NCBI GenBank assembly: GCA_964019415.1
Contig: OZ025879.1
Location: forward strand, 7,722,127-7,786,126
Length of the DNA stretch: 64,000 nt
Direction of reading: 5' to 3'
From: Ianthella basta
Taxonomy: Eukaryota; Porifera; Demospongiae; Verongiida; Ianthellidae
The position numbers and the translations under genes were made by a program. Positions 1 through 64,000 of this stretch are shown piece by piece. Each line of letters opens with the position of its first letter. Position 1 is the stretch's first letter. Below the pieces are notes generated by a model that saw nothing but the letters and a program-made list of their open reading frames with translations, made no database searches and had not been told where the DNA came from.

Positions 1-726
1 CACGTTTGGCATTAAGTTTGAGGTGAGTGGCTAATTGCTGAGCCGAAAGGCGAGGCAAGTAATCGTGATGCGCTGTCGTCCCCTGTTTGTATGTATGTAT
101 GTATGTACTGTATGTATGTATATATGTATATCCGTCCCAGTCAACCCAAGACACCTAGATTGTGCAATAGTCCGGTGTTCTCCGCAGGCGTTCATGACAA
201 CAAAATGCTCTACTTGGCCACCATCGGCCACGAAACTGCTCAACACTCCACTTCATCGATGCACGCTGCGTTCAGATTGTTGTTAACGTCGCCCATTGCT
301 TCAGCGAGGGCTACACGCCTGTTGGCCATTCTGCCATATTGGCTGACGTCATTTCTCCCTAGTGGCCGGGAACACTTTCACTGTTCACTCGGGTGAAGCG
401 ATAATGAGCACTGTGTTAGCACAGCACGGACAAGCTTCCCTGCGCAGCTCCAAATATGTCGGTGTGGATTGCCCAGCTGCCATCTAGTGCTTCGTCTGGC
501 TTGCTATCCCTTCTTTCTGCCAGCCAGTGAAAGCAGATTACAGTTCTATTGCCCAAAATGTACTTGCCCTGGCCGAGTTATGCTCATCCACTGTACATTA
601 CTGAAATAGCTGGCTATATACTTTCAAGCGAGGCTGGTTGCATTTTAATGTATGCCCTAGTATATGCAGTAGTCAGTGGTTGGGACCTGTTGTCATGGTG
701 ACATCAGTCCCCCACCCCAACCTTAG
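1..726. other. No supported gene; likely intron or flank of the PDZ gene
   Basis: No exon could be supported here. A GTAT-type microsatellite lies near 89-131. A stretch near 188-285 follows a plausible acceptor (ctccgcag) and reads GVHDNKMLYLATIGHE, which could be an exon of the same PDZ gene, but I see no matching donor and recognise no family. The end of the stretch (about 700-726) is the pyrimidine and AG context before the PDZ exon. Confidence 0.4.
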
Positions 727-930
727 GTGCGAGGCCGTGATGTACTTGTCAAGAGCCTGGAGCCAGACTGTCCGACTGCCTTGGCCAGCCAGCTGAAGGT
801 GGGGCAGTGTGTCCTGTCTGTGGAGGGCACACCAGTGCGGGGGCGGCCTCTGATGCAAGTGATGGAGCTGCTGCGGCACTGTGGGGCTTCTGCCGACCTG
901 GTGGTGGGCGGGGCCTCTGCTGCAGACTGA
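727..930 (+). CDS. Last exon of a PDZ-domain protein (5' part outside window)
   Basis: After an acceptor at 725-726 the frame reads VRGRDVLVKSLEPDCPTALA, continues through LKVGQCVLSVEGTPVRGRPL and ends with a stop at 928-930. The spacing of VKSLEPDCPTA, KVGQCVLSVEG and the helix MQVMELLRHC fits the second half of a PDZ domain (strand C, the GD/GQ turn, strand D-E, helix 2). The first half, with the GLGF-type carboxylate-binding loop, must lie in an upstream exon. PDZ domains bind C-terminal peptides of membrane proteins and organise scaffolds. The domain sits at the very C-terminus, followed by only a few residues. The gene is tail-to-tail with the death-domain receptor, about 260 bp stop to stop. 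Parent protein not identified. Confidence 0.65.
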   Translation: MRGRDVLVKSLEPDCPTALASQLKVGQCVLSVEGTPVRGRPLMQVMELLRHCGASADLVVGGASAAD

Positions 931-1192
931 GGGAGCTTACTTGCTTGACTGTAGCAAACTGTTTGTCTTGCAGTGACGCACATTTCACTTGTCATTTATT
1001 TGCATGCACAACAGAATCTGATGTAAAACCAACAAACACAAGTTGTATATAAAAGATATATACTCACGTATATACGTACGTATATACAAACATACAAATG
1101 TACTTATTTACACACACACATTGCACACTATAGAAAGGGGCACAAGATGTCTGTGTAGTGGAGCCCTGCAGGATCCACTAGGTGACTCAATT
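931..1192. other. Convergent 3' flanks (PDZ gene and Ig/death receptor)
   Basis: This 262-bp gap between two facing stop codons must hold both 3' UTRs. It contains an AT-rich stretch with alternating tata/gtac steps near 1047-1095 and a short CA run near 1111-1119. I see no clear polyadenylation hexamer. Confidence 0.4.
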
Positions 1193-1929
1193 TCAGGGAA
1201 CTGGCCTACTGTGCAAGTTGAGCTTGCGCTCAATGCTTGTGGCCACAGCTCCCAAGTTCTGTGTACGCAGTACATGAAGCAGGTTGGGCCAGGTCACATC
1301 CCGACCAGCATCAACCCAAGCTCCCAGTGCTTTGGTGCACTTCTTGTCTGCTCGTTCATTGCTGTCCTCAATAATGGCTGCATCTGTGCTGACGCCCAGT
1401 CCCACGGCCAGCACATACCACTTGGGGGCCATCTGAGGGATGTACTCCACCAGGAGCTGCAGCGACACTGCACGGGAGCACACAGACATTATTATATCAG
1501 TTGCTGTGCACCACATCTGTCCCACCTCATTACATGTATAGTAGAGATTATTAACAGATGTGGATGGGGGCACCTGTACACACATGCAGTATGCCTGAGT
1601 GTCGTGTTACCTGGGGGCAGGGGAGGGTCTGCTTGTCTGCATGGAGTCGGTACACTGGGTTCCTGGTGTACACCGGTGTTGCCACTTGGTTTCTGGTGTA
1701 CACCGGTGTTGCCACTTGGTTCCTGGTGTACACCGGTGTTGCCACTTGGTTCCTGGTGTACACCGGTGTTGCCACTTGGTTCCTGGTGTACACCAGTGTT
1801 GCCACTGGGTTGAGGTGCATTGCTGGCTTCAAACACAGTCTCAAGAGAATCATCGAAAGGCGTGTTGGAGCCTGTGCATCATGAAGACAGAGCTACTTAC
1901 ACTGCACAGACATGTAGCTGCACTGGCTT

Positions 1930-1993
<64 letters not shown>

Positions 1994-4900
1994 ACATGTC
2001 TCACTTTGCAATGAACTGTTCATAGAATTGCTCGGGTAGAAGTCTAAGAGGGACTCTGCAGTGCAGTAGGAGGTACGTGAGATGCAACCTTCCACTCCAC
2101 ATGCACCCTGGCCCTGCTATGTGTGTGACAGCGAACCTAATGTCTGCAGTGGCACTGCTCCGTTGGTAAGGGCTGTTCCTTCGTGCAAGGGCAGGAGGGG
2201 AGGGTCCGAGAACACAGGTGGCTGGCCGACTACAAGGGGAGCGGGTAGGACAGCACAAAAGTTGGTGCTTTCCTAATAGTCAATGATAGCTATCATGGAT
2301 CAAAGGGAACAAACCATCACTGATCAACGAGATAGGGAAAATTAAAAGGCCATGCTGGAGCTTGATTCTACAGCAATCACCTGCACTGTGATTAGCTCCG
2401 CATGCACAGCCCACCCTGGTGTGTGTGGTGGCAGGCCCTCTTACCTTCACGGTGACGACTTCCCTCTCCACGTATGATGACTGCCGTGTGGCCCAGGTCA
2501 CACGCACTGCTGCAGTTACTGGAGCGGGTTGACTGTCGCCGCAGCAGCCGCCGGCCCTCATCATCCGAAGGGGACCAGGGACTCTTCCTACCCCTAACCC
2601 TGGAGTAGACCACACCCACTGCCACACCCAGCAGGATCAGCAGCAGTACACCAATCACAACCATAGATCCAATGAACAAGTACAGGTAAAGCGTGCTACC
2701 ACCGTCAACGGCTGTGCTGCTGGATGGAGCCACTAGTATGGGTTCTCCAACGGACTGATAGCCCTTCACCTTGCTGTTGAACACTTGGCACTGGTAGTAA
2801 CCCGGTACTGATGTAGTCACATTAATCATGTAGACTGTGTTTTGCTCTGCCGTCACTTGATGGGCACTGAATGAGGAGCAGTTGCCACTGGGCAGTCCAT
2901 ACCTGTTTACCGCACAACAAGTGGTGCTGGCAGAGAGGTCACTGTCAGTGCACCGCTCCACCACTGTCAGAGTGCTGTAGCTGACCGAACACACCTGGTA
3001 GTTACTGTAGCCCTTTGAGGCACACACAAAGGATGCATTGTGGTGAAGTGCGCTGAGCTCCACTTTACCAGCTGTTTGCATCTGCAGTGGTTCAGCAAAG
3101 AATTCCTCCAATTCATTTCGCAAGTGAGCATTTGGGTCCACCTTCCGCTTGCCAGTCAGGGTGCCCAGCTCGTTGCTTGCCGTGCAGCGTATAATGACAT
3201 CTCTGTTTGCGATGTTGAACTCTTTTGCTACTCGGAAGGTCACGGTACGGTTGTCATTAGAGAAAGAAGCACACGGCTGCAGCTGCTCCCAGTCTGACAG
3301 GTTCCAGGAAAGGGAGTGGTAAGGAGGGTAGCCCTGAACAGGGCACTCCAAGGAGAAGTTGTATGAACCGTTTGTTAATCGGGGGGTTGTTATGCGCAGT
3401 GTGACTGTGTTGTCTGGATCTTTGGGACTTTGAACACTGCTACTTTCAAAGTGTAAGGACTCTGGGAGGGCAGAGCAGAAGGTGTGGGAGAGGTGGAGTG
3501 GGGTGGGGAGGGGTGAGGGAGGTGTGGGAGAGGTGTGAGTGGGGTGGGGAGGGGTGAGGGAGGTGTGGGAGAGGTGTGAGTGGGGTGGGGAGGGGTGAGG
3601 GAGGTGTGGGAGAGGGGTGAGGGAGGTGTGGGAGAGGTGGAGTGGGGTGGGGAGGGGTGAGGGAGGTGTGGGAGAGATGTGAGTGGGGTGGGGAGGGGTG
3701 AGGGAGGTGTGGGAGAGGTGGAGTGGGGTGGGGAGGGGTGAGGGAGGTGTGGGAGAGGTGGAGTGGGGTGGGGAGGGGTGAGGGAGGTGTGGGAGAGATG
3801 TGAGTGGGGTGGGGAGGGGTGGAGTGGGGTGGGGAGGTGTGAGGGAGGTGTGGGAGAGGGGTGAGGGAGGTGTGGGAGAGATGTGAGTGGGGTGGGGAGG
3901 GGTGAGGGAGGTGTGGGAGAGGTGGAGTGGGCTGGGGAGGTGTGAGGGAGGTGTGGGAGAGGGGTGAGGGAGGTGTTGGAGAGGTGGAGTGGGCTGGGGA
4001 GGGAGGTGGGGGAGGGTGAGGGAGGGAGGAGAGGTGGAGTGGGGTGGGGAGGTGGGGGAGTGGAGAGGTGGAGTGGGGTGGGAGGAGGTGAGGGAGGTGT
4101 GGAGAGGTGAGGGAGGTGTGGGAGAGGTGGAGTGGGGTGGGGAGGGGTGAGGGAGGTGTGGTGGAGGTGGAGTGGGGTGGGGAGGGGTGGGAGAGGTGGA
4201 GTGGGGTGGGGAGGGGTGAGGGAGGTGTGGGAGAGGTGGAGTGGGGTGGGAATAGGGTTGGGGAGGGGTGAGAGGTGTGGGAGAGGTGTGAGTGGGGTGG
4301 GGAGGGGTGAGGGAGGTGTGGGAGAGGTGGAGTGGGGTGGGGAGGGGTGAGGGAGGTGTGGGAGAGGTGGAGTGGGGTGGGGATAGGGCGGCTGGGGTGT
4401 GGTGGGGGATGGTGGGTAGGTTGGGGTGGGGACTCAAGGTTCTCTGTATTTAGCTACTGCACTTAAAGATGGCATCCACTAGTCTAGCCCTGTACATCCA
4501 TGCCGATTTTATATGGGGAAATAGGTCCGACACAATGCCATACATCAAGATGCGCTGGTTGCTGCCCACAGTGTGGGCTGCAGTGGGACACAACTTGATG
4601 CCCGGCAATGTGCCAGCCCCACCCCCTCTGCCCGGCAATGTGCCAGCCCCACCCCCTCTGCCCGGCAATGTGCCAGCCCCACCCCCTCTATAAGTAGCTT
4701 GGTCCATTGGATGCCTGCAGCTACCACTAGCCACACCCACTAGCCACACCCACCACTAATGACAGACCATCCTTGGGCAGAGCACTATATATGGACTGCT
4801 GTCAGTATAAGATGCAACCTTGGGGAATTCCCTGTGGTTGACTTGGAATGCTACAGCTGACACACAGGATCATGCCACACACGACTGTCTGGCATGCAGT

Positions 4901-5669
4901 GGTCACCCACCAAATTTTGCGACTGCAGTGATGTTGAACAGGAGGTAGCTGTCTACCGCCTCTTGTCGCTGGCAGACCACGCATAAGCCCTGGTGAGTAT
5001 GAGACATGTTCCAAAGCATGAGATGTGTGTTGTTCTGTGTGCTTCCAAGACCCGGCAGATGGAGGTATGATTGTATCCACAGTCGGCGACAGCTAGTCAG
5101 TGGTGGAGTACAGGGGCAGTGGAAAGTGACGTTAAAGCCCTCCACAGCGTACACTGGTGTTACGAACTCAGGCCCCACTTCACAAGTTGGACTCGACCCT
5201 GTAGGGGATGGGGGAACATGTGAGCATGTACTTCACTCTACACACCAACACTGCCCGACACACACAGGGAATGGTTGGGACTGCAATGCACACAAGATGG
5301 GCACTCGAAACTGAACTAACCACAACACACAAGGTGACGTTCACACTGGAAATAAGTGATCATCGCCACAGGGGAGGGCAGGCGCTTACTTAGCTACGTC
5401 ACTCACATAGTGCGCCGAAGGCCCGCTTTACGCTCGACACAGTAACGTGTCTCAATAACTCAATAACTGCACAGCTTACCTCCACTTGTCCGCGAGCCGT
5501 TAAAAGGCCGGGCCCGTGGCTCGATGTTCTGCGGCTGCAAGTCGCTGGCCCAAGCTGAGATCGGAGCAGTCAGGAACAACAACGACAGAACCTTCAGGGG
5601 CGCTAGCCATTGCCGGCGCGGCTGCGGGCGGGCGGAGAGAGGAGCGCGCCTGGCCCCACAGGTGTCCAT
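1193..5669 (-). CDS. Ig-like single-pass receptor with cytoplasmic death domain
   Basis: Five exons, joined by consensus splice sites with phase 1 at every junction: 5480-5669, 4911-5198, 2445-3461, 1611-1871 and 1193-1467, giving about 676 aa. The start at 5667-5669 leads into a signal peptide (LKVLSLLFLTAPISAWA); an upstream in-frame ATG at 5768 would only add a non-hydrophobic leader. An Ig-like segment follows (VTPVYAVEGFNVTFHC), then a C2-type Ig domain with the C...W...C pattern (LECPVQG, LSWNLSD, VIIRCTASNELG), a cysteine-rich region, and another Ig-like stretch ending GYYQCQVFNSK. Many NxS/T sites are present. A transmembrane helix lies near residues 417-445, followed by a basic stop-transfer (SRVRGRK). 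Five in-frame decapeptide repeats precede a C-terminal death domain (about 590-670) with the W..LA..LG core, the ALGAWVD helix and a TWPNLLHVL helix. No ZU5, TIR or kinase domain is seen. Inferred role: surface recognition coupled to death-fold adaptor signalling. Subfamily and ligand are unknown. Confidence 0.83.
1663..1812 (-). repeat. Coding 30-bp minisatellite, 5 units, in the receptor gene
   Basis: Five 30-bp units lie inside exon 4 of the Ig/death receptor and stay in frame, encoding the decapeptide SGNTGVHQEP (one copy has K for E). They form most of the cytoplasmic linker between membrane and death domain. Confidence 0.85.
1931..1992. repeat. (TG)n microsatellite in an intron of the receptor gene
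   Basis: About 30 uninterrupted TG dinucleotides, in the intron between exons 3 and 4 of the Ig/death receptor. The remainder of this intron, to 2444, shows no exon I could support, and the phases of the flanking exons match without one. Confidence 0.95.
3480..4392. repeat. G-rich minisatellite (about 40 bp unit) in receptor intron 2
   Basis: About 0.9 kb of degenerate tandem units built from GTGAGGGAGGTGTGGGAG and GTGGAGTGGGGTGGGGAG. On the gene (minus) strand it is C/T-rich, nearly free of AG, and runs directly into the acceptor of exon 3 at 3462. It generates a long proline/serine-rich false reading frame. Confidence 0.9.
4600..4690. repeat. 30-bp tandem repeat, 3 units, intronic
   Basis: Three nearly perfect units beginning CCCGGCAATGTGCCAGCCCC, in the same receptor intron as the G-rich minisatellite. 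They could be translated as LPGNVPAPPP, but no splice sites support an exon here. The rest of 4393-4910 shows no gene. Confidence 0.85.
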
Positions 5670-5843
5670 ACTGTGTTTCCTGTATCTTATTACAAGTTTT
5701 CCTGGGGGCTGGGTCATTGTATATAGCTCGGGCGTGGCTAGCTCATTGAGGCCACAGCGCCCACGCACGAATGGTTTCCACCTAACTCTTATAGCGGCTG
5801 GAGACGCAGCGTGACGGGGAATAATTGTGGGCGGGGCCTAAAA
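5670..5843. promoter_or_regulatory. Bidirectional promoter region, Ig/death receptor and PPIL3
   Basis: Only 174 bp separate the start codons of two divergent genes, so both 5' UTRs and core promoters must share this segment. It is GC-rich at the ends. I see no convincing TATA box. Confidence 0.65.
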
Positions 5844-7440
5844 ATGGTGGGTTGAGCGGCAGAAAACGTTTTCGCATGCATTCACTCCATTCAATCTCTC
5901 CTTCTCCTTCAGTCGGTCACTCTACACACGGACTTGGGCGACATCAAACTGGAACTCCATTGCGATCTAGTGCCCAAGGCCTGCGAGGTTAGTAGCGGCC
6001 GACAAGCGATGAAGAATACATGAAAGATGTACTTTATAGGGCCACCCGAGTGTTAGGCTTTGGCTAAATTGCATGTGGTTAGTTACAGTGATTAATTGCG
6101 TGGGTGGTAGTACTATGGTCAGGGTGTCCCACTTGTGATGTGCCAGCCTGCACAGTTGGATGCAGACGTAAGTTTACTTACCATTGAATAGCTGTGAGGC
6201 CATTGCACACACAAGTCTATGTTCCTATCTCCAATCCAAGGATCATACATCAAATAGGAGTGTCACTTCTTTGCTGGTTGGAATACCACCCCCCTCCCAC
6301 CACAGTCCTCTAGTTACTAAAGCTATTCTACTTGATTGTGCAGAATTTTTTAGCTCTGTGTGCCAGTGGATACTACACCGACAGTCTTTTCCATCGGTCA
6401 GTGCAAGTTCTTGGTCTAGCACTTACTCTACCCATTTCCTCACGTACTTCCCCCCCCCCCCCCCATGCACAGCAACATCAAAGGCTTCATGGTGCAGACT
6501 GGAGACCCCACAGGTGAATGTGGATGTAGGACTTTAGGCAGCCAGTGTTGGCTAGTGTGCATGGTGGTGTGTGCTGTGCTGCACAGGGACAGGCAAAGGA
6601 GGGCAGAGCATCTGGGGGCGCAAGTTTCAAGATGAGTTTCATGACTCTCTCAAGGTATGTGGCCACTGGACACCGGTTGTCTGCAATCTGAACGACTGTT
6701 GGTCTCTGTGCACCTCCTAGCACACAGGGCGAGGGATAGTGTCTATGGCCAACAGTGGAGCAGACAGCAATGGATCTCAGTTCTTCATCACTTACAGTCG
6801 ACAAGCCCACCTTGACTCCAAGTACACTGTGTTTGCAAGGTGGGCAGCTTCACTAACACTGCATACCACCAGTGTCCACCAGTGTCCACCACACACTGCA
6901 TACCACCAGTGTCCACCAGTGTCCACCACACACTGCATACCACCAGTGTCCACCAGTGTCCACCACACACTGCATACCACCAGTGTCCACCAGTGTCCAC
7001 CACACACTGCATACCACCAGTGTCCACCAGTGTCCACCACACACTGCATACCACCAGTGTCCACCAGTGTCCACCACACACTGCATACCACCAGTGTCCA
7101 CCAGTGTCCACCACACACTGCATACCACCAGTGTCCACCAGTGTCCACCACACACTGCATACCACCAGTGTCCACCTCACACTGCATACCACCAGTGTCC
7201 ACCACACACTGCGTACCACCAGTGTCCACCACGCACTGCATACCACCAGTGTCCACTCCACTTCATGCATTCCATTTCCATTCATGTAACCAGTCACACT
7301 TCCATTCCAGAGTTATTGATGGCTTTGATACTCTGGACGATTTGGAGAAGGTCCCAGTGGAAGAGAAGACCTTCCGCCCAACGACAGAGATCCGCATAAG
7401 GCGGGTCACCATACATGCCAACCCTTTAGCAGACACGTAG
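5844..7440 (+). CDS. PPIL3: Cyclophilin-type peptidyl-prolyl isomerase PPIL3
   Basis: Seven exons give 162 aa (human protein is about 161): 5844-5846, 5913-5987, 6344-6396, 6473-6513, 6587-6654, 6721-6839 and 7311-7440. The protein opens [18 protein letters not shown], continues [11 protein letters not shown], contains the cyclophilin core [36 protein letters not shown] and [10 protein letters not shown], and ends [11 protein letters not shown]. The family catalyses cis-trans isomerisation of prolyl bonds, and PPIL3 is a spliceosome-associated cyclophilin. Catalytic Arg and Gln/Phe positions appear retained (FHR, GFMVQ, SQFFI). Oddities: the start codon is alone in the first coding exon, directly followed by a 66-bp intron, and the last intron holds a 33-bp minisatellite. 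An ATTAAA signal lies at 7493-7498. Confidence 0.95.
6857..7256. repeat. 33-bp minisatellite in the last PPIL3 intron
   Basis: About 12 units of CACTGCATACCACCAGTGTC plus a second copy of the CACCAGTGTC block, nearly identical to each other, with a shorter variant at the 3' end. The array starts within 20 bases of the donor at 6840. It produces false reading frames in all frames. Confidence 0.95.
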
Positions 7441-7492
7441 CACTGCTCCACCTCAGCAGCCACACACACACTTCATGTTTACTGTAATTCTC

Positions 7493-7498
7493 ATTAAA
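7493..7498 (+). terminator. ATTAAA polyadenylation signal of PPIL3
   Basis: The common variant hexamer ATTAAA lies 53 bp after the PPIL3 stop and is followed by a TG-rich stretch. The facing FIRRM stop is at 7567-7569, so the two 3' UTRs must nearly touch or overlap. Confidence 0.6.
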
Positions 7499-7566
7499 TT
7501 TGTTGAATGCACATGAATGAATGGACAATCAACCAACCACCACACAACCTGCATGGCCGGGTGAGG

Positions 7567-12661
<5,095 letters not shown>

Positions 12662-12735
12662 CTCGTGCAGACTTGTCTGGAAGAGCGAGCGCGCGCCACT
12701 CCCGCTCTCCCAGCTGATGACGTCAGGAGGAGAAA
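12662..12735. promoter_or_regulatory. Bidirectional promoter, FIRRM and POLR1H
   Basis: The start codons of FIRRM (12659-12661, minus) and POLR1H (12736-12738, plus) are 74 bp apart. The segment is GC-rich with a CGCGCGC run and a TGACGTCA palindrome (12717-12724), the CRE/ATF consensus. No TATA box is seen. Confidence 0.7.
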
Positions 12736-13525
12736 ATGGCGGATACTGTCCGCTACCGGTTTTGCCACAAATGCGGAGCCATCCTGCCCATCGTCGACTA
12801 CAAAGAAGGTGACATCCTCAGGTGTCGGGTATGCAACCACGGAGCAAGTAAGTGCGATTTGAATCTGCTCACTACCTTAGTGCCCTGGAAACTACGCACG
12901 TCTTGAAGCACCTGGTCTGTTTTCTTTTGTCAGAGCGCCAGAAGGCGGAGGAATACTCGCGGTATGTGTTTGATCACCCTTGGCTCAAGGACACACAGCA
13001 GTTGGCTTCCAGTGCTGACGGGGGCGAACAGGGGCCGCTGGTGAGTTGCATGCACGTGCATACAGACGCACGTGGAGTTGTAGCGTTTAAAAGCAGCCAC
13101 ACAATGCGCCCCGCGCATGCAGGTGGAGCGAAGGTGTTCTAACTGTGGCCATGGGCAGATGACATACACGACCCAGCAGCTCCGCTCGGCAGACGAGGGC
13201 CAAACAGTGTTCTACCGATGTGTCCAGTGCAAGTGAGTGCTCATTGCATCACACCACCCGTAATCTGGGTCTGTGTGCTATGCCAGACTAGCTCACACCT
13301 TGTGCACTGGATCCGGTGCAAGAACAGACCAGTCAAACGTGCCCTGGCATGTATTGCTGTGGTCGTTGTGTGTACTAATCTAGTGCAATGTGACATGCTA
13401 CAGTGCAAGCAGTGAAGATGTCTCTCCTCCCTCCCCTCCTTCCTCCCTCCCCTCCCTCCCCTCCCTCTCCTTGTGATACTGTGCACGTGCATGACTGCAG
13501 GAACCAGGAAGTAGAGAACAGTTAA
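12736..13525 (+). CDS. POLR1H: RNA polymerase I subunit RPA12
   Basis: Four exons (12736-12847, 12934-13040, 13123-13232, 13501-13525) give 117 aa; the human protein is 126. The N-terminal zinc ribbon has CHKCG and CRVCN pairs. The C-terminal, TFIIS-like zinc ribbon has RRCSNCGHGQMTY and YRCVQCKNQ pairs around the invariant acidic loop QLRSADEGQTVFY, whose Asp-Glu reach the polymerase active site. The protein is a stable subunit of RNA polymerase I in the nucleolus and supports transcript cleavage during rRNA synthesis. The linker is a little longer and the N-terminus shorter than in vertebrates. The last coding exon is only 25 nt. All splice phases agree. Confidence 0.95.
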
Positions 13526-13626
13526 CCTTCAAAACTCACTGCTGCAGCTTTAACCCCCCCCCCCCCCTCCCCCCCACACACACAGCACAGCCAACCAAGG
13601 CAGCACAAATGAGTTGTGGCCAGTTC

Positions 13627-13710
13627 ACCCACACCCCCTTCAGCCACACCCCTTCAGCCACACCCCCTTCAGCCACACCCCTTCACCCACACCCCCTTCA
13701 GCCACACCCA
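13627..13710. repeat. Short tandem repeat, 15-17 bp unit
   Basis: About five to six copies of CCCTTCAGCCACACC with small length changes, downstream of POLR1H. Confidence 0.8.
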
Positions 13711-14083
13711 GCGATTATCAGATAGTCACCCATTGCCTGTTGCTGGAAAATTGGTCCTGAAAAAGATGGTCCTAGGACCAATTTTTTCATAGGAAATATT
13801 GGTCCCCTGGACCAGAATTTTCTGAAAATATTGGTCCTACGCTGAAACCCGGGTCATTTTTCCTGGAATATTGGTCTGGTGGACCAATTCTTTTCGACGG
13901 ATCAAAATTTCTGTGACAGGCCACTGACTTGCTCAGCCATGCATTCTAAGAGTTAACCTAGAGGGTTAACAATCATCTAGGGGGTTAATGTTAGTCTAAG
14001 GAGTTAACTTAGTATAGCAGGTCGACATTAAGGTTAGTGTGTCATTCCAGCTGCCTAGTTGTATAATTAAGTCACTCCCTTTG

Positions 14084-14154
14084 GTCAGTGGTCCGCTGGC
14101 ACTTCTCTGAGATGGACCTGCTCTGACTCAAGATGATGGGCTCAGACCACTGAC
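14084..14154. repeat. 71-bp segment with 10-bp perfect inverted ends
   Basis: GTCAGTGGTC at 14084-14093 is matched by its exact complement GACCACTGAC at 14145-14154. The interior is 51 bp and non-coding. It could be a small foldback element; no target duplication was recognised. Confidence 0.5.
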
Positions 14155-14338
14155 GCATACGTGTATATGTTGTAACATTCATTTACCTCACCTCTAGTCA
14201 GGCATGCTTGCAGCGTGCCAGTGAGCAGAGGCTGCCCTCCACTGGGCATGGAAGGGAAAGGGTCACTGTAGGAAGGTCTAGCAAGCCAGGCAAGGTTGTT
14301 TCGCTTGGCACGCGCTTTCACGTGTTTGCGGGAAAAAT

Positions 14339-17300
14339 ATGGACGCCGGAGGCACCGCTAGAAGGCGTACGGGGCAGAGGAAGGTACTGTTGATCCGTGA
14401 GCTGTCGCAGGGAACGGGCATCATTGCTGTTAGCTTGGTTCGTCTAGGGCGTCAGCCGGGAGGGAGCTAGTTCCAAGAAAACCGCTGAGCGAGAGAAGGG
14501 AGCTGGCGACGCCACTGTCGGACCACCCGCGCAACCAGTGGGCGCTGGAGAAGTGAATGAAGTGGACGGGGTGTCGGGAGGGAGAGAGCCAAGTAGCCGT
14601 GGCTTCTGGCGTCAGCTGCGCCTATCTTCGTCATCCTCGTCGCGTGCCAAAGACGCGCCGATTTTGCGGGAAGTGGACGTGGCTCTCTGGGGACTGGTTG
14701 CCCTGGCCGCAGCCACGCGACTGTGGAACATTGGGCAGCCCAACTTCACCGTGTGAGTGGCGGTAGCACGTGCGCTCATGTTTGCTTGCTGGCAGGCTAT
14801 GTCGTTGACGGCCCAACAGGTTTGATGAAGTGCACTTTGGCAAGTTCTCCAGCCTGTACTTGCAAGGGAGACACTTCTTTGACGTGCACCCTCCGCTGGG
14901 CAAGCTGCTCTTTGCTGCTGTTGGTGAGTGGGCTGACCTGGGGGGGCGTGTCCAGAATGCAGGGGACATGTTTCTTCTACATGCCATCAGGTTACCTCTG
15001 CGGGTACCGCGGAGAGTTCCTCTTTGACAAGATCAACATGGAGTACCCCCCTGCTGTGCCGTATGTGGCTCTGCGCTCCGTGTCGGCAGCCGCGGGTGTT
15101 GCCTTGGTGCCCTGTGTGTTCCAGGTGAGGAGAGCTGCACCGACAGACACTGCTGGCTTCGGGCTAGCTCACACTGCACCTCTCCCTGCAGATCATGAGA
15201 GAGCTTGGCTTCTCCTACCTCATCAGTTACCTGGCTGCATTCTTTGTAGTGTTCGGTGAGTGGTGGTTGCTATGCCAATTCTGCTGGGTGCCCCCCCCCT
15301 GACCCCCATCCCCCCCTCCCCCCCCCCCCCCCCCCCCAGACAATGCCCTGGTCATCCAGAGCCGTGTCATCATGCTGGACTCAATGGCCATCCTCTTTAC
15401 CTTCCTCACCATCCTATTCTACCTTAAGTTCTGCAACTGTTCAAGGTACGCCACCGGACTGCTGGACATAGCTGTCTGCTCTGCACACCATCCCCTCCCC
15501 CCCCCCCCCCCCCAGGGTGTGGTCACTGCGCTGGTTCCTGTACCTCATGCTGTGTGCAGGCTCACTGGGATCACTGCTGGGGTGAGCTGGTGCTGGCTGG
15601 GGTGAGCTGGTGCTGGCCGGGGTGAGCTGGTGCTGGCTGGGGTGAGCTGGCGCTGGCCGGGGTGAGCTGGCGCTGGCCGGGGTGAGCTGGTGCTGGCTGG
15701 AGTGAGCTGGTGCTGCCTGGGGTGAGCTGGTGCTGGCAGGGGTGAGCTGGTGCTGGCCGGGGTGAGCTGGTGCTGGCTGGTGCGAGCTGGTGCTGGCTGG
15801 GGTGAGCTGGTGCTGGCTGGTGTGAGCTGGTGCTGCCTGGGGTGAGCTGGTGCTGGCTGGGGTGAGCTGGTGCTGGCCGGGGTGAGCTGGTGCTGGCTGG
15901 AGTGAGCTGGTGCTGGCTGGGGTGAGCTGGCGCTGGCCGGGGTGAGCTGGCGCTGGCCGGGGTGAGCTGGCGCTGGCCGGGGTGAGCTGGCGCTGGCCGG
16001 GGTGAGCTGGCGCTGGCCGGAGTGAGCTGGCGCTGGCCGGAGTGAGCTAGTGCTGCCTGGGGTGAGCTGGTGCTGGCTGGGGTGAGCTGGTGCTGGCCGG
16101 GGTGAGCTGGCGCTGGCTGGAGTGAGCTGGTGCTGGCTGGGGTGAGCTGGTGCTGGCTGGGGTGAGCTGGTGCTGGCTGGGGTGAGCTGGTGCTGGCTGG
16201 GATGAGCTGGTGCTGCCTGGGGTGAGCTGGTGCTGGCAGGGGTGAGCTGGTGCTGGCTGGGGTGAGCTGGTGCTGGCCGGGGTGAGCTGGCGCTGGCTGG
16301 GGTGAGCTGGTGCTGGCTGGAGTGAGCTGGTGCTGCCAGGGGTGAGCTGGTGCTGGCTGGGGTGAGCTGGTGCTGGCTGGGGTGAGCTGGTGCTGGCTGG
16401 GGTGAGCTGGTGCTGGCAGGGGTGAGCTGGTGCTGGCAGGGGTGAGCTGGTGCTGGCTGGGGTGAGCTGGTGCTGGCTGGGGTGAGCTGGTGCTGGCTGG
16501 GGTGAGCTGGTGCTGGCAGGGGTGAGCTGGTGCTGGCTGGAGTGAGCTGGTGCTGGCTGGGGTGAGCTGGTGCTGGCTGGGGTGAGCTGGTGCTGGCTGG
16601 GGTGAGCTGGTGCTGGCTGGGGTGAGCTGGTGCTGGCTGGGGTGAGCTGGTGCTGGCTGGGGTGAGCTGGTGCTGGCTGGGGTGAGCTGGTGCTGGCAGG
16701 GGTGAGCTGGTGCTGGCTGGGGTGAGCTGGTGCTGGCTGGGGTGAGCTGGTGCTGGCTGGAGTGAGCTGGTGCTGGCTGGGGTGAGCTGGTGCTGGCTGG
16801 AGTGAGCTGGTGCTGGCTGGGGTGAGCTGGTGCTGGCTGGGGGCCACACAATCCCCTACTCAACTCTGCCCTCTCTTCTCACCTTGGCAGTATCAAATAC
16901 ACTGGTATCCTTGGCATGGTGTTCCTGGGGGGGCTGGTCCTGGTGGACCTGTACCAGCTGGTGGCAGACAGGTCTGTGCTGCTGGGCGAGTACCTCGGCC
17001 ACTTCCTCCTGCGGGGCTCGGTCCTGGTGGGGCTGCCCCTACTCATCAACGTTGCCCTATTCTATGTGCACTTTGCTCTGATGACCCAAGCTGGCATCCA
17101 CGACGGCTGGCTGCCACAGACCATGAAGGCACAGCTCGAGGTATGCAGTGGGGGCTGGCCATGGCATGTAGTCGCTGCATCAAGTGTCTGCCTGGCACTC
17201 ACAGGGCACACAGCTGAAGCTTGCTCACGATCCAAACTCCACCAGTGAGTCGCTGCGTGTGTGTCTCCCCTGCTGTTTGACGTGCCCCTACCTGTGCTGT

Positions 17301-20300
17301 GCCTCTCTCCACTGCTGTTTGACGTGCCCCTACCTGTGCTGTGCCTCTCTCCCCTGCTGTTTGACGTGCCCCTACCTGTGCTGTGCCTCTCTCCCCTGCT
17401 GTTTGACGTGCCCCTACCTGTGTGTTGTGCCTCTCTCCCCTGCTGTTTGACGTGCCCCTACCTGTGCTGTGCCTCTCTCCCCTGCTGTTTGACGTGCCCC
17501 TACCTGTGTGCTGTGCCTCTCTCCCCTGCTGTTTGACGTGCCCCTACCTGTGTGCTGTGCCTCTCTCCCCTGCTGTTTGACGTGCCCCTACCTGTGCTGT
17601 GCCTCTCTCCACTGCTGTTTGACGTGCCCCTACCTGTGCTGTGCATCTCCCCCCTGCTGTTTGACGTGCCCCTACCTGTGTGTTGTGCCTCTCTCCCCTG
17701 CTGTTTGACGTGCCCCTACCTGTGTGCTGTGCCTCTCTCCCCTGCTGTTTGATGTGCCCCTACCTGTGCTGTGCCTCTCTCCCCTGCTGTTTGACGTGCC
17801 CCTACCTGTGTTGTGCCTCTCTCCCCTGCTGTTTGACGTGCCCCTACCTGTGTGTTGTGCCTCTCTCCCCTGCTGTTTGACGTGCCCCTACCTGTGTGTT
17901 GTGCCTCTCTCCCCTGCTGTTTGACGTGCCCCTACCTGTGCTGTGCCTCTCTCCACTGCTGTTTGACGTGCCCCTACCTGTGCTGTGCCTCTCTCCCCTG
18001 CTGTTTGACGTGCCCCTACCTGTGCTGTGCATCTCTCCCCTGCTGTTTGACGTGCCCCTACCTGTGTGCTGTGCCTCTCTCCCCTGCTGTTTGATGTGCC
18101 CCTACCTGTGCTGTGCCTCTCTCCCCTGCTGTTTGACGTGCCCCTACCTGTGTTGTGCCTCTCTCTCTCCTGCTGTTTGACGTGCCCCTACCTGTGTTGT
18201 GCCTCTCTCCCCTGCTGTTTGACGTGCCCCTACCTGTGTGTTGTGCCTCTCTCCCCTGCTGTTTGACGTGCCCCTACCTGTGTGTTGTGCCTCTCTCCCC
18301 TGCTGTTTGACGTGCCCCTACCTGTGTGTTGTGCCTCTCTCCCCTGCTGTTTGACGTGCCCCTACCTGTGTGTTGTGCCTCTCTCCCCTGCTGTTTGACG
18401 TGCCCCTACCTGTGTGTTGTGCCTCTCTCCCCTGCTGTTTGATGTGCCCCTACCTGTGTGTTGTGCCTCTCTCCCCTGCTGTTTGACGTGCCCCTACCTG
18501 CGTGCTGTGCCTCTCTCCCTGCAGTGTTGCGCTACGGCTCCAAGTTTGCGCTGCGCCATGCTGGCAGCAACTGCTGGCTGCACTCTCACGATGCTGTCTA
18601 CCCCCTCAAGTATGAAGACGGCCGCGGTTCCAGCCACCAGCAGCACGTCACTTGCTATGAGTTCAGAGACACAAACAACCTCTGGGTGATTCGCCGGCCG
18701 GGCAGGTGGGCTGCCTTGAGAGCACTCTGCAACAACAGGAGTGCGGAGACAACTGCACTCCCTGCATACATACATGTGTTTGTGTGTGCATGTGACAGTG
18801 TGTATGTGTGTGTGTGTGCAGTCCTGATGATCCGTCGGTCCCATCTGACCACCGCCCTGTTCGCCATGGCGATGTGGTGGAGCTGGTGCATGCTGCAACC
18901 CGGAAGCTGCTCAACAGCCACGACGTAGCCGCCCCACTCAACCCACAGTTCCAGGAGATTGCTGGCTACATCAACTACTCTGCCAAGTTTGTGCCACATC
19001 TCCAGTGGACACTTGTGAGTGTGGCATTGAGGATGTAGCATGTTGGAGCAACTGGCTCAACTTAACCTCCCCTCCCCTCCCCTCCCCTCCCCCTTCTCCC
19101 TCCCCTATGTAGGAGGTGCAACACGACGCTGGACGCTACCCCATTTACTGGCAACCTGGCAAAGTTCAGGTCACCATGAAGCACAAGGACTCAGGTCAAC
19201 TGCTAACGGTGTGTGGGCGGGGGGAGGAGGGGCTATGCACACTGTGGTGGGTGTGTGGGTGGGGGGGAGGAGGGGCTATGCACACTGTGGTGGGGGGTGT
19301 CACTCAGTGCTGTGCCATTGTCTGCAGACCACAGGCAAGAGGCTGCCTGAGTGGGGCTTCAAGCAGCTTGAGGCTGTTACCAGCAAGTCAGCTGATGTCC
19401 TCAGCAGCTTGTGGTACTTGGAGGAGCTCGAGGTGGTCGGTGCAGAGCCCTCCGAGCAGAGCTCAGTGCCAGCCGGGGGAAGGGATGGCAATGGGGGCAG
19501 CGCACAGGGTGAGGAGTCCAGTGAGGGAGGGAGCGATGGAGTGGGAGTGGTCAAGGAGGGTGATGAGGATAAGACTGAGGGAGAGCCACCAACTGTCAGT
19601 GGTGGGGACGCTAGTGAAGACGCAGTGGAGCTTGATGGTAAGGGTCTTCTCGCTCCTGTGTTGCTGTGCTCAAGTGGAGTCCCCTCTCAATATACAGACG
19701 AGGGTCCTCTGAAGCCACCACTGCCCTCTGACAGCCAGAGTGAGGAGGGGACTGTCCCTAGTATGTCTTTTTGGCACCGCTATGTGATGGTCCAAGGCCA
19801 GATGTTTGGAGCTCATGGCAGCATGAGTGAGCACAGCTACGGCTCGCGGCCCCAGCAGTGGATATTTCTCCAGAGGACACTGCCGTACTGGTTGGACTCT
19901 GCCACTAACGTGAGCTGCTAGCCTATGAGTGAGGTGAGGCACTGTGACACGCCCCCCCCCCCCCCCCCCACCCACCCTGCAGTCCCAGGTGACCCTGATT
20001 GGCAACCCCATCCTATGGTACGAGGCTCTGGCTGCCTGCCTGCTCCTGCCCCTCCTCCTGCTGGTCCTCCTCCTGAGGCGGCGTAGACGCCACTATGACA
20101 TACCCGAGGGTCAGCCTTACACGCAGCACACACCGGCTGGTGCGTGCCTCACTCACGCATGTCTTTGTCTGCAGGCGAGTTCTTCCAGCTGTCCTTTGCG
20201 GGCCCCCTCTTGCTCACTGGCTGGGCTGTGCACACCTTGCCGTACTTCACCATTTCCCGCGTCCTCTTCCTTCACCACTACCTGCCGGCCCTGCCCTTCA

Positions 20301-20615
20301 AGTACATGGTGCTGGCTGCACTCATTGAGTACACACTCAACTTCCTCCACAGGTACACACTCATGTGCGTGCACACTCCACCACACACTGCCAACGCCTG
20401 CTAACCCTAACCCTGCCCACTTCTCCTCCTCTCCCAGGCTGCCCATTCTAAAGCGCTACTCCGGGCCTTGCCTCCTTGGTGCTGTCATCCTATCTGTGCT
20501 GGGTGGATTTGTTCTTTTCGCACCCTTTGTCTACGCCACGCCTCTCACAGAAGAAGTCATTATGCAACGTCACTGGGTGAAGTCGTGGGACTTTTTATTC
20601 CACAAGGCAGGATAG
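14339..20615 (+). CDS. POMT1: Protein O-mannosyltransferase 1
   Basis: Sixteen exons, exactly 873 codons: 14339-14383, 14478-14752, 14820-14923, 14991-15124, 15192-15255, 15340-15445, 15516-15581, 16891-17140, 17205-17244, 18525-18705, 18822-19014, 19113-19208, 19328-19909, 19983-20109, 20175-20352, 20438-20615. The start in exons 1-2 is the least certain part. The PMT domain has VFDEVHFGKF (the DE pair is catalytic in the family), HPPLGKLL and GYLCGYRGEF. Luminal MIR domains follow, with CWLHSHDAVYP, YEDGRGSSHQQHVTCYEF and RPVRHGDVVELVH, which match POMT1 rather than POMT2. The C-terminal membrane bundle ends KSWDFLFHKAG. POMT1 acts with POMT2 in the ER, transferring mannose from dolichol-phosphate-mannose to Ser/Thr, as on dystroglycan. 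Odd features: about 110 extra acidic/Gly/Ser residues in exon 13, and large minisatellites in introns 7 and 9. Confidence 0.94.
15582..16845. repeat. 20-bp minisatellite, about 63 units, POMT1 intron 7
   Basis: Units read GGTGAGCTGGTGCTGGCTGG with few variants. The first unit is the real splice donor of the exon ending at 15581, so every unit repeats a GG|GTGAGC donor motif. The array fills nearly the whole intron up to 45 bp before the acceptor at 16889-16890. It creates Gln/Pro/Ser false frames on the minus strand. Confidence 0.97.
17262..18515. repeat. 42-44-bp minisatellite, about 28 units, POMT1 intron 9
   Basis: Units run GTGCCTCTCTCCCCTGCTG followed by TTTGACGTGCCCCTACCTGT, with or without an extra GT. 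The true acceptor (18507-18524) is a copy of the same pyrimidine tract ending CCTGCAG, so the array looks amplified from the 3' splice-site region. The units themselves lack AG. Confidence 0.95.
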
Positions 20616-20776
20616 CCAATATTGATCACGTGACATGTAATTGACAAAATGGCCGAGTCAGTGCGACAACGATGACTTTGCCGGTACTATCACAGCTTGA
20701 CTGGTCACCGCCATAGATCCTTCATGTTGCGGCACAGCATAGCGAGTTAATAATCTAAGGGTACACTGACTAGGAG

Positions 20777-22529
20777 ATGGATGTTTCGCAGTTTGAGGCT
20801 ATTAGCAACCAGAGCGCTGCGGTGCCCGGACCCGAAGTCAGTCCAGCCTTGGAACAGAATTGCGACGGGAGTCTATGGCCGAGTGTCTGCGTAGCTGCCA
20901 ATATCCTCGGCCTCGTCAGTACGGGGCTGTGGTTCATCGTGCTAGTGCCGCAAGTAGCCAAGAACTTCTGGCGGCGGTCTGTGGCTGGCCTCAGCTTCCT
21001 GTGGGCCCTGGCCAACTTCACTGCCTCACTCGTGAACCTGTTCTTCGCCTTCTCCATTCAACTACCTCTGTACTCCAAGGTCAGCGCGGTCTACATGCCT
21101 GTGCTGGAGCTCACCATCTTGCTACAGTTCCTGCTCTTCCACAAGCTCTTGCTACGTCGGAAGCTGCTGTTTCTAATCGCCTGTCTGCTGCTCTGGGGCA
21201 CAATTGTGGAGCTGGAGCTGTGGCTTCCCTACCAAGCAGACAACCTGGAGTGGATCGCCATTGTCCTGTGGTCTGTGGAGACCTTTCCGCAGGTTGTGCT
21301 GAATGCCCAGCTGCAGAACACCCGAGGGCAGAGCACACTCTCGGTGTTGATCACCATTTGCGGGAAGACCACTGACTTCTTGTCCACCTATGCTCTGAGT
21401 ATGCCTCTGAAGTATGTGATCATGCAGTACTTCTCCAGCTCCATGGGTTTCGCCAACGGCTGGCAGGTCAGTCCACTGCACTGGGGGATTGCCCTTCACC
21501 ACACCACACATGGCTACAAGCACACCACATATGGCTACAAGCACACCACACATTGCTACAAGCACACCACGTATGGCTACAAGCACACCACATATGGCTA
21601 CAAGCACACCACGTATGGTTACAAGCACACCACGTGTGGTTACAAGCACACCACATATGGTTACAAGCACACCACACATGGCTACAAGCACACCACGTAT
21701 GGTTACAAGCACACCACGTATGGTTACAAGCACACCACATATGGTTACAAGCACACCACACATGGCTACAAGCACACCACGTATGGTTACAAGCACACCA
21801 CATATGGCTACAAGCACACCACATATGGCTACAAGCACACCACATATGGTTACAAGAACACCACATATGGTTACAAGAACACCACATAGTTACAAGCACA
21901 TAACTAACCCCCTGAATGGTATTTTGAGGAGTTGCTGTTTTGTGCCATGGTATACCTCCCTGTGTGCACAGCTGTTCTGGTATGGAAGACAAGTGTGGTT
22001 GGAGGAAGGATGCTGCACGTGTGATGGCCCCTGTAAGCGTCCCTGTGGTCAAGGGGCTCCGTCAGCAGCTGTCAACAAAGTGAATGAGGCCAGTGACCTG
22101 ATGTGGGCGGTGGATGGAGGTCGAGAGCACGAAAAGAGCGGTGTGCAGGCATTGAGCAGAGAAGGGGGAGGCAGCTTGGATCCCTGCGTATCAGAGGAGA
22201 GCAGGCAGCCACTGCTGAATGGCCTGCACAGTCCCCAAGGGCCAGGCGCACTTCCCCGGGTGGCTGTGTGCAGGAGGGTGGCCATCACTGCTGCATGCAT
22301 TGTTGGCCTTGCGTACTGTGCTGTTGGTCTTTGTGTGTTTGCAGTGGGGCTGTGGTGGCGGTCCGGGTCGCTCTGGTCGCTGCTAGCACCTGCGCTCTGT
22401 GTTGCAGTCCTGCTGGCTGCCTTTCTCGCTCGGCACTGCAAGAAAAGAGGATGGTACCGCACTAGCACTCACTGCAGCTGGTGGGACATGTGTAAGGCAC
22501 GTGTTCAAACGGCACTTGATAGTTTGTAG
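20777..22529 (+). CDS. PQ-loop repeat multi-pass membrane protein
   Basis: Two exons (20777-21466 and 21972-22529) encode 415 aa. The first exon carries two PQ-loop units, VLVPQVAKNFWRRSVAGLS (near residue 53) and VETFPQVVLNAQLQNTRGQS (near residue 175), each starting a helix pair, with hydrophobic helices around them. This is the layout of the cystinosin/SLC66/MtN3 clan, whose known members carry amino acids, cystine, sugars or lipids across lysosomal or other internal membranes. Exon 2 adds the end of the last core helix (LFWYGRQVW), a cysteine-rich loop (CCTCDGPCKRPCG), a hydrophilic stretch and two further hydrophobic segments (about residues 320-345 and 355-375), which is unusual for the family. 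Substrate and orthologue not identified. The gene starts 161 bp after the POMT1 stop, on the same strand. Confidence 0.75.
21490..21890. repeat. 21-bp minisatellite in the PQ-loop gene intron
   Basis: About 19 units of CACACCACATATGGCTACAA plus G, varying between ATATG, GTATG and CATTG. The array starts about 25 bp after the donor at 21467. Since 21 is a multiple of three, all frames stay open and a false 370-residue extension of the gene appears. Confidence 0.95.
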
Positions 22530-22767
22530 GCAATGTATATGGCTATATATACTGTCCCTAGCATGCGCTGATCCTAGTACTCTAAAACATCTTAGCTCTA
22601 TGTGGTGTGCCCTTTTTGGTGTGTAGGCACATGCTTTTTTGTCCATGTTCCCAACTCTTTCCTTTTTTCTCCCTCTGTCGAACTATCCCTTGTAGCAGCT
22701 ATTCTTGTGTTCTAGTGCTGCGTTGGGCCTTTTGTCCTAGCACCATTTGGTGCGGTGCACTCTAATA

Positions 22768-22793
22768 ATGATTGATTGATTGATTGATTGATT
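22768..22793 (+). repeat. (TGAT)n tail
   Basis: Five to six TGAT units. The same tetranucleotide tail type, in the opposite orientation, ends the LINE copy at 25994, so this may mark another truncated insertion. Confidence 0.7.
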
Positions 22794-23006
22794 GGTATAG
22801 CTGTGTGTGCTGCATCAGTGCGTTGTCTAAGTGCCCTCTGGGTGTAATCGAGATGGTCTAGCTGGCCAGACTAGCTATCATTGTGTTGGACTCTGTTGCT
22901 TTGTCTTTGTCACAATCTTTGCCAGAACACAAGAAGTGGGCATACTATCTGCTGATGCAATGGCTTCGATGATCAACCAAGGTTGTCCGGAAGCCTGATG
23001 TGTGCC

Positions 23007-23054
23007 TAGTCTCGCGCGGCAGCCCCTATTATAAGGGAAATAGGGGCAGACTAT
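23007..23054. mobile_element. Short foldback element near the XK-related start
   Basis: AGTCT at the left and AGACT at the right enclose AGCCCCTATT and AATAGGGGC, which pair around a small AT loop. The left end, CTAGTCTCGCG, is identical to the left end of the hairpin element at 25519, suggesting one foldback family. It lies about 55 bp before the start codon at 23110. Confidence 0.5.
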
Positions 23055-23109
23055 TGTGTGCCCACCCCGCCCCGGCTGATCATGTGACGGGGCCCTAGCC
23101 TATAAGGGG

Positions 23110-25071
23110 ATGGCGTGTGGAGACGGAGCGGGGCCGACCTTGGGACGTGCCGGTGGCCCGATGGAAGGAACGCAAACCCGACTAGGCTGCCACTACAGTA
23201 TATTCGGCAGGCCCATTCCTGCCATGTTGCTCCCCTACGAGTTTCCGATGTATCGACAGCTGTTCTTGTTGGGTGCCGTCCTCTGGTACTTCGTGGACGT
23301 TGGTCTGGACCTGTTCGTAGCGGGGACATACCTGGAGGCATACCTGAGCGGCAGAGACGCTCACGCGCTGGCCTATTTTATCGCCACCGTGGTCTTCCTG
23401 GCCGTGCCGAGTGCACTAGTTCAGCTACTATCTTGGCTGCTGTACTTCTGGTCCTACCACTTGTGTGGTAACCAAGGGCCAGCCCGCGTCTTTCAGAGAT
23501 TTTGCCACGCCCCTCACCAGTCTGGAGACTCCGTGGCATGTGTGGCTTTAGCATGCTGTGATCCAGGCACCTGTGATGCAGACAAACTCATTGTCGCGGC
23601 TCCCGGCCGAGCTCGCCCAATACACCTTCCCTTGCGTCCAGTTGATACACCAGCAGGCACTACTCATGAGCGGGGCCCTTCTCCAGTCACACATCCATCA
23701 GGGGCGGGTAACCAGACTGGGACAGAGCAGGGCAGCTGCCACTCCCACCCCCGGCTCTCTCCCCATGTAGTGTATGCATCAGCGAACAAGAGCACTATTT
23801 CTGAGCAAATTGAGGGTCAGGGAGATGGGCAGGATGTCACTGTACATGACCGTCCACCTCACTTGCCCAGCCCTTCGGTGCAACTCGATGTAAAGAGAGG
23901 GCTTGCTCGTTATCTTCCGCATTACTCCCAAATGTTGAGTGAGACACACTCCGGGCCTGGTGTGCTGGAAAGTACTGACGGAGGAACTAGTTTCTACCCC
24001 CTGGACTGCCTTAGTAGGAGGGGATTTGTGACTGTGACGATGCTACATATCCTGCAGCTGGCCTTCCCTGTGAGAGCTGTACGCCTTTTGTGGTTCTGCA
24101 CAAGTGATCCCTTCTCCTACTTTCGATATAGGGATATCTCCTTCCTTCGATTAATGGAAGCGTTTTTGGAATCTGGGCCACAGGCCATTCTTCAGCTCTA
24201 CCTGATGCAGGTGCAGGATGAGCCAGTTCTGTTCTATCGTGTCATTACGCCACTTTCCATTCTCAGCTCCTTCGTAGCTCTTGCTCTGGCAGTGGCTGAT
24301 TTTGCAAGTGCTGGAAAGGATATACTAGCGTTCATCCCTATATCACCTCGTCCTGAGCCTAGCCCAGTCACTAGCAAGGACCTGTCGCACAACAGAATGT
24401 CCTGGGCTGTGTATTTCCTAGTCATCATCTGGCATCTGGCTAGCATCTCTGCCCGAGGGTTAGCATTGAGCTTCTTTGCTGCTGAGTACAATGGCTATGT
24501 GTTAGTGATTCTGGCACTGCACTATGTTGTAATGGTGTGCTGGTCCATGTACCACCAGACAGGGCAAGTGTATCAGTTGGCTGCTGGTGACGAGGGGATA
24601 CAAGCACGGATATGTGGTGTGTGTCGGAGATACTTAATTGAGTTCATAGCAGCTGGCTTCAACTTGTTCTTTTACTTCAATATTTATGACAGCGACAATG
24701 CTCCTGACAACAGAGCGCAGCTGCTGAAGCATGTTACAGCCTATCACATTCTGGTATTTGTGGAGAACACAGTGATGACCTTGTTGTGGTTTGCTGTTGT
24801 GGACCTGGGACTGTGGTACTCTTATCCTGGTCTGGCAGCAGTGTTTGTGCTGTATGGTGCGGGTGTAGGGTTCATGGGTTTCTACTACTGCCTCTCTCCC
24901 TCAGAAACTCAAGGGCAAGAAGGCCGTGTCTGGGGTCACTTTAAGTGCCAAGGCCATGTAGGGAGAGAAAATGTGAAAAGAGTTAAGAGATTCACGAGCA
25001 CCCTAAACTGGTTCTTTGACCACCATCAAGTTACTGCCCAACTGCATGTGCAAAGAAGCCAGACCACGTAG
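23110..25071 (+). CDS. XK-related (XKR) family membrane protein, single exon
   Basis: An uninterrupted 653-aa frame. An early hydrophobic pair (FLLGAVLWYFVDVGLDLFVAG and YFIATVVFLAVPSALVQLLS) is followed by a polar insert of about 160 residues (about 125-285). The family core comes next: LQLAFPVRAVRLLW, the signature FLESGPQAILQLY (near residue 355) and several more helices to about residue 600, then a basic tail. XKR proteins are plasma-membrane lipid scramblases or their relatives; vertebrate XKR4, XKR8 and XKR9 and nematode CED-8 expose phosphatidylserine after caspase cleavage. The long insert between helices is unusual. An in-frame ATG at 23161 is an alternative start. Lack of introns beside intron-rich neighbours suggests an old retrocopy or intron loss; the frame is intact. 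Which XKR subgroup it belongs to is not clear. Confidence 0.88.
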   Translation: MACGDGAGPTLGRAGGPMEGTQTRLGCHYSIFGRPIPAMLLPYEFPMYRQLFLLGAVLWYFVDVGLDLFVAGTYLEAYLSGRDAHALAYFIATVVFLAVPSALVQLLSWLLYFWSYHLCGNQGPARVFQRFCHAPHQSGDSVACVALACCDPGTCDADKLIVAAPGRARPIHLPLRPVDTPAGTTHERGPSPVTHPSGAGNQTGTEQGSCHSHPRLSPHVVYASANKSTISEQIEGQGDGQDVTVHDRPPHLPSPSVQLDVKRGLARYLPHYSQMLSETHSGPGVLESTDGGTSFYPLDCLSRRGFVTVTMLHILQLAFPVRAVRLLWFCTSDPFSYFRYRDISFLRLMEAFLESGPQAILQLYLMQVQDEPVLFYRVITPLSILSSFVALALAVADFASAGKDILAFIPISPRPEPSPVTSKDLSHNRMSWAVYFLVIIWHLASISARGLALSFFAAEYNGYVLVILALHYVVMVCWSMYHQTGQVYQLAAGDEGIQARICGVCRRYLIEFIAAGFNLFFYFNIYDSDNAPDNRAQLLKHVTAYHILVFVENTVMTLLWFAVVDLGLWYSYPGLAAVFVLYGAGVGFMGFYYCLSPSETQGQEGRVWGHFKCQGHVGRENVKRVKRFTSTLNWFFDHHQVTAQLHVQRSQTT

Positions 25072-25518
25072 AACACTATCCCCCGGCCCTTTCAGTGTTA
25101 TTTGTATATACATCATGAACTGCGTTTGTATACATTATGTGCTGTAAGTATATCATGTCTTTGATGTGCACTGTATACATGGCTGAAGTAGCCTCGTTCC
25201 CAGGCCGTCCCAGTTAATTAGTGTGGGGCAGAAAGGATGGCCTGGGCACCACTGTTCCTGTGCGCCCCCAAAAAGGGGAGGGGGCACCCGGAAATTTCTG
25301 TGATATGTATGTAATGCCCGGGATGTCTAAATGAATTCAGATAGTTGGCATGGCAGCTCTCTGATTAATACAAATTGGTTCACTTTCGGCTGAATTTGCT
25401 GGGTTAGGGTTAACTAGTCATCTAGCTTGCTATGATAGCGTGACATTGTCAATGAAGTTGCTGGCTGATGAAATGACAGGCACTGACGTACACTCTTGGA
25501 TGGCAAGAGTGATACATG

Positions 25519-25618
25519 CTAGTCTCGCGTAGCCAGAGTGCCAGTTTGGTCACGCCAGACTCCGCCCTCCCAAAAGTCTGCGTGAGACCAAAATGGCAGT
25601 CTGGCTACGTGAGACTAG
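25519..25618. mobile_element. 100-bp foldback (MITE-like) element
   Basis: CTAGTCTCGCGTAGCCAGA at the left end is mirrored by TCTGGCTACGTGAGACTAG at the right end (19 bp, one mismatch). The interior pairs as well (GCCAGTTTGGTC with GAGACCAAAATGGC), so the whole element can fold into one long hairpin. No coding capacity; no clear target duplication. Confidence 0.75.
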
Positions 25619-25834
25619 TGCCATGCTAGGCCATGTTTAGCTCCACCCAGTCCCATGTGGTCACATGACATTGTGAAATACATAACCACAAGGGGTTGGG
25701 TCAACACAGTGAATCCACTGTTCCTGCACCCAATCCTATGTGGTCATATGACATTGTGGATTGCATAACCACCACAAGGGTTGGTTATAGTACAATACAT
25801 GCTCGAACAAGGAGGCCATACAGTGCTGGTGAAC

Positions 25835-25978
25835 TGCACCACTGGGCCAGCGACCACCTGAGGTTGAACTGCACCACTGGGCCAGAGACCACCTGAGGTG
25901 GAACTGCACCACTGGGGCCAGAGACCACCTGAGGTGGAACTGCACCACTGGGGCCAGAGACCACCTGAGGTGGAACCC
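25835..25978. repeat. 36-bp tandem repeat, 4 units
   Basis: Units read CTGCACCACTGGGGCCAGAG then ACCACCTGAGGTGGAA; each contains the palindrome CCACCTGAGGTGG. The array abuts the LINE target site. Confidence 0.85.
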
Positions 25979-25979
25979 G

Positions 25980-25993
25980 TCTGCAAAGAGCAA
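25980..25993. repeat. Target-site duplication, 3' side of LINE
   Basis: TCTGCAAAGAGCAA here is repeated exactly at 28060-28073 on the other side of the LINE insertion. Its last three bases may overlap the tail. Confidence 0.85.
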
Positions 25994-28059
25994 TCAATCA
26001 ATCAATCAATCACCACAGCTTATCTCCTATGCAGGAGGTCGCCGCTATCTTTACAGTATTTAAAAATTTATGACATTGTCATAGTTCAGTGTAACATCTA
26101 CGTATGCATAGTCTATAGTCAATATATAGTATTATTCAAAGCAGTAGCTAGAAACTGTCAATCCATTTCTTTCTAGGTCTTCCTCTTGGCCTTTTCCCTG
26201 CAATTTCCTCAGTGTACACCTTCTTCACTAATCTGTTGTCTTCCATCTGCTCCAGCTTCTCCTTCCATGCTCTTTGTTTCCTTTTTACTTTCTCCATCAC
26301 CTCCTCTTGTCCAACTGCCTCTCTCACATCTGCATTTCTTACTCGGTCCATCCTTGTCACTCCTTCGACTCTTCTCAGGTAAGCCATCTCTGTTGCCCCT
26401 AGTCTACTCTCATGTCTCTTCATCACTGTCCATGTCTCACTGCCATACAGCATGGTTGGTAGCACTATCGCATTGTACACCCTCATCTTCGTAGCTTTCT
26501 TCAACTCCTTCCTTTCCAACACCTCCTTCCGCATTGCTCCTATCACTCTGGCTGCTGCTCCCACTCTCTGTTCAATTTCCTCTTCACATGTCCCATCTGC
26601 ACTCAGGATAGCTCCTAGGTATTTCATATTCTGCACTTGTTCTATCTCTTCCCCATCCACACACACTTTGCATTCTTCTCCTTTCCTACTAACCATCATC
26701 ACTTTAGTCTTGCCCCAATGTATCTTCATTCCCCAGTTACTCATTGCCTTCTTCAACTCCCTCAAATTTGCCTCCATGTCCTCCTTCCTCTCTGTTAGTA
26801 GCATCACGTCATCTGCAAATAGCACTATACCCACTTCAGTAGTTGACATCTTCACACCTCCAACAAAATTCTCCATTCCTTCCCTCACTATCTTATCCAT
26901 GAAGACATTAAACAGCCATGGTGACATGACACAGCCCTGCCTCACTCCTTGTGTTATTGGGAACCAGCTTGACAATTCATCCTTTACTCTGACACACCCT
27001 TCACTCTTCTTGTACAATGATCTAATGGCCCTCAGCAGTCTTCCCTTCACACCATATTCCTCTAGCACTTTCCATAACTTATCTCTACCCACCCTGTCAT
27101 ACGCCTTTTCCAAATCCACACATGCCACCACCATCTTCTTGTTCTTCTCTATCATCTTCTCACTCAATTGTCTTATGGTAAAGAGCTGATCCGTGCAACT
27201 TCTGCCCTTTCTAAAGCCCCCCTGAGCCTCAAGTACCTTGCTCTCTGTCACGCTTCTTATCCTTTCATCCAGTATCCTCGCATAGGCCTTGCTTGGGATA
27301 CTCAGCAGGCTTATGCCACGGTAGTTCTCACACTTTACTTTGCTTCCTTTCTTATGTACTGGCACGATTACAGCTCGTCGCCAGTCTTCTGGTACTTGTC
27401 CATTCTCCCATGCAAGGCTCATTATCCTATGTAACCACTTCACCACTACAGTCCTTCCAGCTTTCAACATCTCTGCACTAATTCCACATATACCTGGTGA
27501 CTTTCCGTTTTTCAGCTTCGATATGGCCACTTCTACTTCCTCAACTGCAATTGGTGCCCTCTCTTCTTCATCAAGTTGCACCTCCCTATCTACTTGGTTA
27601 CCATTCTGGCCTTGGGCATCTTCTTGCAGTAAGTCACTAAAATAAGCCTTCCATCGGTTACGAACTCCCGCATCATCTACTATCAACTGGCCACTCTCAT
27701 CACATATTTTCCCAGCTACATCTGCTTTATTTTCATTACACATGCGGACCCTACTCCAAAACCTTTTCTGATTCTTTTGAAAGTCATCCTCTAGTGATTT
27801 GCCAAGCTCAATCCACTCCTCATTTCTTGCTTGTCTCACCACTCTTTTAGCTTCCTTTTTCGCCTCTTGATACCTCTCCTTTGCCTCCAATGTCTGTTGC
27901 TGCAGCCACTTCAAGTAAGCCACCTTCTTATTCTTTATTGCCTGCTTCACCTCCTCATTCCACCATCTAGTTCTTTTCTGAGCATTTCTGTACTGTCTTG
28001 TTCCACATACCTCAGCTGCAGTTTCCATTACATTCTTCTTAAACTCTCCCCAGACTTCC
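25994..28059 (-). mobile_element. 5'-truncated non-LTR retrotransposon (LINE)
   Basis: A 2.07-kb insertion bounded by a 14-bp duplication (25980-25993 and 28060-28073). On the minus strand it begins inside the coding region, has about 150 bp of 3' UTR after the stop at 26148-26150, and ends in an (ATTG)n tail. The 5' end, including any endonuclease domain, is missing, as is usual after incomplete target-primed reverse transcription. The frame is uninterrupted, so the insertion looks recent. Confidence 0.9.
26148..28059 (-). CDS. Reverse transcriptase ORF of LINE (N-terminus missing)
   Basis: About 636 residues of open frame without a start of its own. A basic helical N-terminal part (RTRWWNEEVKQAIKNKK) is followed by RVT_1 motifs: NYRGISLLSIPSK, ARILDERI, QGGFRKGRSC, VACVDLEKAYDRV, GVRQGCVMSPWLFN, the catalytic FADDVMLL, and MKIHWGKTKVM then MKYLGAILSADG. 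The C-terminus ends GKRPRGRPRKKWID, a common end in RTE/Jockey-like elements. The exact clade is not assigned. Translation upstream of 28059 is flanking genomic DNA and not part of the element. Confidence 0.9.
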
Positions 28060-28073
28060 TCTGCAAAGAGCAA
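28060..28073. repeat. Target-site duplication, 5' side of LINE
   Basis: Exact second copy of TCTGCAAAGAGCAA; it marks where the truncated 5' end of the element joins the genome. Confidence 0.85.
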
Positions 28074-28771
28074 ACCCAAGCAAATGACTGCATTGGATGA
28101 CAGTATCAATAGACAAAAGCAGTTGTTTTTGCATGAATCATAGTAATATTCTACTTCTCTTGTAGCCAGAGTGGCCATTTGCACACATACACTAAGTACA
28201 ATGACTGGTTGAATACTCTCTTTGACCAGCAACAAGATCAAATCCAGTCTGCCTACTTGGCAGACTGGATATTCTATGTGACACATGCCAGAGATCCTGC
28301 AAAGGGAGGCAGGACATTGCTGGACAGAAGTGTGTGACAACTCGGCCTTGTGGCACAAGGTGTCCTTAGCCAAGTCAAACATTAATTTTGTTCAGTCCGC
28401 CACTTTTTGGTGGAAAGGCATCATCCATGGACGGCCTTTTAGTCACAGTTCAAGATGCAAGGTGTGCAGCTGTGTGTGTGTGTGTGTGCGTGTGTGTGCA
28501 TGGGTGGATGCTGTGCCTCCCACTTCACCTCTGCCAGTCTCACTCTGCTGTCCTCGGGCTTGGTCTCTACTGTTCTATCGTAGTCTCTGCTGGTCTCTCA
28601 GGTGGTGTCTGCTATGTCTTCTGGTGTGCCCAGTATCCTGTGACACTGAATCAGTTTTCATAGCCAATAATTTACCACCGTTGCGTAATGACCTTTTGAG
28701 AAGGGGAAAAATGGCTGCTTTCCCCTCGCTAACTACTGCATGGTCCGTTGTGACGTCACCATGTTAAATGC
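28074..28771. other. No supported gene; upstream of the PARP4-like exons
   Basis: Contains a short TG run (28471-28500). A potential start in AAAATGGCTGCTTTCCCC (28710) is followed soon by a stop and cannot be tied to an exon. Nothing else recognised. Confidence 0.4.
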
Positions 28772-29093
28772 TGTCAGTTTTCAGGTGTAGGCTACGCGCT
28801 GGCGGGGCCACTGGCAGAGCGGAGATGAACACAGCACGTTTGGTTGTGTGGCTGGGAGAACTAGTGCTCTTCACAGCAGCCCGATCCCAGACTGGTAAGC
28901 CAAGGACATGCACGCCGCGCTGGTGTTGTCCAGTGGAGCGGCGACGTGCACGCATCCCTGCGTGTCTGTGCAGATGTGACCTTCGCCCTGTCCGAGTACG
29001 TGGTCGAGGAGGAGGCGGGCACGTTGTGAATCAGCCGTAGCGCTGAACTGACCAAACTGGCGCCGACTGAGGATGAGGTAGCTACGACAGCGC
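28772..29093 (+). CDS. Candidate upstream exons of the PARP4-like gene
   Basis: An open stretch reading RAEMNTARLVVWLGELVLFT then AARSQT ends at a GTAAGC donor (28894). After an acceptor at 28972-28973 a phase-compatible exon reads DVTFALSEYVVEEEAGTL and then hits TGA, after which the same frame continues ISRSAELTKLAPTEDE to a possible donor. The pattern loosely resembles a BRCT domain, which PARP4 carries at its N-terminus, but this is weak. Either the intron structure is wrong, the exon is alternative, or the gene carries a stop. Confidence 0.25.
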
Positions 29094-29303
29094 TCTCCGC
29101 TTTCACTCAGCTGCCAGCTCTATTGCTCATACCACTAATGTCCTACACACACACCTACGTACATGTGGTCACTGTAGTCCTTTGACCACCCTTGTCATCC
29201 TTCAACCTTCTGTGGCCTTGCTATAGACTGCAGGGGTTGCTAGAGTTTGTGGTTTAGCACTAGTCACTGCAGCTGCTATCTCTCTCCTCCCTGTCCCCTT
29301 CAG

Positions 29304-30534
29304 ATGATGTCTGAGGTCTGTCTAGCCGGAAGGGGCAGTGTGGGGAGATTGTCTCCCGAGGTAGCTCAGCTGGTGGACTATCTATGGGAGGAGACCAGCG
29401 GCAAGTTGAAGGATGCCCTTGCAGTTCCGGTGGAGCCCATGCAGACAGAGCAGGTGAGGGGATTAGCTAGTGGTAGCCATGGTGATGTGGCCAGTATCAT
29501 GTGATATGAATCAATGCGACATCTTTACTACTCACCTGTGGTGCATGTCTCCCCCAGTCACCCATCCTCCGTCCTAGCTGCATGCCACTCCCACCCCTCC
29601 ACCCCTCTCCTCTCCATCTGAAGGCTGCTAGATGAAGGCAGTCCTGAACCTGCAGCTCTGGCCAACCTGTCCAAAGAGGTACACTTAGCATTGCCACACC
29701 AGGTGGTGGCAAAGAAGACCATTGACAGCAAGAGATTGGTAGCTCAAAAGCAGGACCTCTGTGAGGTGAGGTAGACACCCGAGGGACGTAGTGAGAGCGG
29801 CAACAAGTAAACTGGTCAATAAGCAAATGGAGTGTCATTTGGTGCTGTATTTGTTCCTAGGCCAGTTAGTGCTGATTTAGCTGCTACATGAGTGACTTTG
29901 CATCTATCCCTCTGTATACAAGGATGCACTCCCCTCCCCTCCAATCACTTCACACAACTGTCCTCCCCTAGTCTCACATAGCCCAGACCATTTCCTTCAT
30001 TGAATGACCCTATTGTGCAATAGGGAGAGTGTCTGGTCAACTGCGCACTGTAATGAGCTCAACCACTGTCAGTGATGGAGACGTTTGTCCTTGTATTATG
30101 TTATCACATGTTATGTGTAATTTCACCTAGTTTGTTGTAATGTTTCTGCATTGTGTGGGTGCATGTGTTTGTGAGTGATTGTTGCTGAGCTCCTGTTGAG
30201 CTGCCAAGTGTCTGGCCATGCTATTGTTCCTGGTGTTTGCTCTTCCATATTGAAGTGACTATCTGTTTGTCTGGGAGGTCAGACCGATACCCACAAAATT
30301 GTAACAGTACATTGTTTTGTTCTTAGCCCCAAGTCTCAACTGTCACCCAATCCCATCACTGTGTTACAACTGTCATTCTCTCCTGTCACAGTGTCACAAC
30401 TGTCCCATGAGAAGTGGTGTCAGTCGGCAAGTCCACTGGGTGGGCCACTCGTAGCGCTAGCAGCACTGAGGCACGTTATTGCTCCCTGCGCTGTGAGATC
30501 ACCCATGAGGACCAGTCCACACCTCTCTACCAGA
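29304..30534 (+). CDS. PARP4: PARP4 (vault PARP)-like gene, three exons
   Basis: Three exons with good splice sites: 29304-29453, 29624-29765 and about 30461-30534. They encode RLSPEVAQLVDYLWEETSGK, then LANLSKEVHLAL, KTIDSKRLVAQKQDLCE, then ARYCSLRCEITHEDQSTPLY. These match in order the PARP regulatory helical domain of PARP4 (the SxEVxxLVxxIWxEAxGxL block, the PKEVNLGLLAKKxDLC block and the KYxALRCKIEH block). PARP4 is the mono-ADP-ribosyltransferase of vault particles. The catalytic ART domain, VIT, vWA and vault-binding parts are not in the window. Ten to twenty bases after the last exon's donor (30535) the giant satellite begins, so the rest of the gene lies beyond at least 33 kb of repeat or is lost. 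Family call moderately sure. Confidence 0.6.
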
Positions 30535-30549
30535 GTATAGCTATGCTAT

Positions 30550-31698
30550 TGTCTTACTTCATCTCGTCTCATCTTGCCTCATCAAGTCTCGTCTTGTCTC
30601 ATCTTGCCTCATCTTGCCTCATCTTGCCTCATCCTTCCTCATCAGGTCTCGTCTTGTCTCATCTTGCCTCATCTTGCCTCATCCTTCCTCAACTGGTCTC
30701 GTCTTGCCTCTTCTTGCCTCATCTTGCCTCATCTTGTCTCGTCTTGTCTCATCTTGCCTCATCTTGTCTCATCTTGCTTCATCTTGCCTCATCTTGTCTC
30801 ATCTTGCCTCATCTTGTCTCGTCTTGTCCGTCTTACTCATCTTGCCTCATCTTGTCTCATCTTGTCTCATCTTGTCTCATCTTGCCTCATCTTGTCCGTC
30901 TTATCTCATCTTGCCTCGTCTTGTCTCATCTTGCCTCATCTTGTCTTGTCTTACTTCATCTGGTCTCATCTTGCCTCATCGGGTGTCGTCTTGTCTCATC
31001 TTGCCTCATCTTGTCTCATCTTGCCTCATCTTACCTCATCTTGTCTCGTCTTGTCTCATCTTGCATCTTCTTGTCTCATCTTGTCTCGTCTTGCTTCATC
31101 TTGTCTCATCTTGCCAAATCTTGTCTAATCTTGCCAAATCTTTCATCATCTTGCCTCATCTTGCCAGATCTTTCCTCATCTTGCCTCATCTTGTCTCGTC
31201 TTGCTTCATCTTCTCTCATCTTGCCTCATCTTGTGTCATCTTACCTAATTTTGCCCTAATCTTGTCTCATCTTACTTCATCTCGTCTCATATTTCCTCAT
31301 CTTGTCTCATCTTACCTCATCAAGCTTCATCAAGCTTCATCTTGCCTCACCTTGCCTAATCTTGTCTCATCTTGTCTCATCTTGCCTTATCTTGTCTCGT
31401 CTTGCTTTATCTTGTCTCATCTTGCCTCATCTTGCCTCATCTTGTCTCATCTTGCCTCATCTTGTCTCATCTTGTCCCATCTTTCGTCATCTTGTCTCAT
31501 CTTGCTTCATCTTGTCTCATCTTGCCTCATCCTGCCTCATATTGTCTCGTCATGCTTCATCTACAGTAGTCTCATCTCTCCTGATCTTGCCTCATCTTGT
31601 CTCATCTTGCCTCATGTTGTCTCATCTTGCCTCATCTTGCCTCATCTTACCTCATCTTGTCTCGTCTTGTCTCATCTAGCCTCATCTTGTCTCATCTT
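30550..31698. repeat. 10-bp satellite, type 1, block 1
   Basis: Degenerate decamers CTTGCCTCAT, CTTGTCTCAT and CTCGTCTCAT in head-to-tail order, starting right after the PARP4-like exon. Pyrimidine-rich on the + strand, almost no AG. Confidence 0.97.
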
Positions 31699-32165
31699 CC
31701 AGTGTAACCCATAGGTGATCCAGTGCATTCTATAGGGGTCCAGTGCATCTTGTAGGGGGTCTATTGCATCTTGCCGTGGGTCCAGTGCATCCTGTGTGGG
31801 TCCAGTCCATCCCATAAGGGGTATAGTAGAACCTATAGGGGATCCACTGTGTCGTATAGGGGGTCAAGTGCATATTGTAGGGGGTCCAGTGCATCCTGTA
31901 GGGGGTCCAGTGCAACCTGTAGGGGGTCCAGAGCATCCTGTGGGGGGTCTAGTGCATCCTGTAGGGGGTCAAGTAAATCTTGTAGGGGATCCAATGCAAC
32001 CTGTAGGGGATCCGGTGAATCATGTAGGAGGTCCAGTGCATCCAGTAGGAGGTCCAGTGCATTGTGTAGGGGGTCCAGTGCAACCTATAGGGGGTTGAGT
32101 GTGTCCTATAGGGGGTCCAGTACATCCTTTAGGGGGTCCAGTGCATCATGTAGGAGGTCCAGTAT
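31699..32165. repeat. 21-bp satellite, block 1
   Basis: About 22 units of GTCCAGTGCATCCTGTAG followed by three to five G. Variants replace ATCCTG with AACCTA, ATCTTG or GTCGTA. Unrelated in sequence to the decamer satellite. Confidence 0.95.
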
Positions 32166-32538
32166 ATCTTCATATTGTCTCAGCTTGCCGCATCTTGTCT
32201 TTTCCTTATCTTTTCTCATCTTGTCTCATCTTCCCTCATCTTGTCTCATCTTGCCTCATCTCTTCTCATCTTGCCACATCTTGCCTCATCTTGCCTCATC
32301 TTTTCAAATCTGTCCTGATCTTGCCTCATCATGTCTCATCTTGCCAAATCTTTCCTCGTCTTGCCAAATCTTACCTCATCTTGCCTCATCTTGCCACATC
32401 TTGTCTCATCTCACTTCATCTTGTCTCATCTTGCCGCATCTTGTCTCATCTTGCCTCATCTTGCTTCATCTTGCCTCATCTCTCCTCATATTGTCTCGTC
32501 TTGCTTCATCTTGTCTCATCTTGCCTCATCTGGCCATC
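32166..32538. repeat. 10-bp satellite, type 1, block 2
   Basis: A short decamer block containing the recognisable variants CTCTTCTCAT, TTGCCACATC and TTTTCAAATC. The same ordered set recurs near 38400-38672, 40030-40190 and 49800-49930. Confidence 0.95.
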
Positions 32539-33545
32539 AGTGCATCCCATAAGGGGTCCAGTGCGTTCTATAGGGAGTCCAGTGCAACTTGTAGGGGGTC
32601 CAGTGCATCCTGTAGGTGGTCCAGTGCATCCTGTAAGGGGTCCAGTGCATCCTGTAGAAGGTCCAGTGCATCCTGTAGTGGGTCCAGAGCACCCTGTAGT
32701 GGGTCCAGTGCATCCTGTAGGGGGTCCAGTGCATCCTGTAGTGGATCCAGTGCATCCTGTAGGGGTTCCAGTGCACCCTGTAGGGGGTGCAGTGCAACCT
32801 ATTGGGGGTGCAGTGCATCCCATAAGGGGTCCGTGCATCCCATTAGGGGTCCAGTGCAAGCCATAGGGGATCCAGTGCATCCTATAAAGGGTCCAGTGCA
32901 ACCTGTAGGGGATCCTGTGCATCCAGTAGTGGGTCTAGTGCATCTTGTAGGGGGTCTAGTGCATCTTGTAGGGGGTCCAGTGCATCCCATAAGGGATCCA
33001 ATGCCACCTATAGGGGGTCCAGTGTGTTTTACAGGGGGTTCTGTGCTTCCTGCAGGGGGCCCAGTACATCTTGTAGGGGGTCCAGTGCATCCTATAAGGG
33101 GTCCAGTGCATTTTGTAGGGGGTCATTGCATCCTATAAGGGGTCCAGTGCCACCTATAGGGGGTCCAGTGCATTTTGTAGGGGGTCCAGTACATCTTGTA
33201 GGGCGTCCAGTGCATCATGTAGGGGGTCCAGTGCAACCTTTAGGGGGTCCAGTGCATCCAGTAGGGGATCCAGTGCATCATGTAGGGGATACAGTGCAAC
33301 CTATTGGGGGTCGAGTGCATCTCATAAGGGGTCCAGTGCAACACATAGGGGATCCAGTGCATCCTATAAGGGGTCCAGTGCAACCTGTGGGGGATCCAGT
33401 GAGCCCTATAGGGGGCCAGTACATCCTGTAGGGGTCTAGTGCATCATGTAGGAGGTCCAGTGCATTGTGTAGGGGGTCCAGTGCAACCTATGGGGGGTCC
33501 AGTGCATCTTGTAGGGGATCCAGTACATCATGTACGGGGCACAGT
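32539..33545. repeat. 21-bp satellite, block 2
   Basis: About 48 units of the GTCCAGTGCATCCTGTAGGGG family. It begins CATCAGTGCATCCCATAAGG, the same junction found at the start of blocks 3 and 4. Confidence 0.95.
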
Positions 33546-36500
33546 ATCCTGCCTCATCTTGCCTCATCTTGTCTCATATTTTCTCATCTTGCCTCATCTT
33601 GTCTCATCTTGTCTCATCTTGCCTCATCTTGCCTCATCTTTCCTCATCTGGTCTCGTCTTGCCTCATCTTGTCTCATCTTGTCTCATCTTTTCTGATCTT
33701 GCCTCATCTTGTCTCATCTTGCTTCATCTTGTCTCATCTTGCCTCATCTTGTCTCATATTTTCTCATCTTGCCTCATCTTGTCTCATCTTGTCTCATCTT
33801 GCCTCATCTTGCCTCATCTTTCCTCATCTGGTCTCGTCTTGCCTCATCTTGTCTCATCTTGTCTCATCTTGTCTCATCTTTTCTGATCTTGCCTCATCTT
33901 GTCTCATCTTGCTTCATCTTGTCTCATCTTGCCTCATCTTGTCTTGTCTTGCCTCATCTTGTCTCGTCTTGTCTCATCTTGCCTCATCTTGCCTCATCCT
34001 TCCTCATCTAGTCTCGTCTTACCTCATCTTGCCTCATCTTGTCTCGTCTTGTCTCATCTTGCCTCATCTTGTCTCATCTTGTCTCATCTTTCCTCATCTT
34101 GCCTCATCTTTCCTCATCTGGTCTCGTCTTGCCTCATCTTGTCTCATCTTGTCTCATCTTGTCTCATCTTTTCTGATCTTGCCTCATCTTGTCTCATCTT
34201 GCTTCATCTTGTCTCATCTTGCCTCATCTTGTCTTGTCTTGCCTCATCTTGTCTCGTCTTGTCTCATCTTGCCTCATCTTGCCTCATCCTTCCTCATCTA
34301 GTCTCGTCTTACCTCATCTTGCCTCATCTTGTCTCGTCTTGTCTCATTTTGCCTCATCTTGTCTCATCTTGTCTCATCTTGCCTCATCTTGTCTCATCTT
34401 GCCTCGTCTTGTCTCATCTTGCCTCATCTTGCCTCATCTTTCCTCATCTGGTCTTGTCTTGCCTCATCTTGCCTCATCTTGTCTCATCTTTTCTGATTTT
34501 GCTTCATCTTGTCTCATCTTGCTTCATCTTGTCTGATCTTGCCTCATCTTGTCTTGTCTTGCCTCATCTTGTCTCGTCTTGTCTCATCTTGCCTCATCTT
34601 CCCTCATCCTTCCTCATCTAGTCTCGTCTTGCCTCATCTTGCCTCATCTTGTCTCGTTTTGTCTCATCTTGCCTCATCATGTCTCATCTTGTGTCATCTT
34701 GCCTCATCTTGTCTCATCTTGCCTCATCTTGTCTCGTCTTCCTCATCTTGCCTCATCTTGCCTCGTCTTGTCTCATCTTGCCTCATCTTGTCTTGTCTTA
34801 CTTCATCTGGTCTCATCTTGCCTCATCATGTCTCGTCTTGTCTGATCTTGCCTCATCTTGTCTCGTCTTGCTTCAACTTGTATCATCTTTCCAAATCTTT
34901 CCTCATCTTACCTCATCCTGCCAATTCTCATCTCATCTTGTCTCATCTTGCATCATCTTGCTTCATCTTGTCTCATCTTGCCTCATCTTGTCTTGTCTTG
35001 CCTCATCTTGTCTCGTCTTGTCTCATCTTGCCTCATCTTGCCTCATCCTTCCTCATCTAGTCTCGTCTTACCTCATCTTGCCTCATCTTGTCTCGTCTTG
35101 TCTCATTTTGCCTCATCTTGTCTCATCTTGTCTCATCTTGCCTCATCTTGTCTCATCTTGCCTCGTCTTGTCTCATCTTGCCTCATCTTGCCTCATCTTT
35201 CCTCATCTGGTCTTGTCTTGCCTCATCTTGCCTCATCTTGTCTCATCTTTTCTGATTTTGCTTCATCTTGTCTCATCTTGCTTCATCTTGTCTGATCTTG
35301 CCTCATCTTGTCTTGTCTTGCCTCATCTTGTCTCGTCTTGTCTCATCTTGCCTCATCTTCCCTCATCCTTCCTCATCTAGTCTCGTCTTGCCTCATCTTG
35401 CCTCATCTTGTCTCGTCTTGTCTCATCTTGCCTCATCATGTCTCATCTTGTGTCATCTTGCCTCATCTTGTCTCATCTTGCCTCATCTTGTCTCATCTTC
35501 CTCATCTTGCCTCATCTTGCCTCGTCTTGTCTCATCTTGCCTCATCTTGTCTTGTCTTACTTCATCTGGTCTCATCTTGCCTCATCATGTCTCGTCTTGT
35601 CTGATCTTGCCTCATCTTGTCTCGTCTTGCTTCAACTTGTATCATCTTTCCAAATCTTTCCTCATCTTACCTCATCCTGCCAATTCTCATCTCATCTTGT
35701 CTCATCTTGCATCATCTTGTCTCATCTTGCCTCATCTTGCCTCGTCTTGCCTCATCTTACCTCATCTTGTCTCATGTTGTCTCATCTTGCCTAATCTTGT
35801 CTCATCTTGCCTCATCTTGTCTCGTCTTGCTTCATCTTGTATCATCTTGCCAAATCTTTTCTAATCTTACCTCATCTCGTCTCATCTCGTCTCATCTTGC
35901 ATCATCTTGTCTCGTCTTGCCTCATCTTACCTCATCTTGTCTCGTGTTGTCTCATCTTGCCTCATCTTGTCTCGTCTTGCCTCATCTTGTCTCATCTTGC
36001 CTCATCTTACCTCATCTAGTCTCGTCTTGTCTCATCTTGCATCTTCTTGTCTCATCTTGCCTCATCTTGTCTCGTCTTCCTTCATGTTGTCTCATCTTGC
36101 CAAACCTTTCCTCATCTTGCCTCATCTTGTCTTGTCTTGCTTCATCTTCTCTCATCTTGCCTCATCTTGTCTTATCTTACCTAATCTTGCCTCATCTTGT
36201 CTCATCTTACTTCATCTCGTCTCATATTTCCTCATCTTGTCTCATATTGCCTCATCAAGCTTCATCTTGCCTCATCTTGCCTCATCTTGTCTCATCTTGT
36301 CTCATCTTGCCTCATCTTGTCTCATCTTGTCTCGTCTTGCTTCATCTTGCCTCATCTTGCCAATTTTACATCTTGTATCATCTTGCTAAATCTTTCCTCA
36401 TCTTACCTCATCTTGCCAAATGTCGTCTCATGTCGTCTCATCTTGCCTCATCTTTTCTCATCTTGCCTCATCTTGCATCATCTTGCCTCATCTTGTCTCA

Positions 36501-38672
36501 TCTTGCTTCATCTTGTCTCATCTTACCTCGTCTTGTCTCATCTTGCTTCATCTTGTCTCATCTTACCTCAATTTAACTCATCTTGTCTCATCTTGCCTCA
36601 TTGTGCCTCATCTTGTCTCATCTTGCTGCATCTTCTCTCATCTTGCCTCATCTTGCCTCATCTTGTCTCATCTTGTCTTGTCTTGCTTCATCTTGTCTCA
36701 TCTTACCTCATCTTGTCTCATCTTGCCTGATCTTTCTTCATCTTGTCTCATCTTCTCTCATCTTGCCTCATCTTGTCTCATCTTGCCTCATATTGTCTTA
36801 TCTTGTCTCATCTTGCCTGATCTTGCCTCATCTTGTCTTACTTGATTGATCTTGCCTCATCTTGTCTCATCTTGCCTCATCTTGTCTCATCTTGCTTCAT
36901 CTTGTCTCATCTTGCCTCATCTTGCCTTGTCTTGCCTCATCTTGTCGCGTCTTGCTTCATCTGGTCTCATCTTGCCTTATTTTGCCTCATCTTGCTTCAT
37001 CTTGCCTCATCTTTCCTCATCTGGTCTCGTCTTGCCTCATCTTGCCTCATCTTGCCTCATCTTGCCTCATCTTTCTCATCTTGCCTCATCTTGTCTCATT
37101 TTGCCTCATCTTGTCTCATCTTGCCTCATCTTGTCTCATCTTGTCTCATCTTGTCTCATCTTGCCTCATCTTGCCTCATCTTGTCTCATCTTGCCTCATC
37201 TTGTCTCATCTTGCCTCATCTTGCCTTGTCTTGCCTCATCTTGTCTCGTCTTGCTTCATCTGGTCTCATCTTGCCTTATTTTGCCTCATCTGGTCTCGTC
37301 TTGTCTCATCCTGCCTCATCTTGCCTCATCTTGTCTCATCTTGCCTCTGCTTGTCTCATCATGCTTCATCTTGTCTCATCTTACCTCATCTTGCCTCATC
37401 TTGCCTCATCTTGCCTCATCTTGTCTTGTCTTGCTTCATCTTGTCTCATCGGGCCTCATCTTGTCTCGTCTTGCGTCATCTTGTCTCATCTTACCTCATC
37501 TTGCCTCATCTTGCCTCATCTTGCCTCATCTTGTCTCATCTTGCTTCATCTTGCTTCTTCTTTCCTCATCTTGTCTTGTCTTGCCTCATCTTGTCTCGTC
37601 TTGTCTCATCTTGCCTCATCTTGCCTCATCTTGCCTCATCTTGTCTCGTCTTGCCTCATCTTGCCTCATCTTGTCTCGTCTTGTCTCATCTGGCCTCATC
37701 TTGTCTCTTCTTGTCTCATCTTGCCTCATTTTGTCTTATCTTGCCTCATATTGTCTCGTCTTCCTCATCTTGTCTCATCTTGACTTGTCTTATCTCATCT
37801 TGCCTCGTCTTGTCTCATCTTGCCCCATCTTGTCTTGTCTTACTTCATCTGGTCTCATCTTGCCTCATCTTGTCTCATCTTGTCTCATCTTGCCAAATCT
37901 TGCATCATCTTGCCAAATCTTTCCTCATCTTACCTCATCTTGCTAAATCTCGTCTCATCTTGCGTCATCTTGTCTCATATTGTCTCATCTTGTCTTGTCT
38001 TGCCTCATCTTGCCTCATCTTGTCTCATCTTGTCTCATCTTGCCTCATCTTGTCTTATCTTGCCTCATATTGTCTCGTCTTCCTCATCTTGTCTCATCTT
38101 GACTTGTCTTATCTCATCTTGCCTCGTCTTGTCTCATCTTGCCCCATCTTGTCTTGTCTTACTTCACCTGGTCTCATCTTGCCTCATCTTGTCTCGTCTT
38201 GTCTCATCTTGCCTCATCTTGTCTCGTCTTGCTTCATCTTGTCTCATCTTGCCAAATCTTGCATCATCTTGCCAAATCTTTCCTCATCTTACCTCATCTT
38301 GCTAAATCTCGTCTCATCTTGCGTCATCTTGTCTCATATTGCCTCATCTTGTCTTGTCTTGCCTCATCTTGCCTCATCTTGTCCTGTCTTGCTTCATATT
38401 GTGTCATCTTCCCTCATCTTGTCTCATCTTGCCTCATCTCTTCTCATCTTGCCACATCTTGCCTCATCTTGCCTCATCTTTTCAAATCTTTTATCGTCTT
38501 GCCAAATCTTACCTCATCTTGCCTCATCTTGCCACATCTTGTCTCGTCTCACTTCATCTTGTCTCATCTTGCCGCATCTTGTCTCATCTTGCCTCATCTT
38601 GCTTCATCTTGCCTCATCTCTCCTCATATTGTCTCGTCTTGCTTCATCTTGTCTCATCTTGCCTCATCTGGC
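33546..38672. repeat. 10-bp satellite, type 1, block 3
   Basis: 5.1 kb of decamers with local duplications: a 180-bp repeat (33571 and 33751), a 300-bp repeat (33982 and 34282), a 759-bp repeat (34282 and 35041) and a 319-bp repeat (37761 and 38080). Confidence 0.97.
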
Positions 38673-39136
38673 CATCAGTGCATCCCATAAGGGGTCCAGT
38701 GCAACCTATAGGTGGTCCAGTGCGTTCTATAGGGAGTCCAGTGCAACTTGTAGGGGGTCCAGTGCATCCTGTAGGGGGTCCAGTGCATCCTGTAAGGGGT
38801 CCAGTGCATCCTGTAGTGGGTCCAGTGCATCCGATAAGGGGTCCAGTGTAACCCATAGGTGGTCCAGTGCGTCCTATAGGGGGTCCAGTGCATGTTGCCG
38901 GTGGTCCAGTGCATGTTGCCGGTGGTCCAGTGCATCCTGTAGTGGGTCCAGAGCATCCTGTAGTGGGTCCAGTGCATCTTGTAGGGGGTCCAGGGAATCC
39001 CATAAGGTGTCCAGTGCATCCAATAAGGGGTCCAGTGCAACCTATAGGGAGTCTTGTGCGTTTTATTGGGGATCAAATGCATCTCGTAGGGGGTCCAGTG
39101 CAACCTGTAGGGGGTCCAGTGCATCTTACCGGGGAT
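38673..39136. repeat. 21-bp satellite, block 3
   Basis: About 22 units. Includes a local variant, GTCCAGTGCATGTTGCCGGTG, twice in a row near 38886-38928. Entry junction identical to blocks 2 and 4. Confidence 0.95.
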
Positions 39137-40194
39137 CTTTCATCATCTTGCCTCATCTTGTCTCGTCTTGCTTCATCATCTCTTATCTTGCCTCATCTTG
39201 TATCATCTTACCTAATCTTGCTTCATCTCGTCTCATCTTGTCTCATCTTGTCTCATCTTGCCTCATCTAGCTTCATCTTGCCTCATCTTGCCTCATCTTG
39301 CCTCATCTTGTCTCATCTTGTCTCATCTATCCTCATCTAGCTTCATCTTGCCTCATCTTTCCTCATCTTGCCTCATCCTTCCTCAATTGGTCTCGTCTTG
39401 CCTCATCTTGCCTTATCTTGTCTCGTCTTGTCTCATCTTGCCTCATCTTGTCTCATCTTGTCTCATCTTGCCTCATATTTTCTCGTCTTGCTTCATCTTG
39501 TATCATCTGGCCAAATCTGTTCTAATCTTACCTGATCTCGTATTATCTTGTCTCATCTTGCCTCATCTTGTCTCATCTTGCCTCGTCTTTCCTCATCTTA
39601 CCTCATCTTGTCTTGTCTTGTCTCATCTTGCCTCGTCTCATCTCATCTTGCCTCATCTTGTCTCGTCTCGCTTCATGTTGTCTAATTTTGCCAAATATTG
39701 CCTCATCTTGCCAAAACATTCCTCATCTTGCCTCATCTTGTCTCATCTTACTTAATCTTGCCTCATCTTATCTCGTCTTACTTCATCTCGTCTCATTTTG
39801 CCTCATCTTGTCTCATCTTGCCTCATCCTGCTTCATCTTGCCTCATCTTGCCTCATCTTGTCATATCTTTTCTCATCTTGCCTTATCTTGTCTCATCTTG
39901 CCTCATCTTGTCTCGTCTTGCCTCATCTTGTCTCATCTTGCCTCATCTTGTCTAATCTTGCCTCATCTTGCCTCATCTTGTACCATCTTGCTTCATATTG
40001 TCTCATCTTTCCAAATCTTTCCTGATCTTGCCTCATCTTGTCTCATCTTGCCAAATCTTACCTCATCTTGCCTCATCTTGCCATATCTTGTCTCGTCTCA
40101 CTTCATCTTGTCTCATCTTGCCTCATCTTGCTTCATCTTGCCTCATCTCTCCTCATATTGTCTCGTCTTGCTTCATCTTGTCTCATCTTGCCAT
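39137..40194. repeat. 10-bp satellite, type 1, block 4
   Basis: About 1.06 kb of decamers. The last 160 bp repeat the same ordered variants seen before the other 21-bp blocks. Confidence 0.95.
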
Positions 40195-42795
40195 CAGTGC
40201 ATCCCATAAGGGGTCCAGTGCAACCTATAGGTGGTCCAGTGCGTTGTATAGGGGGTCCAGTGCATGTTGTAGGGGGTCCAGTGCATCTTGCCGGGGGTCC
40301 AGTGAATCCTGTAGGGGGTCCAGTGCATCCCATAAGGGACCAGTGCAACCTTTAGGTGGTACTGTGCGTCCTATAGGGGGTCCAGTGCATCCTGTGTGGG
40401 TCCAGTGCATCTTGTAGGGGGTTCAGTCCATCCCATAAGGGGTATAGTGGAACCTATAGGGGGTCCACTGTGTCGTATAGGGGGTCAAGTGCATGTTATA
40501 GGGGGTCCAGTGCAACCTGTAGGGGGTCCAGTGCATCCTGTAGGGGGTCCAGTGCATCCTGTAGGGGTTCAGTGCATCCTGTAGGGGGTCAAGAGCATCC
40601 TGTAGTGGGTCCAGTGCATCCTGTAGGGGGTCCAGTGCATCCTGTAGGGGGTCCAGTGCATCCTGTAGGTTGTCCAGTGCATCCGATAAGGGGTCCAGTG
40701 TAACCCATAGGTGGTCCAGTGCATCATATAGGGGGTCCAGTGCATCCTGTAGTGGGTAGAGTGCATCTTGTAGGGAGTCCAGTGAATCCCATAAGGTGTC
40801 CAGTGCATCCAAAAAGGGGTCCAGTGCAACCTATAGGGGGTCTAGTGTGTCTTATAGGGGGTCAAATGCATCTCGTGGGGGGTCCAGTGCAACCTGTAGG
40901 GGATCCAGTGCATCCTGTAGGGAGTCCAGTGCATCCTATTAGGGGTCCAGTGCAACCTTTAGGTGGTCCAGTGCATCTTACCGGGGATCCAGTGCACCCT
41001 GTAGTGGGTCCAGTGCATCTTGTAGGGGGTCCGGTGCATCCTGTAGTGGGTCCATGCCATCCCATAAGGCATCCAGTGCAACCAATAGAGGGTCCACTGT
41101 GTCCTATATGGTGTCCAGTGCATGTCGTAGGGGGTCCAAAGCAACCTGTAGTGGGTCCAGTGCATCCTGTAGGCGGTCCAGTGCATCCAGTAGGGAGTCC
41201 AGTGCATCTTGTAGGGGGTTCAGTGCAATCCTGTAGGGTGTCCAGTGCATCCTGTAGGGGGTCCAGTGCATCCAGTAGGGAGTCCAGTGCATCTTGTAGG
41301 GGGTCCAGTGCAATCCTGTAGGGGGTTCAGTGCAATCCTGTAGGGTGTCCAGTGCATCCTGTATGGGGTCCAGTGCATCTTGTAGGGGGTCCAGTGCATC
41401 TTTTAGGGGATCCAGTTTATCCTGTAGGGGGTCCAGTGCATCTTTTAGGAGGTCCAGTGCATCTTGTAGGGGGTTTAGTGCAATCCTGTATGGGGTCCAG
41501 TGTATCCTGTAGTGGGTCCAGTGCATCTTTTAGGGGATCCAGTTTATCCTGTAGGGGGTCCAGTGCATCTTTTAGGAGGTCCAGTGCATCCTGTAGGGGA
41601 TCCAGTGCATCCTGTAGGGGATCCAGTGCCCCCTGTAGGGGTCCAGTGCATCCTGTAGGGGATCTAGTGCATCACATAAGGGGTCCAGTGCAACCCATAG
41701 GGGGTCCAGTGCGCCCTATAGGGGGTCCAGTGCATCCAGTAGGAGGTCCAGTACATCGTGTAAGGGGTCCAGTGCATCCTGTAGGAGGTCCAGTGCATCG
41801 TGTAAGGGGGCCAGGGCAACCTATAGGGGGTCCAGTGTGTCCAATTGGGGGTCCAGTGCATCCTGTAGGGGGTGCAGTGCAACCTATTGGGGGTCCAGTG
41901 CATCCCATAAGGGGTCCAGTGCAACCTATTGGGGGTCCAGTGCACCCCATAAGGGGTCCAGTGCATCCTGTAGGGGGTCCAGTGCATCTTGTAGGGGTCC
42001 AGTGCATCTTGTAGGGGGTTCAGTGCATCCTGTAGGGGATCCAGTGCATCCTTTAGGGGGGCCAGTGCATCCTGTAGGAGGCCCTGTACATCCTGTAGGG
42101 GTCCAGTGCATCTTCTCGGGGGTACAGTGCATCCTGTAGGGGATCCAGTGCATCCTGTAGGGGATCTAGCGCATCCTGTAGGGGGTCCAGTACATCTTGT
42201 AGGGCGTCCTGTGCATCCTGTAGGGGGTCCAGTACATCTTGTAGGGGGTCCAGTGCATCATGTAGGGGGTCCAGTGCAACCTTTAGGGGGTCCAGTGCAT
42301 CCCATAAGCGGTCCAGTGCAACCTGTGGGGATCCAGTGCATCCCATAAGGGGTCTAGTGCAACCCATAGGGGGTCCAGTGCGCCCTATAGGGGGTCCAGT
42401 GATTCCCATACGGTATCCAGTGCAACCCATAGGGGATCCAGTGCATCCTATAGGGGGTCCAGTGCATCTTGTAGGGGGTCTAGTGCATCCAGTAGGGGAT
42501 CCAGTGCATCATGTAGGGGGTACAGTGCAACCTATTGGGGGTCGAGTGCATCTCATAGGGGGTCCAGTGCATCTTGTAGGGGTCCAGTGCATCTTGTAGG
42601 GGGTTCAGTGCATCCTGTAGGGGATCCAGTGCATCCTTTAGGGGGGCCAGTGCATCCTGTAGGAGGCCCTGTACATCCTGTAGGGGTCCAGTGCATCTAC
42701 TCGGGGGTACAGTGCATCCCGTAGGGGATCCAGTGCATCCTGTAGGGGATCTAGCGCATCCTGTAGGGGGTCCAGTGCATTTTGTAGGGGGTCAT
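40195..42795. repeat. 21-bp satellite, block 4 (largest)
   Basis: About 124 units over 2.6 kb with internal duplication: the order around 42000-42170 (GTTCAGTGCATCCTG, AGGCCCTGTACATCC, CTCGGGGGTACAG) recurs at 42595-42770, an offset of about 597 bp. Confidence 0.95.
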
Positions 42796-45700
42796 GTCTC
42801 ATCTTACCTCATCTTGCCTCATCTTGCCTCATCTTTCTTCATCTTGTCTCATCTTGTCTCATCTTGCCTCATCGTGTCTCATCTTGTTTTATCTTGTCTC
42901 ATCTTGCCTCATCTTGACTCATCTTGTCTCGTCTTGCGTCATCTTGTCTCATCTTACCTCATTTTACCTGATCTTGCCTCATCTTGACTCATCTTGTCTC
43001 GTCTTGCATCATCTTGTCTTATCTTACCTCATTTTACCTGATCTTGCCTCATCTTGTCTTATCTTGTCTCATCTTGTCTCGTCTTGTCTCATCTTGCCTC
43101 ATATTGCCTCATCATCTGGTCTCATCTTGCCTCATCTTGTCTCATCTTGTCTCATATTGCCTCATCTTGCCTCATCTTGTCTCGTCTTGCCTCATCTTGC
43201 CTCATCTTGTCTCGTCTTGTCTCATCTTGCCTCATCTTGTCTCGTCTTCCTCATCTTGCCTCATCTTGTCTCATCTTGCCTTATCTTGTCTTGTCTTACT
43301 TCATCTTGCCTCATCTTGTCTCATCTTGTCTCATCTTGCCAAATCTTGTATCATCTTGCCAAATCTTTCCTTGTCTTACCTCATCTTGCCAAATCTCGTC
43401 TCATCTTGTCTCATCTTGCGTCATCTTGTCTGATCTTGCCTCATCTTGTCTCATGTTGTCTCATCTTGCCTCATTTTGTCTCATCTTGCCAAATCTTGTA
43501 TCATCTTGCCAAATCTTTCCTTGTCTTACCTCATCTTGCCAAATCTCGTCTCATCTTGTCTCATCTTGCGTCATCTTGTCTGATCTTGCCTCATCTTGTC
43601 TCATCTTGTCTCATCTTGTCTCGTGTTGTCTCATCTTGCCTCGTCTTGTCTCATGGTGTCTCATCTTGTCTTGTCTTTCTTCATCTGGTCTCATCTTGCC
43701 TCATTTTGTCTTGTCTTGCCTCATCTTGCCTCATCTTGTCTCGTGTTGTCTCATCTTGCCTCGTCTTGTCTCATGGTGTCTCATCTTGTCTTGTCTTTCT
43801 TCATCTGGTCTCATCTTGCCTCATTTTGTCTTGTCTTGTCTCATCTGGCCTCATCCTGTCTTGTCTTGCTACATCTTGTCTCATCTTGCCAAATCTTGTC
43901 TCATCTTGCGAAATATTTTATATTCTTGCCTAATCTTGCCAAATCTTTCCTCATCTTTCCTCATGTTGTCTCATCTTACCTTATCTTGCCTCATCTTGTC
44001 TCGTCTTACTTCATCTCGTCTCATCTTGCCTCATCTTGTCTCGTCTTGCTTCATCTTGCCTCACCTGGCCTCATCTTGTCTCATCTTACCTCATCTTGCC
44101 TCATCTTGTCTCATCTTGTCTATTCTTGCTTCATCTTGTCTCATCTTACCTCGTCTTGCCTCATCTTGCCTCATCTTGCCTCATCTTGTCTCATATTTTC
44201 TCATCCTGCCTCATCTTGTCTCATCTTGCTTCATCTTGCCTCATCTTTCCTCACCTTTCTGGTCTTGCCTCATCTTGTCTCGTCTTGTCTCATCTTGCCT
44301 CATATTGCCTCATCTTGCCTCATCTTGTCTCGTCTTGTCTCATCTTGCCTCATATTGCCTCATCTTGCCTCATCTTGTCTCGTCTTGCCTCATCTTGCCT
44401 CATCTTGTCTCGTCTTGTCTCATCTTGCCTCATCTTGTCTCGTCTTCCTCATCTAGCCTCATCTTGTCTCGTCTTATCTCATCTTGCCTCATCTTGTCTC
44501 ATCTTGCCTTATCTTGTCTTGTCTTACTTCATCTGGTCTCATCTTGCCTCATCTTGTCTCATCTTGTCTCATCTTGCCTCATCTTGTTTCGTCTTGCTAC
44601 ATCTTGTCTCATCTTGCCAAATCTTGTATCATCTTGCCAAATCTTTCCTTATCTTACCTCATCTTGCCAAATCTCGTCTCATCTTGTCTCATCTTGCGTC
44701 ATCTTGTCTGATCTTGCCTCATCTTGTCTCATCTTGCCTCATCTTGCCTCATCTTGCCTCATCTTGTCTCATGTTGTCTCACCTTGCCTCGTCTTGTCTC
44801 ATGGTGTCTCATCTTGTCTTGTCTTTCTTCATCTGGTCTCATCTTGCCTCATTTTGTCTTGTCTTGTCTCATCTGGCCTCATCCTGTCTCGTCTTGCTAC
44901 ATCTTGTCTCATCTTGCCAAATCTTGTCTCATCTTGCGAAATATTTTATATTCTTGCCTAATCTTGCCAAATCTTTCCTCATCTTTCCTCATGTTGTCTC
45001 ATCTTACCTTATCTTGCCTCATCTTGTCTCGTCTTACTTCATCTCGTCTCATCTTGCCTCATCTTGTCTCGTCTTGCTTCATCTTGCCTCATCTGGCCTC
45101 ATCTTGTCTCGTCCTGCGTCATCTTGTCTCATCTTACCTCATCTTGCCTCATCTTGTCTCATCTTGTCTATTCTTGCTTCATCTTATCTCATCTTACCTC
45201 GTCTTGCCTCATCTTGCCTCATCTTGCCTCATCTTGTCTCATATTTTCTCATCCTGCCTCATCTTGTCTCATCTTGCTTCATCTTGCCTCATCTTTCCTC
45301 ACCTTTCTGGTCTTGCCTCATCTTGTCTCGTCTTGTCTCATCTTGCCTCATATTGCCTCATCTTGCCTCATCTTGTCTCGTCTTGTCTCATCTTGCCTCA
45401 TCTTGTCTCGTCTTGTCTCATCTTGCCTCATCTTGTCTCATCTTCCTCATCTTGCCTCATCTTGTCTCGTCTTATCTCATCTTGCCTCATCTTGTCTCAT
45501 CTTGCCTTATCTTGTCTTGTCTTACTTCATCTGGTCTCATCTTGCCTCATCTTGTCTCATCTTGTCTCATCTTGCCTCATCTTGTTTCGTCTTGCTACAT
45601 CTTGTCTCATCTTGCCAAATCTTTCCTTATCTTACCTCATCTTGCCAAATCTCGTCTCATCTTGTCTCATCTTGCGTCATCTTGTCTGATCTTGCCTCAT

Positions 45701-48700
45701 CTTGTCTCATCTTGCCTCATCTTGCCTCATCTTGCCTCATCTTGTCTCATGTTGTCTCATCTTGCCTCGTCTTGTCTCATGGTGTCTCATCTTGTCTTGT
45801 CTTTCTTCATCTGGTCTCATCTTGCCTCATTTTGTCTTGTCTTGTCTCATCTGGCCTCATCCTGTCTCGTCTTGCTACATCTTCTCTCATCTTGCCAAAT
45901 CTTGTCTCATCTTGCAAATATTTTATATTCTTGCCTAATCTTGCCAAATCTTTCCTCATCTTTCCTCATGTTGTCTCATCTTACCTTATCTTGCCTCATC
46001 TTGTCTCGTCTTACTTCATCTCGTTTCATCTTGCCTCATCCTGTCTCATCTTTCCTCATCTTGCCTCATTTTATCATATCTTGTCTCATCTTGCCTCATC
46101 TTGTCTCGTCTTGCTTCATCTTATCTCATCTTGCTTAATCTTGCCTCATATTGTCTCGTAATGCTTCATCTTATCTCATCTTGCCTCATCTTGCCTCTTC
46201 TTGTCTCGTCTTGCCTCATCTTGTCTCATCTTGCCACATCTTGCCTCATCTTGCCACATCTTGCCTCATCTTACCTCATCTTGCCTCATATTGCCTCATC
46301 TCGTCTTGTCTTGCTTCATCTTGTCTCATCTTGCCACATCTTGTCTCGTCTTGTCTCATCTAGCCTCATCATGCATCATCTTGTTTCATCTTGTCAAATC
46401 TTGTCTCATCTTGCAAAATTTTTCCTTATCTTTTCTCATCTTGCCTCATCTTGTCTCATCTTGCCTCATCTTGCCTCATCTTGCCTCATCTTGTTCCATC
46501 TTGCTTGATATTGTCTCATCTTCCCTGATCTTGCCTCATCTCACCAAATCTGTCCAGATCTTGCCTCATCTTGCCTCATCTTGTCTTGTCTCACTTCATC
46601 TGATCTCATTTGCCTCATCTAGTCTCGTTTTGTCTCATCTTGCCTCGTCTTGCTTCATCTTGTCTCATCTTGCCAAATCTTGTATCATCTTACCAATTCT
46701 TTCCTCATCTTACCTTATCTTTCCAAATCTCGTCTCATCTTGTCTCATCTTGCCTCATCTTGTGTTGTCTTGCCTCATCTTACCTCATCTTGTCTCGTGT
46801 TGTCTCATCTGGCCTCATCTTGTCTGGTCTTTCTTCATCTTGTATCATCTTGCTAAATCTTTCCTCATCTTGCCAAATCTCGTCTCATCTTGTCTCATCT
46901 TGCCTCATATTGTCTTGTCTTGCCTCATCTTACCTCATCTTGTCTCGTCTTGTCTCATCTTGCATCTTCTTGTCGCATCTTGCCTCATCTTGTCTCGTCT
47001 TGCTTCATCTTGTCTCATCTTGCCAAATCTTGTCTCATCTTGCCAAATCTTTAAACATCTTGCCTCATCTTGCCAAATCTTTCCTCATCTTTCCTCATGT
47101 TGTCTCGTCTTGCTTCATCTACTCTCATCTTGCCTCGTCTTGTCTCGTCTTTCTTCATCTTGTATCATCTTGCTAAATCTTTCCTCATCTTGTCAAATCT
47201 CGTCTCATCTTGTCTCATATTTTCTCATCTTGTCTCATCTTCCTCATCGAGCTTCATCTTGCCTCATCTTACCTCATCTTGTCTCATCTTGTCTCTACTT
47301 GCCTTATCTTGTCTCGTCATGCTTCATCTTGTCTAATCTTGCCTCATCTTGCCTCATATTGTCTCGTCATGCTTCATCTTATCCCATCTTCCCTCATCTT
47401 GTCTCATCTTGCTTCATCTTGTCTCATCTTGTCTCATCTTTCCTCGTCTTGTCTCGTCTTGCGTCATCTTGTCTCATCTTGCCTCATCTTGCCTCATATT
47501 GTCTCGTCATGCTTAATCTAGTCTCATCTTGCCTGATCTTGCCTCATCTCGTCTCATCTTGCCTCATGTTGTCTCATCTTGCCTCATCTTGCCTCATCTT
47601 GCCTCATCTTGCCTCATCTTACCTCATCTTGCCTCATCTTGCCTCATCTTGTCTCGTCTTGTCTCATCTTGTCTCATCTTGTCTCATCTTGCCTCATCTT
47701 TCCTCATCTTGCCTCATCTCTCCTCATCTTGTGTCGTCTTATCTCATATTGTCTCATCTTGCTTCATCTTGCCTCATCATGTCTCATCTTGCCTCATCAT
47801 GTCTCATCTTGCCTCACCTTGTCTCATCTTGCCTCATCTTGTCTCATCTTGTCTCATCTTGCCTCATCTTGTCTCGTCTTGCCTCATTTTGCCTCATCTT
47901 GTCTCGTCTTGCCTCATCTTGTCTCCTCTTGCCTCATCTTGTCTCATCTTACTTTATCTTGCCTCATATTGTCTCATCTTGCCTCATCTTGCCTCATCTT
48001 GCCTCATCTTGTCTCATCTTGCCTCATCTTATCTCGTCTTGCCTCATCTTGCCTCATCTTGCCTCATCTTGGTTCATCTTGCTTCATCTTGCCTCATCTA
48101 GTCTCATCTTGCCTCATCTTGTCTCATCTTGCCTCATCTTGTCTCGTCTTGCTTCATCTTGTCTCATCTTACCTCGTCTTGTCTCATATTTTGTCATCTT
48201 GTCTCATCTTGCCTCATCTTGTCTCATCTTGCCTCATGTTGCCTCGTCTTGCCTCATCTTGTCTCGTCTTGCTTCATCTGGTCTCATCTTACCTCATCTT
48301 GTCTCATCTTACCTAATCTTGCCTCATCTTGTCTCATCTTACTTCATCTCGTCTCATATTTCCTCATCTTGTCTCATCTTGCCTCATCTTATCACGTCTT
48401 GCCTCATCTTGCCTCATTTTGCCTCATCTTGCTTCATCTTGCCTCATCTTGTCTCATCTTGCCTCATCTTGTCTCATCTTGCCTCATCTTGTCTCATCTT
48501 GCCTCATCTTGTCTCATCTTACCTCATCTTGTCTCGTCTTGCTTCATCTTGTCTCATCTTACCTCGTCTTGTCTCATATTTTATCATCTTGTCTCATCTT
48601 GCTTCATCTGGTCTCATCTTGCCTGATCTTGTCTCATCTTGCCTCATCTTATCTCGTCTTGCCTCATCTTGCCTCATCTTGCCTCATCTTGGTTCATCTT

Positions 48701-50298
48701 GCTTCATCTTGCCTCATCTAGTCTCATCTTGCTTCATCTTGTCTCATCTTGCCTCGTCTTGTCTCATATTTTGTCATCTTGTCTCATCTTGCCTCGTCTT
48801 GTCTCATCTTGCCTCATGTTGCCTCGTTTTGCCTTGTCTTGCCTCATCTTGTCTCGTCTTGCTTCATCTGGTCTCATCTTACCTCATCTTGTCTCATCTT
48901 ACCTAATCTTGCCTCATCTTGTCTCATCTTACTTCATCTCGTCTCATATTTCCTCATCTTGTCTCATCTTGCCTCATCTTATCTCGTCTTGCCTCATCTT
49001 GCCTCATTTTGCCTCATCTTGCTTCATCTTGCCTCATCTTGTCTCATCTTGCCTCATCTTGTCTCATCTTGCCTGATCTTGTCTCATCTTGCCTCATCTT
49101 ATCTCGTCTTGCCTCATCTTGTCTCGTCTTGCTTCATCTTGTCTCATCTTACCTCGTCTTGTCTCATATTTTATCATCTTGTCTCATTTTGCTTCATCTG
49201 GTCTCATCTTGCCTCATCTTGTCTCATCTTACCTAATCTTGCCTCATCTTGTCTCATCTTACTTCATCTCGTCTCATATTTCCTCATCTTGTCTCATCTT
49301 GCCTCATCGAGCTTCATCTTGCCTCATCTTGTCTCATCTTGTCTCATCTTGTCTCATCTTGCCTTATGTTGTCTTGTCATGCTTCATCTTGTCTCATCTT
49401 GCCTCATATTGTCTCGTCATGCTTCATCTTATCCCATCTTCCCTCATCTTCCCTCATCTTGTCTCATCTTGTCTCATCTTGTCTCATCTTGTCTCATCTT
49501 TCCTTGTCTTGTCTCGTCTTGCGTCATCTTGTCTCATCTTGCTTAATTTTGCCTCGTCTTGCCTCATCATGTCTCATCTCTTCTCATCATGTCTCATCTT
49601 GCCTCATCTTGCCTCATCTTGCCTCATCTTGTCTCGTCTTGCCTCATTTTGCCTCATCTTGTCTCGTCTTGCCTCATCTTGTCTCCTCTTGCCTCATCTT
49701 GTCTCATCTTACTTTATCTTGCCTCATCTTGTCTCATCTTGCTTCATCTAGTCTCATCTTGCCTCATCTTGACTCATCTTGTCCTGTCTTGCTTCATATT
49801 TTGTCATCTTCCCTCATCTTGCCTCATCTCTTCTCATCTTGCCACATCTTGCCTCATCTTTTCAAATCTTTTCTCGTCTTGCCAAATCTTACCTCATCTT
49901 GCCTCATCTTGCCACATCTTGTCTTGTCTTGCTTCATCTTGTCTCATCATACCTCATTTTACCTCATCTTGCCTCATCTTGTCTTATCTTGTTTCATCTT
50001 GCCTGATCTTGCCTCATCTTGTCTCATCTTGATTGATCTTGCCTCATCTTGTCTGATCTTGCCTCATCTTGTCTCATCTTGCCTCGTCTTGTCTCATCTT
50101 GCCTCGTCTTGCCTTGTTTTGCCTCGTCTTGCCTCGTCTTGCCTCATCTGGTGTCATCTTGCCTCATTTTGCCTCATCTTGTTTCATCTTGCCTCATCTT
50201 GTCTCATCTTGCCTCTTCTTGTCTCGTCTCGCTTCATCTTGCTCATCTTTCCTCATCGGGCCTCATCTTGTATCGTCTTGCTTCCTCTTGTCTCATTG
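42796..50298. repeat. 10-bp satellite, type 1, block 5
   Basis: 7.5 kb of decamers. Higher-order copies are marked by AAATATTTTATATTCTTGCC at about 43918, 44940 and 45917 (about 1 kb spacing), by 120-150-bp repeats near 43340-43860, and by TTCATCTCGTCTCATATTTC at 48342, 48932 and 49262. Confidence 0.97.
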
Positions 50299-53200
50299 TG
50301 CCTCATCTTGCTATTTCTTGTCTCATCTAGCAATATCTTGCCTCATCTTGCCTCATCTTGCAATATCTTACCTCATCTTGCCTCATCTTGCTATTTCTTG
50401 TCTCAGTTTGCAATATCTTGCCTCATCTTGCCTCATCTTGCGATTTCTTGCCTCATCTTGCTATATCTTGCGTCATCTTGCAATATCTTACCTCATCTAA
50501 CCTCATCCTGCCTCATCTTGCTATTTCTTGCCTCATTTTGCAATATTTTGCCTCATCTTGCCTCATCTTGCTATTTCTTGCCTCATCTTGCCTCGTCTTG
50601 CTTCATCTTGCTATATCTTGCCTCATCTTGCCTAATCTTGCTTAATCTTGCTATATCTTGCCTCATCTTGCCTCATCTTGCTATTTCTTGCCTCAACTTG
50701 CAATATCTTGACTCACTGTGCCTTTATCTTGCTATTTCTTGTCTCATCTAGCAATATCTTGCCTCATCTTGCTATTTCTTGCCTCATCTTGCTATATCTT
50801 GCCTCATCTTGCCTCATCTTGCAATATCTTACCTCATCTTACCTCATCTTGCCTCATCTTGCTATTTCTTGTCTCATTTTGCAATATCTTGCCTCATCTT
50901 GCCACATCTTGCTATTTCTTGCCTCATCTTGCTATATCTTGCGTCATCTTGCAATATCTTACCTCATCTAACCTCATCCTGCCTCATCTTGCTATTTCGT
51001 GCCTCATCTTGCAATATTTTGCCTCATCTTGCCTCATCTTGCTATTTCTTGCCTCATCTTGCCTCATCTTGCTATATATTGCCTCGTCTTGCCTCATCTT
51101 GCTTCATCTTGCTATATCTTGCCTCATCTTGCCTCATCTTGCTTCATCTTGCTATATCTTGCCTCTTCTTGCCTCATCTTGCTATTTCGTGCCTCATCTT
51201 GCAATATTTTGCCTCATCTTGCCTCATCTTGCTATTTCTTGCCTCATCTTGCCTCATCTTGCTATATCTTGCCTCATCTTGCCTCATCTTGCTTCATCTT
51301 GCTATATCTAGCCTCATCTTGCTTCATCTTGCAATATCTTGCCTCATCTTTCTTCATCTTGCAATATCTTGCCTCATCTTGCATTATCTTACCTAATCTT
51401 GCCTCATCTTGCCTCATCTTGTTTCAGCTTGCTATATCTTGCCTCATCTTGCCTCATCTTGCTTAATCTTGCTATATCTTGCCTCATCTTGCCTCATCTT
51501 GCTATTTCTTGCCTCAGCTTGCAATATCTTGCCTCATTTTGCCTCATCTTGCTATTTCTTGCCTCATCTTGCAAGATCTTGCCTCATCTTGCCTCATCTT
51601 GCTATTTCTTGCCTCATCTTGCCTCATCTTGCTGTTTCTCGCCTCATCTTGCTTCTTCTTGCTATATCTTGCCTCATCTTGCAATATCTTGCCTCATCTT
51701 GCCTCATCTTGCTATTTCTTGCCTCATCGTGCTTCTTGCTATATCTTGCCTCATCTTGCAATATCTTGCCTCATCTTGCCTCATCTTGCTATTTCTTGCC
51801 TCAGCTTGCAATATCTTGCCTCATTTTGCCTCATCTTGCTATATCTTGCCTCATCTTGCAATATCTTGCCTCATCTTGCCTCATTTTGCTATTTCTTGCC
51901 TCATCTTGCTTCTTCTTGCTATATCTTGCCTCATCTTGCAATATCTTGCCTCATCTTGCCTCATCTTGCTATTTCTTGCCTCATCTTGCTTCTTCTTGCT
52001 ATATCTTGCCTCATCTTGCTATATCTTGCCTCATCTTGCCTCATCTTGCTATTTCTTGCCTCATCTTGCTTCTTCTTGCTATATCTTACCTCATCTTGCT
52101 TCTACTTGCATTTTGCTTCTTGCTATATCTTGCCTCATCTTGCAATAACTTGCCTCATCTTGCCTCATCTTGCTACCTCTTGCTATATCTTGCCTCATCT
52201 TGCAATATCTTGCCTCATCTTACCTCATCTTGCTATTTCTTGCCTCATCTTGCAATATCTTGACTCATCTTGCCTCATCTTGCTATTTCTCGCCTCATCT
52301 TGCCTCATCTTGCTATTTCTTGCCTCATCTTGCTTCTTCTTGCTATATCTTGCCTCATCTTGCAATATCTTGCCTCATCTTGCCTCATCTTGCTATTTCT
52401 TGCCTCATCTTGCTTCTTGTTATATCTTGCCTCATCTTGCAATATCTTGCCTGATATTGCCTCATCTTGCTTCTTCTTGCTATATCTTACCTCATCTTGC
52501 AGTATCTTGCCTCATCTTGCTATATCTTGCCTCATCTTGCAATATCTTGCTATTTCTTGCCTCATCTTGCAGTATCTTGCCTCATCTTGCCTCATCTTGC
52601 TTCTTCTTGCTATATCTTGCCTCATCTTGCAATATCTTGCCTCATCTTGGTTCTTCTTGCTATATCTTGCCTCATCTTGCAGTATCTTGCCTCATCTTGC
52701 TTAATCTTGCTCTATCTTGCCTCATCATGCTTCATCTTGCTAGTTCTTGCCTCATCTTGCAATATCTTGACTCATTTTGCCTCATCTTGCTATTTCTTGC
52801 CTCATCTTGCAATATCTTGCCTCATCTTGCTTCATCTTGCTATTTCTTGCCTCTCTTGCCTCATCTTGCTATTAAATTTCTTGCCTCATCTTGCCTCATC
52901 TTGCTATTTCTTGCCTCATCTTGCTTCTTCTTGCTATATCTTGCCTCATCTTGCAATATCTTGCCTCATCTTGCCTCATCTTGCTATTTCTTGCCTCATC
53001 TTGCTTCTTGCTATATCTTGCCTCATCTTGCAATGTCTTGCCTCATCTTACCTCATCTTGCTTCATCTTACTATTTCTTGCCTCTCTTGTCTCATCTTGC
53101 AATAACTTGCCTCATCTTGCTATGTCTTGCCTCATCTTGCCTCATTTTGCTATTTCTTGCCTCATCTTGCTTCTTCTTGCTATATCTTGCCTCATCTTGC

Positions 53201-56200
53201 AATATTTTGCCTCATCTTGCCTCATCTTGCTATTTCTTGCCTCATCTTGCTTCTTGCTATATCTTGTCTCATCTTGCAATATCTTGCCTCATCTTGCTTC
53301 ATCTTGCTATATCTTGCCTCATCTTGCTTCATCTTGCTATATCTTGCCTCATCTTGCAATATCTTGCCTCATCTTGCTTCATCTTGATATATCTTACCTC
53401 ATGTTGCCTCATCTTGCAATATCTTGCCTCATCTTGCCTCATCTTGCTTAATCTTGCTATATCTTGCCTCATCTTGACTCATCTTGCTATTTCTTGCCTC
53501 ATCTTGCAATATCTTGACTCATCTTGCTATTTCTTTCTTCATCTTGCCTCATCTTGCTTCATCTTGCTATATCTTGCCTCATCTTGCTTAATCTTGCTAT
53601 ATCTTGCCTGATTTTGCCTCATCTTGTTATTTCTTGCCTCATCTTGCAATATCTTGCCTCATCTTCCTCATCTTGCTATTTCTTGCCTCATCTTTCAATA
53701 TCTTGCCTCATCTTGCTATATCTTGCCTCATCTTGCTATTTCTTGCCTCAACTTGCCTCATCTTGCTTCATCTTGCTATATCTTGCCTCATCTTGCCTCA
53801 TCTTGCTTAATCTTGCTATATCTTGCCTCATCTTGCCTCATCTTGCTATTATTGCCTCATCTTGCAATATCTTGACTCATTTTGCCTCATCTTGCTATTT
53901 CTTGCCTGATCTTGCTTCTTCTTGCTATTTCTTGCCTCATCTTGCAATATCTTGCCTCATCTTGCCTCATCTTGCTATTTCTTGCCTCATCTTGCTTCTT
54001 CTTGCTATATCTTGCCTCATCTTGCTTCTTCTTGCATTTTGCTTCTTGCTATATCTTGCCTCATCTTGCAATAACTTGCCTCATCTTGCCTCATCTTGCT
54101 ACTTCTTGCTATATCTTGCCTCATCTTGCAATATCTTGCCTCATCTTACCTCATCTTGCTATTTCTTGCCTCATCTTGCAATATCTTGACTCATCTTGCC
54201 TCATCTTGCTATTTCTTGCCTCATCTTGCCTCATCTTGCTATTTCTTGCCTCATCTTGCTTCTTCTTGCTATATCTTGCCTCATCTTGCAATATCTTGCC
54301 TCATCTTGCCTCATCTTGCTATTTCTTGCCTCATCTTGCTTCTTGTTATATCTTGCCTCATCTTGCAATATCTTGCCTGATATTGCCTCATCTTGCTTCT
54401 TCTTGCTATATCTTACCTCATCTTGCAGTATCTTGCCTCATCTTGCTATATCTTGCCTCATCTTGCAATATCTTGCTATTTCTTGCCTCATCTTGCAATA
54501 TCTTGCCTCATCTTGCCTCATCTTGCTTCTTCTTGCTATATCTTGCCTCATCTTGCAATATCTTGCCTCATCTTGCTTCCTCTTGCTATATCTTGCCTCT
54601 TCTTGCAATATCTAGCCTCATCTTGCTTAATCTTGCTGTATCTTGCCTCATCATGCCTCATCTTGCTATTTCTTGCCTCATCTTGCAATATGTTGACTCA
54701 TTTTGCGTTATCTTGCTATTTCTTGCCTCATCTTGCTTCTTCTTGCTATATCTTGCCTCATCTTGCAATATCTTGCCTCATCTTGCCTCATCTTGCTATT
54801 TCTTGCCTCATCGTGCTTCTTGCTATATCTTGCTTCATCTTGCAATATCTTGCCTCATCTTGCTTCTTCTTGCTATATCTTGCCTCATTTTGCAATATCT
54901 TGCCTCATCTTGCCTCATCTTGCTATATATTGCCTCATCTTGCAATATCTTGCTATTTCTTGCCTCATCTTGCTATTTCTGGCCTCATCTTGCAATATCT
55001 TGCCTCATCTTGCCTCATCTTGCTATTTCTTGCCTCAACTTGCCTCATCTTGCTATTTCTTGACTCATCTTGATTCTTCTTGCTTTATCTTGCCTCATCT
55101 TGCAATATCTTGCCTCATCTTGCCTGATCTTGCTATATCTTGCCTCATCTTGCCTCATCTTGCTATATATTGCCTCATCTTGCAATATCTTGCTATTTCT
55201 TGCCTCATCTTGCTATTTCTGGCCTCATCTTGCAATATCTTGCCTCATCTTGCCTCATCTTGCTATTTCTTGCCTCATCTTGCCTCATCTTGCTATTTCT
55301 TGACTCATCTTGATTCGTCTTGCTATATCTTGCCTCATCTTGCAATATCTTGCTATTTCTTACCTCATCTTGCAATTTCTTGACTTATTTTACCTCATCT
55401 TGCTATTTCTGGCCTCATCTTGCTATATCTTGACTCATTTTGCCTCATCTTGCTATATCTTGCCTCATCTTGCAATATCTTGCCTCATCTTGCATAATCT
55501 TGCCTCAACTTGCTATATCTTGCCTCATCTTGCTATTTCTTGCCTCATCTTGCAATATCTTGCCTCATCTTGCCTCATCTTGCTCTTTCTTGCCTCATCT
55601 TGCTATTTCTTGCCTCATCTTGCTATTTCTTGCCTCATCTTGCTTCTTGCTATTTCTTGCCTCATCTAGCTTCTTCTTGCTATATCTTGCCTCATCTTGC
55701 TATTTCTTGCCTCATCTTGCTTCTTGCTATATCTTGCCTCATCTTGCATTATCTTGCCTCATCTTGCCTCATTTTGCCTCATCTTGCTATTTCTTGCCTC
55801 ATCTTGCCTCATCTTGCTTAATCTTGCTATATCTTGCCTCATCTTGCTTCTTCTTGCTATAGTTTACCTCATCTTGCAATATGTTGCCTCATCTTGCCTC
55901 ATCTTGCTATTTCTTGCCTCATCTTGCCTAATCTTGCTTAATCTTGCTATATCTTGCCTCATCTTACCTAATCTTGCCTCATCTTGCCTCATCTTGCTAT
56001 TTCTTGCCTCATCTTTGCAATATCTTGCCTCATCTTGCTATATTTTGCCTCATCTGGCTATTTCTTGCCTCATCTTGCCTCATCTTGCTTCATCTTGCTA
56101 TATCTTGCCTCATCTAGCCTCATCTTGCTTGATCTTGCTATATCTTGCCTCATCTTGCCTCATCTTGCTATTTCTTGCCTCATCTTGCAATATCTTGACT

Positions 56201-59200
56201 CATTTTGCCTCATCTTGCTATTTCTTGCCTCATCTTGCAATATCTTGCCTCATCTTGCCTCATCTTGCTATTTCTTGCCTCATTTTGCCTCATCTTGCTT
56301 CTTCTTGCTATATCTTGCCTCATTTTGCCTCATCTTGCAGTATCTTGCCTCATCTTGCCTTATCTTGCAATATCTTGCCTCATCTTGCCTCATCTTGCCT
56401 CATCTTGCAATATCTTGCCTCATCTTGCCTCATCTTGCTATATCTTTCCTCATCTTGACTCATCTTGCTTCATCTTGTTTCAACTTGCTATATCTTTCCT
56501 CATCTTACCTCATCTTGCTTCATCTTCCCTCATCTTGCCTCATCTTGCCTCATCTTGCGTCATCTTGCAATATCTTGCCTCATCTTGCCTCATCTTGCTA
56601 TTTCTTGCCTCATCTTGCAATATCTTTCCTCATCTTGACTCATCTTGCTTCATCTTGCTTCAACTTGCTATATCTTTCCTCATCTTATCTCATCTTGCTT
56701 CATCTTCCCTCATCTTGCCTCATCTTGCCTCATCTTGCGTCATCTTGCAATATCTTGCCTCATCTTGCCTCATCTTGCTATTTCTTGCCTCATCTTGCAA
56801 TATCTTGCCTCATCTTGCCTAATCTTGCAATATCTTGCCTCATCTTGCCTCATCTTGACTCATCTTGCTTCATCTTGCTATATCTTACTAAATCTTGCTT
56901 CATCTTGCTTCATCTTGCTTCATCTTTCTATATCTTACCTCATCTTGCCTCATCTTGCTTCATCTTGCTATATCTTTCCTCATCTTGCCTCACCTTGCTT
57001 CATTTTGCTTCAACTTGCTATATCTTTCCTCATCTTGCCTCACCTTGCCTCATCTTGCTTCATCTTGCTATATCTTGCCTCATCTTGCCTCATCTTGCTT
57101 CATCTTGCTACATCTCGCCTCATCTTTCTTTGCCTTGCAATATCTTGCCTCATCTTGCCTCATCTTGCTTCTTCTTGCTATATCTTGCCTCATCTTGCCT
57201 AATCTTGCTTAATCTTGCTATATCTTGCCTCATCTTGCTTCTTCTTGCTATATCTTGCCTCATCTTGCAATATCTTGCCTCATCTTGCTTCTTCTTGCTA
57301 TATCTTGCCTCATCTTGCCTCATCTTGCTATATCTTACCTAATCTTACCTAATCTTGCCTCATCTTGCCTCATCTTGCTATTTCTTGCCTCATCTTGCCT
57401 AATCTTGCTTAATCTTGCTATATCTTGCCTCATCTTGCTTCTTCTTGCTATATCTTGCCTCATCTTGCCTCATCTTGCTATTTCTTGCCTCATCTTGCCT
57501 AATCTTGCTTAATCTTGCTATATCTTGCCTCATCTTGCTTCTTCTTGCTATATCTTGCCTCATCTTGCTATATCTTGCCTCATCTTGCTATATCTTGCCT
57601 CATCTTGCTTCTTCTTGCTATATCTTGCCTCATCTTGCTATATCTTACCTAATCTTACCTAATCTTGCTATTTCTTGCCTCATCTTGCTAATTCTTGCCT
57701 CATCTTGCCTCATCTTGCTTCTTCTTGCTATATCTTACCTAATCTTGCCTAATCTTGCTCTTTATTGCCTCATCTTGCTATTTCTTGCCTCATATTGCCT
57801 CATCTTGCTTCATCTTGCTGTATCTTGTCTCATCTTGCCTCATCTTGCTTAATCTTGCCATATCTTGCCTCATCTTCCCTCATCTTGCTATTTCTTGCCT
57901 CATCTTGCAATATCTTGACTCATTTTGCCTCATCTTGCTATATCTAGCCTCTTCATGCAATATCTTGCCTCATTTTGCCTCATCTTGCTATTTCTTGCCT
58001 CATCTTGCTATATCTTGCCTCATCTTGCAATATCTTGCCTCATCTTGCTTAATCTTGCCTCATCTTGCAATATCTTGCTATTTTTTGCCTCATCTTGCCT
58101 CATCTTGACTCATTTTACCTCATCTAGCTATTTCTTGCCTCATCTTTCAATATCTTGACTTATCTTGCCTCATCTTGCTATTTATTGCCTCATCTTGCCT
58201 CATCTTGCTATTTCTTGCCTCATCTTGCTTCTTCTTGCTATCTCTTGCCTCATCTTGCAATATCTTGCCTCATCTTGCCTCATCTAGCTATTTCTTGCCT
58301 CATCTTGCTGCTTGCTTTATCTTGCCTAATCTTGCAATATCTTGCCTCATCTAGCCTCATCTTACTTAATCTTGCTATATCTTGCCTCATCTTACCTAAT
58401 CTTGTCTCATCTTGCCTCATCTTGCTATTTCTTGCCTCATCTTGCTATTTCTTGCATCATATTGCCTCATCTTGCTTCATCTTGCTATATCTTGCCTCAT
58501 CTTGCCTCATCTTGCTTAATCTTGCCATATCTTGCCTCATCTTGTCTCATCTTGCTATAACTTGCCTCATCTTGCAATATCTTGACTCATTTTGCCTCAT
58601 CTAACTATATCTTGCCTCTTCATGCAATATTTTGCCTCATTTTGCCTCATCTTGCTATTTCTTGCCTCATGTTGCAATATCTTGCCTCATCTTGCTTAAT
58701 CTTGCCTCATCTTGCAATATCTTGCTATTTCTTGCCTTATCTTGCAATATCTTGACTCTTGCCTCATCTTGCTATTTCTTGCCTCATCTTGCCTCATCTT
58801 GCTATTTCTTGCCTCATCTTGCAATATCTTGGCTCATCTTGCCTCATCTTGCTATTTCTTGCCTCATCTTGCCTCATCTTGCTATTTCTTGCCTCATCTT
58901 GCTTCTTCTTGCTATATCTTGCCTCATCTTGCAATATCTTGCCTCATCTCGCCACATCTACCTATTTCTTGCCTCATCTTGCTACTTGCTATATCTTGGC
59001 TCATCTTGCAGTATCTTGCCTCATCTTGCCTCATCTTGCTATATCTTGCCTCATCTTGCAGTATCTTGCCTCATCTTGCTATATCTTGCCTCATCTTGCT
59101 ATATCTTGCTATTTCTTGCCTCATCTTGCAATATCTTGCCTCATCTTGGCTCATCTTGCAGTATCTTGCCTCATCTTGCCTCATCTTGCTATATCTTGCC

Positions 59201-62200
59201 TCATCTTGCAGTATCTTGCCTCATCTTGCTATATCTTGCCTCATCTTGCTATATCTTGCTATTTCTTGCCTCATCTTGCAATATCTTGCCTCATCTTGCC
59301 TCATCTTGCTATTTCTTGCCTCATCTTGCTTCTTCTTGCTAAATCTTGCCTCATCTTGCTATTTCTTGCCTCATCTTGCAATGTCTTGCCTCATCTTGCC
59401 TCATGTTGCTATTTCTTCCCTCATCTTGACTCATTTTGCTAATTCTTGCCTCATCTTGCCTCATCTTGCTATTTCTTGCCTCATATTCCCTCATCTTGCA
59501 ATATCTTGCCTCATCTTGCCTCATTTTGCTATTTCTTGCCTCATATTGCAATATCTAGCTAGCCTCATCTTTCTTCTTCTTGCTATATCTTGCCTCATCT
59601 TGCCTCATCTTCCAATATCTTGTCTCATCTTGCCTCATCTTGCTATTTTTTGCCTCATCTTGCAATATCTTGCTTCATCTTGCTATATCTTGCCTCATCT
59701 TGCTATATCTCACCTCATCTTGTAATATCTTGCCTCATTTTGCCTCATCTTGCTATTTCTTGCCTCATCTTGCAATATCTTGCCTCATCTTGCTTCTTCT
59801 TGCTATATCTTGCCTCATCTTGCTATTTCTTGCCTCTTCTTGCAATATCTTGCCTCATCTTGCCTCATCTTGCTATTTCTTCCCTCATCTTGCCTGATTT
59901 TGCTATTTCTTGCCTTATCTTGCTATTTCTTGCCTCATATTGCCTCATCTTGCAATATCTTGCCTCATCTTGTCTCATCTTGCTATTTCTTGCCTCATCT
60001 TGCAATATCTAGCCTCATCTTGCTTCTTCTTGCTATATCTTGCCTCATCTTGCTATATCTTGCCTCATCTTGCCTCATCTTGCTATGTCTTACCTCATCT
60101 TGCTATTTTTAGCCTCATATTGTCTCATCTTGCTTCATTTTGCTATATCTTGCCTCATCTTGCCTCATCTTGCTATAACTTGCCTCATCTTGCAATATCT
60201 TGACTCATTTTGCCTCATCTTGCTATATCTTGCCTCTTCCTGCAATATCTTGCCTCATTTTGCCTCATCTTGCAATTTCTTGCCTCATCTTGCAATATCT
60301 TGCCTCATCTTGCTTAATCTTGCCTCATCTTGCAATATCTTGCTATTTCTTGCCTCATCTTGCCTCATCTTGCTATTTCTTGCCTCATCTTGCAATACCT
60401 TGGCTCATCTTGCCTCATCTTGCTATTTCTTGCCTCATCTTGCCTCATCTTGCTATTTCTTGCCTCATCTTGCTTCTTCTTGCTATATCTTGCCTCATCT
60501 TGCAATATCTTGCCTCATCTTGCCACATCTAGCTATTTCTTGCCTCATCTTGCTGCTTGCTATATCTTGGCTCATCTTGCAATATCTTGCCTCATCTTGC
60601 CTCATCTTGCTATATCTTGCCTCATCTTGCTATATGTTGCTATTTCTTGCCTCATCTTGCAATATCTTGCCTCATCTTGCCTCATCTTGCTATTTCTTGC
60701 CTCATCTTGCTTCTTCTTGCTATATCTTGTCTCATCTTGCAATATCTTGCCTCATATTGCCTCATCTTGCTAATTCTTGCCTCATCTTGCTTCTTCTTGC
60801 TATATCTTGCCTCATCTTTCTTCTTGCTATTTCTTGCCTCATCTTGCAATATCTTGCCTGATCTTGCTTCTTCTTGCTAAATCTTGCCTCATCTTGTTAT
60901 TTCTTGCCACATCTTGCATTATCTTGCCTCATCTTGCCTCATCTTGCTATTTCTTCCCTCATGTTGCCTCATTTTGCTAATTCTTGCCTCATCTTGCCTC
61001 ATCTTGCTATTTCTTGCCTCATATTGCCTCATCTTGCAATATCTTGCCTCATCTTGCCTCATTTTGCTATTTCTTGCCTCATATTGCAATATCTAGCTAG
61101 CCTCATCTTGCTTCTTCTTGCTATATCTTGCCTCATCTTGCAATATCTTGCCTCATCTTGCCTCATCTTGCTATTTCTTGCCTCATCTTGCAATATCTAG
61201 CCTCATCTTGCAATATCTTGCCTCATCTTGCCTGATCTTGCTATTTCTTGCCTCATCTTGCAATATCTTGCCTCATCTTGCTTCTTCTTGCTATATCTTG
61301 CCTCATCTTGCTATTTCTTGCCTCATCTTGCAATATCTTGTCTCATCTTGCCTCATCTTGCTATTTCTTCCCTCATCTTGCCTCATTTTGCTATTTCTTG
61401 CCTTATCTTGCTATTTCTTGCCTCATATTGCCTCATCTTGCAATATCTTGCCTCATCTTGTCTCATCTTTCTATTTCTTGCCTGATCTTGCAATATCTAG
61501 CCTCATCTTGCTTCTTCTTGCTATATCTTGCCTCATCTTGCAATATCTTGCCTCATCTTGCCTCATCTAGCTATTTCTTGCCTCATCTTGCTTCTTCTTG
61601 CTATATCTTGCATCATCTTGCAATATCTTGCCTCATCTTGCCTCATCTAGCTATTTCTTGCCTCATCTTGCTGCTTGCTATATCTTGGCTCATCTTGCAA
61701 TATCTTGCCTCATCTTGCCTCATCTTGCTTCCTCTTGCTATATCTTGCCTCATCTTGCAGTATCTTGCCTCATCTTGCTATATCTTGCCTCATCTTCCTA
61801 TATCTTGCTATTTCTTGCCTCATCTTGCAATATCTTGCCTCATCTTGCCGCATCTTGCTATTTCTTGCCTCATCTTGCTTCTTCTTGCTATATCTTGTCT
61901 CATCTTGCAATATCTTGCCTCATATTGCCTCATCTTGCTATTTCTTGCCTCATCTTGATTCTTCTTGCTATATCTTGCCTCATCTTTCTTCTTGCTATTT
62001 CTTGCCTCATCTTGCAATATCTTGCCTGATCTTGTTTCTTCTTGCTAAATCTTGCCTCACCTTGCTATTTCTTGCCTCATCTTGCAATATCTTGCCTCAT
62101 CTTGCCTCATCTTGCTATTTCTTCCCTCATCTTGCCTCATTTTGCTATTTCTTGCCTCATATTGCAATATTTAGCTTCATCTTGCTTCTTCTTGCTATAT

Positions 62201-64000
62201 CTTGCCTCATCTTGCAATATCTTGCCTCATCTTGCCGCATCTTGCTATTTCTTGCCTCATCTTGCCTCATCTTGCTTAATCTTGCTATATCTTGCCTAAT
62301 CTTGCTTCTTCTTGCTATATCTTGCCTCATCTTGCAATATCTTGCCTCATCTTGCCTGATCTTGCTATTTCTTGCCTCATCTTGCAATATCTTGCCTCAT
62401 ATTGCCTCATCTTGCTATTTCTTGCCTCATCTTGCTTCTTCTTGCTATATCTTGCCTCATCTTTCTTCTTGCTATTTCTTGCCTCATCTTGCAATATCTT
62501 GCCTGATCTCGCTTCTTCTTGCTAAATCTTGCCTCATCTTGCTATTTCTTGCCTCATCTTGCAAAATCTTGCCTCATCTTACCTCATCTTGCTATTTCTT
62601 CCCTCATCTTGGCTCATTTTGCTAATTCTTGCCTCATCTTGCCTCATTTTGCTATTTCTTGCCTCATATTGCCTCATCTTGCAATATCTTGCCTCATCTT
62701 GCCTCATTTTGCTATTTCTTGCCTCATATTGCAATATCTAACTAGCCTCATCTTGCTTTTTCTTGCTATATCTTGCCTTATCTTGCAATATCTTGCCTCA
62801 TCTTGCCTCATCTTGCTATTTCTTGCCTCATCTTGATTCTTCTTGCTATATCTTGCCTCATCTTTCTTCTTGCTATTTCTTGCCTCATCTTGCAATATCT
62901 TGCCTGATCTTGTTTCTTCTTGCTAAATCTTGCCTCACCTTGCTATTTCTTGCCTCATCTTGCAATATCTTGCCTCATCTTGCCTCATCTTGCTATTTCT
63001 TCCCTCATCTTGCCTCATTTTGCTATTTCTTGCCTCATATTGCAATATTTAGCTTCATCTTGCTTCTTCTTGCTATATCTTGCCTCATCTTGCAATATCT
63101 TGCCTCATCTTGCCGCATCTTGCTATTTCTTGCCTCATCTTGCCTCATCTTGCTTAATCTTGCTATATCTTGCCTAATCTTGCTTCTTCTTGCTATATCT
63201 TGCCTCATCTTGCAATATCTTGCCTCATCTTGCCTGATCTTGCTATTTCTTGCCTCATCTTGCAATATCTTGCCTCATATTGCCTCATCTTGCTATTTCT
63301 TGCCTCATCTTGCTTCTTCTTGCTATATCTTGCCTCATCTTTCTTCTTGCTATTTCTTGCCTCATCTTGCAATATCTTGCCTGATCTTGCTTCTTCTTGC
63401 TAAATCTTGCCTCATCTTGCTATTTCTTGCCTCATCTTGCAAAATCTTGCCTCATCTTACCTCATCTTGCTATTTCTTCCCTCATCTTGGCTCATTTTGC
63501 TAATTCTTGCCTCATCTTGCCTCATTTTGCTATTTCTTGCCTCATATTGCCTCATCTTGCAATATCTTGCCTCATCTTGCCTCATTTTGCTATTTCTTGC
63601 CTCATATTGCAATATCTAACTAGCCTCATCTTGCTTTTTCTTGCTATATCTTGCCTTATCTTGCAATATCTTGCCTCATCTTGCCTCATCTTGCTATTTC
63701 TTGCCTCATCTTGCCTCATCTTGCTTAATCTTGCTATATCTTGCCTAATCTTGCTTCTTCTTGCTATATCTTGCCTCATCTTGCAATATCTTGCCTCATC
63801 TTGCCTGATCTTGCTATTTCTTGCCTCATCTTGCTTCTTCTTGCTCATCTTGCTTCTTCTTGCTATATCTTGCCTCATCTTGCTATTTCTTGCCTCATCT
63901 TGCAACATCTTGCCTCATCTTGCCTCATCTTCTTATTTCTTCCCTCATCTGACCTCATTTTGCTATTTCTTGCCTTATCTTGCTATTTCTTGCCACATAT
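50299..64000. repeat. 10-bp satellite, type 2, running off the window
   Basis: Same decamer frame, but TTGCTATATC, TTGCTATTTC, TTGCAATATC and TTGCTTCTTC units now alternate with TTGCCTCATC, while TTGTCTCATC becomes rare. Higher-order duplications include 1926 bp (52111 and 54037), 240 bp (54978 and 55218), 180 bp (56442 and 56622), 150 bp (58998 and 59148) and 878 bp (62042 and 62920). No unique sequence or gene appears before the window end. Confidence 0.97.

Follow-up and report, generated by a model that had tools for sequence, protein, structure and literature searches.

Death receptors of the TNF-receptor type are membrane receptors with a cytoplasmic death domain and cysteine-rich TNFR repeats outside, and MALT1, in which a death domain and Ig domains share one protein, is cytosolic. 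In MALT1 and other type 1 paracaspases the death domain is N-terminal, Ig domains are present and a paracaspase domain comes after the death domain (PMC5978004). UNC5B has Ig domains outside, two thrombospondin domains, ZU5 and UPA modules and a cytoplasmic death domain, and its ZU5 closes on the death domain, acting as a brake (PMC8358048). For the TLR-like Ig-TIR receptors of sponges, MyD88 is named as the adaptor (PMC6208332, PMC12909245). The Dysidea avara gene TR154561_c0_g1, 'containing Ig domains and a CARD domain', is listed as up-regulated after microbial challenge (PMC6208332), and proteins with HEPN, immunoglobulin repeats and DED-TRADD-N have been described in the oyster C. gigas (PMC8195603).

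The gene described here lies in a 64,000-nucleotide stretch of DNA from the sponge Ianthella basta, referred to below as the window. Its product, like UNC5B (PMC8358048), would be a type I receptor that combines extracellular Ig with a cytoplasmic death domain, but the thrombospondin, ZU5 and UPA modules of UNC5B were not found in it. Sponge Ig-TIR receptors (PMC6208332, PMC12909245) likewise have Ig outside and a signalling domain inside; they carry TIR, whereas the window gene carries a death domain instead. Since the death domain would be within the receptor itself, a MyD88-like step would be unnecessary. The D. avara gene is also a sponge gene with Ig domains and a death-fold domain together, yet according to its table description, on which alone the comparison is based, that domain is a CARD and not a death domain. 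The oyster proteins also unite Ig repeats and a death-fold domain; they differ in having DED with TRADD-N, HEPN, WD40 or cGAS parts, and the available part of that paper describes no membrane layout. In MALT1 the death domain is N-terminal with a paracaspase domain after it, while that of the window gene is C-terminal. TNF-receptor-type death receptors are similar as membrane receptors with a death domain inside but have TNFR repeats outside, whereas the window gene would have Ig and its protein showed no TNFR match in a Pfam scan.

An earlier note, made from the DNA alone, had proposed a candidate for an undescribed signalling protein. We did not find the Ig-membrane-death layout in searches of an open-access library, but Ig with CARD in a sponge and Ig with DED in an oyster are already in print. 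The layout is plausibly a new arrangement of known parts.

Gene model and protein domains

The five exons with matching phases described in the earlier note were recovered on the minus strand with the same boundaries (Table 1). Each of the four introns is of the GT-AG type and in phase 1, and the four splice junctions are all clean. The joined coding sequence of 2031 nt encodes 676 amino acids in 676 codons free of stops and frameshifts, with the stop codon at 1193-1195. The gene model was thus directly seen to be coherent, and transcription as one mRNA is what we infer. A small test of codon usage ranked the annotated frame first among the six for exons 2, 3 and 5 (0.097, 0.143 and 0.192, respectively), but not for exons 1 and 4. 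The score of exon 2 is unremarkable by itself because random 270-nt pieces had their 95% point at 0.114; intron 4 reached 0.14 in one frame, and the test is partly circular since its 4202 training codons contain death-domain and Ig sequences. Exon 4 consists mostly of the 30-bp repeat, and a second reading frame is open there as well. As this exon is 261 nt long and phase 1 at both ends, a join of exon 3 to exon 5 would also be in frame, and exon 4 may therefore be skippable. The flanking genes, PDZ and cyclophilin, are on the plus strand.

Table 1. Features of the gene, in window positions.
Feature	Positions	Strand	Basis
Exon 1: start codon, N-terminus, hydrophobic signal-peptide-like stretch (~5544-5609)	5480..5669	-	by eye
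Exon 2: Cys-rich extracellular unit Ig1, without sequence support for an Ig fold	4911..5198	-	Ig profile against shuffles
Exon 3: Ig2, Ig3, membrane helix, juxtamembrane segment	2445..3461	-	translation, profile tests, hydropathy
Exon 4: cytoplasmic linker of low complexity, both ends in phase 1	1611..1871	-	translation, repeat search
Exon 5: C-terminal death-domain exon including stop	1193..1467	-	Pfam, genome search, family profile
Ig2, residues 161-268, weakly supported	3136..3459	-	Pfam Ig_3, shuffles, hhalign
Ig3, residues 275-410, supported	2710..3117	-	shuffles, hhalign
Single membrane helix, ~residues 417-443, then basic residues	2611..2691	-	hydropathy
Death domain, residues 588-667	1223..1462	-	Pfam Death PF00531
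Tandem repeat with a 30-bp unit (5.3 copies) that codes for the PSGNTGVHQE repeat in exon 4	1653..1811	.	tandem repeat search
Minisatellite in intron 2, outside the protein	3480..4383	.	tandem repeat search
AATAAA polyadenylation signal candidate	995..1000, starts at 1000	-	sequence motif

Exon 5 alone matches Pfam Death (PF00531) with 23.4 bits against a cut-off of 22.6, over profile positions 4-85 of 86; in a scan of the whole protein the score is 18.2 bits, under the cut-off. Searching the genome with exon 5 gave at least 118 matches at E ≤ 1, itself among them (rows counted, 118 of 138 candidates listed), and at least 40 relatives elsewhere, itself left out, have E < 0.001 in the same listing. 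Pfam Death is matched at E ≤ 0.01 by 16 of 20 members of this family. When the family profile was compared with solved structures, 22 sequences were found at E ≤ 1, of which 16 are THOC1, RIPK1, CRADD, PIDD, TRADD or FADD; chains of these proteins top the ranking, with only THOC1 (0.00087) below 0.001. We take the matched THOC1 chain to be its death domain. The PDB search was informative only with the family profile; with exon 5 alone it yielded nothing beyond chance matches to IL-27 (E 1.1). A single-sequence AlphaFold2 model of exon 5 has three helices and two strands instead of the six helices of a death fold, at low confidence (mean pLDDT 53.3). The C-terminal death domain claimed earlier was borne out by the Pfam score of exon 5 alone, the relatives in the genome and the solved death domains reached through the family profile; this homology is a direct observation, and judged by sequence comparison the death domain is beyond chance.

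Support for the Ig-like ectodomain proposed in the earlier note differs among its three units. Ig3 scores 12.2 bits with an Ig profile, a value equalled by none of 1000 shuffles, and hhalign gives P 0.00012 and a probability of 55% across only 27 columns; it has no Pfam match. Ig2 reaches 7.0 bits (equalled by 1 of 1000 shuffles), with 18.3 bits for Pfam Ig_3, beneath the cut-off of 30, and an hhalign match over 70 columns (P 0.0069, probability 5.6%). The score of Ig1 was equalled by 124 of 1000 shuffles. The claim was supported for Ig3 and weakly for Ig2, and not for Ig1. With the Ig profile, the ORF of exon 3 has the highest score (8.9 bits) among 563 ORFs of the window, followed by two others (8.2 and 6.9), and among 825 other ORFs an SRCR-like ORF reaches 9.2 bits; because unrelated ORFs attain such values, a score like that of Ig2 is not specific. 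An NCBIfam scan of Ig2 and Ig3 gave no match, the ectodomain retrieved no significant match from the PDB (best E 0.11), and a single-sequence structure model of the Ig region encoded by exon 3 is of low confidence (mean pLDDT 36.2).

The membrane helix and the sidedness of the protein were also read directly. On the Kyte-Doolittle scale 1.6 is reached by this helix and nowhere else in the protein, RVRGRK follows it, and 12 sequons occur in the 375 residues before it versus 1 in the 231 after it. These features agree with the one membrane helix claimed earlier and predict a type I single-pass layout with a glycosylated outside and a basic inside flank. The signal peptide in exon 1, judged by eye, is putative. 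A Pfam scan of the whole protein found no match to ZU5, TIR or thrombospondin domains, in line with the claim that the receptor lacks ZU5 and TIR. Furthermore, a ZU5-like block searched on the strand of the gene (window 1-6500) gave nothing better than E 0.05, and the window is not among the 44 listed of 51 candidate ZU5 matches in the genome. At the sequence level, the observation of an Ig-type receptor ending in a death domain is confirmed.

Related death-domain exons in the genome

A death-domain exon of the exon 5 type ends many other genes in the genome. Such exons were found behind coiled-coil-like ORFs, and at two loci (L046 and L049) behind SRCR exons and exons for a membrane segment and a ZU5-like block, which indicates that the gene is not an isolated oddity. 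An in-frame phase-1 AG|TG acceptor lies 0-35 nt before the aligned start at 15 of 20 loci including the window, a count made without a chance control in which some loci are near-identical copies and two (L028 and L029) look fortuitous. Of the 19 aligned death-domain relatives, the closest among the matches listed, 14 sit in the C2 array, where coiled-coil-like ORFs and no ZU5-like ones were seen by eye.

The two SRCR loci resemble the window gene in having a membrane receptor layout that ends in a related death domain, with genome-wide E values against exon 5 of 4.5e-7 (L046, 36% over 91 residues) and 3.8e-6 (L049), and differ from it in their SRCR ectodomain and the ZU5-like block ahead of the death domain. 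Only their death domain matches; their other parts gave no strong match to window positions 1-6500. Their middle block, which has no Pfam match and no solved relative, is called ZU5-like because its genome matches overlap Pfam ZU5 matches in several places, for example C21 near 286,100 and C13 near 7,262,100.

The search for sister copies turned up no second Ig-TM-death gene among the matches listed. The ectodomain exons had no paralogue among them, and comparison by eye of 150 of 437 Death, 118 of 138 exon-5, 150 of 1638 Ig_3 and 150 of 1470 I-set matches showed no death-domain and Ig pair within ~80 kb; the gene itself is in neither Ig listing, so this comparison would miss sister copies with weak Ig domains. 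Bacterial and archaeal contigs gave 28 pattern matches to the Ig/TM exon and no relative.

Possible function and alternative explanations

We think it reasonably probable that the gene encodes a type I Ig-TM-death receptor which was made by exon shuffling and is single-copy as far as searched. Outside, the receptor would have a signal peptide, Ig-like domains, two of them with some support, and a further Cys-rich unit; these would be followed by a single membrane helix, a short linker of low complexity and the C-terminal death domain. It probably originated when a phase-1 terminal death-domain exon, common in the genome, was shuffled and landed behind an Ig-TM gene. Clustering, partners, outcome and function are what we infer. 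A ligand or contact with a neighbouring cell could cluster the ectodomains, upon which the tethered death domains would meet and draw in cytosolic proteins that carry death domains. Among possible partners, the coiled-coil-like death-domain genes of the C2 array would be the first candidates, because most of the closest relatives listed sit there. As it lacks a ZU5 that could fold onto the death domain, the receptor could be controlled by clustering or by whether the exon 4 linker is included, rather than by the ZU5 lock proposed for UNC5.

A wider and distinctly tentative possibility is a combinatorial system in which one phase-1 terminal death-domain exon was shuffled onto Ig and SRCR ectodomains and intracellular coiled-coil genes. 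Signals from different receptors would then enter a common death-domain network directly, with no need of TIR adaptors and, for the Ig member, with no ZU5 brake. If transcribed as read, the gene would link Ig recognition straight to the death-fold network, and together with the SRCR loci it would show how the exchange of a single terminal exon lets an early-branching animal multiply the outputs of its receptors. The question whether such animals use death domains in allorecognition or in the sensing of microbes could then be asked of a specific example.

The locus could instead yield two products. One would be an Ig-TM receptor that ends soon after exon 3 and serves adhesion or acts as a decoy; the other, with the death domain, would come from exons 4 and 5, either separately or by alternative splicing. 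Read-through past the exon 3 donor gives a short tail with a stop near 2392, so an intron-retaining form would yield a receptor without the death domain, and the coding signal of exon 4 is weak. Nevertheless, this explanation is unlikely: exon 5 opens with a phase-1 acceptor of the kind common to its relatives and therefore requires an upstream exon, the junctions are all phase compatible, and a non-exhaustive look between the PDZ and cyclophilin genes revealed no other minus-strand candidate exon. Rather improbable, too, is a degenerate UNC5-type netrin receptor that retained its Ig ectodomain and death domain and lost thrombospondin repeats and ZU5/UPA. The order of Ig, membrane helix and death domain is the same as in UNC5, and SRCR-TM-ZU5-like-death genes with related death domains are present in the genome, making an ancestor with ZU5 conceivable; yet the protein has no ZU5 or thrombospondin match in the Pfam scan, the ZU5-like block gave nothing better than E 0.05 on the strand of the gene, and its closest listed death domains are mostly those of the C2 array with its coiled-coil-like ORFs.

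Compared with the intact shuffled receptor that we favor, a decaying or unexpressed gene, either a formerly working receptor or a chance chain of exons with no product now, seems very unlikely. The low-scoring Ig units, the minisatellites in intron 2 and exon 4 and the missing second copy among the matches listed could fit decay, but the uninterrupted reading frame, the four clean splice junctions and the top-ranking annotated frame in exons 2, 3 and 5 argue against it, and the 30-bp repeat unit stays in frame.

Gene model and membrane topology

The earlier note had proposed a receptor with an Ig-like ectodomain, one membrane helix and a death domain, encoded by five phase-matched exons. This interpretation is supported in part, and the gene layout itself is confirmed at the sequence level: the spliced exons encode a 676-residue protein, every intron is of the GT-AG type and in phase 1 (donor sites GTAAGC, GTGGGT, GTAAGA and GTAACA), and an AATAAA motif lies about 190 bases downstream of the stop codon. 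The window (7,722,127-7,786,126) belongs to contig C12 of a genome of 209 Mb in 96 contigs, and the gene is on the minus strand between plus-strand PDZ and cyclophilin genes. A minus-strand open frame at 8152-8763 of the window has a DUF4487 match (39.4 bits) and belongs to another gene.

Features flanking the Ig-TM-death gene in the window, and candidate SRCR receptor genes elsewhere in the genome
Feature	Location	Strand	Evidence
PDZ domain at 3' end of neighbour gene	window 727-930	+	23.8 bits
Cyclophilin gene, first match	window 6721-6840	+	49.7 bits
Cyclophilin gene, second match	window 7309-7437	+	18.4 bits, under its own cut-off
L046, candidate SRCR-TM-ZU5-like-death receptor gene	C7:6376500-6386400	minus	SRCR, membrane, block and death exons
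L049, candidate SRCR-TM-ZU5-like-death receptor gene	C4:2203500-2213400	minus	SRCR, membrane, block and death exons

Codon usage was compared using 4202 training codons, and the annotated frame ranked top of six for exons 2, 3 and 5 and not for exons 1 and 4. The exon 2 score of 0.097 is below 0.114, the 95% point for random 270-nt pieces, and one frame of intron 4 reaches 0.14. Since the training set was drawn from this genome's own death-domain, Ig and SRCR frames and related ones, this test is modest and partly circular. The weak link of the gene model is exon 4, which consists mainly of a 30-bp tandem repeat (window 1653-1811) and contains more than one open reading frame. The receptor reading is independent of this exon. 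Exon 4 is phase 1 at both ends, so skipping it leaves the frame intact, and because the 30-bp unit also preserves the frame, linker length may differ among individuals. Intron 2 holds a GC-rich minisatellite (window 3480-4383).

Kyte-Doolittle hydropathy exceeds 1.6 in one segment alone, at about residues 417-443, which is followed by basic residues. Twelve of the 13 N-glycosylation sequons precede this segment (375 residues) and one follows it (231 residues). The signal peptide was called by eye.

Ectodomain and death domain

The three ectodomain units (Ig1 from exon 2, Ig2 and Ig3 from exon 3) were scored on an HMM built from 20 I-set domains of the same genome, with 1000 shuffles per unit. 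Ig3 scored 12.2 bits (equalled by 0/1000 shuffles), Ig2 7.0 bits (1/1000) and Ig1 -0.3 bits (124/1000); the controls were the death domain at -2.8 (598/1000) and the cytoplasmic linker at -4.2 (700/1000). The exon 3 ORF led the 563 ORFs of the window with 8.9 bits, followed by two others at 8.2 and 6.9, and the top of 825 ORFs near related death domains was an SRCR-like ORF at 9.2 bits. Set against this background, the Ig3 score is exceptional and that of Ig2 is not. The proposed Ig-like character of the ectodomain is supported for Ig3, weakly supported for Ig2 and unsupported for Ig1. Profile comparison gave P 0.00012 for Ig3 (27 columns, probability 55%), 0.0039 for Ig1 (23 columns, 8.5%) and 0.0069 for Ig2 (70 columns, 5.6%), with P 0.86 for the death-domain control. 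In Pfam, Ig2 matched Ig_3 at 18.3 bits, under the cut-off of 30, and Ig1 and Ig3 had no match. A genome search for paralogues returned the self-match alone for exon 3, and for exon 2 itself plus two matches at E 0.18-0.20, neither accepted. The predicted model of the Ig part of exon 3 is of low confidence (mean pLDDT 36.2).

Exon 5 alone matched Pfam Death at 23.4 bits, over the cut-off of 22.6; in the whole-protein scan Death reached only 18.2 bits, under the same cut-off. The genome contains 118 matches to exon 5 at E<=1 including itself, out of 138 candidates. Among the matches listed, 40 besides self have E<0.001, and the best shows 42% identity (E 2.8e-14). In a 20-member alignment, W, L, K and W positions are invariant, and for 16 of the sequences the Pfam Death match has E<=0.01. 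The family profile retrieved 22 solved sequences at E<=1, of which 16, including the top ranks, are chains of THOC1, RIPK1, CRADD, PIDD, TRADD and FADD; the remaining six are unrelated (E 0.33 to 0.89). One THOC1 chain, which we take to be a death domain, is alone below 0.001 (E 0.00087), with RIPK1 next at 0.0079. The predicted exon 5 model has three helices and two strands at low confidence (mean pLDDT 53.3).

In 15 of the 20 loci, counting the window, an in-frame phase-1 AG/TG sits at the aligned start or at most 35 nt upstream of it; this is a raw count that takes in some near-identical copies, and in which L028 and L029 look fortuitous. This recurring acceptor lends moderate independent support to the exon 5 boundary. 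Four more exons (in L046-L049) have phase-1 AG sites and lack AG/TG.

Comparison with known receptors

In death-domain receptors generally, clustering is coupled to recruitment, and this is the basis of the mechanism proposed here. Clustering of the ectodomains would bring the tethered death domains together, and these could in turn recruit cytosolic death-domain proteins.

The whole-protein Pfam scan agrees with the earlier description of a protein without ZU5 or TIR, and it gave no thrombospondin match either. UNC5 receptors carry ZU5 and thrombospondin domains and Ig-TIR receptors carry TIR, none of which was matched, and by these domains the protein falls in neither group. In UNC5B, the folding of ZU5 on the death domain is proposed to suppress killing, and the ZU5-deleted form is reported to be constitutively open (PMC8358048). 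Such a ZU5 hold is impossible in a protein without ZU5. No Ig-TM-death receptor was recognised in the open-access literature at the level of titles and abstract openings; the papers compared, each in part, were PMC6208332, PMC12909245, PMC6321704, PMC8195603, PMC8242945, PMC2575513, PMC5094078, PMC11797021, PMC5978004, PMC8260672 and PMC8358048. Within these portions, the nearest published proteins differ in their death-fold module: a D. avara gene that pairs Ig domains with a CARD and is listed among genes up-regulated on microbial challenge (PMC6208332), and oyster proteins combining a DED with Ig repeats (PMC8195603).

Related death-domain loci and repeats in the genome

The genome is rich in both kinds of domain, a first look giving 437 candidates for Death and 1638 for Ig_3. 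We scanned 20 regions upstream of related death domains for hydrophobic stretches and inspected filtered ORFs of 17. Contig C2 holds 14 of the 19 aligned exon 5 relatives, including the closest among the matches listed, and its copies are preceded by ORFs that appear coiled-coil-like by eye. At C2 12.3-13.1 Mb (L030-L042 in part) genes with such ORFs and a C-terminal death-domain exon form an array.

Both candidate SRCR receptor genes have the order SRCR, membrane stretch and ZU5-like block before the death-domain exon; a third locus, L048, has the block and death domain, and no SRCR exon was seen. The SRCR stretches of L046 score 82.1 and 58.5 bits, and that of L049 25.6 bits, slightly under the cut-off of 26.1. 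With 15.1 bits the death exon of L046 stays under the Pfam cut-off; its match to exon 5 in the genome-wide search has E 4.5e-7. Candidate splice sites of L046 are phase-compatible at the SRCR2a-SRCR2b, SRCR2b-membrane and membrane-block junctions and at the final one, which leads into the death domain. For its first SRCR exon the sole donor found does not fit the phase, and a search for a donor site of the block found none.

For the L046 block, at least 150 genome matches were obtained (150 of the 218 candidates were scored), chiefly on C9 at 2.8-7.4 Mb and on C1, indicating a large expansion. We term it ZU5-like because several of these coincide with Pfam ZU5 matches (44 in the genome list); the block itself has no Pfam match or solved relative, and none of its C9 copies is among the ZU5 matches listed. 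When window 1-6500 was compared with SRCR-receptor parts, the death domain was the sole strong match (E 3.7e-12 in a small database), and no match of the block or the other parts on the strand of the gene was better than E 0.05. On the opposite strand, a block match at 118-264 has E 0.002, and the block profile scores -1.8 bits there.

Death-domain exons seem to be widely shuffled in this genome. Together with the SRCR receptors, its large sets of Ig, ZU5-like and death domains suggest that the animal is a sponge. At L037, a 1050-residue open frame upstream of the death-domain exon (sense strand 5051-8200) looks by eye like a retroelement with reverse transcriptase. Window 22-396 resembles in translation, also by eye, the L045 sense strand at about 7173-7526 on a different contig, and the window start thus seems, from sequence likeness, to hold an interspersed repeat. 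The other end of the window is occupied by a satellite of about 33 kb (30559-63983), chiefly of 10-, 20- and 21-bp units; the window ends about 29 kb short of the end of C12, and this satellite is possibly subtelomeric.
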